Source of the DNA: Xanthobacter sp. YC-JY1
GTDB lineage: Bacteria; Pseudomonadota; Alphaproteobacteria; Rhizobiales; Xanthobacteraceae
Length of the DNA: 64,000 bases
Assembly (NCBI RefSeq): GCF_021730305.1
Contig: NZ_CP032674.1
Location: 2,713,001 to 2,777,000, forward strand
Direction of reading: 5' to 3'
Part shown: piece by piece, positions 1 to 64,000 of the stretch
Position numbering within the stretch: position 1 is the stretch's first letter
Layout of the letters: every line of letters begins with the position of its first letter
The notes under the pieces: model-generated
Told to the model about the DNA's origin: nothing
What the model saw: the letters and a program-made list of their open reading frames with translations, nothing else
Databases searched by the model: none
Program-made: the position numbers and the translations under genes

Positions 1-3
1 AGC

Positions 4-100
4 GTTGCTTCGCTCAAATGCCGCGCGGGCTTATGGCTTAACGCTGAGACGCCGCGCGGAGGGCTTTGCTACGCTCAGGCGCCGCGCGGGCTTTTAGGCC
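4..100. repeat. Three imperfect tandem copies of a ~30 bp GC-rich unit
   Basis: Copies begin at about 11, 42 and 72, each built on the core cgct-(n)5-gccgcgcgg-ggctt with variation between copies. The spacing is 31 and 30 bp. The array lies directly downstream of the amidohydrolase stop codon and may continue to the left of the window. A diverged single copy is found near 43868-43900. Function is unknown; it looks like an intergenic repeat family rather than a coding sequence. Confidence 0.55.
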
Positions 101-1267
101 TCACGCCGTCAGAGGCAGCGCCCGCTCCACCAGCCGCACCCAGTAGGACGCGCCATAGGGAATGGCGGCATCGTCGAAGTCGTATTGCGGATGGTGCAGG
201 CCGGCGGACGGGCCATTGCCGATGAAGATGTAGGCGCCGGGCTTCTCTTCCAGCATGTAGGCGAAATCCTCGGCCGCCATGAGGGGCGGCGCGGCGGCGT
301 CCACCTCCGAGGCGCCGGCCACCTCGCTCGCCACCTCGGCGGCGAAGGCCACCTGATCGGCGTGGTTGCTGGTGACGGGATAGCCTTCCTTGAAGCTCAC
401 CGTGGCGGTGGCGCCATAAGCGGCGGCGACGCCCTCCGCCACCTGCCGGATGCGCTCGCGCAGTTGCGCGCGAACGCCCTGATCCAGCGTGCGGGCAGTG
501 CCGACGAGAGTGGCCGAGGGCGGCAGCACATTGTCTGCCTCGCCCGCATGGAACATGGCGATGGAGACCACCGCCGCCTCCAGCGGATCCACATTGCGCG
601 AGACGATCTGCTGCAGGGCCATGACGATCGCGGCGCCGGTGAGCACCACGTCCACGCCCTGGTTGGGCCGCGCGGCATGGGCGCCACGCCCGTCCACCAC
701 GATCTCGATATGGTCGGCCGAGGCCATGATGCCGCCCGGCCGCATGGCGAAGCGGCCAACCTCCAGCCCCGGCAGATTGTGCATGCCGTAGACCTCGCGG
801 ACAGGGAAACGGGCGAACAGCCCGTCGTCGATCATGGCCTTGGCGCCGGCCCCGCCCTCTTCCGCCGGCTGGAAGATGAGCACGGCGGTGCCGGAGAAGG
901 CGCGGGTCTCGGCGAGGTGGCGCGCGGCGCCGAGCAGCATGGCCGTGTGCCCGTCATGGCCGCAGGCGTGCATCGTGCCGGGCGTCTGCGAGGCATAGGC
1001 GGCGCCGGTCTTCTCCAGGATGGGCAGCGCATCCATGTCGGCGCGCAGGCCGATGAGCGGGCCATCCCCCTTGCCGCGCACGATTCCCACCACGCCGGTG
1101 CGGCCGATGCCGGTGATGACCTCGTCGCAGCCGAACGCGCGCAGCTTCTCCGCCACCGCGGCGCTGGTGCGGTCGAGGTCGTACATGAGCTCGGGATGGC
1201 GATGGAAATCCTGACGCCAGGCCGCGATCTCGTCGGCGCGGGCAGCGATGTGGTTGTTGACCGGCAT
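101..1267 (-). CDS. M20D-family amidohydrolase (hippurate hydrolase / N-acyl-amino-acid deacylase like)
   Basis: This 388-residue protein is a metal-dependent amidohydrolase of the peptidase M20D family, which removes acyl groups from N-acyl amino acids in the cytoplasm. The metal-binding block MHACGHDGHTA is at residues 99-109, with the acidic pair in QPAEEGGAGA at about 134-143 and a C-terminal HHPQYDFDD block. The length matches HipO/AmaA proteins (about 385-395). It starts at ATG and appears to be a single-gene unit with tRNA-Lys upstream on the other strand. The exact substrate (hippurate, acetyl-amino acid, IAA-amino acid) cannot be told from sequence. Confidence 0.9.
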   Translation of the reverse strand: MPVNNHIAARADEIAAWRQDFHRHPELMYDLDRTSAAVAEKLRAFGCDEVITGIGRTGVVGIVRGKGDGPLIGLRADMDALPILEKTGAAYASQTPGTMHACGHDGHTAMLLGAARHLAETRAFSGTAVLIFQPAEEGGAGAKAMIDDGLFARFPVREVYGMHNLPGLEVGRFAMRPGGIMASADHIEIVVDGRGAHAARPNQGVDVVLTGAAIVMALQQIVSRNVDPLEAAVVSIAMFHAGEADNVLPPSATLVGTARTLDQGVRAQLRERIRQVAEGVAAAYGATATVSFKEGYPVTSNHADQVAFAAEVASEVAGASEVDAAAPPLMAAEDFAYMLEEKPGAYIFIGNGPSAGLHHPQYDFDDAAIPYGASYWVRLVERALPLTA

Positions 1268-1419
1268 GGCAATTCCAGAAGCAATTGAGTGACCATGGTG
1301 CGGAACCCATCCTGCCCGGTCAATGCCCGCGCCCGCGCTGCCCCCTGCCGAAATGCCGGGACATCACGCCCGCCCGGCCTTGACCCCGCCGCCTTCGCAC
1401 CCTAACCAACGCGTCAAGT

Positions 1420-1495
1420 GAGCCCGTAGCTCAGCCGGTAGAGCACGTGACTTTTAATCATGGGGTCTCGGGTTCGAATCCCGACGGGCTCACCA
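1420..1495 (+). tRNA. tRNA-Lys (anticodon TTT)
   Basis: The acceptor stem GAGCCCG pairs with CGGGCTC, followed by A and an encoded CCA (1493-1495). The anticodon stem CGTGA/TCATG (one G-U pair) encloses the loop CTTTTAA at 1451-1457, giving anticodon TTT at 1453-1455. The T arm contains GGTTCGAATCC. Total length is 76 nt. Its 3' end borders AT-richer DNA carrying a Fic module, a common site for element insertion, although no integrase or duplicated 3' end was found. Confidence 0.97.
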
Positions 1496-1740
1496 CCTCA
1501 GGAATTCGATCTTCAGCTGCGACATATGACGGAACACTCGGCTCGGCTATGGAGCCAAGCCGGTGCCCAATTGGGAGGTTGGTGCCCATAGGGGCCAAGC
1601 CGATTCCTGACGAAACAGCTGCTGTTCGACCTCGATCCCGCAAAGGGTCACGAAACCTCAATCTTTATAAGGGCGTTTTTAATTCACTAGGGACACAGCG
1701 CTGTCTCGCGCTAAGAATGCACATTGACCGGAGTAGGGAC

Positions 1741-1920
1741 ATGACGACGGAACTGCGCCACCTAATCGAGGCTGCAAAGCGAGTGCAGACCACGCCGGAG
1801 CAGCAGGAAAATCAGCGCCGAAGCTTTGCTTACGGCAACACCTCTTTCGAGAATGAACGCATCACTCGAGAGATGGTTGATGAACAAGCCGAAAAACTCG
1901 CGCGACAGGATCGCAAATGA
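1741..1920 (+). CDS. VbhA-like small antitoxin of Fic toxin
   Basis: This 59-residue protein overlaps the fic gene by the ATGA at 1917-1920, the usual antitoxin-toxin arrangement. The segment RRSFAYGNTSFENERITREM resembles the inhibitory helix of class I Fic antitoxins (VbhA/FicA). Their motif is (S/T)-x3-E-(G/N); here it reads N-x3-E-N, so the first position is not canonical. I chose the ATG at 1741 because GGAG lies about 8 nt upstream and the frame before it has no family resemblance. Base composition is visibly lower in GC than the rest of the window. The family call rests on the motif plus the overlap. Confidence 0.7.
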   Translation: MTTELRHLIEAAKRVQTTPEQQENQRRSFAYGNTSFENERITREMVDEQAEKLARQDRK

Positions 1921-2621
1921 CCTCGGAGCTCGGTGAACAAAGGCACAGCCGAGCTGCTGATGCGGAGTTGATCACCGATCCTATCCTAAAAGCTGAAGCG
2001 GAGGCCCAAAACGGCCTCCGCCAATATGACCTCGGCTTGCAGATAATCCACGAAGCCATTGACCGCGGCCCAGCGTACAAACTGCGTTTGTCAAAGATCC
2101 TTGCGCTTCAACGCGAAGCTTTGAATGGAATCAGCAGCTATGCGGGAAATTTTCGCCCAGCAAGTGTAGCGATCGAAGGCAGCAAACATGAGCCGCCTGG
2201 CGCGCACCTTGTACCAGAACTGGTCGAAGGTCTCTGCGACTACATCAACGAAAATTGGGACAAAACTGCACTCCACTTGGCCGCCTATGCCATGTGGCGA
2301 CTTAATTGGATTCACCCTTTTTCCGATGGCAACGGGCGAACATCCCGAATCCTTTCTTATATAATTCTCTGCGCGCGAGTCGGGGCAGTATTACCCGGCG
2401 TACCCACCATTCCCGACCAAATCGTGGACAATAGAAAGCCATACTTTGACGCCCTCGATGCCGCCGACGACGCATGGGCTGAGGGACGTTTAGATATTTC
2501 TAAAATGGAATCACTACTGGAATCATTACTTGCGAGACAACTAACCTCTGCATTCGCTCAAGCCGGGGGGCGCGTCGATCCTACAGCCGGCCAGCCAGAA
2601 CCCTCCTCCGGTACGAACTGA
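1917..2621 (+). CDS. Fic family protein (putative AMP-transferase toxin)
   Basis: This 234-residue protein carries the Fic core HPFSDGNGRTSR at residues 133-144, with the catalytic His, the anion-binding GNGR loop and the final Arg all intact. Fic enzymes usually transfer AMP from ATP to a hydroxyl side chain of a target protein. The substrate flap is expected around residues 85-100 (IEGSKHEPPGAHLVP). No internal inhibitory helix was seen at either end, in keeping with a separate antitoxin upstream, with which it is translationally coupled. The gene is AT-richer than its neighbours and sits next to tRNA-Lys, which suggests horizontal acquisition. The target is unknown. Confidence 0.88.
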   Translation: MTSELGEQRHSRAADAELITDPILKAEAEAQNGLRQYDLGLQIIHEAIDRGPAYKLRLSKILALQREALNGISSYAGNFRPASVAIEGSKHEPPGAHLVPELVEGLCDYINENWDKTALHLAAYAMWRLNWIHPFSDGNGRTSRILSYIILCARVGAVLPGVPTIPDQIVDNRKPYFDALDAADDAWAEGRLDISKMESLLESLLARQLTSAFAQAGGRVDPTAGQPEPSSGTN

Positions 2622-2744
2622 GTTCACTACGTTCAAAGAGCTTTGTGAGCAACGCAAATGCGGGCACCCAAATTTCAGGGCCACTGAACATGGCCGGATG
2701 ACATTTTTCATTGTCACTGAAATCCCTCCTGCTATGCTTGCGCC

Positions 2745-4055
2745 ATGAAGCTCGCGGAATGGCTCTCGACGACCGGAACGAAGCGCAGCGCATTCGCGCG
2801 GCAGGTGGGCATGTCCCCGGCCAGCGTGACGGCCCTGTGCAATGACGAGCGCGCCTGGATCTCCCGCGAGACGGCCGAAAAGATTGCCGAGGCGACCGGG
2901 CAGCAGGTGACGCCCAACGATTTCCTCGGCCTTTCCACGCCCCTCACCCGAGGTTTGCCCGTGACCGATACCACCCAGGCCCGCGTCCAGTCCGCCATCG
3001 AAGCCATCGCGCGGGGAGAGATCATCGTCGTCACCGACGACGACGACCGCGAGAACGAAGGCGACCTCATCCTCGCCGCCTCGCTGGCGACCCCGGAGAA
3101 GATGGCCTTCGTCATCCGCAACACATCCGGCATCGTCTGCACGCCTTTGCCCCCGTCCGAGGCGAAGCGGCTGCGGCTCGATCCCATGGTGTCGAACAAC
3201 GACGCGCCCATGGGCACGGCCTTCACCGTCTCCATCGACGTGCGCCACGGTACCACCACCGGCATCTCGGCGGAAGAGCGCACCAACACCGTGCGCGCCC
3301 TTGCCAACCCCAATATGGGCGCCGGCGATTTCGTGCGGCCGGGCCATGTCTTCCCGCTGATCGCCCGCGAGGGCGGCGTGCTGATCCGCTCCGGCCATAC
3401 GGAAGCGGCGGTGGACCTGTGCCGCCTCGCCGGCCTGCCGCCCATCGGCGTCATCGCCGAGCTGGTGAATGATGACGGCACGGTGCAGCGCGGCCCGCAG
3501 GTGACCGCCTTCGCCGAGAAGCACAACCTCACCCGCATCTCGGTGGCGGAGATCATCGCCTATCGCCAGGCGCGCGAGAAGCTGGTGACGCGGGCGGCGG
3601 AATTCCCGGTGCCCACCATCGTCGGCGAGCTGCAGGGCTATTCCTACGTGACGCCCTTCGATCCGGTGAACCACCTCGCTTTGGTCAAGGGCCGCATCGG
3701 CGACGGCGAGAAGGTGCTGGTGCGCCTGCACCGGGCCGATGCCATCGCCGACGCCTTCAGCGGCGGCAAGGTGCTGCAGAAGAGCCTAGAGCGCATCGAG
3801 GCCGAGGGCCGCGGCGTGCTGGTCTATCTGCGCGACGGCACCAGCGGCGTGCCGGCCGTGGCCATGGGCCAGAATTCCGAGAAGAGCACCAGCGAACTGG
3901 AGCGCGACCGGCACTGGCGGGAAGTGGGGCTGGGCGCGCAGATTCTGCGTGATCTCGGCATCCAGTCGATCCGCCTCCTGTCCTCCAAGACCCGAACCTA
4001 TGTGGGCCTCGCGGGCTTCGGCATCGAGATCCTCGGTACCGAGACGCTCGATTGA
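2745..4055 (+). CDS. ribB: HTH-RibB fusion: 3,4-dihydroxy-2-butanone-4-phosphate synthase with degenerate RibA-like C-terminus
   Basis: The protein makes the four-carbon precursor of riboflavin from ribulose 5-phosphate. Residues 1-63 form a Cro/C1-type helix-turn-helix (AFARQVGMSPASVTAL). From about residue 73 a complete RibB domain follows, with DDDDRENEGDLILAA, RHGTTTGISAEER and the GHVFPLIAREGG block. Residues 280-436 align with GTP cyclohydrolase II but lack its zinc cysteines (VRLHRADAIADAFSGG where RVHSEC and RCDCG are expected), so that half should be inactive. The ATG at 2745 gives the fusion. A GTG at 2961 would give RibB alone, so the HTH part could be translated separately or only sometimes. 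No FMN riboswitch was seen upstream. Confidence 0.9.
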   Translation: MKLAEWLSTTGTKRSAFARQVGMSPASVTALCNDERAWISRETAEKIAEATGQQVTPNDFLGLSTPLTRGLPVTDTTQARVQSAIEAIARGEIIVVTDDDDRENEGDLILAASLATPEKMAFVIRNTSGIVCTPLPPSEAKRLRLDPMVSNNDAPMGTAFTVSIDVRHGTTTGISAEERTNTVRALANPNMGAGDFVRPGHVFPLIAREGGVLIRSGHTEAAVDLCRLAGLPPIGVIAELVNDDGTVQRGPQVTAFAEKHNLTRISVAEIIAYRQAREKLVTRAAEFPVPTIVGELQGYSYVTPFDPVNHLALVKGRIGDGEKVLVRLHRADAIADAFSGGKVLQKSLERIEAEGRGVLVYLRDGTSGVPAVAMGQNSEKSTSELERDRHWREVGLGAQILRDLGIQSIRLLSSKTRTYVGLAGFGIEILGTETLD

Positions 4056-4266
4056 GCCATCACGGCCGCGGCCGAGCCGCCGCGGCCAACCCATTGTGAA
4101 ACTTAAAAGACACTGGCGATGCGCGCGCCGCGCACGCCATTGCAACGGTTCCGCCGCAAAACGTGACAGGCCTTAAGGCGGCAAAGCTCTTCTCCCCGCG
4201 GGGGAACGGTGTCAGCATTTCACGGACGTGAAGCCGCACCGTTTCTTCCACGGGAGGAAGCTGTCC

Positions 4267-5121
4267 ATGTCCTCGCGCCGCCGCCTTTGTCGCCGCCTGT
4301 GTTCTCGTGCTTCCGGCCTTTTGGCCGCGTCTCTCCTTGCCCTCGGCCTTCTTCCCCATGCCCCCGCCGAAGCCGGCGGCGCCGGAAAGCTGCCGGTGGA
4401 CGTGGAACTGCTGCTGGCCGTGGACGTCTCCTATTCCATGGACGCCGACGAGCTTGCCCTTCAACGCGAAGGCTACGCTGCCGCCCTCACCTCCCCCGAA
4501 TTCCTCAATGCGCTGCGACTCGGCCCGAACGGTCGGATCGCGGTGGAATATGTGGAGTGGGCCGGCGAGAACGAGCAGAAGATCGTGGTGGAGTGGCGCA
4601 TCATCGATGGCCCGGACAGCGCGAAGGCGTTTTCCGATGCGGTGCGGGCGGCGCCCATCCGGCGCATCTACCGCACCTCCATCTCCGGCGCCCTGCTGTT
4701 CGCCGCCGACCAGTTCGACCTGAACGGCTTCCGCGGCCTGCGCAAGGTCGTCGATGTCTCCGGCGACGGCGTGAACAATCAGGGCCCGCCCGTAGCCATG
4801 GCGCGGGATGCGGTGGTGCGCAGGGGCATCACGGTGAACGGGCTGCCGCTGCTGATGAAGCGCTCCGCCTCTTCCGCGCTCGATATCCCGGAACTCGATG
4901 TCTATTACGAGGATTGCGTCATCGGCGGGCCCGGCGCCTTCGTCATCCCGGTGGAGAATATGGAGGAGTTCGCCCGCGCCATCCGCACCAAGCTGGTGCT
5001 GGAAGTGGCCGGCGTGGTGCCCAAGCCCGGGCCGAGCCTCATCCAGCACGCCTCCGCCGAGCAGCCGCGCATCTCCTGCACCATCGGCGAGAAGATCTGG
5101 ATGGACCACTGGGCCAATTGA
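4267..5121 (+). CDS. DUF1194 family secreted VWA-like protein
   Basis: This 284-residue protein has an Arg-rich N-terminus and hydrophobic segment (LLAASLLALGLLPHAPAEA) typical of a signal peptide. The DUF1194 domain follows, opening with VELLLAVDVSYSMDADE. That DVSYSMD is a MIDAS-like DxSxS site of von Willebrand A folds. DISGDGVNN-type spacing occurs later as DVSGDGVNNQG. I prefer the ATG at 4267, preceded by GGAGG at 4253, over a GTG at 4228 with no ribosome-binding site. The protein is probably periplasmic; its binding partner is unknown. It stands alone between ribB and the convergent map gene. Confidence 0.85.
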   Translation: MSSRRRLCRRLCSRASGLLAASLLALGLLPHAPAEAGGAGKLPVDVELLLAVDVSYSMDADELALQREGYAAALTSPEFLNALRLGPNGRIAVEYVEWAGENEQKIVVEWRIIDGPDSAKAFSDAVRAAPIRRIYRTSISGALLFAADQFDLNGFRGLRKVVDVSGDGVNNQGPPVAMARDAVVRRGITVNGLPLLMKRSASSALDIPELDVYYEDCVIGGPGAFVIPVENMEEFARAIRTKLVLEVAGVVPKPGPSLIQHASAEQPRISCTIGEKIWMDHWAN

Positions 5122-5148
5122 GGCGCCCCGCCGCGCGTGAAGACCGGC

Positions 5149-5979
5149 TCAGGCGAGCGAGAGACCGGGCGCGTGCAACCCCGCTTGCGAGAGGGTGAAG
5201 ATCTCCGCCCCCGTCTCGGTGACGCCGATCGTATGCTCGTATTGGGCAGAGAGACTTCTGTCCCGGGTGACGGCCGTCCATCCGTCCTTGAGCACCTTCA
5301 CATCCGGCCGCCCGAGATTGATCATCGGCTCGATGGTGAAGATCATGCCGGGCTTCAGCTGCGGACCTTCGCCCTTGCGGCCGTAGTGCATCACGTTGGG
5401 CGCATCGTGGAACACCGTCCCGATGCCGTGGCCGCAGAAGTCGCGCACCACCGAGCAGCGCTCGGCTTCCGCATATTGCTGAATCGCGGCCCCGATGTCG
5501 CCGAGGTGCGCGCCGGGCCTCACCGCCTCGATGCCAAGCATCAGGCAGCGATACGTCACCTCGCAAAGCCGCTCGGCTGCCCTCTTGATCTGGCCAACCG
5601 GGTACATGCGAGAGCTGTCACCGTAATAGCCATCGAGGATCATGGTGACATCGACGTTGACGACGTCTCCCTCGCGCAACGGCTTGTCGTCGGGAATGCC
5701 GTGACAGACCACATGGTTGATCGAGGTGCAGATGTTCTTGGGGTAGCCACGGTAATTGAGCTGGGCCGGCAATGCGCCGGCCTTCAGCGTGTAGTCCATC
5801 ACGAACCTGTCGAGTTCGTTGGTCGTGATGCCGGGCTTCACCAGATCGGCCACGGCGTCCAGGCATCCCGAAGCAATCCGGCCGGCGCGGCGCATGCCTT
5901 CGAAATCGTCTTTGCCATAGAGGCGGATGGCACCCTCGGTGGGGCTTGCGGGCACTTCGGAGGCGGCAGGATCAGTCAT
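5149..5979 (-). CDS. map: Type I methionine aminopeptidase
   Basis: This 276-residue enzyme removes the initiator methionine from nascent proteins in the cytoplasm. The five metal ligands are recognisable: two Asp in VNVDVTMILDGYYGDSS, His in HGIGTVFHD, Glu in FTIEPMIN and Glu in YEHTIGVTETG. The substrate-side CHGIPDD block is also present. The length is slightly above E. coli Map (264) because of a short N-terminal extension. It is convergent with the DUF1194 gene, and fni lies upstream on the same strand about 150 bp away. Confidence 0.97.
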   Translation of the reverse strand: MTDPAASEVPASPTEGAIRLYGKDDFEGMRRAGRIASGCLDAVADLVKPGITTNELDRFVMDYTLKAGALPAQLNYRGYPKNICTSINHVVCHGIPDDKPLREGDVVNVDVTMILDGYYGDSSRMYPVGQIKRAAERLCEVTYRCLMLGIEAVRPGAHLGDIGAAIQQYAEAERCSVVRDFCGHGIGTVFHDAPNVMHYGRKGEGPQLKPGMIFTIEPMINLGRPDVKVLKDGWTAVTRDRSLSAQYEHTIGVTETGAEIFTLSQAGLHAPGLSLA

Positions 5980-6130
5980 CGGGGAACATAAGTCTTGTGT
6001 TTGATGGGGCGCCTGCCGCCCTTCGGAGCGAATATGGCAGCACCAACATCTTTGCGAAACGGACCCTGACGGGCACCCATGGAATGCATCGGGCCTATGG
6101 CCAAAATCTGGCCGATGGTGATGCCCCCCC

Positions 6131-7162
6131 TCAGCGCACCTCGACCAGCGGCACGCCGCGCAAGGCCTCGAGATGTCCCGCGCCGGTCACGAAGGCGGCG
6201 ATGCGCAGCTGTTCGGCCAGCACCTCGAAATGGGCGACGACGGCCTCGGTGGAGGTGACGGCCGCCTTCAGCGTCGCCGCCGCCTGCCCCACGAGATCGG
6301 CGCCGAGGCGGATGGCCTTGGCGGCGTCCACACCGTCGCGGATGCCGCCCGAGGCGATGATCGGCACATCCGGCAGGGCCGCGCGCAGGTCCACCACCGC
6401 ATCGGCGGTGGGAATGCCCCAATCGGCGAAGGCGGCAGCCAGCGCCTGCGTGCGGCCCGTGCCGCGCGCGCCCTCCACCAGCGCCCAGTTGGTGCCTCCG
6501 GCCCCGGCGACATCGAGCGCGGCCACCCCGCACTTCACCAGCCGGCGCGCGACGGGGGCGGAGAGGCCGAAGCCGACCTCCTTCACCACCACCGGCACAT
6601 GGAGATTGGTGCACAGGCCGGTGATGGCGTGGAGCACGCCGCGCCAGTCGCGGTCGCCGCCTTCCTGAATGGCTTCCTGCAAGGGATTGAGATGGATGAC
6701 GAGCGCATCCGCGCCGATCATCTCCACCGCGCGGCGGGCGTTGTCGCGGCCATCGGCGGCAAGAAGCTGCGCGGCGCCAAGATTGGCGAGCAGCAGCACA
6801 TTCGGCGCGCGCCGTCGCAGGTCGCCGCCGAGCCCGCCGGCCGCGCCGGTCTCCACCGCGATGCGCTGGGAGCCGACGCCCAGGGCGATGCCCAGCGCCT
6901 GCGCCGCCTCGGCCAGATGCGCATTGATCGCCTCGGAGCGCGCCGGCCCGCCGGTCATGGCGGAGATGAGCAAAGGCGCCTTCAGACGCCGGCCGAGGAC
7001 GCTGGTGGACAGGTCCACCGCATCAAGGCTCAGCTCCGGCAGGGCGCAATGGACGAAGCGCCAGCGGTCGAACCCCGCATCCACGCGGGAAGCCACGCGA
7101 TCGCCGGAGAGAACGATGTCGATGTGGTCTTCCTTGCGGCGACCGGCTGCGTTCTCGTCCAT
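6131..7162 (-). CDS. fni: Type 2 isopentenyl-diphosphate delta-isomerase (FMN-dependent)
   Basis: This 343-residue enzyme interconverts IPP and DMAPP using reduced FMN. Family blocks include RKEDHIDIVL at the N-terminus, LLISAMTGG, the HLNPLQEAIQEGGDRDW segment, VVVKEVGFG and the ASGGIRDG phosphate-binding loop. I start it at the ATG at 7162 (MDENAAGRRKEDH), which has GGGAGAGG just upstream; the open frame runs 47 codons further but is poorly conserved. It is divergent from the polyprenyl synthase at 7375, across about 210 bp that probably holds both promoters. This places isomerisation and chain elongation of isoprenoids side by side. Confidence 0.93.
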   Translation of the reverse strand: MDENAAGRRKEDHIDIVLSGDRVASRVDAGFDRWRFVHCALPELSLDAVDLSTSVLGRRLKAPLLISAMTGGPARSEAINAHLAEAAQALGIALGVGSQRIAVETGAAGGLGGDLRRRAPNVLLLANLGAAQLLAADGRDNARRAVEMIGADALVIHLNPLQEAIQEGGDRDWRGVLHAITGLCTNLHVPVVVKEVGFGLSAPVARRLVKCGVAALDVAGAGGTNWALVEGARGTGRTQALAAAFADWGIPTADAVVDLRAALPDVPIIASGGIRDGVDAAKAIRLGADLVGQAAATLKAAVTSTEAVVAHFEVLAEQLRIAAFVTGAGHLEALRGVPLVEVR

Positions 7163-7374
7163 GCCTCTCCCGGCGTTCCCTGGGTCCGTGCTTTTGGCGT
7201 CGCGCATGCCGCCCCGCGGCGCTGGCGCCACACGCCCGCAAAATGTGCGACGCAGCGGAGCGCACGCACTGGCATCATTGTGTAAGCGGTGATCTAAAGT
7301 CATTCAAGGCAACGTATGTGCGTGTTGCAGGGGGATAATCGCCCCGGGCGGCCAAGAGCAGAGTGAGGGGGCGT

Positions 7375-8424
7375 ATGGGGCAGAAGGGCGGACGGGACCG
7401 GCGGACCGAAGCTTCGGCGACGGCCCCGCGGGAAGCGCTGTCGGCGTCCGCCGGCGGTGTCGCGCTCGCCGTGGCGGCGCCGGACATCGACCCGACGCCG
7501 GCGCTCGATACCGCCTTGCCGGACTTCCCGCCCCGCTCCCGGGACCTCTCCTACCTCCGCGCGGTTGTGGACCGCCGGCTCGGTCTTCTCGTGCCGCCGG
7601 CCGCGTCGCATCCGGCCGTGCTGCATGCCGCCATGCGGCACATCCTGCTGGCGCCGGGCAAGCGGCTGCGGCCGCTGCTCGTCATGGCGGCGGCCATGCA
7701 GCTCGACGCGTCCGAGCATGCGGTGCTCGATTTCGGCTGCGCGCTGGAGATGATCCACGCCTCGTCCCTCATCATCGACGACCTGCCCTGCATGGACGAC
7801 GCCATGGTGCGCCGTGCCCAGCCGACCACCCATGTGAAGTTTGGCGAGGACGTCGCCGTTCTGGCTGCGGTGGCCCTGCTGTCGCGGTCCCTCGGCGTCG
7901 CCGGCGCGGCGCCGGGCACGAGCGATCATGTGCGGCTCGACGCGGTGTGCATCCTGTCCAAGGCGGTGGGCTCGCTGGGCCTGTGCGGCGGCCAGTATGA
8001 CGATTTGCGCCCCAGCCCCGGCCGCTCCCTCGCCGCCACCGAGGACGTGAACCGCCGCAAGACCGGCGTGCTGTTCTCCGCCGCGGTGGAAATCGCCGGC
8101 CGCGCCGCTGCCGCCGACGAGGCGCAGACTGGCCATTTGCGCGCGCTCGCCGGCCATGTGGGCAGCGCCTACCAGATCCTCGACGACATCCTCGACAACT
8201 CGGGCTCGGCCGCGGCGCTGGGCAAGGATGTGGGCAAGGACGCCAACAAGGCGACGGTCATCGCCTCCCTCGGCGCGCCGCGCGCGCGCAAGCTGTTGTC
8301 GGAGCACTTGGCGGGGGCGCTCGCAGCCTCTAAAGAACTGGGGCCCAACAAGGAGGGCCAGCAGCCCCTGCGAGACTTCATGACCGCTGCCTTCGGTGAA
8401 CTGATGGGGCCGCTGGCGCCGTGA
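7375..8424 (+). CDS. crtE: Polyprenyl (geranylgeranyl) diphosphate synthase
   Basis: This 349-residue trans-prenyltransferase condenses IPP onto allylic diphosphates. The first Asp-rich motif is DDLPCMDD in the long DD-x4-D form typical of bacterial FPP/GGPP synthases. The second is LDDILDNSG (DDxxD). The N-terminal ~50 residues are low-complexity. I prefer ATG 7375 (GAGGGGG upstream) over GTG 7363. The stop overlaps the GTG of the ABC ATPase gene (GTGA). The neighbour fni and crtZ at 50 kb make carotenoid GGPP supply the likely role, but product length cannot be fixed by eye. Confidence 0.85.
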   Translation: MGQKGGRDRRTEASATAPREALSASAGGVALAVAAPDIDPTPALDTALPDFPPRSRDLSYLRAVVDRRLGLLVPPAASHPAVLHAAMRHILLAPGKRLRPLLVMAAAMQLDASEHAVLDFGCALEMIHASSLIIDDLPCMDDAMVRRAQPTTHVKFGEDVAVLAAVALLSRSLGVAGAAPGTSDHVRLDAVCILSKAVGSLGLCGGQYDDLRPSPGRSLAATEDVNRRKTGVLFSAAVEIAGRAAAADEAQTGHLRALAGHVGSAYQILDDILDNSGSAAALGKDVGKDANKATVIASLGAPRARKLLSEHLAGALAASKELGPNKEGQQPLRDFMTAAFGELMGPLAP

Positions 8425-9395
8425 GCGCCGCTGCCCACCAATACGACGACCCGATAGACGAAAGCCCGGCACCCCCCCTCGCCATTCTCGGCCTCACCGC
8501 AGGCTATGGCGCGCGCACCGTGCTGGCTGGCGTGGACCTTGTGCTGCGCGCAGGAACGGTCACCGCCCTCGTCGGCCCCAACGGCGCCGGCAAGAGCACT
8601 TTGGTCCGGGCCATCTGTGGCCGAATCCCCCCGCGCACGGGCGTGATCCGCATCTGCGGCATCCCCGCCGCCGAGAGCGAGGCCCGCGCCCGCATCGGCC
8701 TCGCCCCGCAGGACATCGCCCTCTACCGCGCGCTGACCATCGCCGAGAATCTCGCCGTCTTCGCCCGCCTCGCCGGCGTCCGCCGCGCGGACGTCGCCGC
8801 CTGCGTCGCGCGGGTGATGGCGCGCACCGGCATCGAAGAGCGCGCCAACGAGCGCATCGATCGGCTCTCCGGCGGCTGGCAGCGCCGCGCCAATGTGGCG
8901 GCCGCCCTCGTCGGCAATCCGCGCCTCCTGGTACTCGACGAGCCGACCGTGGGCGTCGACGCCCCGGCCCGCGCCGACCTTGCCGCTCTGGTGCAGCGGC
9001 TTGCGGCGGACGGGCTGGGCATTCTTGTCATCACCCACGATTTCGCCTTCGCTGAAGAGGTGGCCGAGCGGGTCGCTATCCTCTCCGAGGGGCGCATCGC
9101 GCTGGAGGGGCGGCTCGCCGCCCTCATCGCCGCGCGCTTCCCCAACCAGCGCCGCGCCGCCGTGACCTTCGCCACGCCCCCCTCGGCGAACGGGCGGCAG
9201 GTGCTCGCCCTGCGCGGGCTCACCGGGGATGAAGGCGGCACCTCGTTCAGCGGCGTCGTCTCCGATACGCCGGAGGGCGCGGGCGGGCTCATCGCCGCGC
9301 TCAAGGTCGCAGGCCTCGTGCCGCGCACCATCGCCTTCGAGGCGGCGGGCCTCGATGCCCTCTATGCCGACGTGACCGGGAGCAACCATCCATGA
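8421..9395 (+). CDS. ABC transporter ATP-binding protein (ABC-2 type)
   Basis: This 324-residue ATPase has Walker A GPNGAGKST at residues 53-61, signature LSGGWQRR, and Walker B LLVLDEPTVGVD followed by the H-loop ITHDFAFAEE. About 90 extra C-terminal residues follow the core, as in exporters of the YbhF/DrrA type. It overlaps the permease gene by ATGA, so the two surely form one transporter. The substrate is unknown. Its position between the polyprenyl synthase and ccmC is suggestive, but it lacks specific resemblance to CcmA, which is only about 200-220 residues. Confidence 0.92.
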   Translation: MSAAAHQYDDPIDESPAPPLAILGLTAGYGARTVLAGVDLVLRAGTVTALVGPNGAGKSTLVRAICGRIPPRTGVIRICGIPAAESEARARIGLAPQDIALYRALTIAENLAVFARLAGVRRADVAACVARVMARTGIEERANERIDRLSGGWQRRANVAAALVGNPRLLVLDEPTVGVDAPARADLAALVQRLAADGLGILVITHDFAFAEEVAERVAILSEGRIALEGRLAALIAARFPNQRRAAVTFATPPSANGRQVLALRGLTGDEGGTSFSGVVSDTPEGAGGLIAALKVAGLVPRTIAFEAAGLDALYADVTGSNHP

Positions 9396-10585
9396 TGATG
9401 GGCGCCATCGTCCGGGCCATGGCACTGACGCTGATGCGTGACCGCGGCGCGCTGATGATGACGTTCGTGCTGCCGCCGGTGCTTTTCATTCTGTTCGCGG
9501 CGGTGTTCGCCGGCACGGGGGGCGAAACCTCGGCCATCAAGATCGCGGCGGCGCGGACCACCGAGGCGCCATCGGCCACCGCCTTCCTCACCGCGCTCGG
9601 CCACGCCAGCGACAACGATCTCGTCCTCGTCACGCCCGAGGAGGTCCGCGCCCGGGTGGCGGACGGGCGCGCCGATGTGGGGCTGGTGGTGCGGGGCGAC
9701 GTGGCCGCCGCCACCGACAAGCCGCCGCTGCTCGTCATCACCGATCCCGCCCGCAATGTCGCGGCCGCCCTGCTCTCGGCGCGCATCCAAAGGGTGTTCA
9801 CCGACGACCTCCCCGGCCTCGCCATCCGCCGCGTGGCGGCGCAGATCCAGGTGCTGGTGGGCGCCTTCTCCCCGGAACAGACCTCGCGGCTGGAGCAGTC
9901 CATCGCCCGCGCGCCGGAACTGGTGGCGGGGGGCGGCGCCGAGCTGATGGAGCGCCAGCCGCTCACCCGCCGCCGCTCCGAGCCGGGCGTGAGCTATTAT
10001 GCCGGGGCCATCGCCATGCTGTTCCTGCTGTTCTCGGCGGTGCAGGGCGCGGGCAGCCTGGTGGATGAACGCCGCTCCGGCGTGTTCGACCGCATCGTCA
10101 TGAGCCGCGGCGGCGTGCTGGCGCTGGTGGGCGGCAAGCTCGCCTTCCTGATTCTCCAGGGCCTCGCGCTCTCGGCGGTGCTCTTTGCCGTGGCGCAGAT
10201 CGTCTATGGCGTGAACGTGCTGCCGAATTTCTGGACCTTCGCCGCCGTCGCGGTCGCCGCCTCGGCCGCCGCAGCGGGCATCGCTTTGCCGCTCGCGGCG
10301 GTCTCGCGCACGCGGCAGCAGGCGCAGACGCTCTCCACCTTCGCGGTTCTGCTGCTCTCCGCCGTGGGCGGCAGCATGGTGCCGCGCTTCCTTATGCCCG
10401 AATGGCTCCAGCAGGCGGGCGTACTGACCCCGACCGCCTGGGGCATCGAGGCCTTCCAGGGCGCGCTGTGGCGCGGCGAGGGCATGGCGACGCTCGCCCC
10501 CTCCCTGCTGATCCTGCTCGGCTGGGCCGCCGCAGGCGCCGCCGTGACGCTCTGGTTCATCCGGCGACAGGTGCGATTGGCCTGA
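9392..10585 (+). CDS. ABC-2 type permease (YbhR/YhhJ-like)
   Basis: This 397-residue membrane protein has one N-terminal helix (FVLPPVLFILFAAVFAG). A soluble extracytoplasmic domain follows at about residues 48-200, then a cluster of helices from about residue 205 (YYAGAIAMLFLLFSAVQGAG) to the C-terminus. This is the layout of ABC2_membrane_3 exporters. It is encoded with its ATPase through a 4 bp overlap. Such pairs export lipids, drugs or peptides; nothing here identifies the cargo. Confidence 0.9.
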   Translation: MMMGAIVRAMALTLMRDRGALMMTFVLPPVLFILFAAVFAGTGGETSAIKIAAARTTEAPSATAFLTALGHASDNDLVLVTPEEVRARVADGRADVGLVVRGDVAAATDKPPLLVITDPARNVAAALLSARIQRVFTDDLPGLAIRRVAAQIQVLVGAFSPEQTSRLEQSIARAPELVAGGGAELMERQPLTRRRSEPGVSYYAGAIAMLFLLFSAVQGAGSLVDERRSGVFDRIVMSRGGVLALVGGKLAFLILQGLALSAVLFAVAQIVYGVNVLPNFWTFAAVAVAASAAAAGIALPLAAVSRTRQQAQTLSTFAVLLLSAVGGSMVPRFLMPEWLQQAGVLTPTAWGIEAFQGALWRGEGMATLAPSLLILLGWAAAGAAVTLWFIRRQVRLA

Positions 10586-10708
10586 AAGCTCCGGCTGGGC
10601 TGAAAGGTGCGGCTGGCCGGACCGTACCGCCCCGGCCGACCCTGCGACACGAAATCCTGAACGCCCTCGGCGCTTCCATCCGGCGCGCGCGCACACTAGA
10701 ACGCCTTC

Positions 10709-11440
10709 ATGGCGATCCTTGACCTTGCCAATCCGGTCCGCTTCCTCAGCCTGTCCGCGCGCATCCTGCCCTGGATCGCCGCCGCGGCGGTGGTGACGCT
10801 CGCAATCGGCTTCTACCTCGCATTCCAGGCGCCGCCCGACTACCAGCAGGGCGAGACGGTGCGGATCATGTACATCCACGTGCCGTTCGCCTGGCTCGGG
10901 ATGTTCGGCTATTCCATGATGGCCGCCTCCTCCATCGGCATCCTCGTGTGGCGGCACCCTCTGGCCGACGTGGCGCACAAGGCCGCCGCGCCGGTGGGCG
11001 CGACCTTCACCGCTCTGTGCCTCATCACCGGCGCGCTCTGGGGCCGGCCCATGTGGGGCACATACTGGGTGTGGGATGCGCGGCTCACCTCCATGCTGGT
11101 GCTGCTGCTGCTCTATCTCGGCCTCATGGCGCTGCGCGCGGCCATCGACGATCCCAACCGGGCCGGCCGCGCCGCCGCCGTGCTCACGCTGGTGGGCTTC
11201 ATCAACGTGCCCATCGTGAAATTCTCCGTGGACTGGTGGAACACCCTCCACCAGCCGGCCTCGGTGTTCCGCATGGGCGGCTCAACCATCGACTCCAGCC
11301 TGCTCTGGCCGCTGCTCATCTGCGCCGTTGGCTTCACGCTGGTGTTCATCGCTCTGCACATGCTCGGCATGCGCACGGAAATCCTCCGCCGCCGCGTGCA
11401 GGCGCTGGAGGCCCGCGCCGCCGCGGAAGCTTTGGCCTGA
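10709..11440 (+). CDS. ccmC: Heme exporter / heme-handling protein CcmC
   Basis: This 243-residue protein has six predicted membrane helices and the heme-binding WWD-type segment GTYWVWDARLTSMLV near residues 116-130. Conserved histidines lie in the flanking periplasmic loops (YIHVPFAW, WNTLHQPASV). CcmC loads heme onto CcmE during system I cytochrome c maturation. It starts a ccmC-ccmD-ccmG run with overlapping or closely spaced genes. The ccmA and ccmB genes that usually precede it in alphaproteobacteria are not present; a different ABC transporter occupies that position. Confidence 0.95.
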   Translation: MAILDLANPVRFLSLSARILPWIAAAAVVTLAIGFYLAFQAPPDYQQGETVRIMYIHVPFAWLGMFGYSMMAASSIGILVWRHPLADVAHKAAAPVGATFTALCLITGALWGRPMWGTYWVWDARLTSMLVLLLLYLGLMALRAAIDDPNRAGRAAAVLTLVGFINVPIVKFSVDWWNTLHQPASVFRMGGSTIDSSLLWPLLICAVGFTLVFIALHMLGMRTEILRRRVQALEARAAAEALA

Positions 11441-11450
11441 GCCGGCGCGC

Positions 11451-11621
11451 ATGACCCATTTCGTCTTCATCGCCGCGTCCTACGGCGTCTCGCTCCTCGC
11501 CCTCGGGCTTCTGGCCCTCTGGCTGGTGCTCGATTATCGCAGCCAGCGCCGCACCCTCTCGGAGCTGGAGGCGCGGGGCGTCGGCCGCCGCAGGGCCAAT
11601 CGCACGGGAGAGTCGGAATGA
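11451..11621 (+). CDS. ccmD: Heme exporter protein CcmD
   Basis: This 56-residue protein has a single membrane helix (YGVSLLALGLLALWLVL) followed by a basic stretch (DYRSQRRTLSELEARG), the standard CcmD pattern. It stabilises the CcmC-CcmE heme complex. The gene begins 10 bp after ccmC and its stop overlaps the ccmG start (ATGA). I chose the ATG at 11451, because upstream codons in the frame only shadow ccmC. Confidence 0.92.
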   Translation: MTHFVFIAASYGVSLLALGLLALWLVLDYRSQRRTLSELEARGVGRRRANRTGESE

Positions 11622-12214
11622 GCGATCCCGTCGTTACCCCCGCCCGTCCGCGTCGCCGTCTCTGGCTGGTGGCACTGCCGCTGGTGGTGTTCCTTGCCCT
11701 GGCCGCCTTGTTCTTCTCACGGCTGGAGACCGGCGGCGATCCCTCGCGCATTCCCTCCGCGCTGGTGGGCAAGAAGGCGCCGGTCGTCACCCTGCCGCCG
11801 CTCCCGGGGCTGAAGGGGGCGGATGGCCAAGCCCTGCCCGGCATCGATCTCGCCGCCCTCGGCGGCAAGCCGGCGCTGGTGAACGTGTGGGCGTCCTGGT
11901 GCGGACCGTGCCGCGACGAGCATCCCATCCTGATGCAGCTCGGCAAGGACCCCCGCTTCAGCCTCGTGGGCATCAATTACAAGGACGCGCCGGACAATGC
12001 CCGCCGCTTCCTCGGCCAGTTCGGCCTGCCCTACAAGGCGGTGGGGGTCGACCCCAACGGGCGCGCGGCCATAGAATGGGGCGTATACGGTGTGCCCGAA
12101 ACCTTCGTGGTCTCGAAGGATGGCACCATCGTCCACAAGTTCGTGGGGCCCCTGACACCCGAGGTGGTGACGGGCACGCTCCTGCCGCTGATGGCGCGTC
12201 TTTCCGGCGGCTGA
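11618..12214 (+). CDS. ccmG: Thiol:disulfide interchange protein CcmG/DsbE
   Basis: This 198-residue periplasmic thioredoxin-like protein is tethered by an N-terminal signal anchor (LWLVALPLVVFLALAALFF). The redox site WASWCGPCRDEHP lies around residue 93. The family acidic groove GINYKDAPDNARRFL and the cis-Pro region YGVPETFVV are present. It keeps apocytochrome or CcmH cysteines reduced for heme ligation. It is the third gene of the ccmCDG run and overlaps ccmD by 4 bp. Confidence 0.95.
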   Translation: MSDPVVTPARPRRRLWLVALPLVVFLALAALFFSRLETGGDPSRIPSALVGKKAPVVTLPPLPGLKGADGQALPGIDLAALGGKPALVNVWASWCGPCRDEHPILMQLGKDPRFSLVGINYKDAPDNARRFLGQFGLPYKAVGVDPNGRAAIEWGVYGVPETFVVSKDGTIVHKFVGPLTPEVVTGTLLPLMARLSGG

Positions 12215-12250
12215 GGCCCAGCCCCGAGCCGTCGCCCCGAGGAAATCCCG

Positions 12251-13069
12251 ATGGCCTTCTCCCCCGAAGAGATCGAGCGCTACGCCCGCCACATCGTGCT
12301 GCACGACGTGGGCGGGCCGGGCCAGCAGAGACTGAAGGCGGCGACCGTGCTGGTGATCGGCGCGGGCGGCCTCGGCGCGCCGGTGCTGCTTTATCTTGCG
12401 GCGGCCGGGGTGGGGCGGCTGATCCTGGTGGAGGACGATGTCGTCTCCCTCTCCAACCTGCAGAGGCAGGTGATTCACCGCACGCAGGACATCGACCGGC
12501 TGAAGACCGACAGCGCCCGCGACGCGGTGGCCGCCCTCAATCCCCATGTGGAGCTGATCACCCACGCGGTGCGGATCGATGCCGGCAACGCGCTGGAGCT
12601 GATTTCTGAGGCCGATCTGGTGGTGGACGGGTCGGACAATTTCTCCACCCGCTACCTTGTCTCGGATGCCTGCGTGTTGGCGAAGAAGCCGCTGGTGACG
12701 GCGGCTTTGGGTGCCTTCGACGCCACCATCACCACCATCCGCGCCCACGAGACCGGGCCGGATGGAACCCCCAACCCCACCTATCGCTGCCTTTTCCCCG
12801 AGCCGCCCCCGGCCGGCACCGTGCCTGCCTGCGCCGAGGCCGGCGTGCTGGGGGCGCTGGCCGGGGTGGCCGGATCGCTCGCGGCCCTGGAGGCCATTCG
12901 CGCGATCGTCGGCTTCGGTGATCCGCTGGTGGGACGCCTCTTGATGATCGACGCCCGCTCCATGCGCTTCGAGACTCTGAGCTATGGCTGGGACCCGGAG
13001 AACCCTCTGACCGGCGAAGGCCTGCGCATCACCGACCTGTCGGCTCACAAGCGCAGCGCGGCGGCGTGA
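12251..13069 (+). CDS. moeB: MoeB/ThiF/HesA-family adenylyltransferase
   Basis: This 272-residue E1-like enzyme adenylates the C-terminal glycine of a sulfur carrier (MoaD or ThiS type). The nucleotide-binding loop VIGAGGLGAPVLLYLAAAGVG is followed by LSNLQRQVIH and the DGSDNFSTRYL block. The catalytic Cys region AGTVPACAEAGVLGALAG is intact. The structural zinc site appears lost: the usual CxxC before LFPE reads TYRC, and there is no C-terminal CxxC pair. No rhodanese domain is attached. It follows ccmG by 36 bp and precedes the glycosyltransferase by 3 bp, probably in the same transcript. Confidence 0.88.
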   Translation: MAFSPEEIERYARHIVLHDVGGPGQQRLKAATVLVIGAGGLGAPVLLYLAAAGVGRLILVEDDVVSLSNLQRQVIHRTQDIDRLKTDSARDAVAALNPHVELITHAVRIDAGNALELISEADLVVDGSDNFSTRYLVSDACVLAKKPLVTAALGAFDATITTIRAHETGPDGTPNPTYRCLFPEPPPAGTVPACAEAGVLGALAGVAGSLAALEAIRAIVGFGDPLVGRLLMIDARSMRFETLSYGWDPENPLTGEGLRITDLSAHKRSAAA

Positions 13070-13072
13070 GGC

Positions 13073-14014
13073 ATGACGGGACCGCGTGCGTGCGTCTATA
13101 CCTGCCTGATCGGGGGCTATGAGGCGCTGAACGAGCAGCCTATGGCCGCCGCCTCCGGCCTCGACTTCCTCTGCTTCACCGATGACCCGACGCTCACCAG
13201 CGCCTCATGGAAGCTGGTGCCCTATCCGCCGGCCTTCGCCCTCGACCCGGTGCGCAGCCAGCGTATCGTCAAGCTTTCGCCGCACGATGTTCTGCCGGGC
13301 TACGATGTCTCCCTCTACATCGACAACAGCGTCATCCTGACGGCGCCGCCGGAAGAGGTGATCGCGCGCTATATGCCCGAAGGCCAAGTGGCGGCGATGC
13401 CGGGGCACAGCTTCCGGGCCAGCGTGCGCGATGAATTCATGGAAGTTCTGCGCATGGGCCTCGACGATGGCGGCCGGGTGCTGGAACAGCTCAACCATTA
13501 CATGCTGAGCGACCCCGCTGCGCTGGATGCGGTGCCCTTCTGGTCCGCCATCATCCTGCGCCGCCACCACGACCCTGAGGTCGTCGCCGCCATGCGTCTC
13601 TGGCTGGCGCAGGTGCTGCGCTACTCCCGCCGGGACCAGCTCTCGGGCACCCATGCCTTGGGCCGGGCCGGATTGAAGGTGGCGCGGTTCGAGGTGGACA
13701 ATCTGGGATCGTGGTTCCACCGCTGGCCGGTGACCCACGCGCGCGACAGGGACGCCTTCCCCTTCTCGCCCACCCATAGTCAGATACCAGCTAGCCTGCT
13801 GGCGGATGACTGGCGGCGGGAGCGCGCGGCGCTGGAAGCGCGGATTACGGCGCTGGAGCAGGCGCACGCCGAGGCGGTGGCTGAGGTCGGGACTGAATGC
13901 GCGCCGAACACGCCTGAACCGGTGCCGAACGGCCCCCGAACGGCACCGGCATCGGGGCTTTTCCAACGGCTCACACGCCTCGCGAGCCGTCTTTCCGGCC
14001 GCAGCCGGAGCTGA
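13073..14014 (+). CDS. DUF616-family glycosyltransferase-like protein
   Basis: This 313-residue protein opens with CVYTCLIGGYEALNEQP and continues with DFLCFTDDP and LYIDNSVILTAPPEE, the blocks of the DUF616 (TOD1/MUCI70) domain, a glycosyltransferase-like fold. FDVDN-like residues occur later as FEVDNLGSWFH. The last ~70 residues form a charged helix (RRERAALEARITALEQAHAE) and a Pro-rich tail. Acceptor and donor are unknown. It closes the plus-strand run that began at 7375 and is convergent with the dehydrogenase, 12 bp away. Confidence 0.75.
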   Translation: MTGPRACVYTCLIGGYEALNEQPMAAASGLDFLCFTDDPTLTSASWKLVPYPPAFALDPVRSQRIVKLSPHDVLPGYDVSLYIDNSVILTAPPEEVIARYMPEGQVAAMPGHSFRASVRDEFMEVLRMGLDDGGRVLEQLNHYMLSDPAALDAVPFWSAIILRRHHDPEVVAAMRLWLAQVLRYSRRDQLSGTHALGRAGLKVARFEVDNLGSWFHRWPVTHARDRDAFPFSPTHSQIPASLLADDWRRERAALEARITALEQAHAEAVAEVGTECAPNTPEPVPNGPRTAPASGLFQRLTRLASRLSGRSRS

Positions 14015-14026
14015 GGCGTTTCCGCC

Positions 14027-15028
14027 TCAGAGCATCGCCGGCAGCACGCGATCCGGCGGACGGTGGCCGTCCATGAAGGTCTTGATGTTGACGATGACCT
14101 TCTCGCCCATGTCCACGCGGCCTTCCAGCGTCGCGGAGCCAAGGTGCGGCAGCAGAACGACTTTTCCCTGCTTGGCGAGACGCACAAGCTTCGGGTTCAC
14201 CGCCGGCTCGTGCTCGAACACGTCGAGACCGGCACCGGCGATCTCGCCGGCTTCCAGCAGGCGGGTCAAGGCGTTCTCGTCGATCACCTCGCCGCGCGCC
14301 GTGTTCACCACATAAGCATCTGGTTTCAAGAGCTTAAGGCGGCGGGCCGAGAGCAGATGATAGGTCGCGGGGGTGTGCGGGCAGTTCACGGACACGATGT
14401 CCATGCGCGCCAGCATCTGGTCCAGGCTGTCCCAATAGGTGGCGTCGAGCATTTCCTCGATGCCGGAATTGAGGCGGCGACGGTTATGGTAATGAATCTG
14501 CAGGCCAAATGCCTTGGCGCGCCGCGCCACCGCCTGGCCGATGCGGCCCATGCCGATGATGCCGAGGCGCTTGCCCCAGATCCGTCGGCCGAGCATCCAG
14601 GTGGGCGACCAGCCGGCCCATTCTTCCTTGTCGGCGATCATCACCTGCGCGCCCTCGGCGAGGCGCCGGGGCACGGAGAGGATCAGCGCCATGGTCATGT
14701 CCGCCGTGTCCTCGGTGAGGACGCCGGGGGTATTGGTGACCGTGATGCCCCGGTTCAGCGCACTGGCGACGTCGATATGGTCGACGCCGTTGGAGAAGGA
14801 GGCGATCAGCCGCAGGTTTTCCCCAGCCTGTGAGAGCACCGCCGTATCGATGCGGTCGGTCACGGTCGGCACGAGAACGTCCGCTGTCTTCACGGCCTCG
14901 ACCAGCGCGGCCTGATCCATGGGCACGTCGTCGATGTTGAGTTTGGCATCGAACAGCTCACGCATCCGCGTCTCGACCGAGTCGGGCAGCTTGCGCGTGA
15001 CAACGACGAGGGGCTTGCGACGCACCAT
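14027..15028 (-). CDS. D-isomer-specific 2-hydroxyacid dehydrogenase (glyoxylate/hydroxypyruvate reductase type)
   Basis: This 333-residue NAD(P)-dependent dehydrogenase reduces 2-oxoacids such as glyoxylate. The Rossmann motif IIGMGRIGQAVARRA is central. The catalytic Arg lies in VVNTARGEVID, the Glu in DVFEHEPAVN and the His in VLLPHLGSATLEGR. Its best match by memory is the GyaR/GhrB group rather than SerA, since there is no ACT domain. In a C1-using bacterium glyoxylate or hydroxypyruvate reduction is plausible, but the substrate needs an assay. Confidence 0.88.
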   Translation of the reverse strand: MVRRKPLVVVTRKLPDSVETRMRELFDAKLNIDDVPMDQAALVEAVKTADVLVPTVTDRIDTAVLSQAGENLRLIASFSNGVDHIDVASALNRGITVTNTPGVLTEDTADMTMALILSVPRRLAEGAQVMIADKEEWAGWSPTWMLGRRIWGKRLGIIGMGRIGQAVARRAKAFGLQIHYHNRRRLNSGIEEMLDATYWDSLDQMLARMDIVSVNCPHTPATYHLLSARRLKLLKPDAYVVNTARGEVIDENALTRLLEAGEIAGAGLDVFEHEPAVNPKLVRLAKQGKVVLLPHLGSATLEGRVDMGEKVIVNIKTFMDGHRPPDRVLPAML

Positions 15029-15184
15029 CGTTACTCCCCATTCCCCATTTCTTAACGGTTCTGGTCCCGTCTATCAGACAGCCGGGGAAACACAAGGCGC
15101 GCCGGGACGCAGGGCCTTGACGTGCCCGCCACGTCGGCGCACCCCTCCCGTCTGTTAGGTGCGATGCGAAAGGACGATCCCATC

Positions 15185-15733
15185 ATGCCCGCAAAGCGAA
15201 CTCATCTGAAGCGAAGCCTCGACAGCCGGTCGGTGAAAGCCCTGGCCCTTGCGGCGGCGATGATGGTGGGAACGGCTGCGGGTGCAGTCGCCGCCGAGCC
15301 CGGCACGTCCGGCCTGCCGGTTCCCCGCTTCGTCTCGCTCAAGGCCGACAAGGTGAACGTCCGCAACGGGCCGAACCGCGACCAGGACGTGGCGTGGGTG
15401 TTCAACCGCGCGGGCCTGCCGGTGGAGGTGACCGCCGAATATGAGACGTGGCGCCGCATCCGCGATGCCGACGGCGCGGAGGGATGGGTGTACCACTCCA
15501 TGCTGTCGCTGCGGCGGACCGCCCTCGTCGCCCCTTGGCTGAAGGGTGAGACGGTGCCCCTGCGCGGCTCGGCCGACGCCGATGCCAAGGTCGTGGCGAA
15601 GCTCGAGCCGAGCGTGCTCGGCGTGGTCAAGGCCTGCGATGGCAAGTTCTGCCGCATCACCGGCGACGGCTTCGACGGCTATGTGCAGCAGAACCAGCTG
15701 TTCGGCGTCTATCCCGGCGAGAAGGTAGACTGA
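15185..15733 (+). CDS. Secreted bacterial SH3-domain protein (DUF1058 type)
   Basis: This 182-residue protein has a signal peptide (ALALAAAMMVGTAAGAVAAEP) and two SH3-like segments. The first begins at FVSLKADKVNVRNGPNRDQD and the second covers VPLRGSADADAKVVAKLEPS. Two cysteines (VKACDGKFCRITG) probably form a periplasmic disulfide. Such proteins are thought to bind peptidoglycan or cell-wall peptides. I chose ATG 15185, preceded by AAAGGA, over two upstream in-frame starts. It ends just before an inverted repeat shared with the convergent ferredoxin gene. Confidence 0.82.
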   Translation: MPAKRTHLKRSLDSRSVKALALAAAMMVGTAAGAVAAEPGTSGLPVPRFVSLKADKVNVRNGPNRDQDVAWVFNRAGLPVEVTAEYETWRRIRDADGAEGWVYHSMLSLRRTALVAPWLKGETVPLRGSADADAKVVAKLEPSVLGVVKACDGKFCRITGDGFDGYVQQNQLFGVYPGEKVD

Positions 15734-15752
15734 AGGGGAGCGCCGCTCCCCT
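15734..15752. terminator. Inverted repeat between convergent genes
   Basis: AGGGGAG at 15734-15740 pairs with CTCCCCT at 15746-15752 around a five-base loop. It lies directly after the SH3-protein stop and 14 bp from the end of the convergent ferredoxin gene. There is no T-run, so it is at best a weak or bidirectional terminator. Confidence 0.45.
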
Positions 15753-15765
15753 CGCCTCCCGGATT

Positions 15766-16086
15766 TCAGCCCTGCGTCTCGGGCGTGTGCAGCACCAGCC
15801 CGTCCAGCGCTGCGGTCAGCTTGATCTGGCAGGAGAGGCGGGAAGTGGGACGAAGGTCGGTCGCGAAATCGAGCATCCCCTCCTCCATTTCCGAGGGCTG
15901 GCCGACCTTTTCCATCCAGGCTTCGTCCACATAGACGTGGCAGGTCGCGCAGGCGCAGGCGCCGCCACACTCCGCAACGATACCCGGAACACCATTGCGC
16001 ACCGCCGTTTCCATGGCGGTAGCACCCTCCGGCCCGTCGACCTTGTGGACGGCGCCGGTATGTTCGATAAAGGTAATGGCAACCAT
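15766..16086 (-). CDS. 2Fe-2S ferredoxin (adrenodoxin/FdxB type)
   Basis: This 106-residue electron carrier has the vertebrate-type cluster ligands C-x5-C-x2-C in [16 protein letters not shown] and the fourth Cys in SRLSCQIKL. That pattern identifies it with adrenodoxin-like ferredoxins serving P450s or Fe-S assembly. I start it at ATG 16086 ([11 protein letters not shown]), because the upstream part of the frame is Arg/Ala-rich with no similarity to the fold. It is monocistronic; no P450 or Fe-S assembly gene lies nearby. Confidence 0.93.
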
Positions 16087-16468
16087 AGATTGTCGCTTCC
16101 CGGCTTCCGCCGCACGCGCGGCGGTGGCTTGATCGGACGGCTCGCGAGCGTCCGCCGGATGGCGTCGGCCGGGCCGCTTTCCGGTCACTGGCTATAGCGG
16201 CTTGCCTCGCGCCGCACCAGCGTGGGCGCCGATTGTCGCGGGTCCCGCCCGCCCGGGTCGAATGGCCAAGCTCAAGCCAAGTGGCTCGATATTAACGATA
16301 TCTTCATTAATGCGGCAGGGGCGGTTCAAACGGAGCCGCGGCCTGTCTAGGATAAGAAACGGTAAACCATCTTCGTCCGGCGTGGCCGGATGATGGGGGC
16401 GTGTACGGGTATCGGAGCCAAGGCGGCATCACGCGCCGGCACCGAAAGCGGGCAGAGGCGACAGCGAG
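16087..16468. promoter_or_regulatory. Intergenic region between ferredoxin and the GPR-like gene
   Basis: This 382 bp stretch holds no convincing gene. It contains an AT-rich patch at about 16284-16314 with the inverted sequence gatattaacgatatc and two TTAA boxes spaced 11 bp apart. CtrA sites need 7 bp, so this is not a canonical one. It probably carries the divergent promoters of the two flanking genes. Confidence 0.3.
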
Positions 16469-19400
16469 ATGAAGAACCCGAAGAAGATCCAGGACCCGAC
16501 CGAGGCGGCTCTGTCGGCCATCCAGGAGGCTCTGACGCTCGAGCTCGACAATGCCGAGGCCAATGCGGCTGCGGCCAAGGGGGGCGAGGCGCCCCTGCCT
16601 CCCGATCGTGGAACCCCGCTGGATCGACCGCCCGCACCCGAGCGTGTTCTCTCCGGTCCCGGACCGCAGCGTGAAGGCCGTCCCATCAATCGCCGGCCGC
16701 GTCCGCCCGAGGGCGGCGAGGTTCGCGTGGACGGCGGCCGCCGCGAGGGCGCGCCCCGCCCGCCGCGCAGCGACGCCGAGCGCCGCGCCGCCAACGACGA
16801 CCGTCAGCCCATCGGCCAGCTCCTCGGCCAGTTGCAGAAGAAGCCGCCGGTCACGCCCTTCTACTGGGCGACGGGCGTCTCGCTCGCGTGGATCGTCATC
16901 GGCATCATCTTCGCTTACACCGTCCATCACGGCCTGATGGCCAGCTCCAACGGGCTCCAGTCGCTGGGCGACTCCCCGGCCCTGCTCGGCATCTTCGCCG
17001 GCATCCTCATTCCCCCGCTCGCCTTCTTCGGCATGGCCAGCATCGTGCGCCGGTCAATGGAATTGCAGGGCATCGCCCGCTCCATGACCGAGGTCGCCCT
17101 GCGCCTCGCCCAGCCGGAATCCATCGCCACCGAAAGCGTGGTCACCGTCGGCCAGGCGGTGCGCCGCGAGGTCGCCGCCATGGGCGACGGCATGGACCGC
17201 GCCGTCGCCCGTGCCGGGGAGCTGGAATCCATGGTGCGCGCCGAGGTCGCCACCCTGGAGCGCGCCTATGAGGAGAACGAGACGCGCATCCGCACGCTGA
17301 TCGACGACCTGCAGGCCGAGCGCCACAACATCCAGATCGAGACCGAGCGCCTGCGCGAGGGCATCATCGCCGCCGAGACGGTGCTCTCCAGCGAGGTGAA
17401 GGACGTCGCCTCGCGCATCCACACCACCATGATGGAAGCGAGCGAGCAGGTCACCGAGATCCTTGGCCAGAAGGGCGAGCACATCACCGCCGCCCTCGCC
17501 CGCGTCGGCGACAGCATGATCGACAGCCTCACCGCCAAGGGCGGCGAGCTGATCGACCGCCTCCAGCTCACCGGCTCCGACATCCGGCAGGATCTCTCCG
17601 AATCCGGCGACCTGCTGGTGGAGACCCTGCGTTCGCGCACCGACGACCTCGCCTCCAACCTGCTCGCCACCACCACCGACGTGTCTCAACTGGTCGAGCG
17701 CTGGGGCGACGAGGTGAACAGCAACATCGACCGCCTCAAGCAGGGCATCGCCGACACGCTTGCCGAAAACGTGGGCCGCTTCGCCGACGACATCGACGTG
17801 CGCGTGGCCGAGGTGAACTCCGCCTTCCGGGCCACCAGCGAGAGCGCGGTGGTCGAGTTCTCCACCCGCGGCGGCGAGTTGGTCCGGAAACTGGAAGAAA
17901 CCGGCGAGCGTGTCGCCGAGACCTTGGCCGTGCGCGGCACCGACCTCGCCGACCGCATCGAGGCCACCGGCAACCGCATCTACGAGGCCGTCGCCGTGCG
18001 CGGCGAGGATCTGCAGCAGCGCCTGTCCGAGACCGGTGATCGCATCACCTCCTCGCTCGACCGCTCCAGCAACCAGGTCGTCACGGCGCTCGTGGACAAG
18101 AGCCACGAGGTCGCCGCCTCCCTCAATGGCGCCGGCGAGGACATGACCGAGCGCCTGTCGCGCGTCGCCACCGAGGTCACGCAGGCCATCGGCGCCCGCG
18201 GCTCCAAGGTCACGGAAGCCTTCCGCGAGACCGCCGACATCCTGGTCGCCACAATCGGAACCAAGAGCGACGCCATCAAGGAGATGCTCACCGCCCGCCT
18301 CAAGGCGATGGAGGAGACCATCACCGTGCGCGGCGCCGAGCTGGCCGACCGCATGCAGCATGATGCGGCCCACCTCGCCCGCGCCATGCAGGACGGCGTG
18401 AAGAACTTCGACACCACGGTGAAGGTGCACGCCCCTGAACTGGTGGACCAGATCACCCACCGGGTGGCGCTTGTGAACGAGAACCTGCGTCTCGCCACCT
18501 CCACGCTGGACGAGCGCCTCTCCGCCACCACCGACACGGTGGCGACCATCATGGATCAGCGCTTCTCGCGCATCGAGCAGACGCTGGACCAGCGCGCCCA
18601 GAGCCTCACAGAGACGCTGGCAACCCGCACCGTCAACTTCGCCCGCACCATCGCCGAGGGCACGAAGAACGCCACCGAGTCCCTCGACAAGTCGGTGGAG
18701 ACGCTGGAGAACTTCTTCGCCACGCGCTCCAAGGCGCTGGGCGAGGTGCTGACGGACCGTGCCGACGCGGTGAACCGCAACATCGGCGTCCGGGCGCAGG
18801 AGATCGCCTCCGTGCTCGACGGTCGCGTCCACCGCATCGAGGAACTGGTGCTTGGCCGCCTCGACGGCGTCGCCACCTCGCTGGAAGTGCGCGGCACCGC
18901 GATCGCCGATGCCTTGGTCGGCCGCATCGAGACCGTCTCCGGCGCCCTGCGCGCCGAGGCGAGCGAGGTTGAGCGTTCGCTCACCACGCTGTCGGGCAAT
19001 GTCAGCCGCACCCTCACCGAGCATTCGGAGAAGGTGGCCGACAATCTCGGCACCCGCCTCAACGAGATCGCCCATCTCATCGACGACAAGAACGGCACCT
19101 TCCTCTCCGCGCTGGAGCGCACCAGCCAGCGCGCGGTCACGGAGATCACCGCGACCAACACCGCGCTGCGCACCGACGTGGGCGTCATCATCGAGCGTCT
19201 CGACGACGCCAATGCCACCTTCCAGGGTGCGCTCACCCAGGCGGTGTCGAACCTCGATGCCTTCGCCGGCACCTTCGCCCGCCAGGTGGAGAGCTTCGGT
19301 GGCGCCGTCTCCGGCATCACCCTCAGCGCCGACGCCACGGCCGAGCGTTTCCAGTCGCAGATCGGCTCGCTCAAGGAAGTCTCCGCCACTGCGCTGGCGC

Positions 19401-20797
19401 AGATGTCCTCCCTGTCCGAGCGGCTCGACCAGAACCGCCGGCTCATGGACGAGGCGGCCCAGACGCTCGCCTCGACCCACGACCAGGTGGACAGCACGCT
19501 GGCCTCGCGCCGCGAAGCCATGGAGCAGCTCGCCCGCTCCCTCGCCCAGCGCGTCGGAGACGTGGAGAGCCGCCTCGTTGCCTTCCACACCATGCTTGAC
19601 GAGACCTACGAGGCCTCGCAGCAGCGCGCCGTCGAGATCGCCGGCGTCATCGCGTCGGCCACGTCCGGGTCCACCGAAGCCGTGGCGCAGCAGCTTGCGC
19701 TGGTGCGCACTGCGGCCGACGCCGAGCGCGAACGCTCCGCGGCGGCCCTGCGGGAGACCTACGAGGTGGCCCTTGCCGACGTGCACACGCTCTTCGGCGA
19801 GACGGGCAACCGCTTCACCGCCGTCGCCACCGATCTCAAGCGCGTGGCCGAGGATGTCCAGCAGGCCATCACCCTCGCCCGCGAGGAGATGAAGCGCGGC
19901 ATTCTCGAGCTGCCCGCCGAGACCGAGGCGAGCGCCGCCACCATGCGCCGCGCGGTGGCCGAGCAGATCAAGGCCCTCGCCGAGCTCAACGAGATCGTCG
20001 CCCGGCAGGGTCAGGCCCTCGATGTGGTGGAGGCTTCCGCCCGTGCCGCGCAGCAGGAGACCACCCGCGCCGCCCGCGAGGCGTCGCGGGAGACCACCGC
20101 CCTGCGCAGCCGTCCCGAGCGCGAGCCCCGCGCCGAGAGCCCCCGTGCGGAACTCCAGCGCTCCGAGCCGACCCGTGCCGAAGCAAGCCGCCAGGACCTG
20201 ACCCGCAGCGAGACCGGCCGTTCCGAGCCGGCCCGCACCGAAGGCGCGAGCCTGCTCCAAGCTGAGCTGCGCCGCGCCCCGGCCAACCGCCGCGCCGAGC
20301 CGGCCGAGCGTCCCGCCTCGCGGCCGGCCGCCCGCGCCGAGAGCAACGGCGAGGAACGCGACAGCTGGCTGACTGAGCTTCTCGCCCGCGCCTCCGGCGA
20401 TCTGGACGAGGACGCGCCGCGCTCCACCCGCGCGGCGGCCCCTGCCCCCGCCGCGGCTCCGGAGAGCCTCGACGATCTGTCCACCGACATCGCCCGCATG
20501 GTGGACCATCAGGCGGCGGTGGAGATGTGGGATCGCCACAACAACGGCGAGAGCCACGTGTTCTCCCGCCGGCTCTACACCATGCAGGGCCAGCAGACCT
20601 TCGACGCCCTGAAGCGCCGCTACCGCGCCGACGCCGGCTTCCGCGAGACCGTGGATCGCTACGTCGCCGAATTCGAGCGGCTCATCGATCAGGTTTCGGG
20701 TGATGACCGCGGCAGCACGCTGGCGCGCACCTACCTGACCTCGGACACGGGCAAGGTCTACACCATGCTCGCCCACGCTTCCGGCCGCCTCGACTGA
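16469..20797 (+). CDS. Giant coiled-coil membrane protein, growth-pole-ring (GPR)/TipN-like
   Basis: This 1442-residue protein has a disordered Pro/Arg-rich N-terminus (1-125) and two membrane helices (about 131-153, FYWATGVSLAWIVIGIIFAY; and 172-193, LLGIFAGILIPPLAFFGMAS). About 1000 residues of apolipoprotein-like amphipathic repeats follow, many built on VRGxxLxxRLxxTGDRI, then an Arg/Ser/Glu-rich linker (about 1200-1330). The conserved C-terminal domain contains MWDRHNNGESHVFSRRLYT. This matches the architecture of Agrobacterium GPR, which forms a ring at the growing pole, though GPR is about 2100 residues. A role in polar growth is inference from family. Confidence 0.8.
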   Translation: MKNPKKIQDPTEAALSAIQEALTLELDNAEANAAAAKGGEAPLPPDRGTPLDRPPAPERVLSGPGPQREGRPINRRPRPPEGGEVRVDGGRREGAPRPPRSDAERRAANDDRQPIGQLLGQLQKKPPVTPFYWATGVSLAWIVIGIIFAYTVHHGLMASSNGLQSLGDSPALLGIFAGILIPPLAFFGMASIVRRSMELQGIARSMTEVALRLAQPESIATESVVTVGQAVRREVAAMGDGMDRAVARAGELESMVRAEVATLERAYEENETRIRTLIDDLQAERHNIQIETERLREGIIAAETVLSSEVKDVASRIHTTMMEASEQVTEILGQKGEHITAALARVGDSMIDSLTAKGGELIDRLQLTGSDIRQDLSESGDLLVETLRSRTDDLASNLLATTTDVSQLVERWGDEVNSNIDRLKQGIADTLAENVGRFADDIDVRVAEVNSAFRATSESAVVEFSTRGGELVRKLEETGERVAETLAVRGTDLADRIEATGNRIYEAVAVRGEDLQQRLSETGDRITSSLDRSSNQVVTALVDKSHEVAASLNGAGEDMTERLSRVATEVTQAIGARGSKVTEAFRETADILVATIGTKSDAIKEMLTARLKAMEETITVRGAELADRMQHDAAHLARAMQDGVKNFDTTVKVHAPELVDQITHRVALVNENLRLATSTLDERLSATTDTVATIMDQRFSRIEQTLDQRAQSLTETLATRTVNFARTIAEGTKNATESLDKSVETLENFFATRSKALGEVLTDRADAVNRNIGVRAQEIASVLDGRVHRIEELVLGRLDGVATSLEVRGTAIADALVGRIETVSGALRAEASEVERSLTTLSGNVSRTLTEHSEKVADNLGTRLNEIAHLIDDKNGTFLSALERTSQRAVTEITATNTALRTDVGVIIERLDDANATFQGALTQAVSNLDAFAGTFARQVESFGGAVSGITLSADATAERFQSQIGSLKEVSATALAQMSSLSERLDQNRRLMDEAAQTLASTHDQVDSTLASRREAMEQLARSLAQRVGDVESRLVAFHTMLDETYEASQQRAVEIAGVIASATSGSTEAVAQQLALVRTAADAERERSAAALRETYEVALADVHTLFGETGNRFTAVATDLKRVAEDVQQAITLAREEMKRGILELPAETEASAATMRRAVAEQIKALAELNEIVARQGQALDVVEASARAAQQETTRAAREASRETTALRSRPEREPRAESPRAELQRSEPTRAEASRQDLTRSETGRSEPARTEGASLLQAELRRAPANRRAEPAERPASRPAARAESNGEERDSWLTELLARASGDLDEDAPRSTRAAAPAPAAAPESLDDLSTDIARMVDHQAAVEMWDRHNNGESHVFSRRLYTMQGQQTFDALKRRYRADAGFRETVDRYVAEFERLIDQVSGDDRGSTLARTYLTSDTGKVYTMLAHASGRLD

Positions 20798-20842
20798 GGC
20801 AGGACGGGACCGGTCTCGCCGACAAGGCGGACGCAAACGAAG

Positions 20843-20877
20843 ACCGCGCCGGGCTCGAGACGCCTGGCGCGGTTTTT
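20843..20877 (+). terminator. Rho-independent terminator after the GPR-like gene
   Basis: ACCGCGCC at 20843-20850 pairs perfectly with GGCGCGGT at 20866-20873, followed by TTTT. It lies 45 bp after the stop of the coiled-coil gene and before the P1 peptidase, so the two are separate transcription units. Confidence 0.88.
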
Positions 20878-20932
20878 CCATTTCCGGGGTGGTTTGCAGC
20901 GGCCGGAGGCAAGCCGGCAAGGGAAGGGCGAG

Positions 20933-21925
20933 ATGCGCAATCTCATCACCGACGTCCCCGGCCTGCTGGTCGGCAACGCCACCGAGCCGCACATCGGCAC
21001 GGGCGCCACCGTCATCCTCGCGGAAGAGCCGGCGGTGGCCGCCGTCGATGTGCGCGGCGGAGGGCCGGGCACGCGGGAGACCGACCTGCTCGACCCGGCG
21101 GCAACGGTGGAGCGCGTCGATGCCATCACCCTCTCCGGCGGCTCGGCATTCGGCCTCGATGCGGCGTCCGGCGTCATGGCGGGACTTGCCGCGCGCGGGC
21201 GGGGCTTTGCCGTGGGCACCGCGCGCGTGCCCATCGTGCCCGGCGCCATCCTGTTCGACCTGCTCAATGGTGGCGACAAGGGCTGGGAGGGCCATCCGCC
21301 CTACCTGCAGCTCGGCCGCGATGCCCTGGACGCCGCAGACGTGGACTTCCACCTCGGCTCGGTGGGCGCCGGCACGGGCTGCACGACGGCGACCGTGAAG
21401 GGCGGGCTCGGTTCGGCCTCGGCCATGACGGCGACCGGCCACATGGTCGGCGCCATCGTCGCGGTCAACGCTGCCGGAAGTCCCCTATTCGGGGACGGCC
21501 CGCATTTCCGCGCCGGCCACTATGAGCGGGGCGGCGAGTTCGGCGGGCTCGGTGTGCCGTCGCACGTTCCGGATGAGGCCAGCGATCCCCGGCTCAAGGG
21601 CGGCGTCTCGCGCTTCGCCACCACCATCGCCGTCGTTGCGACGGATGCGATCTTGACCACGGTGCAGGCGCGCCGGCTCGCCATCATGGCGCAGAACGGG
21701 CTCGCGCTCTCGCTGTTTCCCGTCCACACGCCGCTCGATGGCGACGTGGTATTTGCCATGTCCACCGGCCGCAGGGCGCTGGAGGCGCCGCTGCCGGACC
21801 TCGCGCGGCTCGGCGCCCTCGCCTCCATTGTACTGGCGCGCGCGGTTGCACGCGGTGTGTACGAAGCCCGGCGCCTGCCCTTCCCGGACTGCCAGAAGAG
21901 CTGGCACGACCATTTCGGGCGCTGA
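20933..21925 (+). CDS. P1-family peptidase (DmpA/BapA-like aminopeptidase)
   Basis: This 330-residue protein belongs to the P1 (DmpA) family of self-processing N-terminal-nucleophile hydrolases. It shows the N-terminal ITDVPGLLVGNAT, LSGGSAFGLDAASGVM, the GSVGAGTGCTTATVKGG loop and the LFGDGPHFRAG-type segment. DmpA-type enzymes cleave N-terminal D- or beta-amino acids. I chose ATG 20933, preceded by GGGAAGGG, over an upstream start inside the terminator region. It stands alone; the substrate is unknown. Confidence 0.88.
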   Translation: MRNLITDVPGLLVGNATEPHIGTGATVILAEEPAVAAVDVRGGGPGTRETDLLDPAATVERVDAITLSGGSAFGLDAASGVMAGLAARGRGFAVGTARVPIVPGAILFDLLNGGDKGWEGHPPYLQLGRDALDAADVDFHLGSVGAGTGCTTATVKGGLGSASAMTATGHMVGAIVAVNAAGSPLFGDGPHFRAGHYERGGEFGGLGVPSHVPDEASDPRLKGGVSRFATTIAVVATDAILTTVQARRLAIMAQNGLALSLFPVHTPLDGDVVFAMSTGRRALEAPLPDLARLGALASIVLARAVARGVYEARRLPFPDCQKSWHDHFGR

Positions 21926-22005
21926 CGGTCGCGTAACGTCAGGGCGGCGTTAGCGGATGCATGGCGTGCGGGATCGGCTATAAGCCCGGTGATCCGAGGA
22001 TCTCC

Positions 22006-22536
22006 ATGACCGCTCCGTCCACACCCCAAGTCCCACCCCGCTCGCCCTCGCATGTCCCCGGCAGGCCCGAAGGCCCCGTGCGCCTCGGCGGGGCTCTGGC
22101 CTTCCTGTTCTGGTGCGCCTGCGGCATCGCCGCCCTGCCTCTTGCCGGGCTGTTCACGCTGATCTCGGCGCTGGGCGTCACCGGCGCGCGCTCGGCCTTG
22201 TTCGACTCCTTCGCGGGCGCCGGCGTGCCGCAGCAAGTTCTGCGGCTGGGGCTGATGCCGCAGGTGGTGTTGTTCGGCTGGGCGGTGACCATGGTGGTGC
22301 TCACCGTGGCGCGCGCGCGCATCGCGCTGCTCGTGCTGCCCTGGCTGCTGGTGCTCTGGCTGGCCACCACCGGCTACAGCCAGTTCGCCATCCGCGATGC
22401 CATCGCGCCCGACGGCGCCGATCTCGGGGCGTTCGCGGCGCTCATGCCTGGTCTTCTCGCGCAGGCGGCGGGTGTCGCCGCCTTCTTCGGCTATTTCCGG
22501 GAAGGCGTACGACCGCAGAGCTTCTACCGCCGCTGA
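22006..22536 (+). CDS. Small multi-pass membrane protein, unknown function
   Basis: This 176-residue protein has a Pro-rich N-terminus and about four membrane helices: ALAFLFWCACGIAALPLAGL, VVLFGWAVTMVVLTV, IALLVLPWLLVLWLATT and a C-terminal helix before FFGYFREGVRPQSFYRR. The four-helix layout with that conserved-looking tail resembles DUF2569-type proteins, but I cannot assign it firmly. The ATG at 22006 follows AGGATC. The 3' end overlaps the convergent flavoprotein gene by 13 bp. Confidence 0.65.
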   Translation: MTAPSTPQVPPRSPSHVPGRPEGPVRLGGALAFLFWCACGIAALPLAGLFTLISALGVTGARSALFDSFAGAGVPQQVLRLGLMPQVVLFGWAVTMVVLTVARARIALLVLPWLLVLWLATTGYSQFAIRDAIAPDGADLGAFAALMPGLLAQAAGVAAFFGYFREGVRPQSFYRR

Positions 22537-24044
22537 GGCGGCGCCTCGTCTTCCAGCTCGCCGTGCGGCTCGACCGGCGGCCGCCTGCGCCGACGACCAC
22601 CTTCGGATGCGGCGCGCGTGGCAAGGCCCGACGCCCAGCCCGATGCGGCATGGAGCGCGGCCCGTGCCGCGTGGCGGGAGGCCGACGCCGCTGAGGCGAC
22701 GCTCCGCCGTGCCAGGGCGCTGGCCGTCGCCGGTGCCGGAAGGGGCGCGGGAACGTCCGGCTCCTGCGCCGGCGCGAGGGCTGGTGTGCCTTTCTCCATA
22801 TGCAGGCGCGCGGCGAGGCGCACGTGCCAGAAGGCGGCAAAGCGCGCCACCCGTCCGGTCCATCCCGATAGGCCAGCCGTGGCGAAGGGCTGAAGCAGGG
22901 CGATCCTATCGTCCCGCTCGGCGATCGCGCCCACGATCATGCGGGCCGCGAGGAAATCGAGCCCCAGCGATCCGGCCCCGGGCGCCAGCGCGTACCAGAC
23001 GCCGCGCTCGCCCTCATACAGCATCGGCATGCCGCCGGGATCCGGCAGGCTCCGAGCCCGCGCGCCTTCCACCAGCCCGCCACCGACGGGATAGACCTCG
23101 GCCGCGTGTCGGCGCAGCACGCGCGCCGCGCCGACGCGCGTCATCACCGGCAGGGCCGACTGGGCGGCAACCGCCAGCCGGTCGCCGTCGAAATGATATG
23201 CGAGGCCGGTGAGGCCGAACTCCTCGACGAGGCCGGCATACGGCGCGTTGCTGCCCGGCAGCCGGAAGCCACCCGAAACCCACGGCGCCCGTGGCAACCG
23301 GGCGACGCCCGAGCCGAGACGGGCAAACGCCGCCGGTCCGCACACCGCGACCTGAAAGGCGCGCACCCGCTGGTTCGCCATATCGAGATACTTGCGGACG
23401 CCCTTTAGATCGACCGAGAGCGCGCTCTCCACATTCACGAAACGCACCCCGGCCGCCCGGGCCGCATCTTCCAAGGCCGCGATGAGGGAGGCCGTGCGCA
23501 CGCGTTCGGCCGGCACGACTCCGAGGCCGGCGGCAAACGTCTGGGTGCCAAGGAGGGCCGCCAGATCCTCCGCGCCGACAAAGACGGTGGTGTCCGGCGC
23601 GAGTTCCTGGCGCAGCTCATGCTCGCGATAGAGGTCTTCGGCCGCATGGGCGCGCGCCACGGTGAGCCGCCCGCGCGGGCCGATCTCGATGCCCAAGCGC
23701 TCTATGAGGCCCAGCCCCGCCTCCGCGGCCTGGGCGGACAGGATGAGCAGCTCCTGCGCATCGTCGCGGCCGACCCGGCTGGAGAGTTCAAGGGTCGAGA
23801 GCGGGAAGCCGGGGGCGATGACGCTGTCGAGCGGCCAGGAGGGGACCGCGACCGAAGGGCCGGCCATGGCCAGCAGCACCACGTCGCGGCCCCGCCGGGC
23901 AAGATCGCCCGCCAGAACGAGGCCGGCGACATCGCCACCGACCACGCAGACGTCGCAGTCGATGATCCGCTTGGGGCCCGCGGCGGAGCGCTCGGGCACC
24001 ATCGCATCGTGCGCGGGGGGCCGGGGCGCAGACGTCTGGCTCAT
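22524..24044 (-). CDS. Divergent FAD-dependent oxidoreductase-like protein
   Basis: This 506-residue protein has an N-terminal Rossmann segment CDVCVVGGDVAGLVLAGDLA that follows the DAO/halogenase FAD-binding pattern but with Asp in place of the third glycine. The middle has AVCGPAAFARLGSG and FRLPGSNAPYAGL. The GxxGLxFLAAR-like block GSLGLDFLAARMIVGA resembles the C-terminal FAD contact of such enzymes. The last ~80 residues are Ala/Pro/Arg-rich and probably disordered. ATG 24044 is preferred to a TTG at 24056. It may be an active flavoenzyme or a non-catalytic relative. Confidence 0.6.
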   Translation of the reverse strand: MSQTSAPRPPAHDAMVPERSAAGPKRIIDCDVCVVGGDVAGLVLAGDLARRGRDVVLLAMAGPSVAVPSWPLDSVIAPGFPLSTLELSSRVGRDDAQELLILSAQAAEAGLGLIERLGIEIGPRGRLTVARAHAAEDLYREHELRQELAPDTTVFVGAEDLAALLGTQTFAAGLGVVPAERVRTASLIAALEDAARAAGVRFVNVESALSVDLKGVRKYLDMANQRVRAFQVAVCGPAAFARLGSGVARLPRAPWVSGGFRLPGSNAPYAGLVEEFGLTGLAYHFDGDRLAVAAQSALPVMTRVGAARVLRRHAAEVYPVGGGLVEGARARSLPDPGGMPMLYEGERGVWYALAPGAGSLGLDFLAARMIVGAIAERDDRIALLQPFATAGLSGWTGRVARFAAFWHVRLAARLHMEKGTPALAPAQEPDVPAPLPAPATASALARRSVASAASASRHAARAALHAASGWASGLATRAASEGGRRRRRPPVEPHGELEDEAPPQRR

Positions 24045-24233
24045 GAATTGGTCCAATAAGAGATGGGCAATGCTGACGCCGCCAGCTTGAGAAAGCGTTT
24101 ATTTGCGGCGCTCTAATGGCGTTTGGCCGGCGAATGCGCCGGGGGGCGTGACGCTGCGGCGCGGCAGCGGACATTGCGCTGCACAGGCCGCGTGCGTCAT
24201 AAGGAGCCGCATTTCGTTGATCGGTTAGTAACC

Positions 24234-24755
24234 ATGCGCCGTCTCATACTGCTGCGCCATGCGAAGTCGGACTGGCCGAACGGCATCGCCGATCCGGAAC
24301 GGCCCCTTGCAGCCCGTGGCCGCAACGCGGCGCCCCGCATCGGTGCCTATATCGCGCAGGAACACCTGCTGGCCGATCGCATCCTGGTGTCGCCCGCCCG
24401 TCGAACGCGCGAGACATGGGATCTCGTGGCGGCCCGCCTGCCGCCGCCGAAAGTGGTGGCGAGCGAGCCCCGCGTCTATGACGCATCCGCTGCCCGCCTC
24501 ATGACCGTGCTGCGGGAACAGCCCAAGGACGCCCACAGCGTGATGCTGGTGGGCCACAATCCCGGCCTCGAAGACCTCGCCGAGCTGCTTGTGGCTTCGG
24601 GTCCGGCGCCCCATCTTGCCAGCATGGCAGAGAAATTCCCGACCGGCGGCCTCGCCGTCATCGATCTTCCCGTGGACGAGTGGAGCGCCACCGCGCCCGG
24701 CATCGGCCGCCTCGACCGTTTCGTCACCCCGCGCGACCTTGGCGGAAACGACTGA
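24234..24755 (+). CDS. sixA: SixA-type histidine phosphatase
   Basis: This 173-residue histidine phosphatase begins directly with the RHG motif LILLRHAKSDW. The second catalytic His is in LVGHNPGLEDLAELL. SixA in E. coli dephosphorylates phosphohistidine domains of the ArcB and nitrogen-PTS systems. The ATG at 24234 is chosen because the fold begins immediately there. The ycjX gene starts 2 bp after its stop, so they are co-transcribed. Confidence 0.9.
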   Translation: MRRLILLRHAKSDWPNGIADPERPLAARGRNAAPRIGAYIAQEHLLADRILVSPARRTRETWDLVAARLPPPKVVASEPRVYDASAARLMTVLREQPKDAHSVMLVGHNPGLEDLAELLVASGPAPHLASMAEKFPTGGLAVIDLPVDEWSATAPGIGRLDRFVTPRDLGGND

Positions 24756-24757
24756 CG

Positions 24758-26224
24758 ATGGCGTTCTTCACGGACGCCGTGGACGATGCGCGCATCGCGC
24801 TTCAGGCCCTGGCGGATCGGGTGGAGGGCATCGCCCATCCCACCCTGCGGCTCGGCGTGACCGGCCTTTCGCGGGCCGGAAAGACCATCTTCACCACGGC
24901 CCTCATCCACGCCCTCACCAAGGGCGCGCGGATGCCCGTCTTCGAGCCCTACCAGTCGGGCCGCATCGCCCGTGCGGAGCTTCAGCCGCAGCCGGACGAT
25001 GCCGTGCCGCGCTTCGCCTATGAGGGCCATCTGGAGATGCTGGGGGCGGAGCGGCGTTGGCCGTCCTCCACCACCCGGGTCAGCGAGCTGCGCCTCGCCA
25101 TCCGCTACGCCACCCGGCGCGGCAGCCTGAAGACGCTGACCCTCGACATCGTGGACTATCCCGGCGAGTGGCTGCTGGACCTGCCGCTGCTGAACATGTC
25201 CTACGCCGACTTCGCCCGGCAGAGCCTCGCCCTTGCGCGCGCGCAGGCGCGGGCCGAGGTGGCGGCGCCCTTCCTCGCGGCGGTGGCCGACGCCCCCGCA
25301 AGCGGGCCGGCCGACGAGGCGCGGGCGCGGGAGGTGGCGGCGCGGTTCACCTCATATCTCTCCGCCTGTCGCAGCGAGCGGCTCGCCATGAGCCTGTTGC
25401 CGCCCGGCCGCTTCCTTATGCCCGGCGACCTCGAAGGATCACCTGCCCTCACCTTCGCCCCGCTGGACGTGGAGGACACGCCCTCTCGCGCCGACACGCT
25501 GGGCGGGATGATGGAGCGGCGTTTCGAGGCCTACAAGCACGCCGTGGTGCGGCCGTTCTTCCGCAACCACTTCGCCCGGCTCGACCGGCAGATCGTGCTG
25601 GTGGACACGCTCTCGGCGCTGAATGCCGGGCCTGCCGCCCTCGCCGACCTGGAGCGGGCGCTGGACGGCATCCTCGCCGCCTTCCGCACCGGGCGGAACA
25701 GTCTGGTGAGCACCCTCTTCCGCCCCCGCATCGAGAAAGTGCTGTTCGCCGCCACCAAGGCTGACCATCTGCATCGGGCCAGCCATGACCGGCTGGAAGC
25801 GGTGCTGGGGCGTCTCGTGGAGCGTGCGCGCGAGCGGGCACAGGACCGTGGCGCGACCCTCGACGTGGTGGCGCTCGCCGCCATCCGCGCCACCCGCGAG
25901 GCCCGCGTGCGGCGGGGTGGTCACGAGCTGGATGCCATTGTCGGCACGCCCGAGGCCGGACAGGAGGCGGGTGGCCACGTCTTCGACGGCGAGGAGGAGG
26001 TGGCGGTGTTTCCGGGCGAGTTGCCGGCCGACCCGGATGCCCTGTTCGATCCGTCCGGCGCGGGCTTCCGGGGTCTCGCCTCATCCATGGCGGGCAACGG
26101 GCAGGACGACGTGGATTTCCGCTTCCTGCGCTTCCGTCCCCCTGCGGACATCGGCGATGGCCCGATCCCGCATATTCGGCTGGATCGGGCGCTTCAGTTC
26201 CTGTTGGCGGACCGGCTCACCTGA
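24758..26224 (+). CDS. ycjX: YcjX-family P-loop NTPase (DUF463)
   Basis: This 488-residue protein has a P-loop LGVTGLSRAGKTIFTTALIH near residues 31-50. The family block LDIVDYPGEWLLDLPLLNMSY holds the D-x-P-G switch-like motif. Further conserved regions are RPFFRNHFARLDRQIVLVD, FAATKADHLH and the C-terminal HIRLDRALQFLLADR. YcjX proteins bind GTP and belong to stress-induced (phage-shock-linked) gene sets. In many proteobacteria ycjX is followed by ycjF (DUF697); here it is followed by a convergent lipoprotein gene instead. Confidence 0.93.
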   Translation: MAFFTDAVDDARIALQALADRVEGIAHPTLRLGVTGLSRAGKTIFTTALIHALTKGARMPVFEPYQSGRIARAELQPQPDDAVPRFAYEGHLEMLGAERRWPSSTTRVSELRLAIRYATRRGSLKTLTLDIVDYPGEWLLDLPLLNMSYADFARQSLALARAQARAEVAAPFLAAVADAPASGPADEARAREVAARFTSYLSACRSERLAMSLLPPGRFLMPGDLEGSPALTFAPLDVEDTPSRADTLGGMMERRFEAYKHAVVRPFFRNHFARLDRQIVLVDTLSALNAGPAALADLERALDGILAAFRTGRNSLVSTLFRPRIEKVLFAATKADHLHRASHDRLEAVLGRLVERARERAQDRGATLDVVALAAIRATREARVRRGGHELDAIVGTPEAGQEAGGHVFDGEEEVAVFPGELPADPDALFDPSGAGFRGLASSMAGNGQDDVDFRFLRFRPPADIGDGPIPHIRLDRALQFLLADRLT

Positions 26225-26241
26225 ACCGACTGGCGGTTCAG
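26221..26241. terminator. Inverted repeat overlapping the ycjX stop codon
   Basis: CTGAACCG at 26221-26228 pairs with CGGTTCAG at 26234-26241 around a five-base loop. It sits exactly between convergent genes and includes the ycjX TGA. There is no T-run, so termination is likely but unproven. Confidence 0.45.
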
Positions 26242-26265
26242 GTGCTGAAAGTCAGACGCTTTGGT

Positions 26266-26904
26266 TCAGAACTTGGTCGAAGCCCAGCGCACCATCTGCA
26301 CCAGCACCTGATCCTGCGCCTGATCAAGGGCGACGGTAGCGGCGGGACCGGCGGATGAAGCGGCCGGCACGGCGGCGCGGAACACCTGCGCGGCCAGGAT
26401 CCTACCACTCTGGGCACCGATGAGCTTGGCGGAAATCTCCACCACGGCCACGGGGCCCTGATCGGTAATGCGCAGCGCGAAGGTGCGGATGTCCGTCACC
26501 AGCGTGTAGTCCGCATTTACGCCGTCTCCGGGACGGGCGACGCGGCGCAGCTTGCTGGCATTCTCGAACGCCTGGATGGTGCGGGCGTGTAGCAGCGCCG
26601 GGAGATTGTCGCTCCACTGGGCATCGGCCAGATAGGCCACCTGCCCCGCGCCGGGCTCCACCATGATCTTGTCGGTATTGAGCACGGCAAGCGCCGTCGG
26701 CGCCACCACCACCAGCTGCCCGTTGCCGCTGCCGCCGGCCGTGAAGCCGCCGGGTGCGGTGAGATTGTAGGTGGGCGTCGGGGTCGAGCCACAGGCGGCG
26801 AGGGAGAGCGCGGCACCAATGAACAGGGACGCGGCCAGCAGTCGGCGCGCCAGAGAAGCGGCTCGGGTCAGCACATCGCTACGGGAGACGGGAACGTCGC
26901 TCAT
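26266..26904 (-). CDS. ABC-type transport auxiliary lipoprotein (PqiC/DUF330 type)
   Basis: This 212-residue lipoprotein has an N-terminal helix ending in the lipobox SLAACGS, with the lipidated Cys around residue 38. The PqiC/ABC-trans-aux fold follows: YNLTAPGGF, VVVAPTALAVLNTDKIMV, YLADAQWSDNLPALLHART and a C-terminal AxxLDQAQDQVLVQMVRWAS. It is the last gene of the MCE operon, 8 bp after the MlaD-like gene. In Pqi and Mla-like systems this lipoprotein sits in the outer membrane or periplasm and receives or stabilises the MCE protein. Confidence 0.88.
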   Translation of the reverse strand: MSDVPVSRSDVLTRAASLARRLLAASLFIGAALSLAACGSTPTPTYNLTAPGGFTAGGSGNGQLVVVAPTALAVLNTDKIMVEPGAGQVAYLADAQWSDNLPALLHARTIQAFENASKLRRVARPGDGVNADYTLVTDIRTFALRITDQGPVAVVEISAKLIGAQSGRILAAQVFRAAVPAASSAGPAATVALDQAQDQVLVQMVRWASTKF

Positions 26905-26911
26905 GATCGGC

Positions 26912-27835
26912 TCATCGCCCGTATTTCGGAATGGAGTTGCCGCCGCCCAGAATGAATTGCTGGGGGTTGCGCTCGATGCCGCGCAGCACGCGGTCGATCT
27001 CGCCGAGGGTGCGGCGTCCGTCGGTGGCCAGCGCCTCGAACTGCTTGAGGCCGGGCCCGGTGAAGCGGCTGATCTCGTTGGTGAGAAGCGCGGTGCGCTG
27101 GTCGAGATTGTCGGCCAGCTTGCGCACGGAGGCCGCTGCCTCGGTGGCCTGGTTGAGCAGGCCGTTCTTGTCCTCGGTCGCGGTCTTGAGGTTCACCACC
27201 ACCTCGTCGACCCGCTGCGCCACACCGTTGAGCTGCTTCACGAGCGCATTTGCCTGCTCGATCACGCTCGCCACGTCGTCGGACTTGGACGCGACGGCCT
27301 GGGAGAAGGTGTCGATGTTGCGGATGATGTTCTTGATCTCTTCCGGGTTGATGGCGTCCAGCACCACCTCGATCTTCTTGGCGACGCCCTGCGCCGTGTT
27401 GATGAGGCCGGACATGCCCGCCCCGCCATCGGAAGCGATACGGGGAATGCCATTGGGGCCGGGCTGCAGCGCCGGCGCGTCCGGCTTACCACCACGGATG
27501 GACACGGCGATTATGCCGGTCAGGCCCTGCGATTCCAGGCCCGCGCGGGCGTCGGAGAGAACCGGAACCTTGTTGTCGATGCCGATTTGGACGAGAACCT
27601 GCCCCGGCTGGCCCGGCACAAGGCCGAGGCTCGTCACCTGTCCCACCGGGATGCCGTTGAACAGCACCGAGTTGCCCTGGCGCAGGCCAGCCACCGAGCC
27701 GTCAAAGACGATCTCATAGACCTTGCGGGCCGTGGAATCGTGCGGTCCGGCGAACCAGTACACGAAGCCGAACGCCGCCGCGATGACGGCGAGCGTGAAG
27801 GCTCCGATGATGGTGTAGTTGGCCCGTGTTTCCAT
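26912..27835 (-). CDS. MlaD-family MCE-domain protein
   Basis: This 307-residue protein has an N-terminal membrane anchor (YTIIGAFTLAVIAAAFGFVYWF). One MCE domain follows (YEIVFDGSVAGLRQGNSVLFNG to about residue 120), including GLTGIIAVSIRGG. A long helical region (about 150-290) resembles the needle-forming helices of extended MCE proteins. It binds and channels phospholipids across the periplasm. It lies third in the operon permease-ATPase-MCE-lipoprotein. Confidence 0.92.
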   Translation of the reverse strand: METRANYTIIGAFTLAVIAAAFGFVYWFAGPHDSTARKVYEIVFDGSVAGLRQGNSVLFNGIPVGQVTSLGLVPGQPGQVLVQIGIDNKVPVLSDARAGLESQGLTGIIAVSIRGGKPDAPALQPGPNGIPRIASDGGAGMSGLINTAQGVAKKIEVVLDAINPEEIKNIIRNIDTFSQAVASKSDDVASVIEQANALVKQLNGVAQRVDEVVVNLKTATEDKNGLLNQATEAAASVRKLADNLDQRTALLTNEISRFTGPGLKQFEALATDGRRTLGEIDRVLRGIERNPQQFILGGGNSIPKYGR

Positions 27836-27920
27836 GCCTCATCCCGGTTCCGTTGCAGCCTGCCCCGCTTTACCGGCCTGCTCCTTGTCCTGGCGCACCG
27901 CCACAGGCGGCGCGCATGTA

Positions 27921-28733
27921 TCAACGCTCGCGGCGCGCGTTTTGCACCGCCCTTGCCCGCGTGCCGTGAAAATAGGCCCGCAGCCAAGGGTGCTGTTGCG
28001 CCATCATGTCCTCGATCGTCCCCGCCGCGATCACCTTGCCGTCGGCGAGTGCCGCGATGCGGTCGCACACGGTGTGAAGGCTGTCGAGATCGTGGGTTAC
28101 CATGAAAACCGTAAGCCCCAAAGTCTGTTGCAGCGTCCGGATCAGCTCGTCGAAGTCGCCCGCGCCGATCGGATCAAGGCCCGAAGTGGGTTCGTCGAGA
28201 AAGAGAATTTCAGGATCGAGCGCCAGCGAGCGGGCAAGCGCGGCGCGTTTTATCATGCCGCCGGAAAGCTCGGAGGGTAACTTTTCGGCCACATCGCATT
28301 TCAGGCCGACCATCTCGATCTTGGTATAGGCGATCTCGTCCAGAAGCCGCTGGGACAGCTTGAGATTTTCCCGCAGCGGGAACTGGATGTTCTGCTTCAC
28401 CGTGAGCGAGGAGAACAGCGCACCCTGCTGGAACAGCACGCCCCAGCGCCGCTCCAGCGCCGAGCGCTCGCGCTCGGAGAGGTCGTCGAGGTTCTGCCCG
28501 AACACCTCGACCGTGCCCGACGTCTTGTGCACCAGCCCGAGGATCGTGCGCGTCAGCACCGACTTGCCCCCGCCCGACGTGCCGACGAAGCCCAGGATCT
28601 CGCCGCGATAGACGTCGAGATCGAGGTGGTTGAGCACCACGCGGTCGCCGAACCCCACGACGATGTCGTGGACCCGGATGATGGCTTCCCGGCCGCTGGT
28701 CTGAAGTGTGGAGGAGGAGGTCTGTGCGTCCAT
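27921..28733 (-). CDS. MlaF-type ABC transporter ATP-binding protein
   Basis: This 270-residue ATPase has Walker A GTSGGGKSVLTR, signature LSGGMIKRAALARSLA and Walker B ILFLDEPTSGLDPIGA, then a THDLDSLHTVCDRIAAL H-loop. GTSGGGKS and SGGMIKR are typical of MlaF/Ttg2A lipid-transport ATPases. It starts 6 bp after the permease stop, and the C-terminal extension (FHGTRARAVQNARRER) is basic. It powers lipid movement through the MlaE-like permease. Confidence 0.94.
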   Translation of the reverse strand: MDAQTSSSTLQTSGREAIIRVHDIVVGFGDRVVLNHLDLDVYRGEILGFVGTSGGGKSVLTRTILGLVHKTSGTVEVFGQNLDDLSERERSALERRWGVLFQQGALFSSLTVKQNIQFPLRENLKLSQRLLDEIAYTKIEMVGLKCDVAEKLPSELSGGMIKRAALARSLALDPEILFLDEPTSGLDPIGAGDFDELIRTLQQTLGLTVFMVTHDLDSLHTVCDRIAALADGKVIAAGTIEDMMAQQHPWLRAYFHGTRARAVQNARRER

Positions 28734-28739
28734 GGCCGC

Positions 28740-29975
28740 TCACATGTCGATCGCGGCGAAGAACATGGCGAACACACCGTCCATGACGATCACGAGGAAG
28801 ATGGCCTTCACCACCGAGGCGGTGGTGTGCTCGCCCAAGGATTCGGCGCTGCCGCCCACCCTCAGGCCTTCCATGCAGGCGACGAGGCCGATGGTCGCCG
28901 CCATGAAGGGCGCCTTGTACATGCCGACCTTGAACTGATCGAGGTCGATGGCGAGCTTCAGCCGGTCGAGGAACACGTCGGGTGTGATGCCGCCATAGCC
29001 CCAGGACACCAGCCCCGCGCCGAAGATGGCGGACATGGAGCCGATGAAGGTGAGCAGCGGCAGGGCGATGATGAGCGCGAGGATGCGCGGCACCACCAGC
29101 ACCTCGATGGGATCGAAGCCCATCACGCGCAGCGCATCGATCTCCTCGCGCATGCGCATGGAGCCGAGTTCGGCCGTATAGGCGCTGCCCGAGCGGCCGG
29201 CGATCATGATGGAGACGATGAGCACGCCGAGTTCGCGCAGCACCAGGACGCCCACCATGTCCACGACATAGATGTCGGCGCCGAAGCGACGAAAATTGAA
29301 GATGCCCTGCTGGGCCAGGATGCAGCCGATGAGGAAGGTGATCAGCAGGATGATGGGCACGGCGCGGAAGCCGACCCGGTCGACCTGGTTCACCATGGAG
29401 GTGAAGCGGAAGCTGCGCGGGCGGGCCAACACCCGCAGCATGGCGGCCACCGTGGCGCCGATGAAGTTCAGCAGCGACAGCGCATCCTTGGCGGCATTGA
29501 CGACCTCGTGGCCGAACCGCTCCAGAATGCCTTCGTGCCGGCGCTTAGGGGGCGGCGGCTCGTGCCCCATGCGGGAGAGCTCTTCCAGCAGCACCTTATA
29601 GCGCGGCGCCAGCCCGACCAAAGTCGGTTCGACCCCGGTGCCCGCCCAAGCACGTCGCAGCCGCTCCAGCAGCAAGGCGCCGAAGGTATCCATGCGCTCT
29701 ACGGAGGCGAGGTCGATCTCGACGCCCTTGGGCTTGGCATAGGAATGGACGGTATCGTTGACCGCCATCTCCAGTTCGTCGGCATATTCGGACGTCCACG
29801 CACCGCGCCCGGCCACGGTCAGGCGGTCGTCCTGGCTGTGCACGGAAATCAACGAAGCATGCGGCAACGCGGCGTCTCCAACGGCGACCGGCGCGACACG
29901 CCGGATGGTCTCAACCCCAGAACAGACTTCGGACCTTACCGTCCGTAGCCCTACCACGACACCTGCCGCGGTCAA
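28740..29975 (-). CDS. MlaE-type permease with N-terminal STAS domain
   Basis: This up-to-411-residue protein joins a STAS domain (about residues 45-135, VEIDLASVERMDTFGALLLE) to an MlaE permease. The permease shows FRFTSMVNQVDRVGFRAVPI, AGRSGSAYTAELGSMRMREE and DALRVMGFDP, the conserved core of the family. In E. coli the STAS part is a separate protein (MlaB); here it is fused. The start is unclear: the longest frame opens with TTG, and several GTG/TTG codons follow, none with a strong ribosome-binding site. It is the first gene of the four-gene operon. Confidence 0.9.
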   Translation of the reverse strand: MTAAGVVVGLRTVRSEVCSGVETIRRVAPVAVGDAALPHASLISVHSQDDRLTVAGRGAWTSEYADELEMAVNDTVHSYAKPKGVEIDLASVERMDTFGALLLERLRRAWAGTGVEPTLVGLAPRYKVLLEELSRMGHEPPPPKRRHEGILERFGHEVVNAAKDALSLLNFIGATVAAMLRVLARPRSFRFTSMVNQVDRVGFRAVPIILLITFLIGCILAQQGIFNFRRFGADIYVVDMVGVLVLRELGVLIVSIMIAGRSGSAYTAELGSMRMREEIDALRVMGFDPIEVLVVPRILALIIALPLLTFIGSMSAIFGAGLVSWGYGGITPDVFLDRLKLAIDLDQFKVGMYKAPFMAATIGLVACMEGLRVGGSAESLGEHTTASVVKAIFLVIVMDGVFAMFFAAIDM

Positions 29976-30165
29976 ACCGTCGCCCCGCCTTCATTCCGGC
30001 AGCGGCACACGCTCCTGCCGGATGCGCTCCCGCCCCGCAAGGCATGAACGCAATCTAGCCATACAGATACGCGGAGGCGGCGTCGAGATCAGCCAGGACA
30101 CACCTCGCCACCATCGTCACCTGCCCCGCGATGGGCGGCGCGGAATCGGCTATTAAGCTTAACCC

Positions 30166-31146
30166 ATGGCCGAACTGTCTCTCAGCGTCGAGCGCTTTCC
30201 CATCGCCGGCACCTTCAACATCGCCCGTGGCTCCAAGACGGAGGCGGTGGTGGTGGAAGCGCGCATCACCGCAGGCGGCATCACCGGTCGCGGCGAGTGC
30301 GTGCCCTATGCCCGCTACGGCGAAACCGTGGAAGGCGTGGTCGCGGCCATCGAAGCGCTGAGGGCGGACCTTGCGGACGGCCTCAGCCGGGAGATGCTGC
30401 AGCACCGCCTGCCGGCCGGCGCCGCGCGCAATGCCGTCGACTGCGCCCTGTGGGACCTCGAGGCGAAATCCTCCGGCATGGGCTGCGCCGAGCTGGCCGG
30501 CCTGCCCGCCCTGCGGCCGGTGGTCACGGCCTATACCCTCAGCCTCGATACGCCGGAGGCCATGGCCCGCGCCGCAGCCGCCGCCACGGACCGCCCTTTG
30601 CTCAAGCTCAAGCTTGGCGCCCCGGGAGACCGTGAGCGCCTCGCCGCCGTGCGCGAGGCCGCCCCGGACAAGCGCCTCATCGTCGATGCCAATGAGGGTT
30701 GGAAGGCCGCCGACCTGCCGACCCTGCTCGATGCCTGCGCCACCGTCGGCGTCGAGCTCGTCGAGCAGCCCCTGCCGGCCGACGACGACCGCCGGCTCGC
30801 CCGCATCGATCGGCAGGTGCCCATCTGCGCCGACGAGAGCGTGCACGACAGGGCGGGGCTCGCGGCGCTCCGCGAGCGCTATGACGCCATCAACGTGAAG
30901 CTCGACAAGGCCGGGGGGCTCACCGAAGCACTGGCCTTGGCGGAGGCGGCTCATGGGCTTGGCTTCGGCGTCATGGTGGGGTGCATGCTGGCGTCATCGC
31001 TCGCCATGGCCCCTGCCCTGCTGGTCGCCCAGAAGGCGAAATGGGTGGACCTCGACGGGCCGCTTCTGCTCGCGCGCGACCGTCTGCCCGGCCTTCACTA
31101 CGACGGTGCCACCGTCTCCCCGCCCGATCCCTTGCTCTGGGGCTGA
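30166..31146 (+). CDS. Dipeptide epimerase (L-Ala-D/L-Glu epimerase type, enolase superfamily)
   Basis: This 326-residue enzyme belongs to the MLE branch of the enolase superfamily. Catalytic features are the KxK in LLKLKLGAP, metal ligands in IVDANEGW, VEQPLP and CADESVHD, the second lysine in INVKLDKAGG and the capping VGCMLASS. L-Ala-D/L-Glu epimerases use this set to recycle murein peptides. The 3' end overlaps the convergent MFS gene by 49 bp. Exact dipeptide specificity is inferred from family. Confidence 0.9.
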   Translation: MAELSLSVERFPIAGTFNIARGSKTEAVVVEARITAGGITGRGECVPYARYGETVEGVVAAIEALRADLADGLSREMLQHRLPAGAARNAVDCALWDLEAKSSGMGCAELAGLPALRPVVTAYTLSLDTPEAMARAAAAATDRPLLKLKLGAPGDRERLAAVREAAPDKRLIVDANEGWKAADLPTLLDACATVGVELVEQPLPADDDRRLARIDRQVPICADESVHDRAGLAALRERYDAINVKLDKAGGLTEALALAEAAHGLGFGVMVGCMLASSLAMAPALLVAQKAKWVDLDGPLLLARDRLPGLHYDGATVSPPDPLLWG

Positions 31147-32300
31147 AGCCGCGCGGCGACGAGGGCCACGCCCGCCCCCGCCAGGCCCAGCGCGCATCCG
31201 GCCAGAAAGGCCATGGGGCCAAACGCGGCCCAGAGCGGCCCGGCCGCCACGTTCGCGGCGGACGACATGAGGCTTGATGTCCAGGCCGCGGTGGTCTGCC
31301 CCGTGCCGGAACGATGCTCGCTCACGCCCCGCGCCACGAGATCGACCATGGCAAGATAGGTCGCCGCGAAGGTCAGGGCGTGCAGCATCTGAAGCGGCAG
31401 CAGGACGGCGAGCGGCGGATCGCTCGCCATCACCGCAAAGCGCACCACGGCGGCCGCGCCGCCGATGGCGATCATTCCATAGGCGCCGAAGCGGCCCAGC
31501 AGTGGCCGGCCGAAACGGAACAGCACCATCTCGGCCGCAACGCCCACCGCCCACAGGACACCGATGACCGTCAGCGAGATGCCTTCCGACCGCCAGTGGA
31601 CCGTGGCGAAGAGGTAAAGCACCGCATGGCTCGCCTGCACCAGCCCGGCGGCGACAATGCCGGCGAGAAAGCCGAGCCGCGCGCGCCGCCCCGTGAGGGG
31701 CGACGGCATGGCCTCAGCCCGGGGCAGTTCCGGCAAGCCGAAGGTCGCGAGCACATAGGCCACATGGCCCGCGATCATCAGCAGGACGACTGAATCCGCG
31801 CCCAGCGCGCCAACGATCACGCCACCCGCGAGATTGGCCCCGAGGAAGCTTGCCGAACCCCATTGGCGCGCGCGGCCATATTCCGCCCGTCCCGCCCGGG
31901 CAAGGCGCGAGGTGTAGGAATCCAGTAGCGAAAAGCCGGGGAACCACGCCGCCGACATGGCGCCGAGGATCAGGAGGATCGCCGGAAGGCTGGAGGTGAA
32001 GGCCAGAAGCGCCATGGCCGCGACCGTGGCGATGCCCAAAAGGGTGAGCAGCGCCCTCGGCCGTCCCAGCCGGTCCGAGAGCAGGCCAAGCAGGGGGGTC
32101 GCGGCAAGCCGGCTGAGCATGGGCACGGCCAGTACGAGGCCCATGGCCTCCGGCCCCAACCCGCGGGCCTGCAACCAGAGTGGCAGATAGGGCTGGAAGA
32201 TGCCGAGCGCGATGAAGAAGGTGCCGTAGGCCGCCCCCAGCCGCAGCGCGAGCGCGCGCGGCGGCAGATGCCCCTGCCCGTTCTCCCCGACCTCGTCCAC
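31098..32300 (-). CDS. MFS transporter (HcaT/MFS_1-like)
   Basis: This 400-residue protein has twelve hydrophobic segments and begins at LGAAYGTFFIALGIFQPYLP. The MFS loop-2 signature appears as PLLGLLSDRLGRPRALL. The pattern resembles the 3-phenylpropionate/nucleoside-H+ symporter group. It starts with GTG 6 bp after the PLP-dehydratase stop, so it is the last gene of a four-gene minus-strand run starting at plcP. The substrate is unknown. Confidence 0.85.
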   Translation of the reverse strand: MDEVGENGQGHLPPRALALRLGAAYGTFFIALGIFQPYLPLWLQARGLGPEAMGLVLAVPMLSRLAATPLLGLLSDRLGRPRALLTLLGIATVAAMALLAFTSSLPAILLILGAMSAAWFPGFSLLDSYTSRLARAGRAEYGRARQWGSASFLGANLAGGVIVGALGADSVVLLMIAGHVAYVLATFGLPELPRAEAMPSPLTGRRARLGFLAGIVAAGLVQASHAVLYLFATVHWRSEGISLTVIGVLWAVGVAAEMVLFRFGRPLLGRFGAYGMIAIGGAAAVVRFAVMASDPPLAVLLPLQMLHALTFAATYLAMVDLVARGVSEHRSGTGQTTAAWTSSLMSSAANVAAGPLWAAFGPMAFLAGCALGLAGAGVALVAARLQPQSKGSGGETVAPS

Positions 32301-32306
32301 GATGCG

Positions 32307-33308
32307 TCAGGTGGCGGCGAGGCAGCGGGTGAAGGTTTCCGCGTCCACATTGCCGCCGGAGAGCACGATCACCGCTGTGCCGCCGGAGACGTTGAGCCGC
32401 CCCTCCAGCAGGCTCGCCAGCGCGACCGCGCCACCCGGCTCCACCACCAACTTGAGTTCGCGGAAGGCGTATTCCACCGCCCGCGCCACTTCGGCGTCGG
32501 TCACGGCTGCCGCCTCGCCCACGATGCGGCGGGTGATCTCGAAGGTGATGGCCCCGGGCGTGGGCGCCAGCAGCGCGTCGCAGAAGGAGCCGTCCGGCTG
32601 GGCATTGCGCTCGCGCACGCCGGAGCGGAAGGAGCGGGCGTGGTCGTCGAAGCCCGCCGGCTCGCAAACCACCACACGCGCCTGCGGCGCAACCCGCTTC
32701 ACGGCCAGCGCGATGCCGGCCACCAGCCCGCCGCCGGAGGCATTGGCCGCCACGAGATCGGGCACGCGGCCGAGGGCGGCCAGATCTTGAACGATCTCGA
32801 GGCCCACCGTGCCCTGCCCGGCGATGATGTGAGGATCGTCATAGGGCGGCACCATGATGGCGCCGCGCTCCGCCGCGATGGCGCGGGCGATGGCGTCGCG
32901 GTCCTCGGTGCGGCGGTCGTAGCCCACGACTTCCGCGCCGAGCGCGCGGGTACGGTCGCGCTTCAGGGCCGGCGCATCGTGGGGCATGACGATGACCGCC
33001 GGCATGCCGAGGATCTTCGCCGCGGCGGCGACACCCTGGGCATGGTTGCCCGACGAGCAGGCGACGACTCCGGCGGCGCGCGCCTCTTCCGGAATCTGCA
33101 CCATGCGGTTGAAGGCACCGCGGAACTTGAAGGAACCGGTGCGCTGCAACGTCTCCGGCTTCAGGAAGACGTCGGCGCCGGTGCGCTCGCTCAGCACCGG
33201 CGAGAACACCAGCGGCGTGCGGACGGCAAAGCCGAGGAGCCGCGCGGCAGCGGCATCGACATCTTCGGCGGTGGGAAGCGGGGCGGACGGAATCTGGGAG
33301 GCGCTCAT
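32307..33308 (-). CDS. Threonine/serine dehydratase family PLP enzyme
   Basis: This 333-residue fold-type II PLP enzyme has the lysine motif TGSFKFRGAFNRM, SSGNHAQGVAAAAKILG, the GGGL-type loop reading ASGGGLVAGIALAVK and the C-terminal VVLSGGNVDAETF. There is no ACT domain, so it is the catabolic TdcB/serine racemase type rather than biosynthetic IlvA. ATG 33308 overlaps the agt stop (ATGA), which implies coupled translation. It should deaminate L-threonine or L-serine or racemise serine. Confidence 0.9.
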   Translation of the reverse strand: MSASQIPSAPLPTAEDVDAAAARLLGFAVRTPLVFSPVLSERTGADVFLKPETLQRTGSFKFRGAFNRMVQIPEEARAAGVVACSSGNHAQGVAAAAKILGMPAVIVMPHDAPALKRDRTRALGAEVVGYDRRTEDRDAIARAIAAERGAIMVPPYDDPHIIAGQGTVGLEIVQDLAALGRVPDLVAANASGGGLVAGIALAVKRVAPQARVVVCEPAGFDDHARSFRSGVRERNAQPDGSFCDALLAPTPGAITFEITRRIVGEAAAVTDAEVARAVEYAFRELKLVVEPGGAVALASLLEGRLNVSGGTAVIVLSGGNVDAETFTRCLAAT

Positions 33309-34372
33309 GCGCCGGAAGCTACCCGACGCCGCCGCCGAAGGCGATAGCGCCGCGCGATGGGCCCGATGTCGTGGGCGATCAGCACGTTGTCGAGGAATTG
33401 GCGGGCACTTTCCCGCCACGTATAGCGCAGCGCGAAGCGGCGGGCGGCGGCGGGCGACAGCTCCAGCGCCTTGAGGCAGGCGGTGCGCAGATCCTCGTCA
33501 AGGATACCCACCTGCTCCGTCGCATCGGCCAGCACGTCGGTCGGGCCGGTAACAGGATAGGCGGCGACCGGCAGGCCGCTCGCCAGCGCCTCCAGGAGCA
33601 CGATGCCGAAGGTATCGGTGCGGCTCGGGAAGCAGAAGACATCGCAGGCGGAATAGACCTGCGCCAGATCCTCGCCCTCCTTCGAGCCGAGGAAGTGCAC
33701 GGCGGGAAACCGTTCCTTCAGGCTGGCGAGGGCCGGGCCACTGCCCACCACTACCTTGGAGCCGGGCAGATCGAGTTCGAGGAAGGCCTCGATATTCTTT
33801 TCTACCGCCACGCGCCCGACGAAGAGATAGACCGGCCGCGGCAGGTTCAGCGTCGCCTCGGGGCGGGGGCGGAACAGGTCCGCATCCACGCCGCGCGACC
33901 AGCGCATCAGCCGCTTGAAGCCGCGGGCTTCCAGATCCCGCTCCAGCGTGGCGGTGGAGACCATCACGCCGCCGCCGGCATTGTGGAACGAGCGCAGCCA
34001 CGCATAGGTCAGCCGCTCGGGCACCGGGGCGCGGGCGGCGAGGTATTCCGGAAATTTGGTGTGATAGGAGGTGGTAAAGGTGCGGCGCGAGGCGATGCAC
34101 GCCCGGCGGACCAGGATGCCGATGGGCCCCTCGGTCGCGATATGCACGAAGTCCGGCTGCAGCGCCTCGATGCGCCGCATGATCATGCGCGGCGTGGCGA
34201 GGGCGAGCCGGATCTCGTTGTAGGTGGGCAGCGGAACCGTGCGAAAGCCCTGCGGGCTGAGGAACTGCATGTCCGCACCCAGGCTCTCCGCCTCGCGGGC
34301 GGTATGCTCCAGGGACCGCACCACGCCGTTGATCTGGGGATGCCACGCATCGGTGGCGACAAGAACCCGCAT
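33305..34372 (-). CDS. agt: GT4 glycosyltransferase, Agt-like diacylglycerol glycosyltransferase
   Basis: This 355-residue GT-B glycosyltransferase begins with LVATDAWHPQINGVVRSLEH. The donor-binding C-half has FVGRVAVEKNIEAFL and the E-x7-E motif in SRTDTFGIVLLEALASGLPV. The GPIGILVRRACI block also fits the GT4 family. It lies directly downstream of a PlcP-like phosphoesterase with a 1 nt overlap (TGATG). That pairing is known from alphaproteobacteria, where Agt glycosylates diacylglycerol released by PlcP under phosphate limitation. The role is inferred from this context; an alpha-mannosyltransferase is the alternative. Confidence 0.8.
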   Translation of the reverse strand: MRVLVATDAWHPQINGVVRSLEHTAREAESLGADMQFLSPQGFRTVPLPTYNEIRLALATPRMIMRRIEALQPDFVHIATEGPIGILVRRACIASRRTFTTSYHTKFPEYLAARAPVPERLTYAWLRSFHNAGGGVMVSTATLERDLEARGFKRLMRWSRGVDADLFRPRPEATLNLPRPVYLFVGRVAVEKNIEAFLELDLPGSKVVVGSGPALASLKERFPAVHFLGSKEGEDLAQVYSACDVFCFPSRTDTFGIVLLEALASGLPVAAYPVTGPTDVLADATEQVGILDEDLRTACLKALELSPAAARRFALRYTWRESARQFLDNVLIAHDIGPIARRYRLRRRRRVASGA

Positions 34373-35184
34373 CAGGCCGCCGCGCGCGCCCCCTCGACCA
34401 CCTCGCCCTCCTCAGCCGGAGCCTTCTTGTCCAGCTTGCGGGTCCAGGAGATGATCTCAAGGCGGCCATCATCATGCTCGGCGATGGCCGTGCAGCTCTC
34501 GACCCAGTCGCCGCAATTCACGTAGCGGACGCCGAACTGCTCGTGGATCACGGCGTGATGGATGTGGCCGCAGATGACCCCATCCACGTCCGAGCGCTTG
34601 GCCTCGTCGGCCACCGCCTCCTCGAACTTGCCGATATAATTGACCGCGTTCTTCACCTTCAGCTTCGCCCACTGGCTGAGCGACCAGTAGGTGAGGCCCA
34701 GCCGGCGGCGGATCTTGTTGACGTAGGTGTTGATGGTGAGCGCGGCCGAATAGGCCCAGTCTCCCAGGAAGGCGAGCCAGCGGGCATGCCGCACCACCAC
34801 GTCGAAGATGTCACCGTGGATGACGAGATAGCGCTTGCCGTCCGCCGCCTCGTGGATCGCGCGCTCCACCACTTCGATCCCGCCGAAGTGCGTGCCGTAA
34901 TAGTCGCGCAGGAATTCGTCGTGGTTGCCGGGCAGGTAGACCATGCGCGCGCCCTTGCGGCCCTTGCGCAGCAGCTTCTGCACCACGTCGTTGTGCTTCT
35001 GCGGCCAATACCAGTTGGCCTTCAGCCGCCACCCATCGACGATATCGCCGACGAGATAGACGGTATCGGCATCATTATACTTGAGGAAATCAAGCAGCAA
35101 TTCGGCCTGGCAACCCTTGGTGCCGAGGTGCACGTCGGAGATGAAGAGGGCGCGAAAGCGGCGCGCTTCAGGACTGTCGCTCAC
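34372..35184 (-). CDS. plcP: LpxH-like metallophosphoesterase, PlcP-type phospholipase C candidate
   Basis: This 270-residue calcineurin-like phosphoesterase has the metal motifs ISDVHLGTKG, LVGDIVDGW, LPGNHDEFLRD, VIHGDIFD and VICGHIHHAVI. It resembles UDP-2,3-diacylglucosamine hydrolase, but the alphaproteobacterial PlcP phospholipase C belongs to the same family and is about this size. PlcP cleaves phosphatidylcholine-type lipids to diacylglycerol. The neighbouring agt gene supports PlcP over LpxH. It is the first gene of the minus-strand run. Confidence 0.82.
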   Translation of the reverse strand: MSDSPEARRFRALFISDVHLGTKGCQAELLLDFLKYNDADTVYLVGDIVDGWRLKANWYWPQKHNDVVQKLLRKGRKGARMVYLPGNHDEFLRDYYGTHFGGIEVVERAIHEAADGKRYLVIHGDIFDVVVRHARWLAFLGDWAYSAALTINTYVNKIRRRLGLTYWSLSQWAKLKVKNAVNYIGKFEEAVADEAKRSDVDGVICGHIHHAVIHEQFGVRYVNCGDWVESCTAIAEHDDGRLEIISWTRKLDKKAPAEEGEVVEGARAAA

Positions 35185-35809
35185 GCCCTATACCTCCACC
35201 TTCCCGCAGCCCGCCAGCGCAGCCGTAACGGCCGAACCCCGGCTAAGGCGGCATCGTGGCACCCATAAGGCGCCCCGTTCAAGTTCGCCGGCGGGCTTGC
35301 CGAACAGCTTGCAGAGCGTCCGTCATGCCGACCTTGCACGGTCCGGACTTAGCCGGAGTCGTGTATCCCTTTTATGACGTCGCCGGTCCAAAAGGAAGGC
35401 CACATGCCCAATCACGCGGCTTGCACAGATTAAATGCAGATCGGGCAGGCATTGGAAAGACGGCTAATAGTCGAAGCCCTGCGCAATGAAGACGTTCCCT
35501 GCCGCGCGAACCCGGACGACCTGTCGAATCGTCGCCACTCAACTCTGCCGACGCGCCCGGACGGTGCCCGTTCGAACCACGGCCGGCCTCTATGGAGCCG
35601 CGACATATTGGCTGCCGCTGCCTCCCCGCACATGACCTAACGTCATCCTCGCCTCTCGAAGTTCGCCTTCGTCCGCAGGAAAAAACATCCCGCCGCCATT
35701 GACCTAGGCCCCAGACCGCGCCAGCGTGCGCCGCCTTGGACGGAGCAGCTGACCCTAGCGCTGCCCGCCCGAACAAGAACAACGCCATACATCCCATCAG
35801 GAGCTCCCG
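35185..35809. other. Gene-poor 625 bp region upstream of plcP and the FAH-family gene
   Basis: No frame here looks like a real protein. A well-placed AAGGAAGG lies before a nine-codon frame at 35404-35433 (MPNHAACTD), which could be a leader peptide but has no support. On the minus strand 35362-35380 reads gtcataaaagggatacac, with one half resembling a Pho box. The end of the region carries AGGAG for the FAH gene. Confidence 0.3.
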
Positions 35810-36658
35810 ATGAAGCTGGTCCGCTTCGGCGAATTTGGACGAGAGAAGCCGGGTCTAATCGATTCAGACGGCAAGGTCCGCGACCTGTCCGGCATCATCG
35901 CGGATCTCAACGGCGAGACCCTCGCCCCCGAGAGCCTGAAGAAGATCGCGGGCGTCGATCCCGCCTCCCTGCCGCTCGCTCCGGAAGGCGCTCGCCTCGG
36001 CGCCTGCGTCGCCCGTCCCGGCAATTTCGTCGCGGTCGGCCTCAACTTCGCGGACCACGCCGCCGAGACCAACAATCCCATCCCCGAGGAGCCGGTGCTC
36101 TTCAACAAGGCGCCAAACTGCATCGTCGGCCCGAATGACGACGTGATGATTCCCAAGGGCTCGCTGAAGCTCGACTGGGAGGTTGAGTTCGCCTTCGTCA
36201 TCGGCAAGCGCGCCCGCTATGTCGAGGAGAAGGACGCTCTCGACTACGTGGCCGGCTACTGCATCTGCAACGACGTCTCCGAGCGCCATTTCCAGATCGA
36301 GCGCTCCGGCCAGTGGATGAAGGGCAAGGGCTGCGAGACCTTCGGGCCCCTCGGCCCCTGGCTCGTCACCACCGACGAGATCCCGGACACCTCCACCCTC
36401 GCCATGTGGCTGGAAGTGAACGGCGAGCGCGTCCAGAACGGCTCCATGAAGACCATGATCTTCCGCATCCCGTTCCTGGTGCACTACATCAGCCAGTTCA
36501 TGGTGCTCGACCCCGGCGACGTCATCACCACCGGCACCCCGCCCGGCGTCGGCCTCGGCTTCAAGCCGCCGCGCTTCCTGAAGGCCGGCGACGTGATGCG
36601 CGTGGGCATCGAGGGCCTCGGCGAGCAGCAGCAGACCGTGGTGCCGTTCAAGCTCTGA
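35810..36658 (+). CDS. Fumarylacetoacetate hydrolase (FAH) family protein
   Basis: This 282-residue protein has the FAH fold. KAPNCIVGPND is followed by the metal ligands in LDWEVEFAFVIG, then CNDVSERHFQ, KGCETFGPLGPWLVT and ITTGTPPGVGLG. Family members hydrolyse or decarboxylate acylpyruvates in aromatic or ureide breakdown. The length and N-terminal MKLVRFGEFG are typical of the 2-hydroxyhepta-2,4-diene-1,7-dioate isomerase/ureidoglycolate lyase subgroup. It has AGGAG upstream and stands alone, so the pathway is unknown. Confidence 0.9.
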   Translation: MKLVRFGEFGREKPGLIDSDGKVRDLSGIIADLNGETLAPESLKKIAGVDPASLPLAPEGARLGACVARPGNFVAVGLNFADHAAETNNPIPEEPVLFNKAPNCIVGPNDDVMIPKGSLKLDWEVEFAFVIGKRARYVEEKDALDYVAGYCICNDVSERHFQIERSGQWMKGKGCETFGPLGPWLVTTDEIPDTSTLAMWLEVNGERVQNGSMKTMIFRIPFLVHYISQFMVLDPGDVITTGTPPGVGLGFKPPRFLKAGDVMRVGIEGLGEQQQTVVPFKL

Positions 36659-36665
36659 GACGAAG

Positions 36666-36693
36666 GAGGCGGCGGGCATCCTCCCGTCGCCTC
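36666..36693. terminator. Inverted repeat between convergent genes
   Basis: GAGGCG (36666-36671) and CGGG (36673-36676) pair with CCCG (36683-36686) and CGCCTC (36688-36693), with one G-T position between the arms. It lies between the FAH gene and the end of the convergent DUF4166 gene. No T-run follows. Confidence 0.4.
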
Positions 36694-38353
36694 ATGCCTC
36701 GGCTTCATCAGGTACCAGCCAGCCGCGATAACGTACGATTCTGCCAACCCTCGGCAGAGAAATCGCCACGTCGAACGTCACCCGTCCCTCTGCATCCATG
36801 CTTTCGATCGTTTCACTGATCGGCAGAAGCGCGCGCGGCAATGGAAGGCCGGCGCAATACCCGGCGACCACTGGGTAGGCCAGCCGCCCTCCCACCACGT
36901 TCAGCGCGATGTCGAAACTCAGCGGTCCGAACCGCTCCCGCAGGATTCCCGCACCAGCGCGCGCGAGACGGGACCGCAGCGGCCGGCCGGCGAACCGCCG
37001 CTCCCAAATCTCAGCCTCTCCACGCCGCTCCATCCTGACCTTCACCGGGATGGCAGTCCCGGGCGCCGGGAACCCCATGAGCATTCGGACGAGCCGCGCC
37101 AGATGCCCCGTTCCCTCCTCGACGTCCGCCTCGCCGCTCCAACGCCGGACATCCATGACCGTGTGGAGGTCACGCACTGCCGGCGGAAGCGCGCCGAACG
37201 CGGCTCCCAACGTTTCGGCGAACACGAGCGGGAATTCCCGCGCCGTACTTTCGGTGGAAATATCGAGGTTCGCCATGGCCGCCTCGGCCTCGGCCAGCGC
37301 AAACTCGGCCACACAAGGCCTCGCTCCCGGGGGCACCTTGCCCGCCAGCAGCCTCTCAAACATCACCCGGGCCGGAACGGCGGGCACGTGCGGCCCCTCA
37401 CCCGAGCCCGCCAGCAGCACCCATGCGCGCACCTCCGCCCGGCCCTGTCTGGTAAGCCCGGAGACGCACACGCGCATGCCACCCGCATCGGTGCCGAAAG
37501 GCTTAAGCCGCTCCGCGACCCACTTGAGAGGACGCGCCAACGGCGCGATGCTTCCCAAGAGCCCCCAGCGTACCGGCATGGACAGGATCAAAAGTCCGGC
37601 GTGCATGGTTTTCAGTTCGAGCCCGGCGCGGAACACCACCGAGCGCGCCCGGAAGCATCGCGGGAAAAGCTCCAGATCGGGGGCTGCATTGACGCTGGCC
37701 CACCGTCCGGACAGGGGCGGCTTCCCGGATAGGCTTAGCGAGACGCACTCAAGGCCGCTCCATCCCGGAACGCTCTCTGATCGCCCTCCCCGCCACATGC
37801 GTATCGGGCGGCCTGCCTGGCCGACGATGGCGCGCACCACGGAGAGGCCGCGCGGTGCCCGGTTGCCGGGAAGGATGACTGTATCCACGAGATGGATGTC
37901 GTCCATGTCTTCGGCTAGGTCCACCACGGCGGCGGACGACAAAGCGGGCACGCTCGAAACGCCAGACAAAACTGCAAGGCCAGCCTTCCGCGCGACATCA
38001 TCGAGTCGCGCGATACCTATGGTAAATGCCGGATCGTCCGAGAGATCGAGATAGTGCGCCCCGGCCGCGAGCGCCGCCTCGGCGACGCGATATGGCCGTG
38101 CGCCATATGACTGAAACGGGCCTGCCGCATCAATGACGAGGAACGGCGACAGGCTTGCAATCCGCGCCGCCAGCGCCGGGTCCTCCCGATCGATTATGTC
38201 CGGCCGGCCGCCGTGGACGGCGCAGAAGGCAACAGCGGCGTTCCGGTCGCGGCCTGCGACAATGAGATCGATCCCTTCGACGCGGGCGAGGGCCATGCTG
38301 ATGCGAGAGCCGAAGACCCCGTAGCCTCCGAGAACGAGGACGACCTCAAGCAA
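36692..38353 (-). CDS. Saccharopine-dehydrogenase-like Rossmann protein with C-terminal DUF4166
   Basis: This 553-residue protein starts at once with a nucleotide-binding fold (VLVLGGYGVFGSRISMALAR). The saccharopine-dehydrogenase-like pattern AGPFQSYGARPYRVAEAALA and HYLDLSDDPAF follows. From about residue 380 a DUF4166 domain appears (GTGHLARLVRMLMGFPAPG to the end). The start is TTG, overlapping the DCC gene by 8 bp. That close packing and the absence of a better start support it. The reaction is unknown; the fold implies NAD(P)-dependent chemistry. Confidence 0.8.
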   Translation of the reverse strand: MLEVVLVLGGYGVFGSRISMALARVEGIDLIVAGRDRNAAVAFCAVHGGRPDIIDREDPALAARIASLSPFLVIDAAGPFQSYGARPYRVAEAALAAGAHYLDLSDDPAFTIGIARLDDVARKAGLAVLSGVSSVPALSSAAVVDLAEDMDDIHLVDTVILPGNRAPRGLSVVRAIVGQAGRPIRMWRGGRSESVPGWSGLECVSLSLSGKPPLSGRWASVNAAPDLELFPRCFRARSVVFRAGLELKTMHAGLLILSMPVRWGLLGSIAPLARPLKWVAERLKPFGTDAGGMRVCVSGLTRQGRAEVRAWVLLAGSGEGPHVPAVPARVMFERLLAGKVPPGARPCVAEFALAEAEAAMANLDISTESTAREFPLVFAETLGAAFGALPPAVRDLHTVMDVRRWSGEADVEEGTGHLARLVRMLMGFPAPGTAIPVKVRMERRGEAEIWERRFAGRPLRSRLARAGAGILRERFGPLSFDIALNVVGGRLAYPVVAGYCAGLPLPRALLPISETIESMDAEGRVTFDVAISLPRVGRIVRYRGWLVPDEAEA

Positions 38354-38780
38354 TGAGCCGCGCCTTCAGCTCCGCTGACGGCGCAGGACACGCCTGCCGC
38401 CCGAAGCGATAACGGTTGCGGGCAATGAGATCGTACAGCGGATCGGAGACCACCCGCGGGATCCAGCCCAAGGGACGCAAGGCCATCCACGGCCACCCCA
38501 GTGCGCCCATGGCCGCCGCGAAGGCCTGAAGCCGCATATGAGCGCGGCCGGAGACGATGACGATGTTGGTCTCCATGAGGTCCGGATCCAGCCCGTGCCG
38601 CGCATAGAGAGCCCGCCCGGGCTCCGACTGGGCGGTCACGAACAGAAACCGCCGCTCCCGGTCATGGCGAGCAATGAAGCGCGCGAAGGCCGAACAGAAA
38701 ACGCAGGCGCCATCGAAGACGATGAGATCCTGTTCGGGCGGAAGGGATTCCATGGAAAGACCTGCAGTTAGGGCACCCAT
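38346..38780 (-). CDS. DCC-family thiol-disulfide oxidoreductase-like protein
   Basis: This 144-residue protein has the DCC family opening LIVFDGACVFCSAFARF, where DGxCxxC provides a thioredoxin-like CxxC. It continues with DRERRFLFVTAQSEPGRALY and ends in the conserved PLYDLIARNRYRFGR. I start it at ATG 38780, one base after the Mg2+ ATPase stop with GAGGGA upstream; ATG 38753 is an alternative. It couples the ATPase gene to the DUF4166 gene in one transcript. Confidence 0.88.
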   Translation of the reverse strand: MGALTAGLSMESLPPEQDLIVFDGACVFCSAFARFIARHDRERRFLFVTAQSEPGRALYARHGLDPDLMETNIVIVSGRAHMRLQAFAAAMGALGWPWMALRPLGWIPRVVSDPLYDLIARNRYRFGRQACPAPSAELKARLIA

Positions 38781-38781
38781 C

Positions 38782-41409
38782 CTATCCCTCGGTGCCGGCG
38801 CGTCCACGGGGCCGCGGTCCTCCCACGGCAAAATGCTTCACGCCCTCCGCGCAGAACAGATACGCAAGCGTAATGCCGGCGACGGCAAGGAGAGTCGTCG
38901 CCGGGAGCGGCACGAAGCCGAACCAGCCCCCAACGCCGCTCAGGGGCACCACGAATGCGACCGCCAAGGCGCCCAGGGCTGAGATGATCAGCGTCCGGTC
39001 CGGCGGCGTCGCGCCGAGGGGCAGGCGGGTGCGAATGAGGAAGACCACCAGCACCTGGGTGGCGATGGATTCCAGGAACCAGGCGGTGCGGAAGGCCTCC
39101 ACGCCCGTGTTGAGCAGCAGCAGCAGCACACCGAAGGTGAGGAAGTCGAACAGCGAGGAGAGCGGACCCATTACCGCTGCGAACCGCACCAGCCCTTTCA
39201 TGTCCCACTGCTGGGGCGTGGCGAGGTCCGCCTCGTCCACCGCGTCGAAGGGGATGCCGACCTCGGAGAGGTCGTAGAGCAGGTTGTTGAGCAGGATCTG
39301 GGTGGCGAGCAGCGGCAGGAACGGCAGGAACAGGCTGGCCGCCGCCATGGACAGCATGTTGCCGAAGTTAGAGCTGGCACCCATCCGCACATATTTCAGG
39401 ATGTTGGCGAAGGTCCGCCGCCCCTCCTCCACCCCGTCCGCCACAACGTCGAGGTCGGGCGCGAGCAAGATCATGTCGGCGGCAGCACGCGCCACGCCCG
39501 TCGCGCCGTCCACCGAGAGGCCGACATCGGCGAGCTTCAGGCCCGGCGCGTCGTTCACGCCGTCGCCGAGGAAGCCCACGGTCTCGCCGTTGGCCATCAG
39601 CGCCCGCACCACCCGCACTTTCTGATTGGGCGTCATCCGCCCGAAGACGTTCACGCTGCGCACGCGCACCCGCAGCGCATCGTCGGACAGGTGCGCGACC
39701 TCGGCGCCGGAGAGCATGTCAGCGGCATCGATGCCCAGTTGCCCGGCGACGTGGGCGACCACCGTGGGGTCATCCCCCGACAGCACCTTCACCTTGACCC
39801 CCGCCGCCGCAAGCCGCGTGAGCGCATGGGCGGCGGTGGGCTTGGGCGGGTCCTCGAACAGGCAGAAGCCTTCCAGCACGAGGCCGGATTCGTCCTCCGG
39901 CTCAAGGCTGCCGGTCCGGGCCATGCCGTCCGGGGTGCCGGCGCGCGTCGCCACGGCAATGGCCCGAAGGCCCTGCTCCGCATGACGCTTCAACTGCGCG
40001 GCGAGAGCGGCGCGGGCCTCGGCATCAAGTTCTACAATGGTGTCACCTACGCGGCGGCTGGTGCAGACGTCCATCACCGCTTCCGGCGCCCCCTTGCAGA
40101 CGAGGAGGCGCTCGGCGATGCCTTCCCCCGCACGCTCCGCCAGCACCGAGCCGCGGCGGCGCTCATAGCCGAAGCCAAGGCGGGAGGGGGCGGACCAGCC
40201 ATCCGCCGCATTCGGCGCAGCGGCGGCGAGGGCCGTGTCCATCCAGCTGCGATCACCGGCCAGTTCCGCGCACAGGGCGGCAAGCTCGGCGGGCCGATGC
40301 GCCGCCTGCCCGCCTCCATCCTCGCTGGCGGCGAGCACGATCTCGGCGGAGGTGAGGGTGCCGGTCTTGTCGGTGCAGAGCACCGTCATGGCACCGAGGT
40401 CGTGGATGGCGGTGAGCCGCTTCACGATCACCTTGCGCTGCGCCATGCGCACCGCCCCGCGCGAGAGCGTGACGGTGGTAATCATGGGCAGCAGCTCGGG
40501 CGTGAGGCCCACCGCGAGCGCCACCGCGAACATGAGCGATTCCAGCAGCGGCCGCCCCAGCACGAGGTTCACCGCCAGCACCGCCAAGGACAGCACGCCG
40601 GCCGCGCGGGCGATGACGAAGCCCAGAGCCCGCAGATCGCGCTGGAAGGGCGACAGGCCGGCATCCTCGGCCAGAAGGGCAGCGGCGGCGCCGAACAGGG
40701 TCCCTCTGCCGGTGGCCACAGCGAGCGCCACCGCCTCGCCGCTCTGCGCCACCGCGCCCCGGAACAGGGCATTCGTCGCCTCCGCCGCGACGGTGGACGA
40801 GACCGCTCCGGGTCGCTTCTCCACGGCATAGGGCTCGCCCGTGAGTGCGGCCTCGTTCGCGGAAAAGCCGTCGGCGGAGAGAATCACCGCATCCGCGGGG
40901 ATGATGTCGCCCGTGCGCACGCGGAACACGTCGCCGGGCACGATCCGATCGGTGGGGAGCGTGGCGAAGACGCCGTCGCGGCACACCTCTGCGGTGAGCG
41001 CGACCTGCTCGCGCAGTGCCGCCGCGGCCTTGGAAGCCCGCGCCTCCTGCACCGTGTCGAGACCGATGGAGGCGACGATGACGAGGATGATGATGACCGC
41101 GCTCGCCGCATCGCCCGTCGCGGCCGAGACCCCGGCGGCAACGAGCAGCATGAGCATCAGCGGCTCGAGCAGGCGGCGCAGCAGCGCGCGGACCGGGGTC
41201 GTGCGGCTCGGCGGCTTGTCGAGGTTAGGCCCGAAGCGATCGAGCCGCTCGGCGGCGTCACTGGAGGATATCCCCGCGGTGCCGCAGCCGAGTTTCTGAC
41301 AGAGGGCGTCCGGCATCTCCGTCCAGAACGCCCCCTCGCCGGCATCGACGGAATGCAGGGCCGCGCCGCCGGGGGCCTTGCCTTGCGAACCCTGTCCGGC
41401 GATCTCCAC
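38782..41409 (-). CDS. mgtA: Mg2+-transporting P-type ATPase (MgtA/MgtB)
   Basis: This 875-residue P3B-type ATPase imports Mg2+. The phosphorylation site DKTGTLTSAEIV is near residue 345. NEAALTGEPYAVEK corresponds to the TGES loop and GDGVNDAPGLKLADVGLSVD is the hinge. C-terminal helices include LLNNLLYDLSEVGIPFDAVD, a signature of the Mgt group. The GTG start at 41409 has GGAGG six bases upstream. No MgtL leader or Mg2+ riboswitch was evident in the 110 bp upstream. It heads a three-gene overlapping run. Confidence 0.95.
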   Translation of the reverse strand: MEIAGQGSQGKAPGGAALHSVDAGEGAFWTEMPDALCQKLGCGTAGISSSDAAERLDRFGPNLDKPPSRTTPVRALLRRLLEPLMLMLLVAAGVSAATGDAASAVIIILVIVASIGLDTVQEARASKAAAALREQVALTAEVCRDGVFATLPTDRIVPGDVFRVRTGDIIPADAVILSADGFSANEAALTGEPYAVEKRPGAVSSTVAAEATNALFRGAVAQSGEAVALAVATGRGTLFGAAAALLAEDAGLSPFQRDLRALGFVIARAAGVLSLAVLAVNLVLGRPLLESLMFAVALAVGLTPELLPMITTVTLSRGAVRMAQRKVIVKRLTAIHDLGAMTVLCTDKTGTLTSAEIVLAASEDGGGQAAHRPAELAALCAELAGDRSWMDTALAAAAPNAADGWSAPSRLGFGYERRRGSVLAERAGEGIAERLLVCKGAPEAVMDVCTSRRVGDTIVELDAEARAALAAQLKRHAEQGLRAIAVATRAGTPDGMARTGSLEPEDESGLVLEGFCLFEDPPKPTAAHALTRLAAAGVKVKVLSGDDPTVVAHVAGQLGIDAADMLSGAEVAHLSDDALRVRVRSVNVFGRMTPNQKVRVVRALMANGETVGFLGDGVNDAPGLKLADVGLSVDGATGVARAAADMILLAPDLDVVADGVEEGRRTFANILKYVRMGASSNFGNMLSMAAASLFLPFLPLLATQILLNNLLYDLSEVGIPFDAVDEADLATPQQWDMKGLVRFAAVMGPLSSLFDFLTFGVLLLLLNTGVEAFRTAWFLESIATQVLVVFLIRTRLPLGATPPDRTLIISALGALAVAFVVPLSGVGGWFGFVPLPATTLLAVAGITLAYLFCAEGVKHFAVGGPRPRGRAGTEG

Positions 41410-41519
41410 GGGCGGCCTCCGGCGCTGTTCGAGCCGCCGGGAGCCTAGAGCACTTTTACCGCCCGCCGGTACTGGCCTCGATCAAGAAACGACCGGGAAA
41501 GCGACCTTCCGCAGCGGCC

Positions 41520-42641
41520 TCATTGCATCGTCGTCGTGGCCAGCCAGCTCTTCACCGCGCCAAGGGCCTCGGTGCGGTTGCCGGTGCGGTGCTGGGCCTC
41601 CTGGAAGATGGCGAGCTGCGCATCGGCGCTGGTGCCCTCCTCGGCAATGGTGCGCACGCGCATGAGCGCGTCGAGACACCCCAGCGCTTCCGCGTCCGAG
41701 GCCACGAGGTTGACGAGCCCATCCACCGCATCCCGCACCGCCACGGCGCGGCGCTGGGCAAGGTCCACGAACGAGCCGTGGACGCCGTAGCGCTGGGCGC
41801 GCCACTTGTTCTCGTCGGCAATGGCCCGGTCCACCGGCCCCACATCGCGGTTGTGATGGGGATTGCGCACCAGGAAGCGCACCAGCGCGCGGTAGAGCGC
41901 CGCGATGGCCACCGTGTCGGTCGAGCGGGTGCAGCTGTCCGGCGCACGCAGTTCCAGGGTCGGCAGTTGGCGCGAGGGGCGGATGGCCCACCACACATAG
42001 CTCGAATCCGTGATGGCCCGCGCCGCCACCATGGCCTCCACATAGCGCTCATAATCGCCGTTGTTCTCGAACATCTCCGGCAGGCCAGTGCGCGGCAGCT
42101 CGTCATAGGCGGCGAGCCGGTAGCCCATCAGGCCGGTCTGCTTGGCGCCCCAGAAGGGCGAGGAGGTGGAGAGGGCGATGAAGTGGGGGATGTAAGAGAC
42201 AATGCGGCGCATCACGTCCACCCGCTCGTCCGGATCGGGCAGCTCCACATGCACGTGCAGGCCGCACACCATGTTGCGCTCGCCCAGCATCTTGAGGTCG
42301 TTCATCACGCCGTCGTAGCGGTTGGCCCGCGTGGCGCGCACGCCGTCCCAGGTGGCGGAGGGGTGGGTGCCGGAGGCGATGACGGCCAGCCCATGCTCGC
42401 CCGCGACGTCCGACACCGCATGGCGCAGGCCACGGATCTCGTCCAGCGCGCTGCCGATGCCGGTGGACGGGCGGGTCGCGATCTCGAGCTGGGACTGGAG
42501 CATCTCCACCGAAACGGCATCGCCGAGCCGCTCCTTCAGCTCATCGAAAAAGCCAGACGGCATGCGCCTTTGCACCGCCTTCGTCTGGGCATCGACGACG
42601 AAGAACTCCTCTTCGATTCCGAAGCTGTAATCGTTCGACAC
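41520..42641 (-). CDS. Carboxylate-amine ligase (YbdK/GCS2 family)
   Basis: This 373-residue protein belongs to the GCS2 family of ATP-dependent glutamate-cysteine-ligase-like enzymes. It shows [39 protein letters not shown], the [19 protein letters not shown] block and the [11 protein letters not shown] motif. YbdK of E. coli has weak gamma-glutamylcysteine synthetase activity. I prefer GTG 42641, because GGAGGG lies correctly before it inside a slightly longer frame that opens at 42653. The physiological product is unknown. Confidence 0.9.
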
Positions 42642-42892
42642 GGAGCCCTCCACAAAACCCGACTTTACGGCGAGCCAGTAACGCCCGCCCCATTGCGAAG
42701 TTCCGGGGAGACTGACGCCAAATCAGTCTAAATTTGGGCACCGATTCCTGTGTGCGATTGCGCCTTGAAGCTCAATATCTTCCCGCATCGCACGCGAGAT
42801 GGACAAAATACAAAGTAGTTTACGAACGAATCGCAAAAACTATTTTATGGGGATCGCTGGAACAAAAGTTCGATCTGGGCGTTTTAGCACCC

Positions 42893-43618
42893 CTACCGAC
42901 GCGCCGCATTCACCAGCGCAAGGGCGGCCACGGCGGCCGTATCGGCGCGAAGGATGCGCGGGCCGAGGCTGAGGGTGAGGCCTCTCGGGGCGATGCGCGT
43001 GCGCTCTTCCGGGCTGAATCCCCCTTCCGGGCCGATCAGGACGCTCACCGGTCCCGGACGGGCCTGCTTCAGCGCGGAGATGGGGTCTTCATCGGCTGAG
43101 GCCTCGTCACAGAACACGAGGAGACGGTCCTCGGCGAGGGACGCGAGCCAGCTGTCGAGCGGGCGCGGCTCCTCCACATGGGGCAGGCTGAGGATGCCGC
43201 ACTGTTCGGCCGCCTCGATGGCGTTGGCGGTCATGCGCTCGACATTGACGCGGGAAACCTGGGTGTAACGGGTGATGACCGGACTCAGGATGCCCGCGCC
43301 CATCTCCACCGCCTTCTGCACCATATAATCGAGCCGCGCATGCTTCAGCGGCGCGAATGCATATTCCAGCGTCGGGGCAGGCGGCTGGGCGCGCGTCTCG
43401 CGCAGCACTTCAAGGCGCACCTCGCGCTTGCCGCCGGCGATCCGTGTCGCCCGCCACTCACCGTCCCGGCCGTTGAACAGGAGAATGTCCTCGCCGACAC
43501 CGAGGCGGATGACGTTGGCCACGTAATGCGCCGCCTCGCGCTCCAGCACGATCTCGGAGCCCTCGGCCAGATCGGCGGCGACGTGCAGGCGTTGGGCGTG
43601 GAAATCGTGCTCGGGCAT
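42893..43618 (-). CDS. rsmE: 16S rRNA m3U1498 methyltransferase RsmE
   Basis: This 241-residue SPOUT methyltransferase methylates N3 of U1498 in 16S rRNA. The SPOUT knot motifs are VLIGPEGGFSPEE and SLGPRILRADTAAVAAL, with PLKHARLDYMVQKAVEMGAG in the middle. ATG 43618 (MPEHDFHAQRLHV) is chosen because the frame upstream is unlike the family. The 5' neighbour is separated by over 300 bp containing a terminator for the cytochrome gene. Confidence 0.95.
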   Translation of the reverse strand: MPEHDFHAQRLHVAADLAEGSEIVLEREAAHYVANVIRLGVGEDILLFNGRDGEWRATRIAGGKREVRLEVLRETRAQPPAPTLEYAFAPLKHARLDYMVQKAVEMGAGILSPVITRYTQVSRVNVERMTANAIEAAEQCGILSLPHVEEPRPLDSWLASLAEDRLLVFCDEASADEDPISALKQARPGPVSVLIGPEGGFSPEERTRIAPRGLTLSLGPRILRADTAAVAALALVNAARR

Positions 43619-43930
43619 GGCGGCTCCTCTCGCCGGAGGCACACCACGCATCGGCGCGCGTTGCAAGCTTGTGGTTCCGAACCCCGGAAACGAAAACAGG
43701 CGGAGACCCGAAGGACTCCGCCTGCCCCGACCCCCGAACGCCCCTCGGAGATGACGCCCTGACCGGCGCAAGGGCATAATCCACAAAAGCAGCCCTTGGT
43801 TGCATCCCCCGAATGGGTGATGCGCGGGATGCTGATACCATGCCAGTCGCGGCAGGACGTCGCGCGGATGCTCGCTACGGCTCAGGTGCCGCTCGGGTTT
43901 GACCCCGCGTCGACGCCTGCGAGAAGCCGC
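43619..43930. other. 312 bp intergenic region with terminator and repeat copy
   Basis: No gene is visible. The region contains the minus-strand terminator at 43693-43724 and, at about 43868-43900, a diverged copy of the ~30 bp unit tandemly repeated at the start of the window (tacggctcaggtgccgctcg). The rest shows nothing recognisable. Confidence 0.5.
43693..43724 (-). terminator. Rho-independent terminator for the cytochrome c gene
   Basis: On the minus strand CAGGCGGAG pairs with CTCCGCCTG (nine perfect pairs, 43697-43705 with 43716-43724), followed by TTTT. It lies about 200 bp downstream of the cytochrome c stop and before rsmE. Confidence 0.82.
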
Positions 43931-44323
43931 TTACTTGGAGCCGTCGGGCTTGAATTGGGCGAGGAACGCGATCAGGTCCTTTCGCTCATCCTCGTTCTTG
44001 ACGCCGGCGAAGGCCATCTTGCCCTTGGGCACGAGGTGCTTGGGATTCTCGATGTAGTCATTGAGGATCGCCTCGTCCCAAACCTTGCCGGCGGCCGCGC
44101 CGTCCTTGATGTCCTGGGAATACGCATAGCCCTCGAAGTGCGCCCACTTGGCACCCACGATGCCGTTCAGCGGCGGGCCGACCTTCACCTTGGCGTCGGG
44201 GCCGATGGCATGGCAGGCCATGCACTTCTTGAACACGGTCTCGCCCTTGGCGACGTCGGGATCGGCATAGGCCGAGCCGGTGGCGGCGGCGAGGACAAGG
44301 ACGGAAGCCAGAACAAGACGCAT
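43931..44323 (-). CDS. Class I cytochrome c (c2/c-550 type), secreted
   Basis: This 130-residue protein has a signal peptide (LVLASVLVLAAATGSAYA) and one heme site FKKCMACHAIG. The sixth-ligand methionine is expected in PKGKMAFAGVKNEDER. The size fits mitochondrial-type periplasmic electron carriers. ATG 44323 is the start that gives the signal peptide. It is divergent from the cofactor operon across 212 bp. A role as acceptor for a periplasmic dehydrogenase is possible but not shown. Confidence 0.93.
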   Translation of the reverse strand: MRLVLASVLVLAAATGSAYADPDVAKGETVFKKCMACHAIGPDAKVKVGPPLNGIVGAKWAHFEGYAYSQDIKDGAAAGKVWDEAILNDYIENPKHLVPKGKMAFAGVKNEDERKDLIAFLAQFKPDGSK

Positions 44324-44535
44324 TGAGCTATATCCTCTCTGTCGGCCGGGCCCCGGCTCCGCAAGGCGCTGTGTTCGCACCTGCGGATTCGCGGAAGCCA
44401 GCTTGATGCTTTACCGGGCAGACACCTCCACCTCTGAAACCACATATATCCGTGGCGGAGGGGTCGGGTTCCTTAGCATGTTTCCAACCCGGCCTTCGAT
44501 GCGACCTTGAGACCTCCCGGAATGGCAGATTCAGC

Positions 44536-45174
44536 GTGACCCTTGTCGTCAAAATCGGTGGAAGCCTGACGCGGGGCGCCCCGCCCCGGCTCCTGCTCGA
44601 ACGCCTCGCGGGCCGGAAGGGGCTGGTGCTCGTGCCGGGGGGCGGAGCGCTGGCCGATCAGGTTCGCGTGATGCAGCCGCAGATTGGACTTTCCGATGGG
44701 GCAGCCCACCGCATGGCGATCCTCGCCATGGAGCAGATGGCCTATGCCTTCCTCGACATGGCTCCCCGCCTGCGCCCCGCGCGGACGCCGGCCGAGCTGA
44801 TGTCCGCCGCGGCTGACGGCGCGGCCCTTTGGCTTCCCGCCACCATAGCCCTCGACGCCCCGGACATTCCCCAAAGCTGGGACGTGACCTCCGACAGTCT
44901 CGCGCTCTGGCTCGCGGCGCGGCTGGCGGCCGACCGGCTGGTTCTGATAAAGGCGCCGGGCGTTCAAGTGCCGCGGCACGGCGACCGCGCGGCGGACCTT
45001 GCGGCCTGGACTGCGACCGGTCTCGTGGATGCGGCTTTTGCGACCATGGCACGGGACTATTCTGGCGATATTGTCCTCGTCCCCGCCGACGACGGGGCGC
45101 TGATGGAGCTGGCGCTCGAACCGCCCGCGCCGCAGAGCATCGAGGAAACAAGAGAAGGCCCGCGCCGATCATGA
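44536..45174 (+). CDS. mfnE: MfnE-like amino acid kinase family protein
   Basis: This 212-residue protein starts at GTG 44536 with VTLVVKIGGSLTRG and has LVLVPGGGALADQVR, both nucleotide-binding blocks of the amino acid kinase fold. VLIKAPGV and DVTSDSLALWLAARL complete it. In archaea the homologous MfnE phosphorylates 5-(aminomethyl)-3-furanmethanol phosphate to the diphosphate used for methanofuran. The next genes (flavoprotein, DHPS-like, DUF447, MfnB) support this role. The stop overlaps the next start by ATGA. Confidence 0.82.
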   Translation: MTLVVKIGGSLTRGAPPRLLLERLAGRKGLVLVPGGGALADQVRVMQPQIGLSDGAAHRMAILAMEQMAYAFLDMAPRLRPARTPAELMSAAADGAALWLPATIALDAPDIPQSWDVTSDSLALWLAARLAADRLVLIKAPGVQVPRHGDRAADLAAWTATGLVDAAFATMARDYSGDIVLVPADDGALMELALEPPAPQSIEETREGPRRS

Positions 45175-45749
45175 GCGAGACCCGTTCCAGCAAGAAGCCG
45201 CCCCGCTGGGCGTGGGCCCTCACCGGCTCCGGGCACTATTTCACCGAGAGCATCGAGATCATCCGCGAGCTTCAGGACGTGGACCTGTTCATCTCGGACG
45301 CCGCGGACGAAGTGCTGCGCATGTACAAACAGGACAAGGAACCCCTGCCCGCCCAGACGCAGGTGTTCCGCGACAATTCAGCGTCTTCCGCCTCCATCGG
45401 GCGCTTCTATCACGGCGAGTATCACACCCTCGTCGTCTCGCCCGCCTCCTCCAATACGGTGGCGAAGGCGGTGCACGGCATTTCGGACACGCTCGTCACC
45501 AACTGCTTCGCCCAGGCCGGCAAGTGCCGGGTGGCCTGCATCGTGTTCGCCTGCGACAGCCAGCCGGAGATGATCACCATGGCGCCGGAAGGCCCGGTGC
45601 CGGTCTATCCGCGCCGCATCGATCTTGAGAACACCGCGAAGCTCAAGACCTTCGAGGCGACCGTGGTGGCCGAGACGCTGGAGGAACTGCGCCTCGCCGT
45701 CGCCCGCCGCCGTGCCGAGCTTGCCACCCTCTATCCCGTCCCGGCCTGA
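45171..45749 (+). CDS. Archaeal-type flavoprotein, candidate dihydromethanopterin reductase (DmrB/AfpA-like)
   Basis: This 192-residue protein has a flavoprotein fold beginning WAWALTGSGHYFTESIEIIR. The SPASSNTVAKAVHGISDTL block is typical of the flavodoxin-like phosphopantothenoylcysteine-decarboxylase/AfpA family, followed by CxxxC-type residues in NCFAQAGKCRVAC. DmrB proteins of this family reduce dihydromethanopterin to H4MPT in methylotrophs and methanogens. Because the operon otherwise concerns methanopterin and methanofuran, this is the best role, but not proven. The cysteines could hold an iron-sulfur cluster. ATGA overlap with the preceding gene. Confidence 0.75.
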   Translation: MSETRSSKKPPRWAWALTGSGHYFTESIEIIRELQDVDLFISDAADEVLRMYKQDKEPLPAQTQVFRDNSASSASIGRFYHGEYHTLVVSPASSNTVAKAVHGISDTLVTNCFAQAGKCRVACIVFACDSQPEMITMAPEGPVPVYPRRIDLENTAKLKTFEATVVAETLEELRLAVARRRAELATLYPVPA

Positions 45750-45752
45750 GCC

Positions 45753-47174
45753 ATGGCCGAGCGCGTCGCCCTCGTCACCGGCTCGCTGGCCGAGCCCCGC
45801 ATCCGCCGCATCGCGGAGGAGCTGGCGGACGGCACGCTAGATCCGGTGGTGGTGAACATCGGGGTGAAGGTCGCGGCGCTCATGACCGCAGAGATCGTGG
45901 AGCGCCGCCTCAAGCTGCCCGAAGGCACGGACAAGGTGCTGATGCCCGGACGCTTCCGGGGCGACCTTCAGCGCCTCGCCGCGCGCTTCGGCCTGCCATT
46001 CGAGCGGGGGCCGGAAGAGGCGGCGGACCTGCCCACCTATTTCGGCCGAGGCAAGGGCCGCAACGTGCCCCTCGACCGCCACGACGTGACGCTCTTCGCC
46101 GAGATCGTGGACGCGACCCGCCTGTCCGTTCCGCAATTGTTGGAGCGCGCCCGCTTCCTGAGGGGCGAGGGCGCGGACGTGATCGACCTCGGCGCCCTGC
46201 CGGACCAGCCCTTCCCGCATCTTGAGGACGCCATCGCCGCCCTCAAGGCCGAGGGCTTCAAGGTGAGCGTGGACAGCTTCGACCCGGAGGAGCTGCGTCG
46301 CGGCACCCGCGCCGGGGCGGACTTTCTGCTCAGCCTCAACGAGACCAACCTCACCATCGCCGATGAAGGCCCGGCCGTGCCCGTGCTGGTGCCGGCGCAG
46401 GCGGGAGACCTCGCCTCCCTCGTCCGCGCCATCGAAGCGTGCGAGGCGGCGGGACGGCCCTTCCTCGCCGATCCGATCCTCGATCCCATCCATCTCGGCT
46501 TCACCGCGTCTCTGGTGCGCTATGCGGAGCTGCGGCGGCTGAAGCCGGACATTCCCATCCTCATGGGCATCGGCAACGTCACCGAGCTGACGGATGCCGA
46601 TACCACCGGCATGAATGCGCTGCTGATGGGCATCATCTCCGAGCTGGGCCTCAATGCCGTCCTCGCGGTGCAGGTGAGCCCGCATTGCCGCACGGCGGTG
46701 CGCGAGTTCGACCGGGCGCGGCGGGAATATTACGCCGCGCGGGAGGCCGGCGCCCTCCCCCAGGGCTTCGGCGGCGGGCTGATGGCCCTGCGCGACCGGC
46801 GCCCCTGGTCCACCACGCCCGAGGAGGTAGCCCGGCTCGCGTCCACGGTGGCCGACCGCAATTTCCGCATCGAGGTGACGGAAGAGGGGATCCACGTCTA
46901 CAACCGGGATGGCCACCATGTGGCGGCAAACCCCTTCGCCCTCTTCCCCCACCTCAAGGTGGAGGACGATGGCGCCCACGCCTTCTATCTCGGCGTGGAG
47001 ACTGCGCGGGCGGAGATCGCCCACCACCTCGGCAAGCGCTATGCGCAGGACGAGCCCTTGAAATGGGGCGTCGCGGGCGAGACCGGCGGCAGCGCCGACG
47101 AGGCCCATCGGTTGACATTCAAGGAAGCGGGCTCGACGCTTTCTGCCGCGAAGAAGAAAGGCGAAAGCGCGTGA
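45753..47174 (+). CDS. Archaeal-type dihydropteroate-synthase-like protein (DUF6513)
   Basis: This 473-residue protein has an N-terminal domain of about 150 residues beginning ALVTGSLAEPRIRRIAEEL. A TIM-barrel like dihydropteroate synthase follows (GADVIDLGALPDQPFP, FKVSVDSFDPEELRRG, ADFLLSLNETN, FLADPILDPIH). A C-terminal part ends ...LGKRYAQDEPLKWG. In methanogens this family is proposed to condense a pterin with a p-aminobenzoate ribosyl unit for methanopterin. Its place between the flavoprotein and DUF447 genes fits that. The stop overlaps the next start (GTGA). Confidence 0.85.
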   Translation: MAERVALVTGSLAEPRIRRIAEELADGTLDPVVVNIGVKVAALMTAEIVERRLKLPEGTDKVLMPGRFRGDLQRLAARFGLPFERGPEEAADLPTYFGRGKGRNVPLDRHDVTLFAEIVDATRLSVPQLLERARFLRGEGADVIDLGALPDQPFPHLEDAIAALKAEGFKVSVDSFDPEELRRGTRAGADFLLSLNETNLTIADEGPAVPVLVPAQAGDLASLVRAIEACEAAGRPFLADPILDPIHLGFTASLVRYAELRRLKPDIPILMGIGNVTELTDADTTGMNALLMGIISELGLNAVLAVQVSPHCRTAVREFDRARREYYAAREAGALPQGFGGGLMALRDRRPWSTTPEEVARLASTVADRNFRIEVTEEGIHVYNRDGHHVAANPFALFPHLKVEDDGAHAFYLGVETARAEIAHHLGKRYAQDEPLKWGVAGETGGSADEAHRLTFKEAGSTLSAAKKKGESA

Positions 47175-47740
47175 TCCGGGAGACCATCGTCACCACCGTC
47201 TCGGCCGCCGGAGAGGCGCACATCGCGCCCATGGGCGCGACCGTGGTGGAGGGCGGCTATCTGCTCCAGCCCTTCCGCCCCTCCCGCACGCTGGACAACC
47301 TGGCGGCGGCGCGCAGCTGCGTGGTGAACTTCTCCGATGATGCCCGCATCTTCGCGGGCTGCATCACTGGCCGCCACCGCTCCTGGCCCACCGTTCCCGC
47401 CACCCTTCTCAAGGGCGCAGCACGCCTCGCCGACTGCCTCGCCCATGACGAGGTGGAAGTGGCGCGGATGGAGGACGACCCCACCCGTCCCCGCTTCTTC
47501 TGCCGCACCATCCACCGCGAGACCCACGCCCCCTTCCTCGGGCTGAACCGTGCCGTGGCCGCTGTGCTGGAAGGCGCCATTCTCGTCTCGCGCCTGCACA
47601 TGATGGACCCGGACCGGGTGGACCGGGAGATGAACTATCTCTCCATCGCCATCGACAAGACCGCCGGCCCGGCGGAGCGCGAGGCATGGGACTGGCTGTG
47701 CGAGACCATCGCCGACCACCGGGCGCGGGCGGCCTCATGA
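47171..47740 (+). CDS. DUF447 family flavin-binding-like protein
   Basis: This 189-residue protein starts at GTG 47171 with VIRETIVTTVSAAGEAHIAPMG and contains PSRTLDNLAAARSCVVNFSD. Both are typical of DUF447, a split-barrel flavin-reductase-like family. DUF447 genes recur in archaeal and methylotroph methanopterin/methanofuran clusters, though the reaction is not established. The mfnB start overlaps its stop by ATGA, and the conserved REMNYLSIAIDKTAGPAE tail is intact. Confidence 0.88.
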   Translation: MIRETIVTTVSAAGEAHIAPMGATVVEGGYLLQPFRPSRTLDNLAAARSCVVNFSDDARIFAGCITGRHRSWPTVPATLLKGAARLADCLAHDEVEVARMEDDPTRPRFFCRTIHRETHAPFLGLNRAVAAVLEGAILVSRLHMMDPDRVDREMNYLSIAIDKTAGPAEREAWDWLCETIADHRARAAS

Positions 47741-48456
47741 CGGCGCACGTTCCCGCCCGGCCGGGCCTCCTCGCATCGGTGGCGACCCTCGACGAGATGC
47801 GCACGGCGCTTGCCGTCGGCGTCGATATCCTGGACCTCAAGAACCCCTCCGAGGGCGCGCTGGGCGCCTGGGCGCCGCAGGCGCTGGTGGAGGCCGTGGC
47901 CGTGTGGCGCGCCGCCGGAGCACCGGGCAACCTCAGCGCCACGGTGGGTGACCATCCGCTGGAGCCGGACGTGCTGCGCACCGCGGCCGAGCGCACCGCC
48001 GCCACCGGCGTGCCGCTGGTGAAGATCGGCTTTGCCCTCGGCGATGAGGCCGCCCTGGCGGCGGTGCTCGACGCCCTTCGCCCCGTCGCCCGCGAGACGC
48101 GCCTGATCGCCGTGCTCTTCGCCGATCAGGCGCCGGACCTTGCCGCCGTGCCGCTGTTCGCCGCCGGCGGCTTCCACGGCGTGATGCTGGACACGGCGGA
48201 CAAGGCGGCTGGCGGCCTGCTCGCCCACCTGCCGGTGGAAACCCTCGCCCGCTTTGTCTCGGCCGCCCGCGCGGAAGGGCTGCTGACCGGCCTCGCGGGC
48301 TCGTTGAAGATGGCGGATATCGCCCCGCTCGCGGCGCTGCGGCCGCATTATCTCGGCTTCCGCGGTGCGCTCTGCGCCGAGGGGCGGACCAGCGCCCTCG
48401 ATCCGGTACGTCTGGCCGCCGTGCGCGATACGCTGGCGGGGCGCATCCTCGCCTGA
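47737..48456 (+). CDS. mfnB: (5-formylfuran-3-yl)methyl phosphate synthase MfnB
   Basis: This 239-residue TIM-barrel enzyme makes the furan ring of methanofuran from two glyceraldehyde-3-phosphate molecules. The two catalytic lysines expected from the archaeal enzyme are in VDILDLKNPSEGALGA (Lys35) and VMLDTADKAAGGLL (Lys156). LVKIGFALGD and HYLGFRGALCAEGRTS complete the phosphate site. It ends the five-gene operon and is convergent with the degenerate aminotransferase, 6 bp away. Confidence 0.92.
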   Translation: MTAHVPARPGLLASVATLDEMRTALAVGVDILDLKNPSEGALGAWAPQALVEAVAVWRAAGAPGNLSATVGDHPLEPDVLRTAAERTAATGVPLVKIGFALGDEAALAAVLDALRPVARETRLIAVLFADQAPDLAAVPLFAAGGFHGVMLDTADKAAGGLLAHLPVETLARFVSAARAEGLLTGLAGSLKMADIAPLAALRPHYLGFRGALCAEGRTSALDPVRLAAVRDTLAGRILA

Positions 48457-48462
48457 GGCCGG

Positions 48463-49533
48463 TCAGGCGGGCGGGAACGCCGCCACCACCGCGTCGAGAA
48501 TATCGCCCGCCGCTGCAATCTCTGCCTCGGTGACGGTCAGCGGCGGCAGCACAGCGAGCACGTTGCCGAGCGGCCGGGTGAGCAGCCCCTGCCCGGCCAA
48601 TGCCTCCGCCAGCGGCGCGGCCGGCCCGACGCAAACCAGCCCCTGAACGAGGCCGGTGCCCGTGGTATCGGTGAACAGGTCCGGCCGGCGCCAGCGCAGG
48701 GTGGCGAGCCGGTCCTCCAGCTTCCAGCCCATCTCCTGCACTCGCGTCTCGAAGCCGGGAGCGAAGGCGGCCGATAGGGCCAGCAGCAGCCCGGCGGCTG
48801 CATTCTCGTCCAGCAAAGGCAGGCCGGAGGGCAGGCTGCGGGCGAGACGGGCGCTCAGCACCAATGCCGAAGCGCCCTCCCCGCCTTCGGCCTCGCCCGG
48901 CAGCCCGTCGATCACCATCACATCCGGCGCCACGCCGCGCCATTCGTGGGCGAAGGCCATGCCCGTGCGCCCGAGGCCGGAATCGGTCTCGTCGAACATC
49001 AGCACCACGCCATACTCATCTGCCGCCTGCCGTGCCGCGGCGAGGAGGAAGCCCGGCAGGAAGCGCAGGCCGGCATCGATGGAGGCGGGCACAAGCAGCA
49101 GCGCCGCCACGTTCGGCCCCATGGCGGCCTCGATGGCCGCTTCGTCCTCCGGGATACGCCGCACGCCCGCATCCTGCGCCAGCGCCGGGGGAAGCCGCGG
49201 GTCGTCGGAGACGACAACGATCTCCCGCCGCTTGGGCCGTCCCGCCGTGCGGTGGTGGAGACGGATGGTCTCGACCGCCGCGCGCCAGGCCGTCGCGCGA
49301 TCAGCAAAGAAACGGGCCACGTCGCCGAAGGAATGGTCCGTCAGGAGGGCGGCACATCTGGCGGAGGCGGGAGCGCCCTCCCCTTCGCTGGCATCCCCTT
49401 CGATAATCCGCGCGCGATCGAAGCGGACGGCACCCGAGAAATCGAGCACCGGCGCCGCAACGGCGGCTGCGTCGTCGGGCGGCGCTTCAACACAGGAAGC
49501 ATCTGGGGCGATTGCGGACACGCGCTCCTCCAT
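48463..49533 (-). CDS. Degenerate class III aminotransferase-like protein lacking the PLP lysine
   Basis: This 356-residue protein aligns with the second half of class III aminotransferases: LMFDETDSGLGRTGMAFAHE matches the DEVQTGxGRTG block. Where the PLP lysine should follow (PDIxxxAKGLGGG), it reads VAPDVMVIDGLPGEAEGG, so the lysine is absent. The EPxQGEGG block is also missing and the N-terminus is short. It cannot act as a normal transaminase. The reading frame is intact with good codon use, so it may have another role, such as a partner or scaffold. Confidence 0.72.
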   Translation of the reverse strand: MEERVSAIAPDASCVEAPPDDAAAVAAPVLDFSGAVRFDRARIIEGDASEGEGAPASARCAALLTDHSFGDVARFFADRATAWRAAVETIRLHHRTAGRPKRREIVVVSDDPRLPPALAQDAGVRRIPEDEAAIEAAMGPNVAALLLVPASIDAGLRFLPGFLLAAARQAADEYGVVLMFDETDSGLGRTGMAFAHEWRGVAPDVMVIDGLPGEAEGGEGASALVLSARLARSLPSGLPLLDENAAAGLLLALSAAFAPGFETRVQEMGWKLEDRLATLRWRRPDLFTDTTGTGLVQGLVCVGPAAPLAEALAGQGLLTRPLGNVLAVLPPLTVTEAEIAAAGDILDAVVAAFPPA

Positions 49534-49563
49534 CCACCGGATGAAGCAAGGAGCGCGCCGGGA

Positions 49564-49944
49564 TCAGTCGTACTTGATGTAGGAAAAGCGCAGATCGTGC
49601 TGCGGCGTGCCCTCAAGCGGCTCATCCTCGCCGGCACCGGGCTGCCACTGCACCACCTCCTCGATCTTCTTCGCAAGTGCGAGATCGCGCACGGTGATGC
49701 CCTTGGCGTCGTGGGACTGGAGCCGCACCTCCACCCAGGCATAGGAGGCGGTGAGGTCGGGATGGTGCCACGCCGCCTCCGCGAGATGGCCGACGGTGTT
49801 TATGACCATCAGCGTGCCCTTCCAGCTGTTGGTCTTGTAGGTGCGCTTGATCCAGCCGTCCTCGTAGCGCCAGTGGGGCAGCTCGGCATCGAGGTGGGCG
49901 GCCACCTCCTCCGCAGGGAAGGTCTTCTTGCGATCGACGGTCAT
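49564..49944 (-). CDS. phhB: Pterin-4a-carbinolamine dehydratase
   Basis: This 126-residue protein has the PCD signature AAWHHPDLTASYAWVEVRL, with the two active-site histidines, a later His in LQSHDAKGITVRD and the final Asp. It dehydrates 4a-hydroxy-tetrahydrobiopterin and homologues can act in other pterin pathways. ATG 49944 begins MTVDRKKTFPAEEV. No phenylalanine hydroxylase lies nearby. The nearest pterin-related genes are the methanopterin operon, 1.1 kb away on the other strand, so a pterin role there is possible. Confidence 0.93.
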   Translation of the reverse strand: MTVDRKKTFPAEEVAAHLDAELPHWRYEDGWIKRTYKTNSWKGTLMVINTVGHLAEAAWHHPDLTASYAWVEVRLQSHDAKGITVRDLALAKKIEEVVQWQPGAGEDEPLEGTPQHDLRFSYIKYD

Positions 49945-50091
49945 GGTCGGCTCCGCGGCAGGCCCGGGCGCGTGCAGTTGATCTTGCCAGTTGATCTTGC
50001 ACAGTGCGCCACGCGCCGGGTGATGCTGTATAAGGACGAGGCCCGCGGCAGCCCCGGGCATATCCCGTTCTGCCGCAGCGGATGGAGAACT

Positions 50092-50598
50092 ATGTCGAAC
50101 GCGCTTGCCTTCCTCGTCAACACGTCGATCGTGCTCCTCACAGTCGCCGCCATGGAGGGCGTGGCGTGGGCAGCGCATAAATATGTGATGCACGGCTGGG
50201 GCTGGGGCTGGCACAAATCGCACCACGAGCCGCGCGAAGGCGTGTTCGAGCGCAACGACCTCTATGCGGTCGTGTTCGCCGGCATCGCCATCCTGCTCAT
50301 CTATTTCTATCGCAATGGCGGCCCGCTGCTGTGGGTGGGCGTGGGAATGACCGTCTACGGCTTCCTGTATTTCTTCGTCCACGACGGCATCACGCATCAG
50401 CGCTGGCCGTTCCGCTACGTGCCGCGCAACGGCTATCTCAAGCGCCTCGTTCAGGCGCATCGGCTGCATCACGCGGTAGAGGGCAAGGAGGGCTGCGTCT
50501 CCTTCGGCTTCATCTACGCGCCGCCGCCGGCCGCGCTGAAGGCCAAGCTGAAGAAGCTTCACGGCGGCAGCCTCAAGAACAGCGAGCCCGCGGAATAG
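50092..50598 (+). CDS. crtZ: Beta-carotene hydroxylase CrtZ
   Basis: This 168-residue membrane di-iron hydroxylase has the four His clusters of CrtZ: AAHKYVMHGWGWGWHKSHHE, FVHDGITHQRW and AHRLHHAVEGKEGCVSFGF. It introduces the 3-hydroxyl groups that give zeaxanthin, the pigment of yellow Xanthobacter strains. The start ATG 50092 follows GGATGGAGAAC. It is monocistronic and ends in a strong terminator. Other crt genes are not adjacent; crtE-like and fni genes are near 7 kb. Confidence 0.93.
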   Translation: MSNALAFLVNTSIVLLTVAAMEGVAWAAHKYVMHGWGWGWHKSHHEPREGVFERNDLYAVVFAGIAILLIYFYRNGGPLLWVGVGMTVYGFLYFFVHDGITHQRWPFRYVPRNGYLKRLVQAHRLHHAVEGKEGCVSFGFIYAPPPAALKAKLKKLHGGSLKNSEPAE

Positions 50599-50626
50599 CC
50601 GCGCAATTCCTGATCCTGAAACGAAA

Positions 50627-50657
50627 AGAGGCGGCCCGAGAGCCGCCTCTTTCTGTT
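50627..50657. terminator. Bidirectional terminator between crtZ and clpA
   Basis: AGAGGCGGC (50627-50635) pairs with GCCGCCTCT (50642-50650), followed on the plus strand by TTCTGTTT and on the minus strand by TTTTCGTTTC. The position between convergent genes and nine perfect pairs make it a good two-way terminator. Confidence 0.88.
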
Positions 50658-50671
50658 TGATCGGAGATGCG

Positions 50672-53122
50672 TCAGGCCTTGACCAGCGGCAGCTTGGGCA
50701 CCGGGCTGCCGGAGCGGCCCGAGCCGCCGGCGGGCCCGCCCTTCGGGCCCTTGCCCTTGGGGGTGGGCTTGGCCTTCGACTTGGCCGCCGGCTTGCGGCG
50801 CTTGGCGGGAGCCGGCACGATCTTCTCCGGCTTGGGGGTGACGGGGCCTTCGGGGAATTCGAAGCCGAGCTTCGAGTCCTTGCCCTCGCCCTCCACCACC
50901 ACGCGGACGTGGCCGCCATTCTTGAGCGCGCCGAACAGCACGAGGTCCGCCAGCGGAGTCTTGATGAACTCCTGGATGACGCGGGCCATGGGCCGCGCCC
51001 CCATCTGCTCGTCGTAGCCGCGATCCACCAGCCACGTGCCCGCCTCGTCGGAGAGCTCGATGGTGACATTGCGGTCGGCGAGCTGGGCCTCCAGCTGCAG
51101 CACGAACTTCTCAACCACCTGGGTGATGACCTCGGGCGGGAGGTGACCGAACGGGATCACCGCGTCGAGGCGGTTGCGGAACTCCGGCGCGAAGGTCCGG
51201 CTGATGGCCTCCGAGTCGTCGCCCTCACGCTTCTGGCGGGTGAAGCCATAAGCGGGCTTGGCAAGGTCGGCGGCGCCCGCATTCGTGGTCATGATGAGGA
51301 TCACGTTGCGGAAGTCGATCTGCTTGCCGTTATGGTCGGTCAGCTTCCCGTGGTCCATCACCTGCAGGAGGATGTTGAAGAGGTCCGGATGGGCCTTCTC
51401 GATCTCGTCCAGCAGCAGCACGCAATGCGGGTTCTGGTCCACGCCGTCCGTCAGCAGGCCGCCCTGGTCGAAGCCCACATAGCCGGGAGGCGCGCCGATG
51501 AGGCGGCTCACGGTGTGGCGCTCCATATACTCCGACATGTCGAAGCGCAGGAGCTGCACGCCCAGGATGGAGGCGAGCTGCTTGGCGACCTCGGTCTTGC
51601 CGACGCCGGTGGGGCCGGAGAACAGATAGCAGCCGATGGGCTTCTCCGGCTCACGCAGGCCGGCACGGGCCAGCTTGATGGAGGCGGAGAGCGCCTCGAT
51701 GGCCTTGTTCTGCCCGTAGACCACCCTTTTCAGAGTCGTCTGCAAGTTGGCCAGCACCTCGGCATCGTCCTTGGAGACGGTCTTGGGCGGAATCCGCGCC
51801 ATGGTGGCGATGGTCGCCTCGATCTCCTTGAGTCCGATGGTCTTCTTACGCTTGGCCTCGGGCAGCAGCATCTGGGCCGCACCCGACTCGTCGATCACGT
51901 CGATCGCCTTGTCCGGCAGCTTGCGGTCATGGATGTAGCGGGCCGACAGCTCCACCGCCGCCTTGATGGCGTCGTTGGTGTAGCGCAGCTTGTGGTAGTC
52001 CTCGAAGTAGGGCTTCAGTCCCTTCAGGATCTCGATGGCGTCGGGCACGGTGGGCTCGGCCACATCGATCTTCTGGAAGCGGCGGACGAGGGCGCGGTCC
52101 TTCTCGAAATACTGGCGGTATTCCTTGTAGGTGGTCGAGCCCATGCAGCGGAGCGAGCCGGAGGCCAGCGCCGGCTTCAGCAGGTTGGACGCATCCATGG
52201 CCCCGCCCGAGGTCGCACCGGCACCGATGACCGTGTGGATCTCGTCGATGAACATGATCGCGTTGGGATAGGCCTCGATCTCCTTCACCACCTGCTTGAG
52301 GCGCTCCTCGAAGTCACCGCGATAGCGGGTGCCGGCGAGCAGCGCGCCCATGTCGAGAGCGAAGACGGTGGCGGTGGCCAGCACCTCCGGCACCTCGCCA
52401 TCGTTGATGCGCTTGGCGAGGCCCTCGGCGATGGCGGTCTTGCCGACGCCCGGGTCGCCCACGAACAGCGGGTTGTTCTTCTGCCGGCGGCAGAGCACCT
52501 GGATGGTGCGGGTGATCTCGCTGTCGCGGCCGATGAGGGGGTCGATCTTGCCCTCATGCGCCTTCTTGTTGAGGTTGATGCAGTAGGCGTCGAGCGCGTC
52601 GGCCTTCTTCTGCTTGTCGTCGCCGGACTTGGTCTCGGTCTCCTCGTCGGCGCCGCGCACGGGCCGGCTCTCGGACATGCCGGAGCGCTTGGCGATGCCG
52701 TGGGAGATGTAGTTGACCGCGTCATACCGCGTCATGTCCTGCTCCTGCAGGAAATAGGCGGCATGGCTCTCGCGCTCGGCGAAGATGGCGACGAGCACGT
52801 TGGCCCCCGTCACCTCCTCGCGGCCCGAGGACTGGACATGGATGACCGCACGCTGGATAACGCGCTGGAAACCGGCCGTCGGCTTGGAATCGTCCGAGCC
52901 GGACTGGACGAGATTTTCCAGCTCGGTGTCGACGTATTCGATGAGATTGCGACGAAGCTTCTCCATGTCGACGTTGCAGGCGCGCATGACGGCGGCCGCA
53001 TCCTGATCGTCGACAAGCGAGAGAAGCAGATGCTCGAGAGTCGCGTATTCGTGGTGGCGTTCGTTCGCGAGGGCCAGAGCGCGATGGAGCGACTGTTCGA
53101 GGCTGCGTGAGAATGTAGGCAT
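50672..53122 (-). CDS. clpA: ATP-dependent Clp protease ATP-binding subunit ClpA
   Basis: This 816-residue AAA+ unfoldase has an N-terminal Clp repeat domain, NBD1 with Walker [15 protein letters not shown] and NBD2 with [14 protein letters not shown]. The ClpP-docking loop is in [14 protein letters not shown], so it reads YGF instead of the E. coli IGL. A basic Lys/Pro/Gly tail of about 50 residues ([20 protein letters not shown]) extends beyond E. coli ClpA (758 residues). ATG 53122 follows AGAGGTG. It works with ClpS, encoded just upstream on the same strand, in N-degron proteolysis. Confidence 0.97.
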
Positions 53123-53368
53123 CGACACCTCTTTCGCGCGTCGCACCGGACTTTCGGAATCTTCCCCCAGATCCGGAGCACGTGCACCATTCACACAAAC
53201 TTCGTACTGGATGCCGCAGTGCGCAAGTCCCTCGGTGAAAGGAAAGCGCGGGGGCCCGTCGCCGAATAGCACTTGACGACGGCACAACGCCCCGCAGGCC
53301 CGAGCTTCCGCCCGGGTCGGGTCACGATCACTTTTTCTGCGAAAAGTCTGGTCGCCGGCTGTTGCGGC

Positions 53369-53764
53369 TTACTTCTTTTCCATCACGCACTGAAGCGGGT
53401 GCTGATGTTTGCGGGCGAAATCCATCACCTGAGTCACCTTCGTCTCGGCGACCTCGTAGGTGAAAACGCCGCATTCGCCCACGCCGTGGTGATGGACATG
53501 GAGCATGATGCGGTTGGCCTCGTCGCGGTTCTTGCTGAAGAACCGCTCGAGCACGTGCACCACGAACTCCATCGGCGTGTAGTCGTCATTCAGCAGAAGC
53601 ACGCGATAGAGGCTCGGCCGCTTGGTCTGGGGCTTGGTGCGGGTGATGACGGCGGTGCCCGGTCCGTCGCCCTTGCGCGGCGGCTCTCCGGCCATGGCGC
53701 GCGCGGGAGCCACGCGGGCGCGATCGGCGCCTGCCGGATGAGACGGATGGAAAACGTGCTTCAT
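53369..53764 (-). CDS. clpS: ClpS adaptor of ClpAP
   Basis: This 131-residue protein delivers N-degron substrates to ClpA. The substrate pocket sequence [20 protein letters not shown] and the [19 protein letters not shown] block are intact. I prefer ATG 53764 (GAGGAT upstream) to an internal ATG at 53695; this gives a 40-residue N-terminal extension over the core. The clpA start lies about 250 bp downstream. That spacing suggests clpA may also have its own promoter. Confidence 0.95.
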
Positions 53765-54215
53765 GATCCTCGCGCCCTGTCGCAATCTCCGGCGGCAACC
53801 CGGAGCCTCGACGCAGCCCTTGACGGCTGGCAATCATAGAAAAATCAGTGCGTCCGCGCCAGTACCACGGTGCGTCGGGCGCACGCGGTCGCAGGAACGT
53901 CGGTCGGCTTCTATGTCGGGAGCAATGCGGGCGGGCGCAAGGTCGGCTGCGCAAATCGCGCGTGCGGCGCTTTGATGCGCGGGGCCGGCAGAGGGCGAAG
54001 CCAGAACGCAAAAGGCCCGCGCTTCACCGGGCCGGTGCCAGTGCGCGGCCGGATCGCCAGAAGTGGGAGCGCCGGGGCGCGACGCGATACGAGCCCCCGG
54101 CGCGGCACCGGGAGGCCAGCCCTCACGGGAGGCCTCGCGGGATCATCCAGCCCCCGGCACGCAATGCAGCGCGCCGGACGGGGCGAACCTCAGGCCAAAG
54201 CCCGGGGATTTTGCC
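53765..54215. other. 450 bp intergenic region between phasin and clpS
   Basis: No frame here is convincing; those present are Arg/Ala-rich shadows of GC-rich sequence. The minus-strand terminator at 54009-54033 lies inside, and the remainder should contain the clpS promoter. Nothing else was recognised. Confidence 0.4.
54009..54033 (-). terminator. Probable terminator downstream of the phasin gene
   Basis: On the minus strand GGCCCG pairs with CGGGCC (54028-54033 with 54014-54019), followed by TTTTGC. It is about 180 bp beyond the phasin stop. The stem is short, so confidence is moderate. Confidence 0.6.
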
Positions 54216-54548
54216 TCAGCGGCCGAACTTGCCGAAGGAGGTCTCGAAGGGCTTGTAGCTCTCCTTCGCCAGCTCCGTGTAGAGCTCGCCGAGCTTGGTC
54301 GCCTGGGCGACGGCGCCCTCGTAGGCGGTCTTGAGGTAGGACTGCTGGATCTCGATGGCCTGCTCGAGGGTCTTGGCACCGAGCAGCTTCTCGAGGGCAG
54401 CGGTGCCCTGCTCGAAAGAAGCCTTGGTGTAATCGGCGATTTCCACCGCGATCGCCTGGGCGCTCTTGGAAAGAGTGCCGAAGCTCTTCACCGCGGCTTC
54501 GATGTTGTCCTTGCTGAGCTTCTGGAGCTCTTCAGCGCTCTGAACCAT
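54216..54548 (-). CDS. Phasin family protein
   Basis: This 110-residue, almost fully helical protein (KLSKDNIEAAVKSFGTLSKS, QAIEIQQSYLKTAYEGAVAQ, YKPFETSFGKFGR) belongs to the phasin_2 family that coats polyhydroxybutyrate granules. No membrane or signal segment is present. Two TGCAC-GCACAA boxes lie 80-120 bp upstream, typical of PhaR-controlled phasin promoters. It is a single-gene unit with a terminator downstream. Confidence 0.93.
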   Translation of the reverse strand: MVQSAEELQKLSKDNIEAAVKSFGTLSKSAQAIAVEIADYTKASFEQGTAALEKLLGAKTLEQAIEIQQSYLKTAYEGAVAQATKLGELYTELAKESYKPFETSFGKFGR

Positions 54549-54626
54549 TGGGTGTCCCCTTTCGCGCCAGCCAACGCGCTGGCATTGCGTCGAGTGGATT
54601 ATGCCTCCGCTCGGTTGTGGATATTA

Positions 54627-54669
54627 TGCACTGCACAACGAAAGTCAAGCGATATGGTGCACCGCACAA
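54627..54669 (-). promoter_or_regulatory. Putative PhaR operator: paired TGCAC(T/C)GCACAA boxes
   Basis: TGCACTGCACAA at 54627-54638 and TGCACCGCACAA at 54658-54669 are near-identical direct repeats 31 bp apart, about three helical turns. They lie upstream of the phasin start. PhaR/AniA repressors bind TGC-rich repeats at phasin promoters and release them when PHB accumulates. The assignment is inference from position and motif. Confidence 0.6.
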
Positions 54670-54843
54670 TGTGGCAGGGGTGTCCGGTTTACGCCTTGGT
54701 AACTCCGCGTTTTTAGGGTCAGGCACTGGTCGCTTCCCTGGACCTCCGGTGCGACGCACAAGCCTGCCACCAGGCTTCCCTGTCACATCGGTGTTCCGGA
54801 CAAAGGGGCGGCGTCTGCGACCAGCGACACGGGACAAAAGTAC

Positions 54844-56877
54844 ATGCGTTACGCTCGCGGCGGTCTGCCAAATTGCTCGAAAGCCCTTGCCCTTGCGGTG
54901 CTTGCGGCCTTCTCCCTGACCGCCACGGTGGCTGATGCGAAGCCGCGCAAGAAGACGCAGGTCGAGCGCAGCGCCAAGTCTTCGTCCAAGTCCTCCGCGA
55001 AATCCGCGTCGAAGACGAAACCGTCCTCCAATACCAAGACGGTAGCCGCGGCCGACCCCGACGGCGGTCGCTGGCGCTACGGCTCCGCCGCCATCATCGT
55101 GGACGCGAATACCGGCAAGGTGCTGTACGAGGAAAATTCGGACGCCCTGCGACATCCTGCCTCAGTCACCAAGATCATGACGCTTTACCTCCTGTTCGAG
55201 CAGCTGGAGGCCGGAAACCTTCGCCTCGACAGCAAGTTGGAGGTATCCGCGAAGGCGGCGTCACAGCAGCCCTCCAAGCTCGGCATGAAGCCCGGCCAGA
55301 CCATCGAGGTGGAGGACGCCATCAAGGCGATCGTCACCCGCTCGGCCAACGACGTGGCGGTGGTGATCGCCGAAAACCTTGCCGGCTCCGAGTCGGCCTT
55401 CGCCGAGGCGATGACCGAGAAGGCCCGCGCGCTCGGCATGAGCCGCACGGTCTATCGCAACGCGTCCGGCCTGCCCAACGTGAACCAGGTGACGACGGCC
55501 CGCGACCTGTCCATCCTCGGCCGCGCGATTCAGGATCGTTTCCCCAAGCAGTACAAGTACTTCGCCACCCGCACCTTCTATTATCGCGGCCAGGCCATCG
55601 GCAATCACAACCGCCTGCTCGGCCGGATCGACGGCGTGGACGGCATCAAGACCGGCTACACCAACGCCTCGGGCTACAATCTCGTCACCTCGGTGAAGCG
55701 CGACGGCCGCTATCTCGTCGGCGTCGTGCTCGGCGGCTCCAGCGGCGGCTCGCGCGATGCGCGCATGACCAGCCTCATCAGCCAGAACCTGCCCACCGCC
55801 TATGCCGGCGGTCGCGTGGCGCCGAAGATCACGGAAGTCGCCGACAACGCCTTCTCCATCGGCAAGCCGGGCAGCTTCAATGCGCCCATGCCGGTCGTCG
55901 CAGCCCGTGACGACGTCCAGCCCCATGCGGTGGCGCCGCTGCCGAAGCCGGCCGTGGTCGAGGCCAATGCCGAGCCCACCACCACCGCCTCCATCCCCGC
56001 CAAGCCCGCCGCGCGCACCGCCAACCAGATAGTCGCCGCCGCCGCGCCCTCGGCGCCCCTGCCGCAGGTGAAGCCCGGCTCCGCCGAGCCGATCAAGCCG
56101 GTGGCGGTGAAGACCGTTGCGATCCAGAAGCCCACCGCCGCGAATGTGGCTGCAGCTCCGGCCCCTGCCCTCGTGCAGGTAGCAGCCACCACCCAGTTCA
56201 CCTCCACGCCTGCGGGCGTCCTTGGCTATCTCGGCCCGTCCCGCCTCGCCCAGTCCCCAGCCGCTGCCGCCGCCACGGCCGCCGCGGAAGGCCGGGCCCA
56301 CGCCAAGCCGCAGCAGGTCGCCGCGCGCACCGATGTGCCGGCCCCCGCTCCCGCCGCGCCGACCGGCAAGGACACGTCGCGCCTTGGCGTGCCCGATCCC
56401 GCCGCCGAGCAGGCGATGCGCGCCGCGCGGATCGCCGCCATGGAGCCGGACGATCCGTATGCCCGCGCGCTGCGCTCCGCTCGTGAAGGTGTGGTGGACG
56501 ATCGCGCCCGTCCCCAGGCCGCCCAGCAGGCCGCCAAGCCCGTGCGCACCGCTTCCCTCGCCCCGGTGGCAGCTCCCCAGCCCGCGGCCGCTCCTGCCCC
56601 TTCCCAGCGCAGCCATGTGCCGGCTTCGGCCAAGAATGGCTGGAGCATCCAGATCGGCGCGTTCGACGGCGAGCGCGCAGCCCGCACCAAGCTCGACGCC
56701 GCCCGTGCACGCGTGAAGTCCGCGCTGGCCGGTGCCGACCCCTATACCGAGAAGGTGACGAAGGGTTCGACCGAGCTCTACCGCGCCCGCTTCGCCGGGT
56801 TCGATGAGAAGTCGGCGAAGGAAGCTTGCCGTTTACTCAAGCGTAACGATTTCGACTGCATGCCTATCAGGAATTGA
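54844..56877 (+). CDS. D-alanyl-D-alanine carboxypeptidase with C-terminal SPOR domain
   Basis: This 677-residue penicillin-binding protein has a signal peptide (ALALAVLAAFSLTATVADAK) and a Lys/Ser-rich linker. The active site comprises S-x-x-K in ASVTK (Ser107, Lys110), S-x-N in RSANDV (about 169) and K-T-G in GIKTGYT (about 269). A long Ala/Pro linker (about 330-590) leads to a SPOR domain (SIQIGAFDGERAARTKLDAA to the end). It trims stem pentapeptides. The SPOR domain, which binds denuded glycan at septa, suggests targeting to division sites. It is monocistronic. Confidence 0.93.
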   Translation: MRYARGGLPNCSKALALAVLAAFSLTATVADAKPRKKTQVERSAKSSSKSSAKSASKTKPSSNTKTVAAADPDGGRWRYGSAAIIVDANTGKVLYEENSDALRHPASVTKIMTLYLLFEQLEAGNLRLDSKLEVSAKAASQQPSKLGMKPGQTIEVEDAIKAIVTRSANDVAVVIAENLAGSESAFAEAMTEKARALGMSRTVYRNASGLPNVNQVTTARDLSILGRAIQDRFPKQYKYFATRTFYYRGQAIGNHNRLLGRIDGVDGIKTGYTNASGYNLVTSVKRDGRYLVGVVLGGSSGGSRDARMTSLISQNLPTAYAGGRVAPKITEVADNAFSIGKPGSFNAPMPVVAARDDVQPHAVAPLPKPAVVEANAEPTTTASIPAKPAARTANQIVAAAAPSAPLPQVKPGSAEPIKPVAVKTVAIQKPTAANVAAAPAPALVQVAATTQFTSTPAGVLGYLGPSRLAQSPAAAAATAAAEGRAHAKPQQVAARTDVPAPAPAAPTGKDTSRLGVPDPAAEQAMRAARIAAMEPDDPYARALRSAREGVVDDRARPQAAQQAAKPVRTASLAPVAAPQPAAAPAPSQRSHVPASAKNGWSIQIGAFDGERAARTKLDAARARVKSALAGADPYTEKVTKGSTELYRARFAGFDEKSAKEACRLLKRNDFDCMPIRN

Positions 56878-56892
56878 AGTTCTGACAGAGAA

Positions 56893-57612
56893 TCAGCGAT
56901 GCTTGCGCAAGATCACGTCCTTCGCTCGGTTGATCCTCGCCGCGAGATAATCGGATCCGCCATGATCGGGGTGGAGCTTCTTCATGAGGGAGCGGTGCGC
57001 CGAGCGGACAGCTTCGGCGCTCGCGCCCGGCTGAAGGCCAAGGATCTGATAGGCCTCCTCCTCGGGCATCGCAGCGTCCAGGCCACCGCCTCCGCCCATA
57101 TCCCCCGCACCCGCGTTTCGCTGTGCGTCCTCACGCCAGGCGGGCGCCCGGCGGTCGAGATAAGCTTCGAGTAGAGCCAGCGACTGCGCATCGCACTGCG
57201 GGCGCAGCGCCAGGAGGGAGGGGATGTCCAGCTCCTCCAGCCGCCGGCCGGCATGGGGCCCGGCCAGAACGGTTCCGCGCATGTCGCCGGTGGCGTGGTC
57301 CAGTTCCATCTCGATCATCGCCGTGCGCACGCCCGAAGTCTTCGGTGCGCTCCGCCGCTTGAACAGCCCGCCGAGATATCCCCCTATCCCCTGAGGATCG
57401 AGCCGCCCGAGCAGGGCGACGCCCGCCGCGCCCAGCGGCAGCGCGATCCCGATCCGCCCCGTGACCAGAGCGCCCGCGGCACCGAGCAGCGCGGCATAGG
57501 CCAGCGTCCGCATCATCGTGGCGATGAGTACCTTCGGATCGGCTTTGGTCCAGACCGAGAGGCCATAGAGGCCGATCAGCAGCAGCAACGCACCGGCGAC
57601 AAGGCTAATCAC
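56893..57612 (-). CDS. Membrane-anchored J-domain protein
   Basis: This 239-residue protein has two N-terminal hydrophobic segments (SLVAGALLLLIGLYGLSV; LAYAALLGAAGALVTGRIGIAL). A DUF-like middle contains MIEMELDHATGDMRGTVLAGPHAGRRLEELD-type sequence. The C-terminal J domain is EEAYQILGLQPGASAEAVRS, with the HPD motif in KKLHPDHGGSD. It should stimulate a DnaK at the membrane. GTG start at 57612. Its layout matches DjlA/DnaJ-like proteins common in Rhizobiales. The neighbouring upstream gene on this strand encodes a VWA protein. Confidence 0.88.
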   Translation of the reverse strand: MISLVAGALLLLIGLYGLSVWTKADPKVLIATMMRTLAYAALLGAAGALVTGRIGIALPLGAAGVALLGRLDPQGIGGYLGGLFKRRSAPKTSGVRTAMIEMELDHATGDMRGTVLAGPHAGRRLEELDIPSLLALRPQCDAQSLALLEAYLDRRAPAWREDAQRNAGAGDMGGGGGLDAAMPEEEAYQILGLQPGASAEAVRSAHRSLMKKLHPDHGGSDYLAARINRAKDVILRKHR

Positions 57613-57685
57613 GCAGAACTCCGGATCGAAAGCCGCGCCCCTGCGCCGGCGGGATGATTGCGAAAGACGGGCGAAGCGCCACCGG

Positions 57686-58420
57686 TCAGCGGCCCATGGC
57701 GGCGATGAGGCGGCGGGCGCCAGCGTCGCGGCGGGACGTCAGCGCCATCTGGCCGCCGGCCGCATAGGCGGCGACCGCCGCGAGCAGTTGGCGAAGCTCG
57801 CCGGGGGCCGAGGGATCGAACCGGCACCACGCTCCCCCGGTGACCTGCGCGAGGCCGCGAAAGACGTCTTCCACCCGGGCGTCGTAGCCTTCCTGGAACA
57901 TGAACAGTTTCACGCCGCGCAAGGCCAGCTGCCCGGCGGCCTCCCGCAGCACCGCCGGATCTTCCTCCACCGCGTCGCCGACGAAGACCGCGGCGCGCAG
58001 CCCCGAGCGCTCGGCTTCCTTGCCGAGATGGCCGAGGATGCGGTTGATCTGGGTGAGGCCGCCCATGCAGGAGATGCGGCGCATCAGCCCGCCCAGCGTC
58101 GCGGCATCGCGCACGAAGGGGGAGGCGCGGCACTCGTCCTGTCCCCGGTAATAGACGATCTGCATGTCGAGGCCGCCATGGGCGGCGGCGGAGGCGAACA
58201 TGTCCGCCTGGATGTCGCACGCGAGCGTCCATGTGGGCTGGCGAGAGCCGGTGGCATCGAGCGCGAAGGACAGTCGCCCACGTCCATCCGCAGGGCGGGC
58301 CGGCGGCATGCTGCGGGCCGCGGCGAGGAATGCCTCCACCTCGGCCGAGCCGGAAACCGGAACCGTTCCGCCCGCTTTGGTTTCCGCCAGTTTCCCCTTG
58401 CTGTCGTCGCGCGTCGCCAT
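57686..58420 (-). CDS. VWA domain-containing protein
   Basis: This 244-residue cytoplasmic protein has a von Willebrand A fold with MIDAS start LSFALDATGSRQPTW (DxTxS form) and VFVGDAVEEDPAV later. YYRGQDECRASPFVRDA and GGLTQINRILGHL are conserved-looking loops. There is no signal peptide. ATG 58420 follows AGAGAGGAACC. It is 73 bp upstream of the J-domain gene on the same strand, probably co-transcribed, which suggests a shared role in handling a protein complex. Function is unknown. Confidence 0.8.
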   Translation of the reverse strand: MATRDDSKGKLAETKAGGTVPVSGSAEVEAFLAAARSMPPARPADGRGRLSFALDATGSRQPTWTLACDIQADMFASAAAHGGLDMQIVYYRGQDECRASPFVRDAATLGGLMRRISCMGGLTQINRILGHLGKEAERSGLRAAVFVGDAVEEDPAVLREAAGQLALRGVKLFMFQEGYDARVEDVFRGLAQVTGGAWCRFDPSAPGELRQLLAAVAAYAAGGQMALTSRRDAGARRLIAAMGR

Positions 58421-58577
58421 CGGTTCCTCTCTTGTTCACACATAAGCCGCTTCGGACGGCGCACCAAGGCCCCTCCCCTTCGGCCGCGACGGATGCACCG
58501 CAATGGCTTGAAGCGAACCGGCCCAGGGCCTATCTGCACCCCCCAGCGGCCGGGCGCCGTATCGAGGGGATGGGACG

Positions 58578-59423
58578 ATGGCGACTTTGCCGAAGGTTGT
58601 GGGGCGCGTGCGCGATCTGAGGTCGGCAGTGGCCGGCTTCCGGGCCGAAGGCTCCAAGGTGGCGCTGGTGCCCACCATGGGCGCGCTGCATGTGGGCCAC
58701 ATGGCTCTGGCCGAGAAGGCGCGGGAACTCGCCGGCCGTACCGTTGTGTCGATCTTCGTCAATCCGGCCCAGTTCGCCCCCCACGAGGATTTCGACAAAT
58801 ATCCCCGCGCGCTGGAAGCTGACCTCTCCAAGCTGTCGGAGGTGGGCGTCGATCTCGTCTATGCACCGACCGCAACCGAGATGTACCCGGCAGGCTTTGC
58901 CACGCGCATCACCGTGGGCGGTCCCTCCGAGGGGCTGGAGACGGACTTCCGGCCGCACTTCTTCGGCGGCGTCGCGACCGTCGTGGGCAAGCTCTTCACC
59001 CAGTGCACGCCCGACTACGCCATGTTCGGCGAGAAGGACTACCAGCAGCTCAAGGTGGTGACGCGGCTTTCGAAGGATCTCGATCTCGGCGTCGAGGTGG
59101 TGCCGGTGCCGACCATACGCGAGGAGGACGGCCTCGCCCTCTCCTCCCGCAACGCCTATCTCGACGAGGAGCAGCGCAAGATCGCGCCGGTGATCTACGC
59201 CGCCCTCACCCGCGCCGCCGAGCAGATCCGCTCGGGCACCGAACCGCAGGCGGCGGTGGATACCGCCTCCGGCATGATTTCGGCGCTGGGCCTCAAGGTG
59301 GACTATGTGGCGGCCCGCCATGCCGAAACACTGGCGCCGCTCAAGGACGCCAAGGAGCCGATCCGGCTTCTCGCCGCCGCCTGGCTCGGCCAGACCCGCC
59401 TGATCGACAACATCCCCGTGTGA
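58578..59423 (+). CDS. panC: Pantothenate synthetase PanC
   Basis: This 281-residue enzyme joins pantoate to beta-alanine using ATP. The nucleotidyl-transferase HxGH-type motif is in VPTMGALHVGHMALAEKA. Further family blocks are SIFVNPAQFAPHEDFDKYPR, FGEKDYQQLKVV and LALSSRNAYLDEEQR (KMSKS-equivalent). The length is typical. panB is not adjacent. It is divergent from the VWA gene by about 160 bp. Confidence 0.97.
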   Translation: MATLPKVVGRVRDLRSAVAGFRAEGSKVALVPTMGALHVGHMALAEKARELAGRTVVSIFVNPAQFAPHEDFDKYPRALEADLSKLSEVGVDLVYAPTATEMYPAGFATRITVGGPSEGLETDFRPHFFGGVATVVGKLFTQCTPDYAMFGEKDYQQLKVVTRLSKDLDLGVEVVPVPTIREEDGLALSSRNAYLDEEQRKIAPVIYAALTRAAEQIRSGTEPQAAVDTASGMISALGLKVDYVAARHAETLAPLKDAKEPIRLLAAAWLGQTRLIDNIPV

Positions 59424-59434
59424 AGCGAATGGGC

Positions 59435-59450
59435 GGCGGTCTAGACCGCC
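59435..59450. terminator. Perfect palindrome between convergent genes
   Basis: GGCGGTCTAGACCGCC is a perfect 16 bp palindrome overlapping the stop of the small membrane protein and 12 bp after panC. It could end both transcripts or be a protein site; no T-run follows. Confidence 0.4.
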
Positions 59451-59635
59451 CCCATATAGCTCGCAGCAAAGCCGATCACGACCAGCGCGAGGCCGACGGA
59501 CAGCACCATCAGCATGCGGCCGGACGTGACGCCCTGCCTGGCCTTGGATGCCGTCTTCACCGGCGCCCCGTCCATGGTGCGGCCATCGGTGCGATGAAAG
59601 TCCACGTCTTCGCGGGCTTCTTTGGGATCTTGCAT
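59441..59635 (-). CDS. Small single-helix membrane protein
   Basis: This 64-residue protein has a hydrophilic N-terminus (MQDPKEAREDVDFHRTDGR) and one C-terminal helix (LMVLSVGLALVVIGFAASYM). ATG 59635 follows AGGAGAAC upstream. It lies between metC and panC with its own spacing. I do not recognise a family. The stop codon lies inside a perfect 16 bp palindrome, 59435-59450 (ggcggtctagaccgcc). Confidence 0.65.
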   Translation of the reverse strand: MQDPKEAREDVDFHRTDGRTMDGAPVKTASKARQGVTSGRMLMVLSVGLALVVIGFAASYMGAV

Positions 59636-59718
59636 GGTGTTCTCCTGACGGTGTTGTGTTCCGTAAGGAGAACGCTCCCCAGCGCCAGGGGTTTCCCCGT
59701 GACGCCGGGAAGGTTTGA

Positions 59719-60933
59719 CTAGCCTGCGGCCACCTCGCGCATCCGGGCGAAGGCCTGGTCGAGATCGGCCTTGAGGTCGGCGGTATCCTCGAGGCCGATG
59801 TGCACGCGCACCGCCGGCCCTTCCACCTCCCACTGCGTCGCCGTCCGATAGTCCTTGCAGTCGAAGGGGATGGCGAGGCTCTCGTATCCGCCCCAGGAAT
59901 AGCCCATCCCGAACAGCGTCAGCGCATCGAAGAAGGCCGCGACCGCAGCTTCCGGCACCGGCTTCAGGATGAGGCTGAACAGGCCGCTCGCGCCGCAGAA
60001 ATCGCGCTTCCAGATGGCATGGCCGGGATCGGACGGGAGCGCGGGATGCAGCACGCGCGAGACTTCCGGCCGCGCGGCGAGCCACTCGGCCATCTCCAGC
60101 GCAGCCTTCTGGTGATGGGCGAGCCGCACCGCCAACGTCCGCAGCCCGCGCGCGGCAAGCGCGATGTCGTCGGGGCCGACCGTCATGCCCAGCGCGCTGT
60201 AGGTGGCGCGCACCTTCCTGAGTGCGTCACCGACCGCCGAGATGGTGCCGATGCTCACGTCCGCGTGGCCGCAGATGTATTTGGTGCCCGACTGGATGGA
60301 GATATCCACCCCGAACGCATGCGGCTTGAAGAAGACCGGCGTCGCCCAGGTGTTGTCGATGAGCGTGGTGATGCCGCCCGCCTTCGCCACCGCGACGATG
60401 GCCGGGACGTCCTGCATCTCGAAGCTCTGGGAGCCGGGCGCCTCCAGGAAGATCGCCTTCGTGTTCGGCCGGATCAGCGCCTCGATGCCCGCGCCGATCA
60501 GGGGATCGTAATAGGTGGTCTCGACGCCGAGGCGGGCGAAGAGCCCGTCGCAGAAATTGCGAGTGGGCCGGTACACGCTGTCCACCACGAGCACGTGATC
60601 ACCACTGCCGGCGACCGCGAGCAGCGCCGTCGTCACCGCCGACAGGCCGGACGGGGTGAGCACCACGCCGTCGCCGCCCTCCAGCGCGGTGAGCGCGACC
60701 TGCAGGCTCTCGCTGGTGGGATTGCCGTGGCGGCCGTAGGTGTAGCGCGCGCGATGGTGAATGAGGTCGTCGTAGTTCGGGTAGAGCACGGTGGAGCCGC
60801 GCACCACCGGGGTGTTCACGAATCCGTCGAAACGGCGGGGATCGCGGCCGGCATGGACGATCTTCGTGGCCGTGCCCCGCTCCGCGCCTGACGCTCCGTC
60901 TGCCCCGTGGTCATCCCTGCTTGCGTCCGACAT
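59719..60933 (-). CDS. metC: Cystathionine beta-lyase (MetC type)
   Basis: This 404-residue PLP enzyme of the Cys/Met metabolism family has the lysine motif SIQSGTKYICGHADVSIG and YGRHGNPTSESLQVALTALE. The phosphate-binding LTPSGLSAVTTALL block and DNTWATPVFFKPHAFGVD are also present. It cleaves cystathionine to homocysteine. I start at ATG 60933, because AGGAG lies six bases upstream and would abut an ATG at 60939. It is divergent from aapJ, an arrangement also seen in Rhizobium. Confidence 0.93.
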   Translation of the reverse strand: MSDASRDDHGADGASGAERGTATKIVHAGRDPRRFDGFVNTPVVRGSTVLYPNYDDLIHHRARYTYGRHGNPTSESLQVALTALEGGDGVVLTPSGLSAVTTALLAVAGSGDHVLVVDSVYRPTRNFCDGLFARLGVETTYYDPLIGAGIEALIRPNTKAIFLEAPGSQSFEMQDVPAIVAVAKAGGITTLIDNTWATPVFFKPHAFGVDISIQSGTKYICGHADVSIGTISAVGDALRKVRATYSALGMTVGPDDIALAARGLRTLAVRLAHHQKAALEMAEWLAARPEVSRVLHPALPSDPGHAIWKRDFCGASGLFSLILKPVPEAAVAAFFDALTLFGMGYSWGGYESLAIPFDCKDYRTATQWEVEGPAVRVHIGLEDTADLKADLDQAFARMREVAAG

Positions 60934-61112
60934 GCACATCTCCTGTGGTCACGGCAGCTTGCGACCGATCGGCCGCTATTGACCGCTCCGCTGTGAGGGG
61001 TTGTGATGGGCGGGATAGACGGCCTTGATCCGTCCGTCGAGCCATCTCGTGCCGGATCGCGGCGGGAGGCGGCCACGGCAGGGGCTCGTCGTCGCGAAAA
61101 AAGGAACCTTCC

Positions 61113-62123
61113 GTGAAACGCATCCTCCTCGCAGCAGCAGGACTTCTGTCGCTGGCCGGTGCCGTGCAGGCCGCGACCCTCGACGACGTGAAGGCGAGAG
61201 GCGCCCTCAACTGCGGCGTGACGCAGGGCCTGCCCGGCTTCTCCAGCCCCAACGACAAGAATGAATGGAGCGGGCTCGACGTCGATTTCTGCCGCGCCAT
61301 CGCTGCCGGCATCTTCAACGACCCGACGAAGGTGAAGTTCACCCCCCTCTCCGCCAAGGACCGCTTCACGGCGCTGACCTCCGGCGCCATCGACGTTCTG
61401 TCGCGCAACACCACCTGGACCATGTCGCGCGACACCACCCTCGGCTTCAACTTCGCCGGCGTGATGTATTACGACGGCCAGGGCTTCCTCATCCGCAAGT
61501 CGGTGGGCCTGAAGTCCGCGAAGGAACTGCAGGAAGCCTCCATCTGCGTGCAGACCGGCACGTCGAACGAGCTGAATGTCGGCGACTACTTCCGCGCCAA
61601 CAACATGAAGTATCGCGAGGTCATCGCCTTCGCGACCCTCGACGAGACGGTGAAGGCCTATGAATCCGGCCGTTGCGACGTGTTCACCTCGGACAAGTCC
61701 CAGCTCGCCGCGGTGCGCCTGAAGCTCACCAACCCCGCCGACCACGTCCTGCTGCCCGAGACCATCTCCAAGGAGCCCCTCGGCCCGCTGGTGCGCCACG
61801 GTGACGACCAGTGGTTCGACCTCGTGAAGTGGACCTACTTCGCGCTGCTGAACTCCGAAGAGCTGGGCATCACCCAGAAGAACGTCGACGAGATGGTGAA
61901 GTCCGAGAACCCGGACATCAAGCGCCTGCTCGGCACCGACGGCAAGTATGGCGAGGGCATCGGCCTCACCCCCGACTGGGTGGTGCGCATCATCAAGGCG
62001 ACCGGCAATTACGGCGAGATCTACGACCGCAATGTCGGCCCCGCCACGCCGCTCGGCATCGAGCGTGGCCTCAACAACCTCTGGACCAAGGGCGGCATCC
62101 AGTACGGCCCGCCGGTGCGCTGA
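61113..62123 (+). CDS. aapJ: General L-amino acid ABC transporter, substrate-binding protein AapJ
   Basis: This 336-residue periplasmic binding protein has a signal peptide (ILLAAAGLLSLAGAVQAATL). Family segments are VDFCRAIAAGIFNDPTKVKF, LTSGAIDVLSRNTTWTMSRD and the C-terminal RNVGPATPLGIERGLNNLWT. AapJ binds a broad range of L-amino acids. It starts with GTG after AAAAAAGGAAC. It heads the aapJQM(P) operon. A stem-loop at 62178-62208 separates it from aapQ, as in operons where the binding protein is made in excess. Confidence 0.96.
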   Translation: MKRILLAAAGLLSLAGAVQAATLDDVKARGALNCGVTQGLPGFSSPNDKNEWSGLDVDFCRAIAAGIFNDPTKVKFTPLSAKDRFTALTSGAIDVLSRNTTWTMSRDTTLGFNFAGVMYYDGQGFLIRKSVGLKSAKELQEASICVQTGTSNELNVGDYFRANNMKYREVIAFATLDETVKAYESGRCDVFTSDKSQLAAVRLKLTNPADHVLLPETISKEPLGPLVRHGDDQWFDLVKWTYFALLNSEELGITQKNVDEMVKSENPDIKRLLGTDGKYGEGIGLTPDWVVRIIKATGNYGEIYDRNVGPATPLGIERGLNNLWTKGGIQYGPPVR

Positions 62124-62177
62124 GCGCATCGGGGCCTGATGGCCCGCGCCTTGCTTGAGAGCTGGGCTTGAAGACGG

Positions 62178-62208
62178 GGCGGAGGACGCGGGCATCGTGC
62201 CCTCCGCC
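62178..62208 (+). promoter_or_regulatory. Intercistronic stem-loop between aapJ and aapQ
   Basis: GGCGGAGG (62178-62185) pairs with CCTCCGCC (62201-62208) over a 15-base loop. There is no T-run, so it should stabilise or partly terminate the aapJ message rather than fully end it, which would favour more binding protein than permease. Confidence 0.6.
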
Positions 62209-62249
62209 ACCAAGAACACAGGCCAAAGGCCTGAGCTTTCGGGGGTTTC

Positions 62250-63545
62250 ATGTCTGAAGTCAGCCCTGCCGCGCCGCCGCGGCCAAAGGGCCGTCGCTGG
62301 TCCTGGACGGATCCAAAGCTGCGGTCCCAGGTCATCCAGATCACCGTTGCGGTCATCCTCGTCTGGTTGCTGTGGTCGTTCTATTCCAACGCCCAGTCCA
62401 ACCTGACCCGGCTCGGCATCGCCTCGGGCTTCGGCTTCCTCGACAATCGTGCCGGCTTCGCCATCAGCCAGTCGCTGGTCCCCTACAACGAATCCATGTC
62501 CTACGGCCGCGCCTTCCTGGTGGGCCTGCTCAACACGCTGCTGGTGGCCTTCCTCGGCGTCATCCTGGCGACCCTCATCGGCTTCCTGATGGGCGTGGCC
62601 CGGCTGTCGAAGAACGTGGTCATCAAGGCGCTGGCCTCCGCCTATGTGGAGATCACGCGTAATCTGCCGCCGCTGTTCCAGATCATGTTCTGGTATCTCG
62701 CCGTGCTGGCCACCCTGCCGGGTCCGCGCCAGAGCTGGGGCTTCGGCCTCCAGCCGCTGCTCGGCGCCATCGGCTCGGGCCTGTCCTCCATCGGCCTCGG
62801 CTTCCTCGGCGGCCCGCTCTCGGCCTATGCGGCCAGCCTCGCGGCGCCCGGCGTGTTCGTGAACAATCGCGGCCTCGTGGTGCCGCGCCCGATCTTCGAG
62901 GACGGCTCCATGGCCATCCTCTACGCCCTCATCGCCGCCTTCATCTTGAGCTTCCTGCTCGCACGCTGGGCAAAGAAGCGGCGGGAGGCGACCGGACACT
63001 TCTTCCCCGTCTTCTGGACCTCGCTGGGCCTCATCATCGTGCTGCCGCTCCTCGCCTCCGCGGCGATGGGCTTCCCGGTCGGCGTCGAGAAGCCGGAACT
63101 GCGCGGCTTCAACTTCGTCGGCGGGCTGCGCGTCATCCCGGAATTCGTGTCGCTGCTGCTGGCGCTCTCCATCTATACCGGCGGCTTCATCGCCGAGATC
63201 GTGCGCTCGGGCATCCTGGCGGTGTCGAAGGGCCAGACGGAGGCGGCCCATTCGCTCGGCCTGCGCAATGGGCCGACGCTGCGGCTCGTCATCATCCCCC
63301 AGGCCATGCGGGTGATCGTGCCGCCGCTCACCAGCCAGTATCTCAACCTCACCAAGAACTCGTCCTTGGGCGTGGCAGTGGGCTATCCCGACCTGTTCGC
63401 GGTCTTCGCAGGCACCACGCTGAACCAGACCGGCCAGGCCATCGAGATCATCGCCATCATCATGGCGGTCTATCTCACCATCTCCATCGTCACGTCGGCG
63501 ATCATGGGCTGGTACAACAAGCGCGTCGCGCTGGTGGAGCGGTGA
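62250..63545 (+). CDS. aapQ: General L-amino acid ABC transporter permease AapQ
   Basis: This 431-residue permease has about eight membrane helices. The conserved cytoplasmic loop for the ATPase (EAAHSLGLRNGPTLRLVIIPQAMRVIVPPL) lies in the C-terminal half, shown here as EAAHSLGLRNGPTLRLVIIP. An N-terminal membrane extension and a long loop before the core distinguish AapQ from HisM-type permeases. It is followed directly by aapM (1 bp gap). Confidence 0.96.
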   Translation: MSEVSPAAPPRPKGRRWSWTDPKLRSQVIQITVAVILVWLLWSFYSNAQSNLTRLGIASGFGFLDNRAGFAISQSLVPYNESMSYGRAFLVGLLNTLLVAFLGVILATLIGFLMGVARLSKNVVIKALASAYVEITRNLPPLFQIMFWYLAVLATLPGPRQSWGFGLQPLLGAIGSGLSSIGLGFLGGPLSAYAASLAAPGVFVNNRGLVVPRPIFEDGSMAILYALIAAFILSFLLARWAKKRREATGHFFPVFWTSLGLIIVLPLLASAAMGFPVGVEKPELRGFNFVGGLRVIPEFVSLLLALSIYTGGFIAEIVRSGILAVSKGQTEAAHSLGLRNGPTLRLVIIPQAMRVIVPPLTSQYLNLTKNSSLGVAVGYPDLFAVFAGTTLNQTGQAIEIIAIIMAVYLTISIVTSAIMGWYNKRVALVER

Positions 63546-63546
63546 C

Positions 63547-64000
63547 ATGACGGATATCTCCGCCCCCCGCCCCTCCATCACGCCCGCAACGCCCTTCGTC
63601 TCGACGGCGTTCCACGAGCCGCAGCCGGCCCCGGTCTCGACCCGCGGCCCCATCCTGTGGGCCCGCCAGCACCTGTTCGGCTCGGTGCCGCAGGTGCTGC
63701 TCACGCTGTTCGGCATCTGGCTCGTCTATGTGACGGTGCCGCCGCTCATCAAATTCTTCCTCATCGATGCGGTGTGGACCGGCACCAACCGCGACGCTTG
63801 CCTCGCCGAAAAGCTCGGGCGGCCGGTGGGCGCCTGCTGGCCCTTCATCTGGGCCAAGCTCGACCAGCTCATCTACGGCTTCTACCCGGCCAGCGAGCGC
63901 TGGCGGGTGAATGTGGTGTACTGGCTCGGCGCCCTTCTGCTGCTGCCTCTGCTGATCCAGAGCCTGCCCTACAAGCGGCTCAACGCCATCGCCTTCTTCG
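63547..64000 (+). CDS. aapM: General L-amino acid ABC transporter permease AapM (5' part)
   Basis: The first 151 codons are present, up to the window end. They start at ATG 63547 (MTDISAPRPSITPATP) and continue with a membrane helix (VPQVLLTLFGIWLVYVTVPP) and the AapM-type block GTNRDACLAEKLGRPVGACW. The rest of the protein and the aapP ATPase gene would lie beyond the window. Call based on this N-terminus and operon order. Confidence 0.93.
   Translation, partial: MTDISAPRPSITPATPFVSTAFHEPQPAPVSTRGPILWARQHLFGSVPQVLLTLFGIWLVYVTVPPLIKFFLIDAVWTGTNRDACLAEKLGRPVGACWPFIWAKLDQLIYGFYPASERWRVNVVYWLGALLLLPLLIQSLPYKRLNAIAFF

Follow-up and report, generated by a model that had tools for sequence, protein, structure and literature searches.

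A conserved gene cluster of Xanthobacter sp. YC-JY1, very probably an operon for cofactor synthesis, and the likely placement of its DUF447 protein in the pterin branch

A five-gene cluster and its genomic context

Five adjacent genes of Xanthobacter sp. YC-JY1 almost certainly form an operon for cofactor synthesis, as judged from their sequences, and one of them, encoding a DUF447 protein, probably works in the pterin branch of this synthesis. We consider it likely that the two parts of this reading hold together. The gene for a dihydropteroate-synthase-like (DHPS-like) protein and the DUF447 gene fit the pterin branch better than the methylofuran branch, which narrows a question that the earlier note on this DNA had left open. 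The enzymatic reactions assigned below to proteins of this strain are all predictions.

The cluster occupies positions 44536-48456 of the window, the whole stretch of DNA that was analysed (64,000 nucleotides, bases 2,713,001-2,777,000 of a genome that consists of one contig with 5,392,410 bases). Its genes lie on the forward strand and encode an MfnE-like (Orf21-type) kinase of the amino-acid-kinase fold (GTG at 44536 to TGA at 45174), an AfpA/DmrB-type flavoprotein that is a candidate dihydromethanopterin reductase (ATG, 45171-45749), a protein with DUF6513 and DHPS-like parts (Orf19-type; ATG, 45753-47174), a DUF447 protein of an FMN-binding family (Orf20-type; GTG, 47171-47740) and MfnB, predicted to be (5-formylfuran-3-yl)methyl phosphate synthase (ATG, 47737-48456). 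The same-strand, overlapping arrangement described in the earlier note was borne out by the sequence and its translations, both in its coordinates and in its junctions: kinase and flavoprotein genes share an ATGA overlap, a 3-bp gap separates the flavoprotein and DHPS-like genes, the DHPS-like and DUF447 genes share a GTGA overlap, and DUF447 and MfnB are again joined by ATGA. An in-frame GTG upstream at 44452 is a possible alternative start for the kinase gene.

All six other Xanthobacter loci that were fetched (L007-L012) have the five genes in identical order, indicating that the arrangement is not due to chance. The closest of seven loci from named genomes is that of Xanthobacter aminoxidans (98% identity across DUF447), and the seventh, from a Thiotrichaceae genome, shows DUF447 together with the DHPS-like gene, MfnB following at a distance of about 2.8 kb. 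The same five gene types are reported as one of five H4MPT islands in Methylosinus trichosporium OB3b, where their order is orf19-orf20-afpA-orf21-orf22 (PMC3615186); by our reading, orf19 is the DHPS-like gene and orf20 is DUF447. All five types were found together in the window, where the order is a different one, orf21-afpA-orf19-orf20-orf22, and neighbouring genes overlap slightly or, once, leave a 3-bp gap. The cluster is conserved and is an unremarkable representative of a gene island already described; the set of genes as such is not new.

The C1 genes had been described in the earlier note as lying outside the window, and a profile search of the genome for fae, mtdB, mch and fhc found all of them, at a distance from the 2.713-2.777 Mb that the window covers. 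mch (403.6 bits) and ftr/fhcD are at 5.19 Mb and three fae genes at 3.37, 4.06 and 5.37 Mb. The genes mtdB (Mpt_N), mch, orf5, orf7 and orf9 lie together in one region, with fhcC, ftr/fhcD, a putative fhcA and fhcB on the opposite strand; we read the amidohydrolase gene among the fhc genes as fhcA. Scores above the cut-off were obtained for fhcC and for orf9 with TIGR03123 (317.3 bits), and scores below it for fhcB (197.8 bits, cut-off 327.8), the MptN-like orf5 (212.5 bits, cut-off 350), the weakly MfnD-like orf7 (61.8 bits, cut-off 400) and orf9 with MfnF (117.8 bits, cut-off 520). The RFAP synthase gene mptG (152 bits) was found at 2.90 Mb, about 0.14 Mb from the operon, next to genes for an ATP-grasp protein and a CitG-like protein. 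Since H4MPT-linked C1 genes are present, the interpretation as a cofactor operon, already made in the earlier note, stands; mptG and the published island with the same gene types support it as well. With C1 and cofactor genes, the greater part of the remaining pathway, elsewhere in the genome, the operon may be taken to supply cofactors with which formaldehyde is oxidised.

Each of the five proteins exceeds the Pfam cut-off for at least one family. The best NCBIfam models for four of them (MfnE, dihydromethanopterin reductase/AfpA, TIGR00284 and MfnB-type) all score below their curated cut-offs, and the DUF447 protein matches no NCBIfam model. Nothing pointed directly to a remnant, or to a cluster belonging to another pathway, that lacks working cofactor synthesis, although the missed cut-offs would agree with one. 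We regard this as very improbable, because the five frames are all intact, their order is kept in the six further Xanthobacter loci and the C1 genes are present in the genome.

Predicted functions of the kinase, MfnB, the flavoprotein and the DHPS-like protein

Two of the genes point to methylofuran synthesis: Orf22 is reported as an MfnB homologue and Orf21 as an MfnE homologue (PMC8141765). The MfnB protein exceeds the cut-off of PF04476 (4HFCP_synth; 2.2e-62, 211.2 bits, cut-off 22.4) and is homologous across residues 11-217 to chain 4rc1 of MJ1099, the MfnB of Methanocaldococcus jannaschii (1.4e-20). The presence of both catalytic lysines, noticed earlier, was confirmed in the alignment with 4rc1, in which K35 and K156 stand opposite lysines of MJ1099. 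One of the two catalytic MfnB lysines is presumably Lys27. The other, Lys155, is termed catalytic in PMC11365854. The match to NF002576 (237 bits) is below the cut-off of 297, so that membership depends on the Pfam match and the two lysines, and the product here is predicted by homology. The kinase matches Pfam AA_kinase (6.8e-08) and the solved chain 7qrh (1.7e-14); it also matches the MfnE equivalog NF040622 (5.7e-20), but with 71.9 bits it misses the cut-off of 300 and is therefore labelled MfnE-like only. An aminotransferase class III gene on the reverse strand (48463-49533) was considered as the missing MfnC and rejected. Only residues 125-349 of its product match, the presumed PLP lysine of 3ruy is not aligned with a lysine, and among the 24 loci searched the gene occurs in L007 only.

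The flavoprotein matches PF02441 (2.4e-22), and its best PDB match is the solved DmrB/AfpA structure 3wis (2.5e-50, 173.9 bits). This homology is close and near full-length (residues 8-183 of 192) and matches the AfpA/DmrB type, adding an identity to what the earlier note called an archaeal flavoprotein; reductase activity of the protein itself is a candidate assignment. Its score with TIGR02699 is 84.5 bits (cut-off 192.45), and its match to TIGR02700 is confined to the flavoprotein part (positions 2-138 of 234). The source organism of 3wis is Paraburkholderia/Burkholderia xenovorans (PMC6193120). According to the same paper, DmrA occurs almost exclusively in alphaproteobacteria, and AfpA/DmrB in beta-proteobacteria, but afpA is also reported in most Proteobacteria, with DmrA substituting in Methylobacterium (PMC5020050). 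The genome studied here, from an alphaproteobacterium, carries the AfpA type.

The DHPS-like protein exceeds the cut-off of DUF6513 (PF20123; 5.3e-23), whereas its matches to Pterin_bind (5.2e-04) and DUF4346 are below the cut-off, as is that to TIGR00284 (188.1 bits, cut-off 256.65). A profile of the DHPS-like protein matched Sul3 (7s2l) with 2.6e-05, over residues 125-192 only. These similarities make the protein a candidate for the enzyme that condenses hydroxymethyldihydropterin diphosphate with RFAP.

The DUF447 family and its distribution

The DUF447 protein exceeds the cut-offs of both DUF447_N (PF04289; 2.9e-27, 95.3 bits) and DUF447_C (PF20766; 5.8e-19, 68.3 bits). A profile of eight DUF447 proteins matched the solved structures 3b5m, 2iml, 2ptf and 2nr4, which belong to the same family and whose titles name no function, and weakly (E 0.96) the possible flavin reductase 2r0x. 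According to the PDB titles, 2ptf is bound to FMN, 2iml binds riboflavin 5'-phosphate and 2nr4 is FMN-bound; the title of 3b5m, the closest solved relative, mentions neither FMN nor another ligand. FMN binding, known for relatives from these titles, is thus predicted for the protein in the window. Across 25 bacterial DUF447 sequences (7 of them from Xanthobacter) 33 positions do not vary; among these are E4, P20, G22, T40, N43, N126, R127 and E134. By title and beginning of the abstract, none of the papers naming DUF447 concerns the H4MPT/methylofuran pathway, and none of those retrieved with its PDB codes or locus names concerns these proteins; subscription papers may hold earlier proposals. 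DUF447 has been linked with the cannulae of Pyrodictiaceae (PMC13140500).

The distribution of the families was determined in 348 evenly drawn Pseudomonadota genomes with a completeness of at least 90% and in 14 control genomes. DUF447, DUF6513 and Mch each occur in 18 of the 348, and a set comparison showed that these are the identical 18 genomes. MfnB occurs in 20 genomes and MptG scores above the cut-off in 20 (22 if the TIGR00144 matches below the cut-off in G027 and G326 are counted), in both cases including all 18 with DUF447. Two genomes have MptG without DUF447 (G015, G159) and two have MfnB without DUF447 (G168, G317), a symmetry that prevents the bacterial profile alone from choosing a branch. 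The RFAP-synthase-like genes of G015 and G159, which we read as belonging to another pathway, show 24-25% identity to MptG of Xanthobacter sp. YC-JY1, adjoin genes for a Ham1/AAA-domain protein and an AAA-domain protein, and occur in genomes in which DUF447, DUF6513 and Mch gave no match; it is on these grounds that we set them apart. Mirror-tree correlations of DUF447 (MtdB 0.86, DHPS 0.85, MptG 0.80, MfnE 0.76, MfnB 0.74) add little to this choice.

The archaeal controls are more informative. DUF447 and MptG match the same four of the 14 controls (M. jannaschii, H. volcanii, S. acidocaldarius and M. acetivorans), MfnB, Fae and Ftr match the two methanogens only, and Mch matches the methanogens and H. 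volcanii. S. acidocaldarius thus matches DUF447, MptG and DUF6513, with no match to MfnB, Fae, Ftr or Mch; DUF6513 also matches M. jannaschii. The compound 5-(p-aminophenyl)-1,2,3,4-tetrahydroxypentane is an arylpolyol similar to that in methanopterin. It is reported for the modified folate of S. solfataricus (a title cited in PMC3261824), and the presence of DUF447 and RFAP synthase in S. acidocaldarius, with no furan-branch match, agrees with that report. The branch argument draws on two archaeal controls, H. volcanii and S. acidocaldarius, and is made awkward by folate use in haloarchaea. These are said to use folate, and the RFAP-synthase homologue of H. volcanii is thought unlikely to make RFAP (PMC8305020). 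DUF6513, moreover, gave no match in H. volcanii or M. acetivorans, which also speaks against the pterin branch.

Neighbourhoods were compared in stretches of at most 20 kb around DUF447 from 17 other genomes. In 17 of 18 genomes, counting that of the window, the DHPS-like gene adjoins or overlaps DUF447. The gap between them ranges from -89 to +6, with the largest two overlaps varying with the choice of start codon; in G206 they are about 9.4 kb apart. MfnB lies directly 3' of DUF447 in six of the 18, including the window. In the remaining 12 it comes before MfnE; the MfnB gene of G004 is divided between contigs, and MfnE was not found in the fetched stretches of G306. The position of DUF447 directly before MfnB in these six genomes counts against the pterin branch and would suit a role in the methylofuran branch, such as formation of the aminomethyl group (the bacterial MfnC step), as would the presence of MfnB in all 18 DUF447 genomes and the M. 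extorquens methylofuran transaminase, to which PMC8141765 assigns no gene. Such a role is nevertheless unlikely, as H. volcanii and S. acidocaldarius match DUF447 but neither MfnB nor Ftr, and two genomes have MfnB without DUF447.

Two flavoprotein-type genes within one operon could also mean that DUF447 supplies electrons to AfpA/DmrB, which in the window covers only positions 2-138 of 234 in TIGR02700 and lacks the ferredoxin-like portion that the archaeal model has. AfpA is present in 11 of the 18 DUF447 genomes and was not found at E 0.001 in the other seven, where TIGR02700 matches begin at profile position 131 at the earliest and miss the flavoprotein part. DUF447 is therefore not an obligate partner of AfpA, and we consider an electron-supplying role quite improbable.

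MptG lies in the same stretch as DUF447 in 6 of 17 genomes, some of the stretches having been positioned to include it. A pterin-4a-carbinolamine dehydratase-like gene (pcbD-type; PF01329, 8.5e-26) adjoins MptG in 11 of 20 MptG loci. In the window this gene lies at 49564-49944 on the reverse strand, 1.1 kb downstream of MfnB and opposite to it; L007 and L012 likewise have one close to the operon, and none was found within the stretches of L008-L011. It probably belongs to the same wider cofactor system. In Methylosinus trichosporium, pcbD-mptG is reported as a separate H4MPT island (PMC3615186).

A candidate reaction for DUF447 in methanopterin synthesis

In the proposed scheme the operon would co-produce enzymes of two cofactor pathways that are used jointly in formaldehyde oxidation. 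In the methylofuran branch, MfnB would form (5-formylfuran-3-yl)methyl phosphate, which would be transaminated by an enzyme encoded outside the operon and then converted to the diphosphate by the MfnE-like kinase. In the pterin branch, the DHPS-like protein would couple the pterin diphosphate to RFAP from MptG, DUF447 would act on the pterin-RFAP adduct or near that step, and AfpA/DmrB would reduce dihydro- to tetrahydromethanopterin.

In the pathway as reported by R. H. White, RFAP is a C-riboside; since methanopterin contains a deoxyribitol, the route from one to the other requires a reduction. DUF447 is the natural candidate for it: the protein belongs to an FMN-binding family, tracks RFAP synthase across the archaeal control genomes, and has its gene coupled to that of the presumed condensing enzyme. 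Of the single reactions that DUF447 might catalyse, the one we put first, tentatively and at less than even odds, is a reduction with FMN that opens the ribofuranose ring and yields the 1-deoxyribitol found in methanopterin. By extension, and just as tentatively, it might be the missing ring-opening reductase for both methanopterin and the modified folate of Sulfolobus, in archaea and bacteria, perhaps helped by the carbinolamine-dehydratase-like protein. There is a considerable chance, if somewhat short of even, that DUF447 acts in the pterin branch at a step other than ring opening, for example on the side chain or in keeping the dihydropterin reduced: the co-occurrence of DUF447, MptG, DUF6513 and Mch would be the same, and FMN alone does not name the substrate. 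The argument for ring opening is that a redox gene joined to the DHPS-like gene would best fit the step right after condensation.

Methanopterin carries one-carbon units both in methanogenesis and when bacteria oxidise formaldehyde. For its synthesis a 2011 review lists three known proteins and estimates that seven more are unknown (PMC3087415), and several steps have no assigned enzyme in the parts of the literature searched. The assignment of DUF447 to a branch, which we did not find in the titles, abstracts and passages of the papers searched, is the new part of this analysis. Placement in the pterin branch gives DUF447, a family with FMN-bound structures and no assigned function, a specific candidate reaction that is testable in a tractable methylotroph; if the ring-opening step holds true, it could be a target for limiting methanogenesis.

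Genes in and beside the cofactor operon

AfpA (45171-45749, + strand) aligned with TIGR02700, a model of the archaeal reductase, over its flavoprotein portion only. On the opposite strand, near the operon, lies a pterin-4a-carbinolamine dehydratase-like gene (49564-49944, - strand), homologues of which adjoin MptG in 11 of the 20 MptG loci compared. The aminotransferase class III-like protein encoded at 48463-49533 (- strand) had a match at residues 125-349 only, and no lysine aligned with the PLP lysine. Among 24 loci searched, this gene was present only in that of the closest relative, Xanthobacter aminoxidans.

Homologues in genomes with no Mch or DUF447 match

Two genomes (G168 and G317) carry MfnB homologues and gave no match to Mch, MptG or DUF447; furan phosphate is possibly put to another use there. 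RFAP-synthase-like genes (L045:1426-2502 and L046:1429-2610, - strand) adjoin Ham1/AAA-domain and AAA-domain genes in two genomes without matches to Mch and DUF447, and possibly belong to a different C-riboside pathway.

Neighbours of fhc and mptG

A short way past the fhc genes lies a group (L052:16450-19727, - strand) of radical SAM/SPASM, TENA/THI-4/PQQC and metallo-beta-lactamase-superfamily genes that resemble those for PQQ synthesis. A CitG-like protein (PF01874; L053:11813-12646, + strand) is encoded adjoining mptG and also within the H4MPT clusters of four more genomes (L058, L064, L066 and L070). Because CitG forms an alpha-ribosyl link, this protein is a candidate for adding the alpha-ribosyl unit of methanopterin.
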